NCBI GenBank assembly: GCA_903870415.1
Contig: CAIQDA010000077.1
Span: 1-33,294, forward strand
Length of the DNA stretch: 33,294 nt
Reading direction: 5' to 3'
DNA from: an uncultured delta proteobacterium
GTDB taxonomy: Bacteria; Myxococcota_A; Polyangia; Polyangiales; Polyangiaceae
Shown here: positions 1 through 33,294 of the stretch, in pieces
How positions within the stretch are numbered: position 1 is the stretch's first letter
Layout: each line of letters begins with the position of its first letter
Position numbers and translations under genes: made by a program
The notes under the pieces: generated by a model
What the model was told of the DNA's origin: nothing
Databases searched by the model: none
The model's input: only the letters and a program-made list of their open reading frames with translations

Positions 1-1386
1 CCCGGCACGAAGGAGCGTCAGGACGCCAACGCGCCCAAGGGTCAGGGCTCCGACGAAGCGGCCTCTGCCTCGAACGCCGATAACAAGGACGCGAGCGCCA
101 CGCTCGACGGAGCGGCTGCCCAAGACAAGAGCGCGTCAACTTCCGCCGACGAAGCCCCGGCGCAACCGATCAACGACGCCTCGCTCGTCGCACTCCTTCA
201 GCCTCAACTCGCCGCGCAGCCCGTGGTGACCAAGGCGCCGATCGACTTTGCCTCGCTCTTTGCAAGCGGCCTCGCGAGCGCCGCACCTCTCGCGAGCGAA
301 GCCCAAACGGGTCGAGCTCTCGCGATCGATGGGCAAACAGGGAAAGCCCCGCGACTCGTGGGTAACGATGCCGCGGCCGCTCTCGGCAATGACCTCGGTG
401 GCGCAAGCGCCGCAACGCTGCACAGTCTTGCGGACGCGCTTGCAAAGGCGGATCACATCTCCGGAGCCAACGCAACGCCGGGACGAGCCGCATCGCTCGC
501 ATCGGCCGATGCCGCGAATCCTGTTGAAGCGCCGCGTGCGGAGGGGACGGCGCTTTCGCCCGAGGCTCGCGCGCTCGTGGACGGAGCTGCACGCCAGCAG
601 TCCCAGGGCGTCGCCACCGCGGCCCTCGAGTCCGCGAACAACGCGGCACCTCTCACGAAGGAACAAGGCGATTCGGGCTCGAGCCATGCTGCGACGACAG
701 CCGCCGAGGCCCGCATTTCCGGCGACGTCGCAGGCCGTGATGGCGGACTTTCGGCTGGCGACGCGGGCGGACGCTCAAGCGATTCCACCCCGCAGGACGA
801 TCGCGGCAACGGCGAACGCGGCTTTCGTGACGCACGACTCACGGACGGATTCGAGCGAACCGATGGCGCGGCGGCGAAGGTCCAAGAGCACGGCGCATTC
901 GGGCTCGATACGCGGACGCAGCCTGCGCAAGCGTCGCCAAAATCCATCGATGCACGCGCCGAACAAGCACGGGCCTCGAGCGAGCGCATTCTCCAGCAGA
1001 TCGAGCGCATCACCGACCAGCGCAACGTCGGCCGCGACATGGTCATTGCGACCGAACGCGGGCCCGTTCGCGTGCGCATCGAGGTGACGGACAAGCAGGT
1101 GAACGTGAACTTCCGCGCCGAAGACGATCAGCTCAAGAACATGCTTCGAAGTGGCTTGCCCGCGCTGCAGGCGAGCCTCGAACGGCGGGGGTTCGCTCAA
1201 AACTCGTTCCGCTTTGACGGCGACGCATCGAGCGACCTCATGGCCGGAAGCGGCTCGGGAAAACATCTCGAAGCGCGCGCGGCCCGTGATTCGTTGCTTG
1301 GCGAAGCGATGATCGAAACGCACGTCGCCGCCAACGTCGAGACGAAGAAGATCGACCCGCGCTCGCTTCTTTCCGTCGTGGCCTGA
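1..1386 (+). CDS. FliK-like hook-length control protein, C-terminal part (5' end outside window)
   Basis: The frame is open from the first base, so the N-terminus lies outside the window; 461 codons are visible. The first ~300 residues are low-complexity, rich in Ala, Ser, Asp and Gly, with no clear domain, as in the variable part of hook-length rulers. The last ~130 residues look folded: a helix around ERILQQIERI, then MVIATERGPVRVRIEV, VNVNFRAEDD and LRSGLPALQASLERRGF. This order (two strands, a helix containing L..L...L, then a small strand) matches the flagellar hook-length control C-terminal domain (Flg_hook family, FliK/YscP). In that family the domain contacts the FlhB-type export switch and the disordered part measures hook or needle length. 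The family call rests on pattern only. A flagellar or type III secretion cluster should lie to the left. Other Ala-rich exported proteins could mimic the N-terminal part but not the C-terminal domain. Confidence 0.6.
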   Translation, partial: PGTKERQDANAPKGQGSDEAASASNADNKDASATLDGAAAQDKSASTSADEAPAQPINDASLVALLQPQLAAQPVVTKAPIDFASLFASGLASAAPLASEAQTGRALAIDGQTGKAPRLVGNDAAAALGNDLGGASAATLHSLADALAKADHISGANATPGRAASLASADAANPVEAPRAEGTALSPEARALVDGAARQQSQGVATAALESANNAAPLTKEQGDSGSSHAATTAAEARISGDVAGRDGGLSAGDAGGRSSDSTPQDDRGNGERGFRDARLTDGFERTDGAAAKVQEHGAFGLDTRTQPAQASPKSIDARAEQARASSERILQQIERITDQRNVGRDMVIATERGPVRVRIEVTDKQVNVNFRAEDDQLKNMLRSGLPALQASLERRGFAQNSFRFDGDASSDLMAGSGSGKHLEARAARDSLLGEAMIETHVAANVETKKIDPRSLLSVVA

Positions 1387-1490
1387 CGCTCTCCGCACGT
1401 TCGATGGGGCGTGGTGATTGACCGCACCGCGCCCCTCGTCTACGCGCGCGTTCCATCTGCCTGCACGCACGCGGGCCCAAGGAACGAGCC

Positions 1491-2135
1491 ATGCAAATCT
1501 TCATCGACAGCGCCGACGTTCGTGAAATCCGTGAAGCCGCCGCGATGGGCGTCATCGACGGATGCACGACGAACCCGACCCTCGTGGCCAAGGTCGGCCG
1601 CAAGCTCGAAGACGTGATCCCGGAGATCTGCTCGATCGTCGACGGACCGATCTCGGCCGAAGTCATCTCCACCGACGTGGACGGCATGGTCGCGGAAGGC
1701 CGCGAGCTCGTGAAGATTCACAAGAACATCGTCGTGAAGATTCCGCTCATCGGCGACGGGCTGAAGGCCGTGCGCATCTTCTCGGCGGAAGGCATCAAGA
1801 CGAACGTCACGCTGTGCTTCAGCCCCATGCAGGCGCTTCTCGCGGCGAAAGCCGGCGCGACGTACATCTCGCCCTTCGTGGGTCGCCTCGACGACATTCA
1901 GTACGAAGGCATGGAACTCATCGAGCAGATCGTCACGATCTACGAGAACTACGGCTTCAACACGCAAGTGCTCGTCGCCAGCGTTCGTGGACCGATGCAC
2001 CTCGTGCAGGCCGCGCTCATGGGCGCTCACTGCGCAACGGTTCCGTTCAACGTGATCACCCAGATTCTCAAGCACCCGCTCACGGACAAGGGCCTCGAGC
2101 AGTTTCTCGCCGACGCCAAGAAGATGAAGGCCTGA
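1491..2135 (+). CDS. fsa: Transaldolase-like fructose-6-phosphate aldolase (TalC/FSA subfamily)
   Basis: The 214-residue protein has the length of the short transaldolase / fructose-6-phosphate aldolase group, a decameric TIM-barrel class I aldolase of the cytoplasm. It starts [16 protein letters not shown], carries the TTNPTL motif at 26-31, and has the Schiff-base lysine K83 in NIVVKIPL. It also shows [11 protein letters not shown] and the late [10 protein letters not shown] and [18 protein letters not shown] segments typical of the family. It would transfer dihydroxyacetone units (transaldolase, pentose phosphate pathway) or cleave fructose 6-phosphate; sequence alone does not settle which. 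No other pentose phosphate genes are in the window. The gene ends 4 bases before ybeY, so the two are probably co-transcribed. The 104-base space to the gene on the left may hold its promoter, but no clear -35/-10 pair was seen. Confidence 0.93.
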
Positions 2136-2139
2136 GCCC

Positions 2140-2628
2140 ATGACCGTTCTGCTTCGCGTCGAAGGCGGGCCTTACGAGGGAATCGATCGCCGCACGCTTC
2201 GGCGTCGCGCGGAGAAGATGCTCGCGTTTCTCGAGAAGGACGACGCGGAGCTGAGCGTGGCGTTCGTCGATGACGCGACCATCCACGAGCTGAATCGCGA
2301 GTATCGCCACAAGGACAAGCCCACCGACGTCCTCGCATTCGCGATGAGCGAGGGCGAGCACGGCGACGTTTCCGGGCACGTGCTCGGCGACGTCATCATT
2401 TCGGTGCCGACAGCGAAGCGCCAGGCAAAGGCTGCGAAGAAGACGCTGCTCGACGAAACCACGATGCTGCTTGCGCACGGGCTTTTGCACTTGCTCGGCT
2501 GGGACCACGAGACCGCGTCGAAGGACAAAGCGATGCGCGCCGAAACCGACAGGCTAATTGCAGCCTCCGCGGCGCGGGCACTCCCTGTTCCCAAGAAAAA
2601 GCCAAGCACAAAACGATCGCGACGCTAA
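2140..2628 (+). CDS. ybeY: Endoribonuclease YbeY (rRNA maturation factor)
   Basis: This is a 162-residue metal-dependent endoribonuclease used in 16S rRNA 3'-end processing and ribosome quality control. The defining zinc motif HxxxHxxxxxH is present as H113, H117 and H123 in AHGLLHLLGWDHE. The family block LNREYRHKDKPTDVLAF precedes it at 51-67, and the SVAFVDDATIHELN stretch is also typical. The last ~20 residues form a Lys/Arg-rich tail (VPKKKPSTKRSRR), longer and more basic than usual, which could help RNA binding. The start ATG lies 4 bases after the aldolase stop codon, suggesting translational coupling. A hairpin with a T-tract about 70 bases downstream is a likely end of this transcript. 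Confidence 0.95.
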   Translation: MTVLLRVEGGPYEGIDRRTLRRRAEKMLAFLEKDDAELSVAFVDDATIHELNREYRHKDKPTDVLAFAMSEGEHGDVSGHVLGDVIISVPTAKRQAKAAKKTLLDETTMLLAHGLLHLLGWDHETASKDKAMRAETDRLIAASAARALPVPKKKPSTKRSRR

Positions 2629-2697
2629 AAATAGGCGTTTTTGGCTACCTGGTCACACACATACGCCTTCCGTCCAGCGTTCCATGGGGGAAAAAGA

Positions 2698-2724
2698 AAC
2701 GCGGGGATGTATTCCTCGCGTTTT
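2698..2724 (+). terminator. Intrinsic terminator downstream of ybeY
   Basis: AACGCGGGGA (2698-2707) pairs with TCCTCGCGTT (2713-2722) through ten base pairs with one G-U pair and a five-base loop. The stem is followed by a short T-run (TTTT, 2721-2724) and preceded by an A-rich stretch from 2691. This suits termination of the aldolase-ybeY transcript and could work weakly in reverse. Confidence 0.65.
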
Positions 2725-2864
2725 CTGCTTGCCCACGAAAAAAATCTTCTGTTACCCAGGGTTTCTGCAGGCGCCAGCAGCCGAGCCAACACAAACCCCC
2801 GTCCGCGTCCTGGTGACGCGCACAGTAAAAAGGGTGGCTCGACAAGAAGCGCAGGCCAAATCCT

Positions 2865-2871
2865 GAGGAGG
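2865..2871 (+). promoter_or_regulatory. Strong Shine-Dalgarno site of the HU-like gene
   Basis: GAGGAGG sits 7 bases before the ATG at 2879. It is one of the best ribosome binding sites in the window, as expected for an abundant nucleoid protein. It fixes the start at 2879 rather than an upstream in-frame codon. Confidence 0.75.
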
Positions 2872-2878
2872 ACGTTCC

Positions 2879-3193
2879 ATGACCGCGAAGAAGAAGCTCA
2901 CGAAGGCTGAACTTGTCCGTGAACTCGCCACGATGGCGGACACCGAGAAGAAGATCGTCAACAAGATCTTCGAGAGCCTCGAGACGATCATCAAGCAGCA
3001 GCTTGGCAAGAAGGGTCCGGGCGAGTTCGTGATGCCGGGTCTCGTGAAGCTCCGCGTCGTCGACAAGCCTGCGCAGCCCGAGCGCGAAGGCATCAACCCA
3101 GCGACCCGCGAGAAGATCGTCATCAAGGCGAAGCCTGCGTCACGCAAGGTCCGCCTCACGGCGCTCAAGACCCTCAAGACGATGGTCGGCTGA
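2879..3193 (+). CDS. HU/IHF-family nucleoid protein (divergent HU)
   Basis: This 104-residue basic protein has the HU fold order: N-terminal helices (LTKAELVRELATMADTEKK and IVNKIFESLETIIKQQL, residues 8-42), then GEFVMPGLVKLRVVDK as the strand pair. A DNA-binding arm follows with INPATREKIVIKAKPASRKVR, and a C-terminal helix LTALKTLKTMV. The arm keeps the Asn-Pro dipeptide whose proline intercalates into DNA in HU/IHF, but the usual GRNPxTG reads GINPATR. It would bind and bend DNA as a dimer in the nucleoid. It stands alone, with a strong ribosome binding site and its own likely terminators, consistent with high expression. A specialised paralogue rather than the main HU is possible. Confidence 0.88.
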   Translation: MTAKKKLTKAELVRELATMADTEKKIVNKIFESLETIIKQQLGKKGPGEFVMPGLVKLRVVDKPAQPEREGINPATREKIVIKAKPASRKVRLTALKTLKTMVG

Positions 3194-3201
3194 TTCCGCC
3201 T

Positions 3202-3257
3202 GTCGTTCAGCTTGCTGAGCGACCCGCACGACGCCCTGGAGCCTAGCTTCGGGGCGT
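3202..3257 (+). terminator. Tandem hairpins between the HU-like and kinase genes
   Basis: Two hairpins follow the HU stop codon. GTCGTTCAGC (3202-3211) pairs with GCTGAGCGAC (3214-3223), ten pairs with one wobble and a TT loop. ACGCCC (3231-3236) pairs with GGGCGT (3252-3257), with an inner AGC/GCT step, and is followed by TTGTGCGTTT. The T-tract is imperfect. Since the next gene is convergent, this may end both transcripts. Confidence 0.5.
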
Positions 3258-3411
3258 TTGTGCGTTTGGTGCTCGCAACCGCCGCCATGGGCCCGTCACC
3301 GCGCGGAAGGTCCCGCCTCGCCTCCGCACGCGGGTGCGTCGAAGAAGGACCGTCGCCGCGCGATGCACTGAACGCGTGAGCCGCCTTCGCTGCTGCGTTG
3401 CCCGCCCGAGC

Positions 3412-4809
3412 TCAGTGCGTGACGACGTCGTAGATCGCGTAGCCGAGCAGAGACACGGCGAGGACCACGAGCCCTCCGAGCAAAGCCTGCCTGAACTTAT
3501 GCGAACGGTCCGCGGCCGCCGCTTCGCTTGAGCCGGGCGAATTCGCCATGACGGCCCCTGAAAATCGGGGAATGCCAGGAACCTCAAGCGGGCGCGCGAG
3601 ACGGTCATACGCAGCCTGACTGGACGCCGGTGGCACATCGTCTTCGAGAGCCGCGAGGTTTCCCTCTTCAAGGGCGCGCGCCGGAAGACTTCGCAGCGGC
3701 TCGGGGACGCGGTTCGGGTCTTGGATCGCAGGCATTTCATACGTCGCGAGCAGCGGCTCTGCGCCAAGCTTCAGCTTGCGGTTCGGCGGCGTGACAAGTT
3801 CCGGTGACCCGCCCGTCGTGCGGCCGATCGAAACGAACTCGAAGAGCGACTCTTTGATCAGGCGATCGATGATCTGCGTCGAGGGCCCTTCTTTTTGGCC
3901 GAGCGAACTGCGCACAAGGCTTGCCACGTCGAAGTCGGTGACCGTCACGCCCATTTCGAAAAGCACGCGCGCAAGCTGCTGACCGAAGTCATACGCTGTA
4001 GCGATACGGTCTTCCGGCAATCTTGCGAGAGACTTCTCGATGATGCGCGCGAGCTCTTGCGGCACCGAGGAGTTGATCGCGCTGATGTCGGGCACCACCG
4101 CTTGCTGCACCAGACGAACCGTTTGAAAGTCCGTTTCGCCGAGGAAGAGTCGTCGACCCGCAAGGAGCTCCCAGAGCATGATGCCGAGCGCAAAGACGTC
4201 GGTCCGCGCGTCGATTTCCTGGCCAAGCGCGGCCTCGGGGCTCAGGTAGCCAAACTTGCCCTTGATGATTCCCGGCTCGCTTTTCTCAAGCTGCGAGTTC
4301 GCCTTCGCGAGACCGAAGTCCACGATCTTCACCTCGCCGTAACGCGAGAGCAGAACGTTCGGCGGCGAAATGTCGCGATGAATGATGTGAAGCTCGCGGC
4401 CCTCCGAGTCGCGGAGTTCGTGCGCGTATGCGAGGCCTTTCGCAACCTCGAGCACGATGTGCACCGCGATCGGCGCGGGGATGGATTGACCGAGGCGGCG
4501 GTAGTGATCGACCAAAGCTTTTAGGCTCGTGCCGTCGACCCACTCCATGACGATGAAGTAGGAATTCTCGCCGTAACCAATGTCGAACACCTGCACGCAG
4601 TTCGAGTGATTCAGGCGCGCGCTCAGGCGTGCCTCGTCGAGAAACATGCGGATGAAGCGCTCTTTCTCGCTGAGGTGAGCGAGCACGCGCTTGATGGCCA
4701 CCTGCTTCGCGAAGCCCTCAAGCCCCTCACGCTCGGCGAGGTACACTTCGGCCATACCGCCCGCGTCGATCTTCTGGAGAACTCGGTAGCGCTGGTGCGA
4801 ATCGGGCAT
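3412..4809 (-). CDS. Membrane-anchored Ser/Thr protein kinase (Hanks type)
   Basis: The 465-residue protein starts at MPDSHQRYRVLQKIDAGGM; the open frame continues upstream but would run into the divergent gene. The kinase domain (~8-290) has the glycine loop IDAGGMAEVYLAE, lysine K40 in VAIKRV, helix-C glutamate E59, catalytic loop HRDISPPNVLLS with D146 and N151, and the DFG motif at 164-166. APE-like SPEAALG and DARTDVFALGIMLWELLAG are also present, so it should be active. A Pro/Ala-rich linker follows. A single transmembrane helix near the C-terminus (ALLGGLVVLAVSLLGYAIYDV) leaves only a few residues beyond the membrane, so there is no large extracellular sensor; input may come from partners. 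The HRDxSPPN loop is frequent among myxobacterial kinases. It is convergent with the HU-like gene and divergent from the HAD gene (88 bases between starts). Confidence 0.93.
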   Translation of the reverse strand: MPDSHQRYRVLQKIDAGGMAEVYLAEREGLEGFAKQVAIKRVLAHLSEKERFIRMFLDEARLSARLNHSNCVQVFDIGYGENSYFIVMEWVDGTSLKALVDHYRRLGQSIPAPIAVHIVLEVAKGLAYAHELRDSEGRELHIIHRDISPPNVLLSRYGEVKIVDFGLAKANSQLEKSEPGIIKGKFGYLSPEAALGQEIDARTDVFALGIMLWELLAGRRLFLGETDFQTVRLVQQAVVPDISAINSSVPQELARIIEKSLARLPEDRIATAYDFGQQLARVLFEMGVTVTDFDVASLVRSSLGQKEGPSTQIIDRLIKESLFEFVSIGRTTGGSPELVTPPNRKLKLGAEPLLATYEMPAIQDPNRVPEPLRSLPARALEEGNLAALEDDVPPASSQAAYDRLARPLEVPGIPRFSGAVMANSPGSSEAAAADRSHKFRQALLGGLVVLAVSLLGYAIYDVVTH

Positions 4810-4897
4810 GGACTGGGTCACCCTATCGCGGCGGCCCCCGTACCGGAAGAGGCGCTGGCGCTTGCGACCCCCGATCATCCGTGCGACGACTCCGCGC

Positions 4898-5635
4898 ATG
4901 GAGACCATCTCCGCCGCCGAAGTCGTCGAGGCGCTCCACCGGGATTTGCCAGGAGTTGTGGCGACCGACGCCGACGGCACGCTCTGGACCGGCGACGTTG
5001 GAGACGACTGGCTCGACGCTGTCGCCGCGGGTGAGCCTCGCATCAACGCCGCTCACCTGCGCGAACTCGCCGAACGCGAGGGCCTCGGTCACCATCACGA
5101 CCCCGCGGCCGTGGTCCGCATCGCTCGGCGCGCGTACGAGGAGAAGAGCCTCGACGAAGCGGCGTTCTTTCGATTGGTGGCGCTCACGCTCGGCAAGGTC
5201 GACGAACGGGTGATCCGCGCGGCGATTCGGGACGCCCTCGTCGCGGCGAACCTCGTCACGCGCCTCGTGCCCGAGACTCTCGCGGTTCTCGACGGGGCTC
5301 GCGCTTCGCGGCACGTCATCGTCGTCGTGTCCGCTTCGCCGAGGCTTGTGGTCGAAGAGGCGCTTTCCCTTGCCGGCGTCGCGGTCGATCACCTGATCGG
5401 CATTGAGCTTAGCGCAGACGCGACACATACGTCGCTGCCACTCCCGTATGCGCACGGGAAGCCCGCGCTCCTTGACGCGTTTCGCGGTTCGCGACCCGTG
5501 CACGCCGCGCTCGGTGACTCGCCCTTCGACGCGCCGATGCTCGCGCTTGCCCGCACGCCGCTCGCGGTTCGCCCGAAGCCGGCGCTCGTGCAAATCGCCT
5601 CGCAAGTCCCCGCCCTTCGCCGCCTCGTGCCCTGA
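4898..5635 (+). CDS. HAD-superfamily phosphatase, phosphoserine-phosphatase-like
   Basis: This 245-residue cytoplasmic protein starts at METISAAEVVEALHRD; a longer reading from 4808 would overlap the start of the divergent kinase. HAD motif I is DADGTLW with nucleophile D24 and acid D26. Motif II is VVVSASP, the conserved lysine lies in HGKPALL, and motif III is GDSPFDAPML. The helical insert after motif I, with GDVGDDWLDAV, fits the HAD-IB (SerB-like) type with a C1 cap. The substrate is unknown; phosphoserine or another small phosphomonoester is possible. It probably shares the 88-base divergent promoter region with the kinase gene, but no functional link can be shown. Confidence 0.85.
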   Translation: METISAAEVVEALHRDLPGVVATDADGTLWTGDVGDDWLDAVAAGEPRINAAHLRELAEREGLGHHHDPAAVVRIARRAYEEKSLDEAAFFRLVALTLGKVDERVIRAAIRDALVAANLVTRLVPETLAVLDGARASRHVIVVVSASPRLVVEEALSLAGVAVDHLIGIELSADATHTSLPLPYAHGKPALLDAFRGSRPVHAALGDSPFDAPMLALARTPLAVRPKPALVQIASQVPALRRLVP

Positions 5636-5763
5636 ATCGCGAACACGCACTGGAGAGCGTTCTCCGAGGGAAAATGCCCCGCCGCGCTTGCCTCTTCACG
5701 GCGTCGAAAAGCGCGCTATGAGCCTCGCCGGGCCTTTCGCCCCTTCTGCATTCCGAGGACTCC

Positions 5764-6909
5764 ATGAACTTCGAGCTCACCGACGAACAGCGCATGGTCC
5801 GCGACACCGCTCGCGATTTTGCCGCGCGCGAAATCGCCCCGAAGGCCGCGGAGCTCGACAAGTCCGAGCGCTGGCCCGCGGAGATCATCGCGAAGATGGC
5901 GGAGCTCGGGTTTCTCGGCATGGCCATTCCGACCGAGTATGGCGGCGCCGGCCTCGACACGTTCTCGTATGCCCTCGTGATGGAGGAGATCAGCGCCGCA
6001 TGCGCGAGCTCCGGCGTCATCATGAGCGTGAACAATTCGCTCTTCTGCGACCCGGTCTACAAGTTCGGCAGCGAGCAGCAGAAAGCGGAAATTCTCACGC
6101 CAGTGGCCTCCGGTCAGGTTTTGGGCTGTTTCGGTCTTACGGAACCCATGAGCGGCTCCGACGCGCAGACCATGGTCACGACGGCGACGAAGACCGACGG
6201 CGGCTGGGTCCTCAACGGCGCGAAAAATTGGATCACCAACGGCCCGCACGCCGAGCACCTCATCGTCTTCGCGATCACCGAGAAGGCCCCGAGTGGCAAG
6301 GTGAAGCACACGGCGTTCCTCGTGAAGAACGGAACTGCCGGCTTCACGCAGAACCCGCGCGACCACAAGCTCGGCATTAAGGCCGCGCATTCGTGCACGC
6401 TCTTTTTCCAGGACTGTTTCGTGCCGGACAGCGCGGTCGTTGGCAACGTGGGCGACGGCTTCAAAATCGCCATGGCGACGCTCGACGGCGGACGCATCGG
6501 CATCGCGTGCCAGGCCCTCGGCATTGCGCGCGCGGCCCTCGAGGCGGCAACGGCTTATTCGAAGGAACGCAAGAGCTTCGGCAAGCCCATCGCGGAGCAC
6601 CAAGCGATTCAGTTCATGCTCGCCGACATGGCCACGCAGCTCGACGCGGCACGTCTCCTCACCTGGCGTGCGGCGGCCATGAAAGACGCGCACGTGCGCC
6701 ACTCGACCGAGTCCGCGATGGCCAAGCTGTACGCGTCCGAAGCGTCGACGCGCATCACGCACAAGGCCATCCAGATCTTTGGCGGCTATGGCTATTCGAC
6801 CGAGTACCCGGTGGAGCGCCACTACCGCGACGCGCGCATCACCGAGATCTACGAAGGCACGAGCGAGATTCAGCGCATCGTCATCGCCGCGAACCTCCTG
6901 AAGGGCTGA
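5764..6909 (+). CDS. Acyl-CoA dehydrogenase (first copy)
   Basis: The 381-residue FAD enzyme oxidises an acyl-CoA to the trans-2-enoyl-CoA, passing electrons to ETF. It has the N-terminal helical block MNFELTDEQRMVRDTARDFA. It also has the signature CFGLTEPMSGSDAQ at the FAD/substrate site, WITNGPHAEHLIVFA, and LDGGRIGIACQALGIARAA. The catalytic base E364 lies in EIYEGTSEIQR. Length and motifs fit the short-chain/butyryl-CoA group; exact chain length cannot be read. A GAGGA site lies just before the ATG. The stop TGA shares a base with the ATG of the following lipoprotein gene, and a second acyl-CoA dehydrogenase follows that gene, so all three probably form one transcript. No ETF or thiolase gene is nearby. 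Confidence 0.95.
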   Translation: MNFELTDEQRMVRDTARDFAAREIAPKAAELDKSERWPAEIIAKMAELGFLGMAIPTEYGGAGLDTFSYALVMEEISAACASSGVIMSVNNSLFCDPVYKFGSEQQKAEILTPVASGQVLGCFGLTEPMSGSDAQTMVTTATKTDGGWVLNGAKNWITNGPHAEHLIVFAITEKAPSGKVKHTAFLVKNGTAGFTQNPRDHKLGIKAAHSCTLFFQDCFVPDSAVVGNVGDGFKIAMATLDGGRIGIACQALGIARAALEAATAYSKERKSFGKPIAEHQAIQFMLADMATQLDAARLLTWRAAAMKDAHVRHSTESAMAKLYASEASTRITHKAIQIFGGYGYSTEYPVERHYRDARITEIYEGTSEIQRIVIAANLLKG

Positions 6910-7643
6910 TGCGAGTGCGTTCCACGTCTCCTTTCGCGCCGGCTTCGGTGCTCGTGCTGGCCGCAGCCGGACTGACCGCCTGTGGTCGACGCGAGCCCGC
7001 TCGGGCACCTGAGCCAAAGACTGCGCCAGTTGCAAAAAAGCAGCCCGCCAGGCCCCAAATGAAGATGGCGAGCGAGCTTGGGTACGTGGACCCAAAAGAG
7101 GTCGACGCTGCCTTCGCGCGCTCGCAGGAAAGCCTGCTCACGTGCCTCGAGCAACGCTCGACGGTGTTCGACGGTGTGTCCGGTACGTTTTCCGTATTTC
7201 TTCGTCTATCCGACGAAGGCCGCGTGCGCTGGGGCCACCTTGAGAGCTCGTCACTCGGCGATCGCAAAGTCGAAAAGTGCATCCTCGACGTGTTTCAACG
7301 CACGCAATGGCCGCGCCCCGATCAGGGCGATGCCGAGGTCCGCAACAAGCTCGACTTCGATCTGCCCGATGGTGTTCGCCCGCCCCTTGCGCTCACGGCC
7401 GCGCGCTTTCAGAGCACGCTCAGCCCCTCGATGGCGAAACTTGCATCCTGCAAGGGTAGCGAGCGCGGCACCGTCGAGGTGACCGCGTACATCGATGCGG
7501 GCGGCACTGTGCTGAGTGCGGGAGCCGCGAGCAAGAACGGCAAATTCCGTGGCGAGCTCGACTGCGTCGCCGACACCGTGAAGGCGCTCACGTTTCCGAG
7601 CCCGGGCTCCTACCCGGCGAAAATCTCGTTCCCTATCGACTGA
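6909..7643 (+). CDS. Lipoprotein with two AgmX/TonB-C-like repeats
   Basis: The 244-residue protein has an N-terminal lipoprotein signal (hydrophobic VLVLAAAGLTAC, lipid-attachment C25). A Pro/Lys-rich linker follows, then two similar modules. Module 1 (~65-150) has C79 in LLTCLEQ, strand GTFSVFLRLSDEGRVRW and C124 in VEKCILDVFQRTQWPRP. Module 2 (~165-244) has C181, strand GTVEVTAYIDAGGTVLSAG and C219 in DCVADTVKALTFPSPG. The pattern (paired Cys, G-x-V strand, 'FPxP' end) resembles the C-terminal domain called AgmX/PglI in myxobacteria and the TonB C-terminal fold. A cell-envelope role is likely; the exact function is unknown. The start codon overlaps the upstream stop (TGATG), and the stop lies 6 bases before the next acyl-CoA dehydrogenase start. 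Confidence 0.8.
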   Translation: MRVRSTSPFAPASVLVLAAAGLTACGRREPARAPEPKTAPVAKKQPARPQMKMASELGYVDPKEVDAAFARSQESLLTCLEQRSTVFDGVSGTFSVFLRLSDEGRVRWGHLESSSLGDRKVEKCILDVFQRTQWPRPDQGDAEVRNKLDFDLPDGVRPPLALTAARFQSTLSPSMAKLASCKGSERGTVEVTAYIDAGGTVLSAGAASKNGKFRGELDCVADTVKALTFPSPGSYPAKISFPID

Positions 7644-7649
7644 CGGATC

Positions 7650-8798
7650 ATGAACCTCACGCTCAGCGAAACCCAAACCCTCGTCCAGAAAACCGCCCGC
7701 GACTTCGCAGAGCGCGCCATCGCTCCCGACGCGTCTGCCATCGATCGCGAAGAGCGTTTTCCGAAGGAGCAGCTCAAGGGCCTCGCGGATCTCGGCCTCA
7801 TGGCGGTGAACGTCCCTGAGGAGCTCGGCGGGTCAGGAGCGGGTGCCCTCTCGTATGCGCTCGCCATGGAAGAAATCGCAGCGGCGTGCGCCTCCACCGC
7901 GGTGACGATGGCCGTCACGAACATGGTCGGTGAGGTCATTGCGCACTTCGGAACGAAGGATCAGCGCGAGCGTTACTGCCCGAAACTCGCAAGCGGTGAG
8001 TACCTCGCGGGAGCCTTCGCCCTCTCGGAGCCAGGAGCGGGGTCGGACCCAGGCAGCATGCTCACGACGGCCACGAGCGACGGCGACGGTTACGTTCTTC
8101 GCGGCGCAAAGCAGTGGATCACAAGCGGCTCGTACGCCGGCGTGTTCGTGGTTTGGGCACGCACAGGCAGTCGCGAGACGCATCCGGGCACGCGCGGCGT
8201 GTCGTGTTTTCTCGTCGAGGGTGGAACGCCCGGACTCAAAGTCGGCAAGCACGAAGACAAGATGGGCCTGCGCGGCTCGAACACGGTCCCCCTCGAATTC
8301 GACGACGTGCGCCTCCCCAAGAGCGCGCTTCTCGGCGAGCTGAACGGCGGCTTCAAAACCGCCATGATGGCTCTCGACGGCGGACGCATCGGCATCTCCG
8401 CGCAGGCTCTCGGCGTCGCGCGAAGCTCTCTCGAAAAGAGCGTGCAATATGCACGCGACCGCAAGCAGTTTGGAAAGGCCATTGGAGAGTTCCAAGGCAT
8501 CCAGTGGAAACTCGCGGACATGAGCACCAAGCTCGACGCCGGACGCCTTCTCTGCCACCGCGCCGCCTCGCTCAAGGAAGCGAATATGCCGTTCTCGCGC
8601 GAAGCCTCCATGTCGAAGCTCTTCTGCTCCGAGGCCGCGGTCGAGATCTGCAACGAAGCGGTGCAGATTCACGGCGGCTATGGCTTCACGAAGGAATACG
8701 CCGTCGAACGCAACCTCCGCGACATCCGCGTGACCACCATCTACGAGGGCACGAGCGAGGTCCAGCGCATGGTCATCGCACGAAGCCAGCTCGCCTGA
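7650..8798 (+). CDS. Acyl-CoA dehydrogenase (second copy)
   Basis: This 382-residue enzyme is of the same family as the copy at 5764. It starts MNLTLSETQTLVQKTARDFA, carries the FAD-site signature FALSEPGAGSDPGS and MGLRGSNT before the middle domain. LDGGRIGISAQALGVARSS matches the first copy closely, and catalytic E366 lies in IYEGTSEVQR. The two proteins agree in length and in nearly all signature blocks but differ at many positions, so they look like old paralogues with distinct acyl chain preference rather than a recent duplication. It starts 6 bases after the lipoprotein stop, hence probable co-transcription. A small perfect hairpin (CCCGA/TCGGG, 8805-8817) lies just after the stop without a T-tract. 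Confidence 0.95.
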   Translation: MNLTLSETQTLVQKTARDFAERAIAPDASAIDREERFPKEQLKGLADLGLMAVNVPEELGGSGAGALSYALAMEEIAAACASTAVTMAVTNMVGEVIAHFGTKDQRERYCPKLASGEYLAGAFALSEPGAGSDPGSMLTTATSDGDGYVLRGAKQWITSGSYAGVFVVWARTGSRETHPGTRGVSCFLVEGGTPGLKVGKHEDKMGLRGSNTVPLEFDDVRLPKSALLGELNGGFKTAMMALDGGRIGISAQALGVARSSLEKSVQYARDRKQFGKAIGEFQGIQWKLADMSTKLDAGRLLCHRAASLKEANMPFSREASMSKLFCSEAAVEICNEAVQIHGGYGFTKEYAVERNLRDIRVTTIYEGTSEVQRMVIARSQLA

Positions 8799-8869
8799 AC
8801 GTCGCCCGACCGTCGGGTGAACCGCGGAAACCAAACGCGAACGCTCCTCTGGCCCCCATCGAACTGCCC

Positions 8870-9478
8870 ATGACCCGTGCTGCTCTCGCCCTAGCCCTCG
8901 CCGTCGTCACCACCACAACCGCAGCGTTCGCGGACGACCCCGCTGCGCGCGGATGGGTCTTTCTCGCCGACGCGCAGGGCTCCCTCGCCTTCGCCGACGG
9001 GTATCCGAACGACGTGCAAAAGATCGGGGACCCGAGCTACCGCGTGGTCTCCGGTGCGGTCGGTGGCGGTCGCGGAACGTTCTCGGTTCTCGCGTCGTTG
9101 CACCCACGCGTGGCCTTCGGGCTTTGGGCGACCTACGGAGCGGCGCTGAGCAGCACGTACCTCGCAAAGGTTGGCGGCGGAGGCGTACGCGTCGAGCTCT
9201 TGCCGTTTTCAGAGGGCTGGTTTGCACCCGTCGGTTTTCACGGAAGCTTCGGCGTCGGCACCTCTTCGGTCGAGCGCCGCGACGGCACGGGCACCGCGGC
9301 CGACACGACCCAATCGACGATTCTCGTGGGCGCATTTCGCGACATGCCCCTCGCGACGTTCGAGCACTCGCGCCTGACCTGGGGCCCGACCGCAGGCTAC
9401 GGCATCGTTTTTTCCCGCGACTTTCTGCACCAGAGTATCGACGCGGGACTGCGGCTGACCTTCGTCACGACTCCGTAA
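8870..9478 (+). CDS. Exported protein of unknown function, beta-strand rich
   Basis: The 202-residue protein begins with a signal peptide (MTRAALALALAVVTTTTAAFA, cut probably before DDP). The mature part alternates hydrophobic and polar residues with many Gly and aromatic residues (FGLWATYGAALS, GWFAPVGFHGSFGVG, YGIVFSRDF) and ends in LRLTFVTTP. That pattern suggests an outer-membrane beta-barrel or periplasmic beta-rich protein, but no family was recognised. The start was chosen for the signal peptide; the frame is open far upstream but that part is antisense-like sequence within the dehydrogenase gene. It lies 71 bases after the second acyl-CoA dehydrogenase and 52 bases before hemL. Confidence 0.7.
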   Translation: MTRAALALALAVVTTTTAAFADDPAARGWVFLADAQGSLAFADGYPNDVQKIGDPSYRVVSGAVGGGRGTFSVLASLHPRVAFGLWATYGAALSSTYLAKVGGGGVRVELLPFSEGWFAPVGFHGSFGVGTSSVERRDGTGTAADTTQSTILVGAFRDMPLATFEHSRLTWGPTAGYGIVFSRDFLHQSIDAGLRLTFVTTP

Positions 9479-9530
9479 ATCCCCGCGCGCAACTGCGTGC
9501 ACTTTGCACTGACTACGTTTTCGAGGCCCC

Positions 9531-10823
9531 ATGTCCGACTCCCGTTCTGCCGAACTCTTCGAACGCGCCAAGGTCTCGATCCCCGGTGGCGTAAACTCGC
9601 CCGTGCGCGCCTTTCGCGCCGTGGGCGGAAGCCCCGTCTTCATCGCAAGTGCCGCAGGCGCAACGCTCACCTGCGCCGACGGCACGCGGTACACGGACTA
9701 CATCGGTTCGTGGGGCCCCATGATTCTGGGACACGCGCACCCGGCGGTCGTCGCGGCCATCACCGAAGCCGCCGCGAAAGGCACGAGCTTTGGCGCGCCC
9801 ACCGAAGGCGAAGTGCTCCTCGCGGAAAAGGTGAAGAGCCTTTACCCGTCCATCGAGATGCTTCGTTGCACCTCGAGCGGCACCGAGGCGACCATGGCCG
9901 CCATTCGCGTGGCGCGCGGCTTTACCGGACGCTCCACGGTCGTGAAGTTCGAGGGCTGCTACCACGGCCACGCGGACTTTCTCCTCGTGAAGGCCGGCAG
10001 TGGAGCGGCGACCTTTGGCGTCCCTGACTCGGCCGGTGTGCCCGAGGGCAGCGCGAGGAACACGATGACCGCGGCCTTCAACGATGTGCCCGGGCTCGAG
10101 GCGCTGTTCGCGGCACACGGCTCCGACATCGCCGCAGTGATTGTGGAACCTGTCGTCGGAAACATGGGCTGCGTGCCGCCAGACGCAGGCTTCCTCGAAG
10201 CTATCCTTGCACTCTGCACCAAGCACGGCGCGGTCTCAATCTTCGACGAAGTGATGACCGGTTGCCGCCTCTCGTCGGGCGGATACCAGGGGCGCGTTGG
10301 ACTCACCCCCGACATGACGTGCCTCGGCAAGATCGTCGGCGGCGGTATGCCCCTCGCCGTCTACGGCGGCAAGCGTGCGATCATGGAACAAGTCGCCCCC
10401 GTTGGTCCCGTCTACCAAGCCGGCACCCTGAGCGGAAACCCCGTCGCGGTGGCAGCAGCGCTCACCACGCTCGCGCGACTTGATGCTGCACTCTACACCC
10501 ACCTCGAAGCGCTCGGAGCGCAGCTCGAAGGCGGACTCAACAGCGCCCTCGCCGAAGCGGGCGTCGAAGGCTGCGTGCAGCGCGTCGGCTCGATGATCAC
10601 GCTCTTTTTCACGAAGGGTCCCGTGCGCCATTGGGGCCACGCGTCGTCGAGCAACACGAAGCAGTTTGCTGTCTTTCATCAGCAAATGCTCTCGCGCGGC
10701 GAGTACTGGCCGCCTTCGCAATACGAGGCGGCGTTCCTCTCGGGCGCGCACACCGAGGCCCTCGTCGCCCAGACGGTGAAGCATGCGCACGAGGCGCTTC
10801 GCGTTGTCGCCACGAGCAGCTGA
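9531..10823 (+). CDS. hemL: Glutamate-1-semialdehyde 2,1-aminomutase
   Basis: This 430-residue PLP enzyme makes 5-aminolevulinate from glutamate 1-semialdehyde, the second step of the C5 route to haem. Visible blocks are PGGVNSPVRAFRAVGG near the N-terminus and CTSSGTEATMAAIRVARG (phosphate-binding part). EGCYHGHAD, VIVEPVVGNMG and IFDEVMTGCR follow. The PLP lysine K267 lies in CLGKIVGGGMPLAVYGG, and GTLSGNPVAVAA comes after it. Length is normal. It pairs with hemA at 20470-21777, about 10 kb away. It is preceded by the exported protein gene and followed 27 bases later by a strong terminator. Confidence 0.97.
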   Translation: MSDSRSAELFERAKVSIPGGVNSPVRAFRAVGGSPVFIASAAGATLTCADGTRYTDYIGSWGPMILGHAHPAVVAAITEAAAKGTSFGAPTEGEVLLAEKVKSLYPSIEMLRCTSSGTEATMAAIRVARGFTGRSTVVKFEGCYHGHADFLLVKAGSGAATFGVPDSAGVPEGSARNTMTAAFNDVPGLEALFAAHGSDIAAVIVEPVVGNMGCVPPDAGFLEAILALCTKHGAVSIFDEVMTGCRLSSGGYQGRVGLTPDMTCLGKIVGGGMPLAVYGGKRAIMEQVAPVGPVYQAGTLSGNPVAVAAALTTLARLDAALYTHLEALGAQLEGGLNSALAEAGVEGCVQRVGSMITLFFTKGPVRHWGHASSSNTKQFAVFHQQMLSRGEYWPPSQYEAAFLSGAHTEALVAQTVKHAHEALRVVATSS

Positions 10824-10850
10824 TTCTCGCTTAACGAGGCGAACGTGAAC

Positions 10851-10884
10851 GAGGCCCCCGGCGACAAACCGGAGGCCTCTTTTT
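10851..10884 (+). terminator. Intrinsic terminator of hemL
   Basis: GAGGCCCCCGG (10851-10861) pairs with CCGGAGGCCTC (10869-10879) over eleven positions with a single mismatch, a seven-base loop (CGACAAA), then five T (10880-10884). It is the clearest Rho-independent terminator in the window. It lies between hemL and a convergent gene and may serve both. Confidence 0.88.
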
Positions 10885-10903
10885 CATCGCGGCGCGATGC
10901 CGT

Positions 10904-11665
10904 TCAGAGCGTTCCGGTCACGCAACGGAGCACCACCGCCGCTTCGTTGTGGACCTTGTAGTTCGGGGACGAAGGCCCCATGACGTCGCCCACGCCATCG
11001 CGCAGTTCGTCCATCGGAATGGCCGCGGAGGGCGCGAGGTTCGCCACCTTGAGAGGGAAGTGCCCGCTGCCGTCCGGCACCGAACCGCGCACGTACATCT
11101 TCATCGAGAAGTACATGCCGCCAAAGCTGCTGAACGTCGGCGCGAGCGGGTCGTAGGCGCCCGCAAGCGCGCTCAGGTCGTCTGCGCCAAGGGCCAGAAC
11201 TTCCGCTTCGCTCGGCAAGTGCCACGCAGCACCGAGGCTCGATGCGCAAATGTCCACATCGTCCACGAGCGCGGGAATCCAATATGGCTTTGCCGTATAG
11301 TGCTCGTATGCGCAGCGTGCGATCGAGTCGTAGTTGAGCTGAAGGCGTGCGACCGATGGGCTCGCGGTCACGGTGTCGATGTCGTAAGGAGCGCCGCTCG
11401 TCGACGTGAGCGTGGGGCACGACGCGAGAAGCGCGTCGTAGGTGAGGGCCGCGGAGCTCGCCAACGCCGCTTCCGCCGAGAGCGATGAGGGAAACGACGC
11501 GCCTTCCGCCGGGTAGATCACGGTCGTATTGGGCACGATCGGCGCCGAGAGAAAGAGGCCCGACACGCTTGCGTCGGCTTGCGCCGCGGAGCCATGCGAC
11601 ACGAGTACGGCCAGCGCGGCGAGCGCGGATGCCGCAGGAGCGGCCACTCGGTGAAAGCGGTTCAT
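10904..11665 (-). CDS. Secreted protein with DUF1566/Lcl-like C-terminus
   Basis: The 253-residue protein has a signal peptide (MNRFHRVAAPAASALAALAV..., cut probably after AQA at 30). The C-terminal half shows WHLPSEAEVLAL (148-159), SFGGMYFSMKMYV, and a last strand VVLRCVTGTL. The order 'WRLPT..EL' to 'vRCVR' is typical of DUF1566 / Lcl C-terminal domains, a C-type-lectin-like fold found in exported proteins. Several Cys (83, 118, 140, 248) could form disulfides. The start was set at the ATG that overlaps the upstream lipoprotein stop (ATGA), implying coupled translation. It probably acts at the cell surface or outside the cell; the ligand is unknown. Confidence 0.65.
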   Translation of the reverse strand: MNRFHRVAAPAASALAALAVLVSHGSAAQADASVSGLFLSAPIVPNTTVIYPAEGASFPSSLSAEAALASSAALTYDALLASCPTLTSTSGAPYDIDTVTASPSVARLQLNYDSIARCAYEHYTAKPYWIPALVDDVDICASSLGAAWHLPSEAEVLALGADDLSALAGAYDPLAPTFSSFGGMYFSMKMYVRGSVPDGSGHFPLKVANLAPSAAIPMDELRDGVGDVMGPSSPNYKVHNEAAVVLRCVTGTL

Positions 11666-11898
11666 GGGGACCTCGTGAGCTTGATCGAACCGTTGCGCAT
11701 CAGCTGTGCGGTGGGGTGCGCGGTGGGGCGGCCGCCGCCATCGCTTGGCGTTGCTGCGCCAGAGTCCGCCACGGCCACGACGCCGGAGTCCGCGCCAGTG
11801 CCTGCGCCCGAAGCGCTCGAAGACGATGCGTCCGCGCTGCATCCCGTCGTGATGGCGCCGAGGCATGCAGCCAAGGCGAAGCCGAAAAGTTCTCTCAT
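11662..11898 (-). CDS. Small lipoprotein
   Basis: The 78-residue protein has a lipoprotein signal peptide (FGFALAACLGAITTGC, lipid C20). A low-complexity Ser/Ala/Gly/Asp stretch follows, with a short C-terminal part containing LMRNGSIKLT. Nothing suggests an enzyme. It overlaps the DUF1566-like gene by four bases (ATGA), so the two are expected to be made together, perhaps as partners in the envelope. The upstream open frame adds residues without signal-peptide logic, so the ATG at 11898 is preferred. Confidence 0.6.
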   Translation of the reverse strand: MRELFGFALAACLGAITTGCSADASSSSASGAGTGADSGVVAVADSGAATPSDGGGRPTAHPTAQLMRNGSIKLTRSP

Positions 11899-11995
11899 GG
11901 TGTCGTTGCTCCGTGAGCGTTCATGTTCGCCACTCTTCGGGTGATGTCGAGAGCCATCGCTTGTCACCCAAACCAATGACGTGTGCGAAGCGCTC

Positions 11996-12379
11996 TCACG
12001 GCTCGTCGAACGACACGAGTCCCTTCGCGCCGTCGACCTGCACAGGGACCCCCGCTTGCACCGTGAACGCTGCGGCGCCTTCAGGGCTTACGACGAGCGT
12101 GCCTTCGACGGGATGCGGGTCGAGAAATCGGCACGCGACGATGCAGGGTTTTCCGAGCGCCCGCGCGATTATCGCCCCGTGACCGGTGACACCGCCGCGC
12201 ACCGTCACGAGCGCGCTTGCGTCCGTGAGAACACGCGCGTCCTCGGCTCGACAGTCGCGCAGCACGAGCACCACGGGCTCAAGAGCCCCCAAGCGTCGAG
12301 CCTCCGCAAGGGAGAGCACGAGGCGTCCGGAAACCTGCCCCGGACTCGCGCCTACACCGCGTATCGTTCGCGTACTCAC
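11996..12379 (-). CDS. Isolated phosphohistidine swivelling domain (PEP-utiliser mobile domain)
   Basis: The protein has only 127 residues and starts with GTG (VSTRTIRGVGASPGQVSGRL). The entire length matches the mobile swivelling domain of PPDK, PEP synthase and PTS enzyme I. It has GASPGQVSGRLVL at the start, the strand VVLVLRD, and the core block RGGVTGHGAIIARALGKPCIV, in which H67 corresponds to the phosphorylated histidine of 'GGxTSHxAIxAR'. It also has EGTLVVSPEGAAAFTV. The ATP-grasp and PEP-binding TIM-barrel domains are absent and no frameshifted remains are seen in the adjacent sequence. It starts 5 bases after glyS on the same strand. From memory, ppdK follows glyS in Geobacter-type genomes, so it could be a reduced ppdK or a separate phosphocarrier. 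The motif serine is Gly here (TGH), so phosphotransfer activity needs testing. Confidence 0.75.
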   Translation of the reverse strand: MSTRTIRGVGASPGQVSGRLVLSLAEARRLGALEPVVLVLRDCRAEDARVLTDASALVTVRGGVTGHGAIIARALGKPCIVACRFLDPHPVEGTLVVSPEGAAAFTVQAGVPVQVDGAKGLVSFDEP

Positions 12380-12384
12380 GTCGC

Positions 12385-14520
12385 CTATCCGCCGAGACGA
12401 GAGAAGTCGCCGAGTCGCTGCAGGGCCGAGGCCCCGAACGACAAGAGCGCAAGTCGCTTGGGTGTGCGGTCGTCCGCGGGATCGTTCACGAGCGAGTCCG
12501 TGAAGATGCGGTCCACCGTGGTCGCGAGCTCCGCCGCCGACGCGTAGGCCTCGGAGATCGCCTCGCGGGTCACGAGCGCTTGCGTGAGCGCGTCGATGCG
12601 TTCAACGAGCGCAACGATCGCTTTGTCGCTGTCCTTCGTAAATTCCGCCGCTCCGTGGAGAACCGGGGCCGCGTCCTTCGCGATGCCGGAGAGGCGCTTG
12701 GCCACCGTGCGGGCCGAGTCGAGCCACGGCGCCTTTGTCTGCACGAGGCCCTCGAGGACCTCGGCTTTGAGCGATGCGTAGACCGGGTATGCGCCGGACG
12801 CGGCGCGGGCTCCGTTGACAAACGCCACGCCCGAGAGGACCGCTTCCGCGACCGCGCCCGAAGCCTTTGCGGTGAGCACGCCGCGAAGACGATCGGTCGA
12901 AAAGTCCGACCAGCGTGCGACGGTCGCCGAGCGATCGAGATCGAGCTTCACGCCCTCGAGTCCGTCGAACGCATGACCCAGAAGTTCGTCCACGTTCAGC
13001 GAGGCGAAGCGCGCTTCGAAGGCACGCTCCACGAGCGAGCGCTGCACCGAAAGACAGGCGCGTCGCAGGGCAAACGGATCGGCTGCTCCCGAGGGAATGA
13101 GCCCCACCGCGAGGCAACCGGCGAGCGTGTCGAGGCGATCGGCAATCGCAACCGCCGCGGCCACCGGGCACTCGGCCACGCCATCGGACGCGCCAAGCGG
13201 GCGGTAGTGATCGCGCAGCGCGTCGGCCACGCGATCGTTCTCGCCTTGAGCCTTGGCGTACGCGCGCCCCATGTGACCTTGAAGTTCCGGAAACTCGCCA
13301 ACCATGAGGCTCACGAGATCCGCTTTGCAGAGGTGCGCGGCTCGAAGCGCATCGGCACGTTCGGACGCGTCGAACTGCGCCGCGTCCGCGATGAGACCCA
13401 CGAGTCTCTCGATTCGCGCGACCTTCGCCCGCACGGTCCCGAGTCGCACATGGAAGACGATTCCCTCGAGCTTCGTGAGTCTGTCGTCGAGGCGAATCTT
13501 CCGATCTTCTTCAACGAAGAACGCGGCGTCTGAAAGGCGGGCGCGCATGACGCGGTTGTTGCCGCGAACCACGTTGGCCGGGTTCTCCGCGGTGTTGACC
13601 ACAGCCACATACGCCGGCTTGAGCGTGTCTTCCGACGTCTGGATACAGAAATACTTTTGGTGTCCGCGGGCGACCGAACGAATCACCGAAGCAGGCAACT
13701 GAAGAAAACGCTCTTCGTAGGAGCCAACGATGATGTGCGGCCACTCCACAAGCGACGCGTTCTCTTCGACGAGCGCCGGGTCGCGGTCGTAATCGGCGTC
13801 GTGCGCCTTGGCGGCGGCGTCGACGAGTTCGAGCATCGTGCGCTCGCGCTCCTCGCGGTCCACCAGGACTTTTGCAGCCCGCATCGCGTCCACATACCCG
13901 TCGGCATGGGCGAGCTCGAACGGAGCCGGAGCGAGAAAACGATGCCCTCGGGTGGAGCGTCCGCTCGTCAATCCTGCAAACGACACCTCGACGAGGGCGT
14001 CGCCATACAGCGCCACGAGCCACTGCACAGGACGACCGAACGTGGCCTCGCCCGCTCCCCAACGCATGGATTTGCGAAACGGAATGGAGGTGATGAGGCG
14101 CTCAAGCATCGCACCAAGAAGCGACGCGGTGGACTGTCCGCCTTCGCAGCGACGGCCCACAAGGAACCGCCCCGCCTTCTGACGGCCCGAAGCCTCGAAG
14201 GCCTTGATGCTCACGTCCGCCAGCGCAATTCCTAGCTTTTCAGCGAACGCCGTCGCCGCGCGCGTGGGCTCACCATTCTTGTAAGCTGCAGCTTCCGGCG
14301 GGCCAACGACCTCTTCATCGAGGTCCTTCTGCTGCTCCGCGACCGACGCCACGTGCACCGCAAGACGGCGCGGCGTTCCGAACGCGCGAATCGCTCCGTG
14401 CTCAATGCGCGCGGCCGCGAGCGCATCGCCGAGAATCTTAGGCATCGCCTCGAGAGCGCCATCGACGAACGACGACGGGAGCTCTTCGGCACCGATTTCG
14501 AACAGGAGCGACTGCGACAT
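12385..14520 (-). CDS. glyS: Glycyl-tRNA synthetase beta subunit
   Basis: The 711-residue beta chain of the alpha2-beta2 glycyl-tRNA synthetase is cytoplasmic and binds and discriminates tRNA-Gly. It starts with the family hallmark SLLFEIGAEELPSSF. RALSDAAFF-type blocks follow (MRARLSDAAFFVEEDRKIRLDDR) with AHLCKADLVSLMVGEFPELQG and GLIPSGAADPFALRR. The C-terminal anticodon-binding part ends FTDSLVNDPADD...KRLALL...LGDFSRL. Length is standard. The catalytic alpha subunit glyQ is not adjacent and not in the window. The start ATG is supported by an AGGAG site 8 bases upstream, which lies in a hairpin. The swivelling-domain gene follows after 5 bases. Confidence 0.96.
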   Translation of the reverse strand: MSQSLLFEIGAEELPSSFVDGALEAMPKILGDALAAARIEHGAIRAFGTPRRLAVHVASVAEQQKDLDEEVVGPPEAAAYKNGEPTRAATAFAEKLGIALADVSIKAFEASGRQKAGRFLVGRRCEGGQSTASLLGAMLERLITSIPFRKSMRWGAGEATFGRPVQWLVALYGDALVEVSFAGLTSGRSTRGHRFLAPAPFELAHADGYVDAMRAAKVLVDREERERTMLELVDAAAKAHDADYDRDPALVEENASLVEWPHIIVGSYEERFLQLPASVIRSVARGHQKYFCIQTSEDTLKPAYVAVVNTAENPANVVRGNNRVMRARLSDAAFFVEEDRKIRLDDRLTKLEGIVFHVRLGTVRAKVARIERLVGLIADAAQFDASERADALRAAHLCKADLVSLMVGEFPELQGHMGRAYAKAQGENDRVADALRDHYRPLGASDGVAECPVAAAVAIADRLDTLAGCLAVGLIPSGAADPFALRRACLSVQRSLVERAFEARFASLNVDELLGHAFDGLEGVKLDLDRSATVARWSDFSTDRLRGVLTAKASGAVAEAVLSGVAFVNGARAASGAYPVYASLKAEVLEGLVQTKAPWLDSARTVAKRLSGIAKDAAPVLHGAAEFTKDSDKAIVALVERIDALTQALVTREAISEAYASAAELATTVDRIFTDSLVNDPADDRTPKRLALLSFGASALQRLGDFSRLGG

Positions 14521-14524
14521 GGGC

Positions 14525-14539
14525 GCGGCTCCTAGCCGC
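14525..14539 (-). promoter_or_regulatory. Hairpin over the glyS ribosome binding site
   Basis: Read on the minus strand, GCGGCT-AGG-AGCCGC is a perfect six-pair hairpin with a three-base loop, placed 5 to 19 bases before the glyS ATG. The AGGAG Shine-Dalgarno sequence occupies the loop and first two stem bases of the 3' arm. This could limit ribosome access and make glyS translation responsive to a factor or to temperature. No factor is evident. Confidence 0.4.
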
Positions 14540-14698
14540 TTCCAGGCGCGAGGTCGATGGAGCCCGCACGACGGACGAGCGACAACCCCGCGAGCGTTGC
14601 GAAGGCTCTTCCCACAAGACCCAGCTGCGATTTTGCTCTTTTTTCGCGGTGAGACCCCGGCGGCAAGCCCCGGCACCCGTGGTAGGGTTCACGCGCTC

Positions 14699-15598
14699 AT
14701 GGCCACGCACGTTCAAGCCGTCTTCCAAGTCTCCACGCCCGACCGCCCGGGCCTCGTCGCTCGTTTCGCGGGGTTCTTCTTCGAACTCGGCGTCAACATC
14801 TTGGACGCGAGCCATCACGCGGCGGTCGATCTCGAAGGCCCCACGCCGCGTTTCTACATGCGCATCGTCGTCGATCTCGCTGGCCTTTCGCAGCCCGAAG
14901 CCCTTGCGAAACTTGGCGGGTCCACGTCGCGGCGCGCCCTCGAAGAAGCCTTCGACACGCTCGCGCGGTCCCTCGAAGCCACGTGGCACGTGAGCTACGC
15001 CGACGTGCCCGATCGGGTGGCGCTCTTCGTGACGCGCGAATCGGCCTGCCTTTACGACCTCGTGCTCCGGCAGCAACAGGGCGAGCTGCCTTGCGACATT
15101 GCGTTCGTCGCCGCGAACCACCCGGATCTCGAACACGTCGCCAACTCGTTTCGTCTGCCTTTTTTCTGCCTTCCGGTGACCAAAGAGACGAAGCACGATC
15201 AGGAGCAGCAGCTCCTCGAATTGGCGCGCAAGCACCACGTGAACCTCATTGTCCTTGCACGTTACATGCAAGTGCTCAGCGACGAATTTCTCCAAGCCGC
15301 CCCTCCCGTGATCAACATTCACCACGGGTTCTTGCCTGCGTTTCAGGGCGCGAAACCGTACCACCAGGCCTTCGCGCGCGGCGTGAAGCTCGTGGGCGCA
15401 ACGGCGCACTACGCCACGAAGGACCTCGACCAAGGTCCGATCATCGAACAAGACGTCGTGCGTGCGAACCACGCCATGGGCCCCGAAGAGCTCGTGCGTA
15501 TGGGTCGTGACGTCGAGCGCGTGGTCCTCGCGCGTGCGGTGCGCGCACACCTCGAACGCCGCGTCTTCATCGACGGGCGTCGCACCATCATTCTCTAG
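14699..15598 (+). CDS. purU: Formyltetrahydrofolate deformylase
   Basis: The 299-residue enzyme hydrolyses 10-formyltetrahydrofolate to formate and tetrahydrofolate, balancing one-carbon pools. An N-terminal ACT domain is clear ([21 protein letters not shown], then [11 protein letters not shown]; residues ~5-85). It is followed by a formyltransferase-type catalytic domain with [32 protein letters not shown] (catalytic Asn-His region), and [20 protein letters not shown] containing the catalytic Asp. Length is normal. The frame is open further upstream but that lies in the glyS leader; the ATG at 14699 gives the family N-terminus. It is divergent from glyS over 178 bases, and ruvB follows 11 bases after its stop. 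Confidence 0.95.
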
Positions 15599-15609
15599 AA
15601 ACGAACGCG

Positions 15610-16704
15610 ATGGCCAAACGCAAAACCAAAGCAGACGACGTCGAGGCGCCGCGCGTTGTCGGTGGTGAACCGCACACCGACGACAGTCCTTTCGACCGCG
15701 CGCTTCGTCCAAAGACCTTCGAAGACTACGTCGGCCAAGACAAGCACAAGGACAACCTGCGCGTGTTCGTGCAGGCTGCACGCGGGCGCGGAGAGCCTCT
15801 GGATCACGTGCTTCTTTGCGGTCCGCCAGGCCTTGGCAAGACGACGCTCGCGCAGATTCTCGCCTCGGAAATGGGCGTGCAGCTTCACATGACCACGGGC
15901 CCGGTCATCGAGCACAAGGGCGCGCTCGCAGGCCTTCTCACGAAGCTCGGACCCAACGACGTTTTGTTTGTCGACGAGATTCATCGCCTGAGCCCCGTCG
16001 TCGAGGAGAGCCTCTACCTCGCGATGGACGAGTTCCGCATCGACGTCATGACCGGCGACGGCGCGTTCGCGAGCGCGATTCAAATTCCCGTACCGCCCTT
16101 CACGCTCGTTGGAGCAACCACGCGAACGGGGCTCCTGACCGCGCCTCTCTTTTCGCGATTCGGTCATCACGTGCGCTTGGATTTTTACCCGCCGGAAGAA
16201 CTCGCGCGCATCGTGCGCCGGTCCGCATCCATCCTCGGCGTCCCCATGAGTGGCGACGGCGCCTTTGCCATCGCCAAGCGCTCGCGCGGCACTCCACGCA
16301 TCGCCAATCGTCTTTTGCGCCGCATCCGCGACTTCGCCGAGGTGCTCGGAACCGGAGCGGTGGACGAGAAGGTCGTCGAAGGTTCGTGCGCGCGCCTCGA
16401 CATCGACGCTGCGGGTTTCGACGAGATGGATCGCCGCATCTTGCGGATCCTCTGTGTCGATTACGAAGGCGGTCCGGTGGGCGTCGAGACGATCGCAGCG
16501 GCACTCGGCGAGCCGCGAGACACCATCGAGGACGTGTACGAGCCCTTCCTGCTTCAACAGGGTTTTCTCGGGCGAACGCCTCGCGGACGCATCGCCACCA
16601 AGAAGGCCTGGGAGCACCTGGGCCTCGAAGCGCCCCACGCGCCGAAGCCGTCGGACTTGCCGCTCTTCGAGACCGAAGCTCCCGCTCCGCGCAAGGGGCG
16701 ATGA
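15610..16704 (+). CDS. ruvB: Holliday junction branch-migration ATPase RuvB
   Basis: This 364-residue AAA+ motor drives RuvA-bound Holliday junction migration. It has [19 protein letters not shown], Walker [10 protein letters not shown] (71-79), [18 protein letters not shown] and Walker [10 protein letters not shown] (119-127). [20 protein letters not shown] with the sensor region, the lid [20 protein letters not shown], and the winged-helix domain ending [16 protein letters not shown] complete it. About 20 extra C-terminal residues are Pro/Glu-rich. ruvA and ruvC are not adjacent. The stop overlaps the ATG of the next gene by four bases (ATGA), so the following lipoprotein is probably translated from the same message. 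The purU gene ends 11 bases upstream. Confidence 0.97.
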
Positions 16705-18029
16705 CCTTCGCCGATTCCGATGCGTGCATTCCGCATGTGCCCTTTGCGGCGACACGCGGAGTTGTCATCGCGCTCGGCATCGCGCTCGGCGGCTGCAACA
16801 TCCGTGAACTCGCGGGGTCGATCGCCCAAACCATCATCCCCGTTGACGACGGCGGCACCGACGGTGGCCCGCCCGCGAAGGAAGCGTCCCTCGAAGGACG
16901 ACTTCTCGCCGAGCCGATCGCATGGCCTAGAACCCTCGAGCAACGCTGCACGCTGCGTGGTCGCCTGTGCGTGCGATCCGACGATCGCGACGCGTCCGAT
17001 GCGCTCGTGGCCGTGGCCGAAGGCGTTGAAGCCCGTCTCGACGGACTCGACAACTCGATGCAGACTGCACTCTTTGGCGCGGGGCCGATCACCTTCCTCG
17101 TGGGCGGCTCGGGCGGCGTTCGATCCCTCGGCCGCGAACGGACGACCGCGCGCCCTCGGCTCGCCCCGACGCTCTCACCGAGCGACGGAACCGAGGAGGC
17201 CCTCCTTGAGCGGCTCTTGGAGCTGCACGTTCTTCAGAGAAACCCGGCCGTGACCGCAACCGATGCGACGTCGATGGCCCGGGCTTTTTCCCTGCGCTGG
17301 GGCCTTGTGCGGCCACCGGTCGACCCCACACCAGAGGCTGCCGTGCTTGGCGCGACCCACGCCGACGGGGCGGGCTCCGATGGCCGCTTCCTCGCGTGGC
17401 TCGACGAGCGACTCTCACCGGCTGCTGGCTCGCTCCTTGGCGCTGCGCTGTCCAAAGCGTGGCGCGGCGACGACGGCGTCCAATGGCGCACCGCTGGCGA
17501 TCCGTGGTTCGTCCTCGCGCGAAACTTTTCGGGTGAAGACGACGGCGCACCTAAGCTCGACGAGCTTTTGCTTCGGCATGCGATCGAGGTTTCGAGCACG
17601 GCCGAGGGACGCAGCGCCTTGCCTTTTCGCTGGGATGAACCACTCCCGAAGAAAGCGCGCCGACTGCTTTCCGTGCGCGCCGTCGAGCCCACGGGCGTCA
17701 CGTGGTTGCGATTCGAACGCGAGGCCGACCACCCCTCCGCGTCGCTCGTCATTGCCCTCGATTGGGAGGAACACGCGCGCTTCCGCGTTTTTGCGCAGCT
17801 CCTCGACGCCGAGGGACGAGTCATTCGCACGCATCGCTTCGGAGCTCCGGTGCGTGAGCCTCACGTCGAAGCCACGCTCGAATCCCTCGATGGCGTCGCG
17901 TCCATCGTCCTCGGTGCCATCAACTTGGGGGACCCCGCCGCGCCGTTCGACCCGCGCGAGGGCCCATGGGAACCGCACGCGTTTCTTCTCACGGTGGCGC
18001 CAATGAATGGCGACGGCGGGTTTCTGTAA
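16701..18029 (+). CDS. Putative lipoprotein of unknown function
   Basis: The 442-residue protein has a short N-terminal signal ([12 protein letters not shown]) with a possible lipid-attachment C32, then an Asp/Gly-rich spacer. No family was recognised. The central part (~100-300) appears helical with repeated Leu/Glu blocks ([17 protein letters not shown]). The last ~120 residues alternate as beta strands ([36 protein letters not shown]), like a beta-sandwich. Location is probably the periplasmic face of a membrane. The start overlaps the ruvB stop (ATGA); the N-terminus before the hydrophobic stretch is slightly long for a lipoprotein. It ends one base before the stop of the convergent subtilase gene. 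Confidence 0.65.
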
Positions 18030-18030
18030 T

Positions 18031-20457
18031 CTACAAGCGTTTCGTTCGCGCGTGTCCGTGCCTGCGCTTCGCCATGGCCGCGAGAACGACTCCCGCGAGG
18101 AGCCTCGCGAACGAGTCGCGCGACGAGTTCGGCGTGAGCCCCATCGTGCACGAGGGCGCGAGCGAGACCCCGTAACGCGCGTCCCACGGACCGGCCCCTA
18201 CGGGAAGAACGAGCTCCGGGGCCACCAAGCGCGAGCCCGCGTACGCGCGGACGGTGAGCCAATGGCCTGCTTTTTGAGCGATGGGAGCGATGGCGAATTC
18301 GGTATCACCACGTGGCTCCAGGACCGCCGAGACCCCGTCGTCGAGACGCGCATCGATGCGCAATGCAACGTTTCCCGCGTCGGTCACGGAACCGTCCGCG
18401 CACCTGGCTTGCACACGAACGACGACGCCGTCCAAGCCGACCGCGGGCACGTAGGCGCGGCTCGCGGAAAGAAACCCCGCACGCGCATCGGGCTCGCAGT
18501 GCGCGGCACCGGATGCGAGAAACGTGAGCGCCGCGTCGATGTCGAGTTCGCCGGCGCCCGCGACGCCAGGCTGAGGATTCCCGCTCCGAAGCGCGTGGGC
18601 CGAACGCTGCAGCACCTCGCACAGCCGCGGTTGCGTGAGAGACGCGTCTCGCTCCAAAAGAAGGGCCAGCGCACCCGCCACGATGGGCGCGGACATCGAC
18701 GTGCCGAAGGCAAACCCGTGCGACCTGTCGGCCTGCAAGCAACGGCTATCGAGCATGCCGCCCGGTGCGGAGCATGTTGCGGTGAACATGGACCCGAGCG
18801 TTCCCGGCGTCGCCATGGCGCTCATGGCCCCGGCGATGGCGAGGCCCGGGGCACTGATCTCGGGCTTCGGCACGCCGCTCGACGTCGGCCCGGAACCTGA
18901 GAAATCGCAGACTTCTCCATCGTCGAGGTTCACCACACGCATAGGTGAGAGAGCCTCACCTCCCGCGGCGTCGAGCTCGGGCCGCGGGAACGCGAACGGT
19001 CCGTGCATTGACGCCGACATCCACGATGAGCGCGAGACCGTGCACCCCACCGCGATGAGCGACGGATGCACCGCAGGCTCGTCGACACTCCCCTCACGAA
19101 CCCCGTGCACGAAACCCGCATGCCCTTGGGACCGAAACGCGCCAGCGTCAAACCACAGGTCCGCGCGCCCCTCGCCCTCGATGAGAAGCTCGGGCGGTGT
19201 CAGGCCCCAGCGACCGTCCACAAGGACAACCGCGCTCGTGGATTCGCTGGGAATCTCCTCGATTGCGCTCGGACCATGAAGCACGGCCATCGCAAGGCCA
19301 CCTTCGTTTTTGGTCATCGTCAGCCCAAGGCCGAGAGGTGCGATCGCGAGCCGATTGTCCGAGGTGCGGACACCGATGCGCATGGTACTCCCTCGCGCAG
19401 CCGTCGCCCATACGCGAACAGTACCCTCCGTCGCAGCGCCCAGTCGGAACGGCACAACGACGGTACGCGACGAGAGCGCAAGCGCCTGATGGACGCCGTC
19501 CGAGGGCCGCCCACCGTTGCCTGCTGCGACCACGATCGCATGACCCGGCTTCGCATCGCCGACGTGCGCTGCGAGCGCTTTTTCCCACGCGAGAGACCCG
19601 TCGTGGGGACCGAAGTCCGTCCCTACCGAGAGGTTGAGCACGCACGGACGCCCCGCGACGTCGGCACGGTCGAAAGCGAACGCGGCCGCACGCTCGATGG
19701 CATCGGCCGTGATGTCAGGATACGCGCCGCCGGCGATTCGAATGAGCACGAGGTCCGCGTCGGGTGCCATTCCCACGTAGGCACCGGCGGGTGGCGCACC
19801 CGCGGCGAGGCTCGTCACGTGCGTTCCGTGTCCTTCGTCGTCGTCGATGGGCGACCTTCCGCTCGTGAGGGCCTCGTCGATCATCGCCGCATCGAACACA
19901 GCGCCGCGCACTGCGATTCCTGCCGTATTTCGCAGCGCGAATTTCTCCTCGAGCGCGCTGAACGTGCCTCGCGGCGCCTGCGTGAAATCGAGCGCCCACC
20001 GCACGCGCGTCGCGCCATCGGCACGCCGCAAGTCCGCGTGCGCCAGATCAAAGCCCGTGTCCGCCACCGCAACGACAACGCCGCGACCACTCGGAGAAAG
20101 AGCCCCTCGGGTGCGCGGATGAACCACCGCGAGGGCCGCGCGATCAAGGAGCGTGTGAAGCGGACCCGCTGCCTCGAACACGGTTCCCGGATACGTTTCC
20201 CGGAGCTTCACAAGGCCTGCGCGATCGACGTGCGCCGCGTCGGCCATCTCCAGCGGCGCGCGGTAACGTGCAGGAATTCGCGGCACAAGCCTCGCCCCGC
20301 GCCCGGCGAGCGCCTCGAGCAGGCGTGCGTTTTCAGGAGAGAGAAGCGCGGAGGCATCGGGAGCTCCCGCTTCGACGTGCCGTGACACCGACGCCAGCAT
20401 CAGCAGCGCCGCACCGAACCCTCGCACCACGCCGCGTCGTGCGTCGGAGGCCGTCAT
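18031..20457 (-). CDS. Secreted subtilisin-like serine protease (S8 family)
   Basis: The 808-residue protein has a signal peptide (GFGAALLMLASVSRHVEA) and an N-terminal extension to ~120. The S8 domain has catalytic D133 in VAVADTGFD, H210 in DEGHGTHVTSL, oxyanion N314 in VVAAGNGG, and S587 in FGTSMSAPIVAG, so it should be active. Between Asn and Ser lies an insert of ~190 residues of beta-rich sequence (330-520), longer than in simple subtilases. The region after 650 is beta-rich, and the end (SFARLLAGVVLAAMAKRR then a basic tail) resembles a hydrophobic-plus-arginine sorting tail with a preceding Cys (APSC). This suggests surface attachment, as in MYXO-CTERM proteins. It starts 12 bases after hemA on the same strand and converges, with one base between stops, on the 16701 lipoprotein gene. 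Confidence 0.92.
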   Translation of the reverse strand: MTASDARRGVVRGFGAALLMLASVSRHVEAGAPDASALLSPENARLLEALAGRGARLVPRIPARYRAPLEMADAAHVDRAGLVKLRETYPGTVFEAAGPLHTLLDRAALAVVHPRTRGALSPSGRGVVVAVADTGFDLAHADLRRADGATRVRWALDFTQAPRGTFSALEEKFALRNTAGIAVRGAVFDAAMIDEALTSGRSPIDDDEGHGTHVTSLAAGAPPAGAYVGMAPDADLVLIRIAGGAYPDITADAIERAAAFAFDRADVAGRPCVLNLSVGTDFGPHDGSLAWEKALAAHVGDAKPGHAIVVAAGNGGRPSDGVHQALALSSRTVVVPFRLGAATEGTVRVWATAARGSTMRIGVRTSDNRLAIAPLGLGLTMTKNEGGLAMAVLHGPSAIEEIPSESTSAVVLVDGRWGLTPPELLIEGEGRADLWFDAGAFRSQGHAGFVHGVREGSVDEPAVHPSLIAVGCTVSRSSWMSASMHGPFAFPRPELDAAGGEALSPMRVVNLDDGEVCDFSGSGPTSSGVPKPEISAPGLAIAGAMSAMATPGTLGSMFTATCSAPGGMLDSRCLQADRSHGFAFGTSMSAPIVAGALALLLERDASLTQPRLCEVLQRSAHALRSGNPQPGVAGAGELDIDAALTFLASGAAHCEPDARAGFLSASRAYVPAVGLDGVVVRVQARCADGSVTDAGNVALRIDARLDDGVSAVLEPRGDTEFAIAPIAQKAGHWLTVRAYAGSRLVAPELVLPVGAGPWDARYGVSLAPSCTMGLTPNSSRDSFARLLAGVVLAAMAKRRHGHARTKRL

Positions 20458-20469
20458 CGCGCCCCGTCG

Positions 20470-21777
20470 TCAGCCACCGCGAATCACGCGAAGGCCCGCA
20501 GCCGCGTCGTGCGCGTGGACCTCGTCGCCGAAGAGCTCGCTCGCCGCATCGACCAAATGTTCGTCCCCGGGAGTCGCTGCCGCTCGCTTCAATCGCACGA
20601 TGGTCGGGTGCACAAGCTTGTTCGTCGCGGCGTCGAGCATCGTCTCGAGGGCCTCCCGATCCATGTCCGTGAGATGCCGCAGCTTTCCCTTGAGCGAGCG
20701 TTCGAGCTCCGCGCGCAACACCGTGCGCGTGCGCTCCCGAAGCGAGACGATGAGCGGGTCGACGGTGCGCTCACGCCTGGCGCGAAGGTACGCCCCGAGC
20801 TCGTCGTTCACCACGGCCTCTGCGCGGTCCACACTCTCGCGCCGCGCCTCGACACCCTCGCGCACGATCGATTCGAGGTCGTCGATGTCGTAAACGTAAG
20901 CGCCGTCGAGGCCGTGAACGGACGCTTCGACGTTGCGCGGAAGGGCCACGTCGACGAAGAAAATGGGGCGTCCGCGGCGGGTCTTCAAGATGCGACGCAC
21001 CGCCTCCGTCGAGACCACGGGCTGCCGCGCGCCAGTGCTCACGACGACGACATCGGCATCGGTGATCGCCGGTTCGAGACGCTCCCACGGGATCGCTTGC
21101 GCTCCGTAGCGGCTTGCAAGGTCGGCGGCCTTCTCGAAGGAACGGTTGCAGACTACAAGTGAATGAGACGTTCCCGCCAAACTCTTCGCCGCGGCTTCGC
21201 CCATGTCGCCGGCGCCAAGCAGAAGGACGCGTACGTTTTTTAGGTCACCGAAAATGCGCTCGGCAAGCTCGATGGCCACACTGCTGATGCTCACGAGACC
21301 CGCGCCGATGCCTGTCTCGGTGCGCACACGCTTGGCGCATTGAAACGCGTGGCGCATCGTTCCCTGAAGCGATCCGCGAAGCGTGCCCCAACCATCGGCA
21401 CGGTCGTTCGCATCCTTCAATTGGCCGAGAATTTGTGGCTCGCCCACGACGAGCGAGTCGAGCGATGCGGCCACGCGGAAGAGATGACGAACGGCATCGT
21501 CTCCCTCATAGTGGTAGAATACATGCACATCGTCACGCTCGACGCCGTGCGCCTCACGGGTCAACGCGGCGCGCAGCACCTCGCCGGGCGGCGCCTCACC
21601 CTTGGTGCTCACCAACAACTCGGTGCGGTTGCACGTGGAGAGGACCATCACCCCGTCGACGCTTCCGCCGTCGAGGAGCGTCTTCGCGATCGACTCCTGC
21701 GCGTCCTCAGGGATGGCGTAGCGCTCCCGCACGTTCACAGCGGCGGTTCGGTGGGAGAGCCCCACGATGGCGATCAC
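20470..21777 (-). CDS. hemA: Glutamyl-tRNA reductase
   Basis: The 435-residue enzyme catalyses the first step of C5 tetrapyrrole synthesis, reducing glutamyl-tRNA to glutamate 1-semialdehyde with NADPH. It has IAIVGLSHRTAAVNVRERYA at the start, catalytic C49 in VLSTCNRTELLV, and HLFRVAASLDSLVVGEPQILGQ. The NADPH site is LLLGAGDMGEAAAKSLA, with RPIFFVDVALPRNVE and a C-terminal dimerisation helix region. The start is GTG at 21777: it gives the family N-terminus exactly and overlaps the upstream stop as GTGA, pointing to coupled translation. The longer upstream frame lies inside the hemX-like gene. HemL, its metabolic partner, is encoded at 9531-10823. Confidence 0.96.
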   Translation of the reverse strand: MIAIVGLSHRTAAVNVRERYAIPEDAQESIAKTLLDGGSVDGVMVLSTCNRTELLVSTKGEAPPGEVLRAALTREAHGVERDDVHVFYHYEGDDAVRHLFRVAASLDSLVVGEPQILGQLKDANDRADGWGTLRGSLQGTMRHAFQCAKRVRTETGIGAGLVSISSVAIELAERIFGDLKNVRVLLLGAGDMGEAAAKSLAGTSHSLVVCNRSFEKAADLASRYGAQAIPWERLEPAITDADVVVVSTGARQPVVSTEAVRRILKTRRGRPIFFVDVALPRNVEASVHGLDGAYVYDIDDLESIVREGVEARRESVDRAEAVVNDELGAYLRARRERTVDPLIVSLRERTRTVLRAELERSLKGKLRHLTDMDREALETMLDAATNKLVHPTIVRLKRAAATPGDEHLVDAASELFGDEVHAHDAAAGLRVIRGG

Positions 21778-22598
21778 GGCGAACCTCCGGACCCGACCGA
21801 TCGCACCGCGTACGCCAGCACGACGAGACTGGCGAACGCAAAACTCATGAGCGTTCCGACGGCGCTTCGTCGACCGCGCCACCCGCCGAGGGTCCTCGCG
21901 ACGAGCACGATCGCGAGAAGAGCCCACGACAAGATTCCGAAAAGCGCGCGAAGGCGAACTGAAGGCGCGCCGCTGAACGAGAGTCCGCCCGCCGGTGCCA
22001 ACGCGAGGCCTGCCGTGAGGAGCACGAAGCCGGCCACGGTCAAGTGATGGCCTGCGCGGTCGAGCGCGCCGAGCGACGGCAAAGCGTCCGCCCCCGAACG
22101 TCGGGTCTTTTGCTTCAGCCGCTTGTCCGCGATCAAGTACGCGCCGGCACTTGCTCCCGCAAAGAGCAGCAGCGCTTCGCCCACGATGTTCGCGGCCACG
22201 TGCAACGCGAGCTGGAGCGATCGGGCCGCCGTTCCATTTGCATCATGCACGCGTGCCGGAAGCGCCTCGCCCACCACGGCGAGCAACGTTGCGACAGGCA
22301 GCGCGACGCTCGCAAGCCACTCGCTTCGCGCACTCCATTGGCGCATCACGAGGAACACCAACGCGATGGCGAGACCCAGCGCCGTGAGCGCGACAGCGCT
22401 TGAATTGGTGGACGATGAGAACGCGTGCACCACGAGGATTCCATGGGCCACGCAACCCACGAGGAGCACCCACGGCGCGAACGCTGGGGCCCGTGCCACG
22501 CCTTTTTCGCCACGATCGCGAAGCGCGAAAACAAACGTACCCACCGCATAGGCGGCACACGTGACGGCGAAAAGGAGCGAGCGCAAAGCCAGAGGCAC
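21774..22598 (-). CDS. CcsA/HemX-like integral membrane protein
   Basis: The 274-residue protein is almost entirely membrane-spanning, with about eight hydrophobic segments (LLFAVTCAAYAVGTFVFAL, WVLLVGCVAHGILVVHAF, and a last pair ending FASLVVLAYAVRSV). It has the layout of cytochrome c assembly proteins (CcsA/CcmC/HemX). In several bacteria a HemX-like gene precedes hemA and its product influences glutamyl-tRNA reductase level or haem handling; the direct overlap with hemA here supports that group. The canonical WWD motif of CcsA is not evident, which argues for HemX over a true cytochrome c synthetase. The start is GTG at 22598, since a stop codon lies four codons upstream in frame. Confidence 0.8.
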   Translation of the reverse strand: MPLALRSLLFAVTCAAYAVGTFVFALRDRGEKGVARAPAFAPWVLLVGCVAHGILVVHAFSSSTNSSAVALTALGLAIALVFLVMRQWSARSEWLASVALPVATLLAVVGEALPARVHDANGTAARSLQLALHVAANIVGEALLLFAGASAGAYLIADKRLKQKTRRSGADALPSLGALDRAGHHLTVAGFVLLTAGLALAPAGGLSFSGAPSVRLRALFGILSWALLAIVLVARTLGGWRGRRSAVGTLMSFAFASLVVLAYAVRSVGSGGSP

Positions 22599-22889
22599 GT
22601 TGCGACCCTAGCGCAGGTTCATCGGCCGTGAAGAGGACTGGCGCATGGCTCGCGGGCTGGATGCACTTTGGCCCGGCGCCACGCGGCCATATCCGAACCG
22701 CGCGAATTCCGAGACCAAGCATTCCATCGGACACCGAGGTCGTCCTCGGGAAACCGACAACCCGCGCAGGATCGACGGCGCGCACGCTACGCGCTCTTGG
22801 CGCAGCACCGGAGGTGGCTTAACGGCGGCACGCCATGGCTGCAGTCTGCATGCTTCGACGCGCGCGCCGACCATGCACCGAGCGGCGGC
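22599..22889 (-). other. Intergenic region upstream of the hemX-like/hemA run
   Basis: These 291 bases are the longest space in the window without a convincing gene. A small hairpin (CCGAGG 22734-22739, CCTCGG 22744-22749, loop TCGT) is present with no T-tract. Short open frames exist on both strands (for example minus 22608-22874) but are Arg/Ser/Pro-rich without family features or ribosome sites. It presumably holds the hemX-hemA promoter; no clear -35/-10 pair was found. Confidence 0.5.
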
Positions 22890-23438
22890 CTAGGCTCCGC
22901 GTACGAGCGACAGCTTCGAATGCAAGAACGTCTGGAGGCGTTCGAGCTCGCGCGCATCGCGCTGAAGCGGGCTCTCCTTGTATTCTACACACCACTCAAG
23001 AGCCTCGGCGGCGAGACCGTTCGAGAGGCTCGGGTCCGCGGCGATTTGGGATGCGGTTCGGCCCTTCGTGACGTGGTCGCGAAGCCCGCCCACGTAGGTG
23101 CGGAACCGTGCATAATCGCTCCCGAGAAACGACTTCACCTCGTCGTTGTCGGTGGCCAGTCGCCGCAGCGCGTGCGGGGCTCCAACGCCGACCGCCTCCA
23201 CCGCAAGCGCCGCTGCGGTTCGGAGGACAAACGCGTCGTCGAGATACCCGATGCCCTCGATGCCATCGGGGATGAGGTCGAGGTTGCGGGTGAGGTACGT
23301 GATGCCCGCGGCAACGTAGGACCGAACTCCCTCCGCCTCGCGTGGACTCAGAAGGCTCGCCATGCCGCGCACGTCGGCGGGGAGCGTCTTCAACCAAAGG
23401 GAAAATACCTCAATGCGGCGCGCGGAAATCGAATCCAT
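22890..23438 (-). CDS. DUF1232 (YkvA-like) protein
   Basis: The 182-residue protein contains the DUF1232 signature YLTRNLDLIPDGIEGIGYLDD around residues 50-70, matching the 'DLIPD..p.lGyiDD' core of YkvA-like proteins. The rest is mostly helical (RRIEVFSLWLKTLPADVRGMASLL, ALEWCVEYKESPLQRDARELERLQTFL). Function in the family is not established; members are often small helical, sometimes membrane-associated proteins. Here the helices flanking the signature are amphipathic rather than clearly transmembrane. The start MDSISARRIEV has a GAACGAGGA stretch just upstream. It lies 61 bases downstream of the acidic protein gene in a same-strand run headed by a Ser/Thr kinase. Confidence 0.75.
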   Translation of the reverse strand: MDSISARRIEVFSLWLKTLPADVRGMASLLSPREAEGVRSYVAAGITYLTRNLDLIPDGIEGIGYLDDAFVLRTAAALAVEAVGVGAPHALRRLATDNDEVKSFLGSDYARFRTYVGGLRDHVTKGRTASQIAADPSLSNGLAAEALEWCVEYKESPLQRDARELERLQTFLHSKLSLVRGA

Positions 23439-23499
23439 GGCAGTCCTCGTTCGCGTCACCGTACCCCAAAGCGGGCGACACGAGGAGCTCTGCCGCGCA

Positions 23500-23943
23500 T
23501 CACCACGCGTCGGAACGAGGCCGAAGCGCGAGCGACGCCGCAACAAGCCATCCCAAGGGCTCGTGGTCGATCGAACGCACGGCATCTGCACCGGCACCCG
23601 CAAGCACGTGCACGAGGTCCGCGATGGGGCGGTCGCCAACAATTTCCAAAAGCGGCGCTTCGTCATCGCCCGCGACCGCGGGTGCGTCGGAGACAAAGAG
23701 CTCCGGTGACGATTCATCGAGCTCGAAGGGTGCGCCCGGTGAGACGCGAAGTCGCGGCGACGACTCGATCACGGCGTCATCGTCGATTGCCGCGTCGTGG
23801 CCGACCTCAAGCAGCGCGAACGCTTCGTGGCCGTGGGCTTCGTCGTCGGCGTGGGCGACAACGAGGGAGGGCCACGTGGAGCGACTCCGCGCACGAACAC
23901 GCTCAAGGAGCGCGACGAGTTCGCCGATGGCCGCGTCGCTCAC
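23500..23943 (-). CDS. Small acidic protein of unknown function
   Basis: The 147-residue protein is strongly acidic (stretches such as DAAIDDDAVIES and FELDESSPELFVSD). It begins with a helix SDAAIGELVALLERVRARS and ends with a helix-rich part (PIADLVHVLAGAGADAVRSI). No family was recognised, and no signal peptide or membrane segment is visible. The start overlaps the stop of the preceding gene (ATGA), and codon use (GC-rich third positions, ordered residue pattern) supports real coding, in contrast to the Arg-rich antisense frame. It could be a partner or target of the kinase encoded two genes upstream; this is inference from position only. Confidence 0.6.
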   Translation of the reverse strand: MSDAAIGELVALLERVRARSRSTWPSLVVAHADDEAHGHEAFALLEVGHDAAIDDDAVIESSPRLRVSPGAPFELDESSPELFVSDAPAVAGDDEAPLLEIVGDRPIADLVHVLAGAGADAVRSIDHEPLGWLVAASLALRPRSDAW

Positions 23944-24401
23944 GACGGGTCCTGCGCATGGAGAAAACGCGCGGCATGCTCAAGTGAACCCACGTGCTTT
24001 GCGCGAAGAAACGCCGCGACGCCGGGATCGACAATCGCCAGCGACCAGCCACCGTCGCCGTCGTCAAATGCCAAGGCCCCAACCTCACGACCGGTCGCCG
24101 AACCGAGAACGGCCCCGACGAACGACTCCGCGAGCGCACCAAGGCGGAAGGTTGGAGACTCGAGCCGCACGACGAGCAACGGGCCGACCGCCGAGCACGA
24201 GGCCGGGCCGAACCCGAACTCCTCAAGACCCGCAGACACCGTGTTCATCGCCGCGAGGGCGGAGTCATGCTCGTCAAGCGGCGACACGATGGCGGCACCA
24301 AGGACGCTGCCTATCGTGTCGACCGTCGCGCGCCCCTGCAATGCGGCTTCGAGAACCGTGACCGGAACGGTGGGAACGACAGGGCCTAGCCCGTCAGCCA
24401 T
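23940..24401 (-). CDS. Small V4R-like protein next to a Ser/Thr kinase
   Basis: The 153-residue protein starts at MADGLGPVV (an ATG 12 bases earlier is possible). It has an N-terminal helical part, then EFGFGPASCSAVGPLLVVRLESPTF, LAESFVGAVLGSATGREVGAL and a final strand GGWSLAIVDP. The order 'GwG..., vvrv.nSPf..., f.aGvl.g.l.g..., GD..C.F.v' is that of the V4R / TRAPP-Bet3 fold, a small-molecule binding domain, though the zinc-binding cysteines of classical V4R are lacking. This is a visual match, not a search result. It overlaps the kinase stop by eight bases and the next gene by four, so all three are probably translated together. Confidence 0.6.
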   Translation of the reverse strand: MADGLGPVVPTVPVTVLEAALQGRATVDTIGSVLGAAIVSPLDEHDSALAAMNTVSAGLEEFGFGPASCSAVGPLLVVRLESPTFRLGALAESFVGAVLGSATGREVGALAFDDGDGGWSLAIVDPGVAAFLRAKHVGSLEHAARFLHAQDPS

Positions 24402-26109
24402 CGGACGCCGCACGCTGCTGCGAAGGCACCGCCATGCTCGCGTTCTGAATCACCTCGGCAAGCAGGTCGCGCACCTCGGGCTTGGACTTCAAGTGACCGA
24501 TGAGCGTTTGCATGAGTTCGCCGAAGGTCTTCTCGTAGCCGACGCCTTCACGCGTCCGCGTTGCGACGCGCTCGCGGCCACTCGCGAGGTCTTCCTCGAG
24601 CGCCTCGGCGTAGCGTGCAAGCTGCGACCGCAGTTCATCGATTTGGCGGCGAAGGTCCCGCGCTTGCGCTTCCTTTTGCACGGCCTTTTGCTCGTGCTCG
24701 TGGAGTTGCTCGCGACGGGCCTCGAGCATCGCAACGGCGGCTCCGGCGCGCTCAAAAACGGATCGAGCGCCGTCGCTCGTCATCGGCGTTACGTCGGCCT
24801 GTTGACGCGAAAGAATCGCTGCGCGCTCAGCGGCCTGCACGGTCTCTTTGAGACGCACGACCTCTGCTTGTTCCGACGTGACGTCACGAAGGACGCGCGA
24901 CTCTTCGTGCGCGAGCTCCTCGACCTTACGGCCGATTTCCGCGCGCAACGCACGACCGCGGCGTTCAAGCGCCTCGAGCTTTCGCGTGTGGCTGGCGACT
25001 TCGCCTTCGAGGCGATTGGCCTTCGCAGCCAAGTCCCAAAGTTGATTGGTCGCGCCCATGATCTCTGCAGGCGCGTTGGCTTGCGGGTATGCGCGGCTGA
25101 CCATGCGGGCGAACGACGCCGCGCGACTTGCCCACTCGATGACCGCGGGGGTCTGCGGTGGCGGCGGTGGCGGCGGTGGCGCGCCTTCGCCGGGCGAGTT
25201 GATTTCCCAGGGCGTGCTCGGGAGCGCGCGCTGAAGACCCTTGAGCTCTTCGTGAAGGTGGTGGGCGTCCTGGTAACGCTTGCGCCGGTCCTTTTCGAGA
25301 AGCTTTGAAATGATGTTTTCCGCCTGGGGCAACAGGTCGGGCTTGAGCTGCCGCGGCCTCACCGGCGTACCCGATCGCTGAAGTTCGAGGAGCGTCTCGC
25401 GGTCGTCGCTTCGGAAAGGCAACTGCCCTGTCACCATCTCGTAGAAGAGAATGCCGAGCGCGTAGAGATCGCTCTGCGGACCAGCCTCTTCGCCACGCGC
25501 TTGCTCCGGCGACATATATTCGGGAGTACCGAAAATAGCCCCCTTCGGTGCGAGACGTGGATCCATCGCGAGGTGCGCGAGTCCGAAGTCGAGAATCTTG
25601 ACGAAGTCTTTTCGACCGCCGCGCGTGGTGAGCAGAATGTTGTCGCTCTTGAGATCGCGGTGAACGACGCCAAGGTCGTGCGCACGAGCAAGAGCCGCGC
25701 AGAGCTGCTCAAGAATGTCCGTCGCGCGGGTGACAGGCACCGGTCCGCGCGCGAGCTCCGTCGAGAGCGACGTGCCCACGAGGTATTCCATCACGAGATA
25801 GAGTTCGCCCTCTTCTGTCTCGCCGATGTCGTGAATGTCGATGATGTGCGCATGGTCGACACGGTTGGCCGCGCGCGCTTCTCGAAGCATCCACGCTCGG
25901 AGGTGGGTTTCCCCACGCAGGTCCGGGCGAATGAGCTTGAGGGCGACGACGCGATCGATGAGCACGTGCCGCGCGCGGTACACGATGCCCATGCCACCTT
26001 CGCCAACACGTGTCTCGAGGCGATAGCGCCCCGCGATCACGCGGCCAATCATCGGGTCGGACGGCTTTGCCGTTCCACTGGGTGCGGGACCACTACGCTG
26101 CGCTTGCAT
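24394..26109 (-). CDS. Soluble Ser/Thr protein kinase with coiled-coil C-terminus
   Basis: The 571-residue protein starts at MQAQRSGPAPSG; the long upstream open frame is Arg/His-rich and lacks family features. The kinase domain (~28-295) shows VGEGGMGIVYRA, lysine K58 in VALKLI, HRDLKSDNILL with D152, DFG (174-176), GTPEYMSPEQARG and QSDLYALGILFYEMVTG, so it should be active. Eight prolines in a row (311-318) link it to a ~220-residue C-terminal part with long heptad-like helices (EEL, ERRGRALRAEIGRKVEEL, EQKAVQKEAQARDLRRQIDEL). These point to a dimeric coiled coil. No transmembrane helix is present, unlike the kinase at 3412-4809. It heads a run with a V4R-like, an acidic and a DUF1232 protein. 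Confidence 0.93.
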   Translation of the reverse strand: MQAQRSGPAPSGTAKPSDPMIGRVIAGRYRLETRVGEGGMGIVYRARHVLIDRVVALKLIRPDLRGETHLRAWMLREARAANRVDHAHIIDIHDIGETEEGELYLVMEYLVGTSLSTELARGPVPVTRATDILEQLCAALARAHDLGVVHRDLKSDNILLTTRGGRKDFVKILDFGLAHLAMDPRLAPKGAIFGTPEYMSPEQARGEEAGPQSDLYALGILFYEMVTGQLPFRSDDRETLLELQRSGTPVRPRQLKPDLLPQAENIISKLLEKDRRKRYQDAHHLHEELKGLQRALPSTPWEINSPGEGAPPPPPPPPQTPAVIEWASRAASFARMVSRAYPQANAPAEIMGATNQLWDLAAKANRLEGEVASHTRKLEALERRGRALRAEIGRKVEELAHEESRVLRDVTSEQAEVVRLKETVQAAERAAILSRQQADVTPMTSDGARSVFERAGAAVAMLEARREQLHEHEQKAVQKEAQARDLRRQIDELRSQLARYAEALEEDLASGRERVATRTREGVGYEKTFGELMQTLIGHLKSKPEVRDLLAEVIQNASMAVPSQQRAASDG

Positions 26110-26212
26110 GACCGTGGGAACTCCAGGTGTCGCCGACGCCGAAGCGCCGGAGGGGAAGTCTACGTGAGAATCGATACGGCACGGCAAGCGTTCAAATGAA
26201 CGTCGCCACCCA

Positions 26213-26677
26213 TCATGGCGATTTTTGTGTCGAAAGGTCGGCGTCGGGTTGGACCGGACGTGCGAGTGGCGAAGCGTCCTCCGATGCCTCGGGTGAGGGT
26301 GGCTCAGCCGCACGGGACCAGAGAAGAACCACGGCGGGAATGAGAAAGCCCAGGGTGGCCGCTCGCAGCGTCGCCGTCGCGGTGGATTCGCGTTCGAGGG
26401 AACCGGCCCAGAATCCGGCGCCAAGACCCGCTCCTGCGCCGAAACCGAGCGACCACGCCCATGCCGACGATTCGTGCGCCCCGAACGCGGACGCGGCCAA
26501 AACGCCAAGTTCGAGGCCGAGAACGATTCCAGTGGCTGGGGGTTCGAAACCGTGAGTGTCCGCGCGCGCCGAGACCGCGACGCAAACCAGAGCCGCCGCC
26601 GCGCGTGTGGCTACGTTGAAACGGCGATTCGGGCCTGCTACGGCCCCAAAGTGCGCGTGTCGCGCTGAGGGCATCAT
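26213..26677 (-). CDS. Small membrane protein of unknown function
   Basis: The 154-residue protein has an N-terminal hydrophobic segment (AAAALVCVAVSARA), Gly/Ala-rich membrane segments (GIVLGLELGVLAASAFGA, WSLGFGAGAGLGAGFWAG) and a last helix LGFLIPAVVLLWSRA. An acidic, Pro-rich tail follows. No family was recognised. Two ATG codons are adjacent (26677 and 26674); the first overlaps the ATG of tatA on the other strand. The start region is therefore shared head-to-head with tatA, and upstream control elements of each must lie inside the other gene. Confidence 0.65.
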   Translation of the reverse strand: MMPSARHAHFGAVAGPNRRFNVATRAAAALVCVAVSARADTHGFEPPATGIVLGLELGVLAASAFGAHESSAWAWSLGFGAGAGLGAGFWAGSLERESTATATLRAATLGFLIPAVVLLWSRAAEPPSPEASEDASPLARPVQPDADLSTQKSP

Positions 26678-26873
26678 GGGAAATCTAGGACCTATGGAAA
26701 TTCTGGTCATCGCCGGTGTGGCGCTGCTGCTCTTCGGGGGCAAGCGCCTCGCGGATATCGGAGGCGGACTTGGCCAGGGTATCAAGTCCTTCAAGCAAGG
26801 GCTTCGCGAAGCGGACGCGGATGAGAAGTCCGCTTCGAAAGACGCGCCGACGAAGGACACGAACATCAGCTGA
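26676..26873 (+). CDS. tatA: Sec-independent translocase TatA-family protein
   Basis: The 65-residue protein has the TatA/E layout: a short N-terminal transmembrane helix (MEILVIAGVALLLFG, residues 7-21), then a FGGKRL hinge in place of the common FGPKKL. An amphipathic helix LADIGGGLGQGIKSFKQGLRE and a charged tail complete it. TatA oligomers form the twin-arginine translocation pore in the inner membrane. tatB and tatC are not adjacent. It may also be a TatA/E paralogue. Its ATG overlaps the start of the divergent membrane protein gene, and a hairpin with a seven-T tract lies about 50 bases after its stop. Confidence 0.9.
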   Translation: MGNLGPMEILVIAGVALLLFGGKRLADIGGGLGQGIKSFKQGLREADADEKSASKDAPTKDTNIS

Positions 26874-26922
26874 TCAGCTGAAGCGCCATTGCCCGCCGCG
26901 TGGTGGGGCTCATGCGTTGCGC

Positions 26923-26949
26923 GCGTCTCACGTGCGTGACGCTTTTTTT
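26923..26949 (+). terminator. Intrinsic terminator of tatA
   Basis: GCGTC (26923-26927) pairs with GACGC (26938-26942); the interior is imperfectly paired, and seven T follow (26943-26949). The stem is short but the T-tract is the longest in the window. Its last bases overlap the stop codon of the convergent histidine kinase gene. Confidence 0.55.
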
Positions 26950-28351
26950 ACGCCTCGACAACGGGCGGAGCTTCTTCGATGACCGGGCCCGCAATCGAAA
27001 CTTCGAGGCCTCGCGGATCGAGAGCTGCGAAGCCGCACGTCCACGCGAAACGCTCGCAGCCCGCACGCACAATCGCCAGACCTAGGCCTGAACCGCGCGG
27101 GTCGCGTTCGCGTGCAAACGAGCTTCGGAACGTGCGCTCGCCGAGCTTCGGAAGTTCGCTTGGCGCCACGCCTGGACCATCGTCGCGCACATGCACCACG
27201 AAGCCCGAGGCGCCTCGACGATCAAGCGTCAGCGCCACGCGCCCGCCCTGCTGGTTGTAGCGAATCGCGTTCTCGACGATGTTCGTGAGCATCTGTTCGG
27301 CGATGACTGGATCGGAGAGCACAAGGACAGGCTCCTCGCCGATTGCATGCTCGACGCTGACCCCCTGACGCTTCGCAAAAATGCCTCCGCGAAGCACCAC
27401 GCGCTCGGCGATGCTTCGAAGGTCCACCGCTTGGAGCGGCTCGCGTTTCTCGACCTCGTCTGCATCGGAAAGGCGCCGCGCCACGGAAAGGTTCGCGACG
27501 AGCGACGCGATGTAGACGACGTCGGCGAGCGCACGTCGAATGATCGGTCGCGCCTCGGTCTCCGCTTGCATCGAAAGCACCTCGTCGAGTTCGACAAGTG
27601 CAAACTGCAAGGATGTGGTCGGGGTCCGTACGTCGTGGGAAATGTCCGCGATGAACTCGTCGCGCACGCGAACCTCGCGAAGGATGCGCTCGCGGTCCAT
27701 CGTGATCTGTTCGAACGCCCGCGCCATTGCTTCGGCGATGAGTCCGAGTTCGTCGGGACCGCTCACCTCGCGAGCCGCCTCGGGCGAGCCAACACCGGCC
27801 GCCGCGCGCTCGAGAATCGCCAAGCGTCGAAGCAGTGGCCGAAGCACCGCGACAAGGCCGCCCGCGAGCAAGACAAAGATGGCGACGAAGATGGCGGTCG
27901 CCCACGCCACGCGAATCTCTTTGAGCGCGAGCCTGTCCACGACGCCGTCCACCTGAAAGGCGCTGCATGGCCCCGTGCCGCCCGAGGCAACGGCCACACG
28001 CCCGCCCGCCTCGCGTCCAAACCAGTCAATGCGCGCAGCGGAACGGTCGCCACCTGCGAGGTCTGTGGCGAGCGCATGGTCGATGGCCCCCGCGAGCGAG
28101 CCGCCGGTCCGCACGTCGAACGGGAGAACGCGCGCACCGTTTTCGCTGACATCCACAGCGCGTTGCGGATTCGCCTCACACGCGACGACCCAACGCGCGA
28201 CTTGATCCGGGGCGCTGTAACGGGCCGCCCACGTCTCGCGCACCTCCGCGATGGTCGCGTGGATGATGACATACATCGCACATACGACAATAGCGCCCGT
28301 CATCACGATCCCGCCGACGACCTGGCGGTAGAGGTTCAGACGGCGTCGCAT
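26948..28351 (-). CDS. Two-component sensor histidine kinase
   Basis: The 467-residue membrane protein has a first transmembrane helix (VVGGIVMTGAIVVCAMYVII, ~11-30). A small periplasmic sensor of ~115 residues follows with two Cys (58 and 129) that could pair, then a second helix (ATAIFVAIFVLLAGGLVAVL, 151-170) and a HAMP-like linker. The HisKA site is FIADISHDVRTP with phosphorylated H239. The ATPase domain has the N-box IVENAIRYNQQGG, G1 DDGPGV and G2 GSGLGLAIVRA. The usual 'SHELRTPLT' reads SHDVRTPTT, still compatible with activity. The signal is unknown. The ATG shares one base with the stop of the response regulator gene upstream, so the pair is co-transcribed. Confidence 0.94.
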   Translation of the reverse strand: MRRRLNLYRQVVGGIVMTGAIVVCAMYVIIHATIAEVRETWAARYSAPDQVARWVVACEANPQRAVDVSENGARVLPFDVRTGGSLAGAIDHALATDLAGGDRSAARIDWFGREAGGRVAVASGGTGPCSAFQVDGVVDRLALKEIRVAWATAIFVAIFVLLAGGLVAVLRPLLRRLAILERAAAGVGSPEAAREVSGPDELGLIAEAMARAFEQITMDRERILREVRVRDEFIADISHDVRTPTTSLQFALVELDEVLSMQAETEARPIIRRALADVVYIASLVANLSVARRLSDADEVEKREPLQAVDLRSIAERVVLRGGIFAKRQGVSVEHAIGEEPVLVLSDPVIAEQMLTNIVENAIRYNQQGGRVALTLDRRGASGFVVHVRDDGPGVAPSELPKLGERTFRSSFARERDPRGSGLGLAIVRAGCERFAWTCGFAALDPRGLEVSIAGPVIEEAPPVVEA

Positions 28352-29049
28352 CAGGTCTCAAGCTCGCAGCGGTAGCCAACACCCCACACGGTGCTGATGA
28401 ACCGTCCGTCGGTACCGAGCTTCTTTCGGATGCGCCCCACGTGGCTGTCGACGGTGCGCGCTTCGACTTCGCTCCCGGGCGAGAGAACACCCGCCGCGAT
28501 GTAGTCGCGCGTGACCGCTTGCCCGCGGCGATCGAGGAGGAACACGAGGATGTCGAACTCCGCGCGCGTGAGCTCGACACCTGAAATGGAACGCGCGTCG
28601 AGATCAACCACGCGCGTGCCGATCGTGAAGCGGCGCCCTGGCTCGCGGCGCTTCGAACGTTTGAGTCGAAGCTGAACCCGGGCGATCAGTTCCTCGATCC
28701 AAAACGGCTTCGCGATGAAGTCCACGGCGCCGAGCTCGAACGAACGAAGGCGATCGGACAGCTCGGTGCCTGCCGTCACGACGATGATGGGCAAGTTCTC
28801 TCGCTTACCGAGCCGCTCGAGCACCGCGTACCCGTCGACAAACGGGAGACGCAAGTCGAGGAGCGCGAGCGAAAATGGCCGCGTGTTCGCGAGGGCAAGA
28901 GCGCGCTCACCGTCCGTCGCGAGCTCCACCTCGAAGCCCTCCGCACGCAGCGCTCGAACCATCGTCGAGGCCATCGCGGCGTCGTCTTCCACGAGCAAGA
29001 TTCGATGACGGTCAACAGATGGCGCCGCCGGCGCCGAATGGGTCCTCAT
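28351..29049 (-). CDS. OmpR-family response regulator
   Basis: The 232-residue DNA-binding regulator has a receiver domain (14-130) with acidic pocket LVEDD, phospho-acceptor D65 in ALLDLRLP, T92 in VVTAG and K114 in FIAKPF. A winged-helix output domain follows (LTRAEFDILVFLLDRRGQAVTRD, then EARTVDSHVGRIRKKLG and the wing FISTVWGVGYRCE). The start MRTHSAPAAPS was chosen because the upstream extension has no family support. It should be phosphorylated by the histidine kinase encoded immediately downstream. Targets are not evident; self-regulation of the pair is common in the family. Confidence 0.95.
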   Translation of the reverse strand: MRTHSAPAAPSVDRHRILLVEDDAAMASTMVRALRAEGFEVELATDGERALALANTRPFSLALLDLRLPFVDGYAVLERLGKRENLPIIVVTAGTELSDRLRSFELGAVDFIAKPFWIEELIARVQLRLKRSKRREPGRRFTIGTRVVDLDARSISGVELTRAEFDILVFLLDRRGQAVTRDYIAAGVLSPGSEVEARTVDSHVGRIRKKLGTDGRFISTVWGVGYRCELET

Positions 29050-29183
29050 AAGCCCGTCGAGCTTGCGACACTGCCACCTGCTTTTCAACGCACGAGAGCG
29101 ATGCGCCGCACTTCATTGCGGGGCGTTGGGCCGTATGCCGCGAAATGTACCGCCGTTTTCGACCGCCCAAGAGAGCGAGACCG

Positions 29184-31016
29184 TCAACGCCGGGCGCTGG
29201 GTGCCGTTCCGAGCATCTTGAGCGCGCGACACACCGATGGTTCCGCGCATGGCCCCACGCGTCCCAAGTGCCCCGGCCAGCGCATCGTTCCGAGGTCGGC
29301 CATGAGTTTTCGGTCACGAATATCGGGCCCCTGCCAGGTCTTCGGCGCGCCACGCAGATCGCGTTCGCGTTCCGACGTTCCTCGCCGCCATTCGTCGACG
29401 AGCAGGCGCGGCTTCAGTCCAACACGCTGCACCGGCGCACCGTCGGGCAGTGCGTAGACGAGCGTCGTCACCCGCAGCACCCCCGCGTCCGCGACGTCGT
29501 CGAGGTACTCCTGCGCGCAGCCCTTTCCAAAGGTCGCCGTGCCCACGAGCGTTGCGCGCCCGTAACTCGCGAGAGCGCCGCCGATCATCTCCGCCGCGCT
29601 CGCCGTCGCCCCGTCCACAAGCACCGCAAGCGGACCTCGCCACGCCGTTGCCGCCGTTCCCGCCGAGGCTTGCTGCACCTCCAGCGTTCCATCACGTCGT
29701 CGCAGCGCGAAGAGCGGCGCTCCCGGGAGAAAATGCCCAAGCGCGCCACTCGCACCGTCCGTCGCACCTCCGCCATTTCCGCGAAGATCGAGCGCCACGC
29801 CGACGGCCCCCTCGCGCGTGATGGCTTGGAGAACGCGCCCGAGCTCGTCGCCCAAGTCCGTTCGCACATCGGGAATCGCAATGACGACGACCTGTCCATC
29901 GCCATAGGGAATGCGTGTAACTTGCAATGACTCTTCGGCCGTCCCTTCCGCATGCTCGATCGCGGGAAGATCGACGGTCACGTCGTCAAGCCGCAGCGGG
30001 TTTGCGCGGAGGACTTTCGCGGCGAACGACCTCTTCTCATACGCGAGGTGCCAGCGGAGCTGCTCAATCTGCTCGGGCGTGAGACCCATCACCGCGTGGC
30101 CGCCGAGTTCAACGACCACATCGCCATCGCGCAGCCCGCCCTCGGCGCCTTCGTCGATGCGCAAGCCAAGCGCGGTTCGCGCGTAGCGGGTCCAAAAGGG
30201 GCTCGGCGTTGTCGACTCAAGGTCAAGCTCAAGCACCCCCGCCTCTTCGCCGTTCGGCGCCCAATCACCGTGCGGGTCCACGAGCACGACCCAACTTCGG
30301 AGGAGCGCGGCATGGACCACCTCGGCCCACGCATCGGGCTTCAGGATGGGAAAGAAGCGCATGCGGCCCGCATCGACGAGCGGCCCCATCGCTCCGCCGA
30401 CCGCGCGCTCAACAGCTCCCGCGCGACGTCCCAGAATATGTGCAAGCTGCACGGCTTGACGCGTCACCTTCGTAGCCTCGAACACCGTCGTCGATGCCGC
30501 GAGCCATGGCTCCTCAACGTCGTCGGCGTCGCCTTCACCGGCACGGGCCTCGTCAAATTCGGCACCGAGGTCACCGATTTCGCGCTCGAGGAGCGCGCCC
30601 ACCGCGAGGGACTCCTGGCACGGTGAGGTCGGGTTTCCGAGGGCCGAGATCCAGCGCGTCGTGCCCATGCGACGTCCCGCCGCCGAGTCGGGCGCCGCAC
30701 TCCAAAAGCCGTGCGGGTCAAGCCAATCGCGCACGCTCGTCGCAAGGACCACCTCGTCGAGAGGCTGCGGCTCTTCGACGAGTTCACCGAGCACCTGGTC
30801 CATGATGCGCGACAAGTCCGTGCAGGATACACGCGCAGGTCCATCGCCGGGTGGAGCGAGAGATGCGGCGCGAACTTCGGGCTCGACACGCGAAGGTGGC
30901 GGACCCGCGTCGTGGACAATGGTCGCGACGGGCGGCGTCGACCTCGGGAGCAAGACCGCGAGCGAACCCAGCATGACGAGCCCCGCGAGGGCACCGATGG
31001 CTGCTTTTCGCCGCAT
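29184..31016 (-). CDS. S41-family (C-terminal processing type) protease
   Basis: The 610-residue exported protein has an N-terminal signal or anchor (AAIGALAGLVMLGSLAVLL). A PDZ-like domain (~280-340: LGLRIDEGAEGGLRDGDVVVELGG) is followed by the S41 core with ALDLRGNGGG (409-417). Catalytic S473 lies in VDGATASAAEMIGGAL and K498 in GTATFGKGCAQEY; the 25-residue Ser-Lys spacing is that of tail-specific proteases. Before the PDZ part, the 'DPHG.W' motif occurs twice (residues 100-105 and 247-252), whereas the family normally has one DPHS/T-type motif, so an N-terminal duplication is possible. It acts in the periplasm on C-termini of proteins. It lies 80 bases downstream of the RpoH-like sigma factor gene on the same strand. 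Confidence 0.9.
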   Translation of the reverse strand: MRRKAAIGALAGLVMLGSLAVLLPRSTPPVATIVHDAGPPPSRVEPEVRAASLAPPGDGPARVSCTDLSRIMDQVLGELVEEPQPLDEVVLATSVRDWLDPHGFWSAAPDSAAGRRMGTTRWISALGNPTSPCQESLAVGALLEREIGDLGAEFDEARAGEGDADDVEEPWLAASTTVFEATKVTRQAVQLAHILGRRAGAVERAVGGAMGPLVDAGRMRFFPILKPDAWAEVVHAALLRSWVVLVDPHGDWAPNGEEAGVLELDLESTTPSPFWTRYARTALGLRIDEGAEGGLRDGDVVVELGGHAVMGLTPEQIEQLRWHLAYEKRSFAAKVLRANPLRLDDVTVDLPAIEHAEGTAEESLQVTRIPYGDGQVVVIAIPDVRTDLGDELGRVLQAITREGAVGVALDLRGNGGGATDGASGALGHFLPGAPLFALRRRDGTLEVQQASAGTAATAWRGPLAVLVDGATASAAEMIGGALASYGRATLVGTATFGKGCAQEYLDDVADAGVLRVTTLVYALPDGAPVQRVGLKPRLLVDEWRRGTSERERDLRGAPKTWQGPDIRDRKLMADLGTMRWPGHLGRVGPCAEPSVCRALKMLGTAPSARR

Positions 31017-31057
31017 GGACTCCGGGTAGCAGACGCGCTGCAGATGCGGAACTTCCT

Positions 31058-31096
31058 GACCCGCAGCGGGTCGGCGTCACCGCCTTGCGTGGCGGT
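31058..31096 (-). other. Two hairpins between the sigma factor and S41 protease genes
   Basis: On the minus strand, ACCGCC/GGCGGT (31079-31084 and 31091-31096) directly follows the sigma factor stop codon. GACCCG/CGGGTC (31058-31063 and 31067-31072) follows it. Neither has a T-tract. They could stabilise the sigma factor mRNA 3' end or attenuate read-through into the protease gene. Confidence 0.4.
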
Positions 31097-31906
31097 CTAC
31101 ACGGCGGGAGCAAATGTGCCGAGGCACTCGCGCAGCTTCGACCGCGTGCGTTCCTCGAGCTGCCGCACGCGTTCCTTGCTGACGCCGAGAATCGCACCGA
31201 GGGCTTGGAGCGTGAGCGGGTCTTCGCTCATGAGTCGCTCGCGCACGATGAGGCGCTCGCGAATGGACAAGGTCTTCAGCGCCAACTTCACCGCGCTCTT
31301 CGCCTGAACGCGATGCTCTTCCATGCCCGCGAGTTCTTCAGGGTCCGCAAGGTCGCTCGCAAGGCGATCCATGACCGACCACTGGCCATCGGGGCTCGCA
31401 TCGAGGCTCGCCTCTTTCGCGGCGATCACGGGCAAGAGCATCGTCACGCGCTCCGGCGACAGGCCACTCATCGCGGACAGCTTCTCCGGGTCCGTCTCCC
31501 GCGTGGTGCGGTATGCCCGCAGCGCGCGACGCTCGTTCTTCGTCGTACCAAGGCGCACCACGCGGTACGCGCGCACGACGTACTCGCGAATTTCGGCGCG
31601 AATCCAATACGCCGCATAGGTCGCAAGGCGGCATTCGCGGTCGGGATCAAACTTCGAGGCCGCGCGCAGCAAGCCCATGTTTCCCTGCTGAATGACGTCC
31701 TCGAGAGGCACGCTCCACCGCCGGTACTCGAGGGCAATCGCGATCACGAATGGCAGGCACGCCTCGACGATTCGCTCTCCCGCGCGACCCTCGCCTGCGC
31801 GCCATCGCCTTGTCAGTTCGCGTTCGTCGTCTCGCGAAAGCGGTTCGAAGTCCGCGAGGCTCGCGCGGTAGCGTTGCAAGGAGTTGGGGGTCGAAAGCTG
31901 GGCCAT
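31097..31906 (-). CDS. RpoH-like sigma-70 family factor (group 3)
   Basis: The 269-residue protein has a region 1.2-like helix (QRYRASLADFEPLSRDDERELTRRW). Region 2 follows with CLPFVIAIALEYRRWSVPLEDVIQQGNMGLLRAASKFDP and TYAAYWIRAEIREYVVRAYRVVRLGTT. The next segment, TTKNERRALRAYR, is where RpoH proteins carry the RpoH box (QRKLFFNLR in E. coli), here altered. Region 4 ends with the HTH TLQALGAILGVSKERVRQLEERTRSKL. Region 1.1 is absent, as in alternative sigma factors. It most resembles heat-shock/stress sigma factors; the precise regulon is unknown. The ATG has a GAAGAGG site at proper distance. A protease gene follows on the same strand. Confidence 0.88.
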   Translation of the reverse strand: MAQLSTPNSLQRYRASLADFEPLSRDDERELTRRWRAGEGRAGERIVEACLPFVIAIALEYRRWSVPLEDVIQQGNMGLLRAASKFDPDRECRLATYAAYWIRAEIREYVVRAYRVVRLGTTKNERRALRAYRTTRETDPEKLSAMSGLSPERVTMLLPVIAAKEASLDASPDGQWSVMDRLASDLADPEELAGMEEHRVQAKSAVKLALKTLSIRERLIVRERLMSEDPLTLQALGAILGVSKERVRQLEERTRSKLRECLGTFAPAV

Positions 31907-32117
31907 GGGAACCTCTTCAAGGTTCGAAGGCGTGCAACAACGATGCCCGGGAGCGGACCTGCGAAAATGCGCGCGAATTGGCCGCGAAGCGCTGCGTGGG
32001 CAAACGATTCGTGGCCTTCTTGGTTGGGCGCGGCCTTGTCGCTTTTCCGACGATTGTCGCGTTCGCGGACGCGAGCGTCGACACGAGCGACGCCAACGAA
32101 GCGAGGCACGCTCGCCG
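31907..32117 (-). other. Leader region of the RpoH-like sigma gene
   Basis: These 211 bases separate the sigma factor start from the upstream hydrolase gene. A weak hairpin (GCGAG/CTCGC, 32101-32115) follows the hydrolase stop. A GAAGAGG ribosome site precedes the sigma ATG. No clear promoter could be read. A long leader is compatible with translational control of the sigma factor, but no specific structure was identified. Confidence 0.3.
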
Positions 32118-32972
32118 TCACACCTCGAAGGAAAGACCTTCGTACGACGCGGTGCACGCCGGAAAGAGAGCCTGCGCGCGCGCTTCCTTCTTGAGCACGT
32201 CGGCGTCGGTCTGCTGCGGGTCGTGGTGAAACAAGTAGAGATGCTTCACGGTGGCCGCTGCGGCGAGCTTCGCGCCTTCGTCGAACGTGCTGTGCCCCCA
32301 ACCGACCTTCGAAGGCCCCGCGCCAGGAACTTTTCCGAGGTACTCTTCGGGCGTGTACATCGCGTCGTAAATGAGCGCGTCCACGTCTTTTGCGAGCGCG
32401 CGGATCTTCGGGTCAACGACCGCGTAGTGCTCCGTATCCGTCGCGTAGACGACGCTCTTTCCAGCGTAGTCGACGCGGTAAATCCAGACGCCGTTCGGGT
32501 GATTGCCGCGCGTGTTCGAAACGCGAATGGGGCCGAGGTCCGTGCCCGAATCGATTTCGACGACTTGGCCTTCGACGAGGTCGGTGAAGCTCATGACCGA
32601 GCCCATGTCGCCAATGTCGACTGGAAAGTTCGGGTGGTCCATTTGCCCGCCCAACGCTTCGGCGAGCGACCGCGTGGTGCTGTTGCCACCGAAAAGTTCG
32701 AAGCTGTTTCCCTTGACGAACGCGGGCGCGAAGAACGGGAACCCCTGAATGTGGTCCCAATGCACGTGGCTGAAAAACACGTAGCCCTTCAGCGGCATCT
32801 CGCGGAGCAGCTTCTGCCCCAGCAAGCGAATGCCTGTGCCCGCGTCGAAAATGAGAATGGCTTTTCCAGCGCGCATTTCGACGCAGCTCGTATTGCCGCC
32901 GAAGCGAACGGTGTCGCTGCCCGGTGTCGGGATGCTCCCGCGCACGCCCCAAAACGTTACCTGAATCGCCAT
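32118..32972 (-). CDS. Metallo-beta-lactamase-fold hydrolase
   Basis: The 284-residue cytoplasmic protein starts MAIQVTFWGVRGSIPTPG, the usual beginning of a group of MBL-fold hydrolases related to phosphodiesterases and RNase Z. The metal motif HxHxDH is complete (H69, H71, D73, H74 in FSHVHWDHIQGF). Later ligands are plausible in SNTRGNHPNGV, YATDTEH and the late HHDP. GGNTSCVEM and LIFDAGTGIRLLG are family blocks. The substrate is unknown; a cyclic nucleotide or phosphodiester is possible. The start has a GGGGA stretch ~5 bases upstream and a candidate promoter 49-78 bases upstream. No neighbour suggests a pathway. Confidence 0.88.
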   Translation of the reverse strand: MAIQVTFWGVRGSIPTPGSDTVRFGGNTSCVEMRAGKAILIFDAGTGIRLLGQKLLREMPLKGYVFFSHVHWDHIQGFPFFAPAFVKGNSFELFGGNSTTRSLAEALGGQMDHPNFPVDIGDMGSVMSFTDLVEGQVVEIDSGTDLGPIRVSNTRGNHPNGVWIYRVDYAGKSVVYATDTEHYAVVDPKIRALAKDVDALIYDAMYTPEEYLGKVPGAGPSKVGWGHSTFDEGAKLAAAATVKHLYLFHHDPQQTDADVLKKEARAQALFPACTASYEGLSFEV

Positions 32973-33020
32973 GGAATCCCCGTTGCCGTGAGGCCTCGGG
33001 CCCCGCCGGATACAGCCAAA

Positions 33021-33050
33021 AGCGTATGGGGTCCGACGCTCGTTCGTCAA
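33021..33050 (-). promoter_or_regulatory. Candidate housekeeping promoter of the MBL-fold hydrolase gene
   Basis: On the minus strand TTGACG (33050-33045) is separated by 18 bases from TACGCT (33026-33021). The -35 matches TTGACA at five of six positions and the -10 keeps the TA...T frame. Transcription would start near 33014, leaving a leader of about 40 bases before the ATG at 32972. Confidence 0.4.
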
Positions 33051-33217
33051 TATTTCTGCTGGCAATTCGACTGCCGCATCGCGGCATCGGCTCAGGCTCG
33101 TTTGCCGCGGAACAAGGCGCGATTGGCACCTCGGTCGCCCGCGCACGAGGAAATGACCGGCACAGCTAGCGCTCGGCTTCCGCCGCGACCGCTCGCCGCA
33201 ATGCTAGGGTTTCTTCA

Positions 33218-33294
33218 ATGATTCTCGCGATCGACATCGGCAATTCGAACGTCGTCCTTGGGCTCATCGACAAAGACATCGTCGGGCGGCGCGA
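33218..33294 (+). CDS. coaX: Type III pantothenate kinase, N-terminal fragment (runs off the window)
   Basis: Only the first 25 codons are present. They read MILAIDIGNSNVVLGLIDKD, matching the start of CoaX (phosphate-binding 'DxGNTN' motif, here DIGNSN). CoaX phosphorylates pantothenate in the first step of coenzyme A synthesis. The hydrolase gene at 32118-32972 is divergent from it over 245 bases. Confidence 0.85.
   Translation, partial: MILAIDIGNSNVVLGLIDKDIVGRR

Follow-up and report, generated by a model that had tools for sequence, protein, structure and literature searches.

The window analysed here, a 33,294-nucleotide stretch of a 4.7 Mb draft genome of Polyangiales type, carries four consecutive genes on its minus strand: a Ser/Thr protein kinase of 571 aa (24394-26109; Pfam Pkinase), a V4R-like protein of 153 aa, named P0002 (23940-24401; recognized by its fold and by a homologue profile), an acidic protein of 147 aa, named P0003 (23500-23943; recognized by gene order and motifs), and a DUF1232 protein of 182 aa, named P0004 (22890-23438; Pfam). 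This layout is exactly the one that an earlier note on this DNA had described. The kinase and P0002 genes overlap by 8 bases (ATGGCTGA), with the P0002 ATG lying inside the kinase stop region; the P0002 and P0003 genes overlap by 4 bases (GTGA), and the DUF1232 gene starts 61 bases after the acidic gene. In codon-level comparisons within the genus, each of the four genes shows purifying selection (dN/dS ~0.06 for the kinase, 0.2-0.3 for the V4R-like gene, 0.2-0.4 for the acidic gene and 0.2 for the DUF1232 gene), and each evolves like a genuine protein-coding gene.

Downstream of the DUF1232 gene, here and in genome G002, lies a gene for a CcsA-like cytochrome c assembly protein (21774-22598, minus strand), and beyond it hemA, encoding glutamyl-tRNA reductase (20470-21801, minus strand). 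On the other side of the locus, the kinase gene is preceded by a gene for a Gly-rich, probable membrane protein (26213-26866, minus strand; its true start probably further in), which, by position alone, corresponds to the gene of ~200-250 aa that most relatives have between tatA and the kinase. Next to it is the TatA-family gene itself (26556-26873, plus strand), which in many relatives, too, stands beside the kinase in divergent orientation.

The kinase and its DUF1232 neighbour

The kinase is strongly matched by Pkinase (PF00069; E 1.4e-49) and has the G-loop, HRD and DFG motifs. Its kinase domain (residues ~21-290) is followed by a Pro8 linker (~310-318) and a coiled-coil tail (~355-515), and it looks soluble since it has no hydrophobic segment (top 19-residue Kyte-Doolittle mean 1.05). 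Kinases in general are frequent in this genome, in which at least 50 places match the domain. This particular kinase is among the most conserved proteins of the analysis: of 59 relatives searched, 58 have a match at E 1e-70 or better, in most cases with 60-77% identity over domain and coiled-coil tail, and its identity across the order is 60-90% along its length, with near-99% identical blocks in both the domain and the tail. The nearest named record, a metagenome-assembled genome labelled Polyangium aurulentum, has a kinase that is 90% identical. In the class as sampled, the tail-bearing form was seen only in the order and in two further families, f17 and f18.

The DUF1232 protein scores 29.2 bits against PF06803 (Pfam cut-off 23 bits), and the open literature holds nothing useful on the function of this domain. 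A partial second match of DUF1232 type lies on another contig of the genome, at G000:C249:11688-11855 (61% over the last 56 residues). In relatives, tatA and the ~200-250 aa gene are found upstream of the kinase, a TetR-like regulator is nearby in some, and the DUF1232 gene lies downstream in most genera, in convergent orientation. Because the neighbours vary and the DUF1232 gene is usually convergent, the kinase and DUF1232 genes form an old Polyangiales neighbourhood and not an operon. Sorangium, Polyangium and Minicystis place the kinase, on one strand, between genes for a histidine kinase and an H+-pumping pyrophosphatase (L098:8614-11076, L099, L100, L103).

An order-wide pair of a V4R-like and an acidic protein

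P0002 and P0003 have no Pfam or NCBIfam name. A simple BLAST search of GTDB contigs with P0002 gave no match, and BLAST detects the protein only within its genus. A profile built from three rows found homologues in two more genomes, and the addition of those gave a profile that works across the order: with it, the family was detected in at least 154 of 183 Polyangiales genomes, almost every one of which has a single copy. When the profile was built without the genus, P0002 was its sole match in the window (E 8e-8). By these profile matches, P0002 belongs to an order-wide family of proteins of ~185 residues, within which it is shortened and evolves fast; it lacks the family's N-terminal segment and ERWG motif.

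The acidic protein is the lasting partner of the V4R-like protein, as the earlier note's pairing of the two implied: the 4-base overlap between their genes recurs in 40 of 41 order loci. Partner proteins are acidic and Pro-rich (134-1193 aa, median 326 aa; median pI 4.3) and probably disordered. Their consensus consists of an N-terminal helix (RIxKLExLLxRVxxRA; the L..LL..V pattern is present in 38 of 39), often SSxR and TPPPESG (PPxSG in 32 of 39), and a C-terminal TFGxLLDASLxL. The longest, of 1193 aa and ~4 times the usual length, is encoded from L190:8133 onward in a 16 Mb genome. P0003 (pI 4.35) keeps the N-terminal LLxRV helix, the ESS-R motif and a C-terminal LVxASLALRPR, and has lost TPPPESG. 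It is the best match to the partner profile in the window, but a weak one (E 0.006), and its membership thus rests on gene order and motifs. Given the loss of the N-terminal segment, ERWG and TPPPESG, the function of the genus version may have drifted. We also noticed a resemblance between KTFGELMQTL in the kinase tail and TFGELLDATLSL at the C-terminus of the partner, and judged it to be chance, as this stretch of the kinase varies among orthologues.

Probable relocation of the pair and its coupling to the kinase

The earlier note had raised the possibility of a four-gene signalling module, an idea that it would give up if the order proved not to be conserved beyond close relatives. We found the four-gene order only in this genus, where both other genomes have the identical gene order with identical 8-base and 4-base overlaps; the genus sample comprises three genomes, in draft assemblies. 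Of 80 named relatives, none outside the genus carries a P0002 or P0003 homologue beside the kinase. By the note's own standard, a conserved four-gene module is therefore rejected. On contigs of other genera that carry both, kinase and pair are ~118 kb (G028 and G037), 0.76 Mb (G021), 2.1 Mb (G047) or 5.8 Mb (G036) apart, and the complete Sorangium genomes have the kinase with no pair at the sensitivity of our profiles.

The usual locus of the pair consists of a subtilisin-like gene, a gene we call c0, the pair, and then miaA/mutL or coaX. The c0 protein (~340-560 aa) is probably secreted and has no Pfam match, and at almost every locus examined (L184-L203 and the window) its gene runs divergently from the pair. 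Both of the usual neighbours are found a few kilobases from the pair in the window: a subtilisin-like (S8) protease gene (18031-20457, minus strand), whose product is homologous (43%) to that of the gene two upstream of the pair at the ancestral locus, and a homologue (36%) of the c0 gene there (16737-18029, plus strand), the only copy in the genome. Since these neighbours are also present, the simplest reading of the gene orders is that a local rearrangement in the genus ancestor put the pair between the kinase and DUF1232 genes.

We hypothesize that two long-standing units of Polyangiales have come together at this locus, the first being the highly conserved coiled-coil-tail kinase with its DUF1232 neighbour and the second the V4R-fold protein with its acidic, Pro-rich partner, and that the pair serves as a scaffold or adaptor co-expressed with the kinase. 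The relocated second unit would have become translationally coupled to the kinase through the 8-base overlap. We hold this reading, taken as a whole, tentatively, at a little short of even confidence.

A serious competitor, which we nonetheless consider somewhat improbable, is that the rearrangement left the pair behind the kinase with no functional tie, the overlaps being a compact junction that has simply not been broken. That the arrangement is confined to three genomes of one genus would fit such an accident, as would the separation of kinase and pair elsewhere, the Sorangium genomes that keep the kinase without the pair, and the pair's rate of evolution, which is several times that of the kinase. 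Against it, the exact 8-base and 4-base overlaps have been kept in three species despite dS >1, and the move made a same-strand, coupled operon, which is more than mere proximity. The same observations bear on kinase control, which is an unproven candidate: the coupling kept in three species and the adjacency of V4R proteins to other kinases in the class speak for it, and the Sorangium kinase with no detectable pair and the unlinked pairs of other genera speak against it. The common absence of kinase and pair outside the order and f17/f18, in the class as sampled, may reflect ancestry alone.

Fold of the V4R-like protein and a possible scaffold

AlphaFold prediction of P0002 from three sequences was poor (pLDDT 67), and this low-confidence model matched the XylR_N/V4R-TRAPP fold at Z 7. 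A canonical homologue, L158, modelled from 36 sequences, gave pLDDT 94.8 and pTM 0.89. Its model matched the sensor domains of MopR, PoxR and DmpR at Z 12.5-13.5 over residues 1-167 (MopR/PoxR: Z 13.5, 154 residues aligned, 3.6 A), TRAPP Bet3/TPC6 at Z 10-12 (Bet3-Trs33 Z 11.9), BcsD at Z 10-11 (11.0), the V4R protein MJ1460 at Z 10.7 and YslB at Z 8.3. The 153-residue protein was thus rightly called V4R-like, in that its family has the XylR_N/V4R-TRAPP fold. A likeness to FtsK in the first, low-confidence model (Z ~5) was absent among the matches listed for the better one and was set aside. None of the 36 family members matched the V4R Pfam model PF02830, and in any one alignment column at most 16 of 40 sequences have Cys, so the conserved Zn-binding Cys/Glu set is absent; together, these results do not support a sensor of the zinc type.

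The earlier note had also suggested that the V4R-like protein could sense a ligand, V4R domains being known to bind small hydrophobic molecules, and control the kinase, with the acidic protein as substrate or adaptor. We consider this unlikely: the top fold matches are indeed phenol-sensing domains, the family profile finds the N-terminus (residues 1-69) of a Sorangium protein of XylR_N/V4R/sigma-54-activator type (L240:1468-3138), and V4R proteins stand beside Ser/Thr kinases in bilin clusters of the same class and beside SpkG in cyanobacteria, but the missing zinc set makes ligand sensing less likely, the N-terminal segment and ERWG are gone from the version in this genus, and elsewhere in the order this kinase and the pair are not adjacent.

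Under the two-unit reading, the V4R-fold protein would bind protein without zinc, forming a core of dimers or oligomers that grips the helices at the ends of its disordered partner. Complex formation between the two proteins is likely. That the complex acts as a cytoplasmic scaffold or adaptor, in the manner of BcsD with the Pro-rich BcsH or BcsP, is a more tentative proposal, drawn by analogy, and one that we would put on the doubtful side of even. The co-expression of the pair with the kinase suggests a further step, in which the kinase would tune assembly or docking by phosphorylating the disordered partner at Ser/Thr sites; we regard phosphorylation by this kinase as rather unlikely. Carried furthest, the analogy would give a Polyangiales cytoplasmic scaffold or filament unrelated to cellulose, made of V4R-fold units strung together by an acidic, Pro-rich, disordered protein, with assembly set through phosphorylation by the coiled-coil kinase, which is as conserved as the pair, and with all parts in one operon here; this extended picture is quite improbable and is offered as speculation.

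In place of a four-gene module of one genus, these data reveal something broader: most of a large order retains a gene pair that lacks annotation and whose fold is otherwise seen in sensors, in the vesicle-tethering TRAPP complex and in the cellulose scaffold protein BcsD. The joining of this pair to an order-wide kinase in one genus yields a concrete guess at which kinase may act on it.

Comparison with known systems

TRAPP Bet3/TPC6 have the fold in common with the V4R-like protein, which differs from them in lacking the conserved acylated cysteine and known partner subunits. V4R proteins are encoded beside Ser/Thr kinases in bilin (BBAG) clusters and in the cyanobacterial slr0144-slr0152 operon, in which they occur with the kinase SpkG. 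In families f14 and f16 of the same class, genes for distant homologues of the V4R-like protein end 5-10 bases before those of other Ser/Thr kinases, within bilin-type clusters that contain ferredoxin, a zinc-type V4R protein, a phycobilisome-type globin, bilin reductase and heme oxygenase; PMC10151467 describes clusters of this type. The present locus is distinct from these in that its kinase is a different one and that ferredoxin, bilin globin, heme oxygenase and bilin reductase are absent among the window genes scanned.

In further families of Polyangia, clusters at L246:1263-8795, L248:1188-8130, L249:3627-10650 and L250:1733-6419 encode a 2Fe-2S ferredoxin, a V4R protein, a phycobilisome-type globin, a second, zinc-less V4R-like protein and one or more Ser/Thr kinases; L246 also has heme oxygenase and bilin reductase (checked with Pfam), and L248 and L249 have heme-oxygenase-like genes. 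They resemble the BBAG/pre-PcyA bilin cluster with kinases added, the BBAG type being composed of an Fe-S protein, a bilin globin, two V4R proteins and often HO/FDBR.

The NtrC-type phenol regulators MopR, PoxR and DmpR share the fold along nearly the whole protein. In contrast to them, the pair protein stands alone, with no AAA+ or HTH domain and no conserved zinc cysteines, and it has a constant acidic partner. BcsD differs from the pair protein in its surroundings, as the loci examined hold no bcs genes and the neighbours are instead the S8 protease, c0 and miaA/mutL or coaX; at the sequence level, the BcsD family PF03500 gave marginal Pfam matches to 2 of 36 members (best E 0.039), and BcsD chains in the PDB matched at E ~0.7. 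BcsD is characterized by ring-like oligomers that a Pro-rich partner strings together, and the pair, for its part, includes the gene of a constant acidic, Pro-rich partner. BcsD with the Pro-rich BcsH or BcsP forms a cytoskeletal scaffold in cellulose secretion (PMC11470070), and BcsD with BcsH/CcpAx or BcsP likewise combines a small TRAPP-like protein with the gene of a Pro-rich partner.
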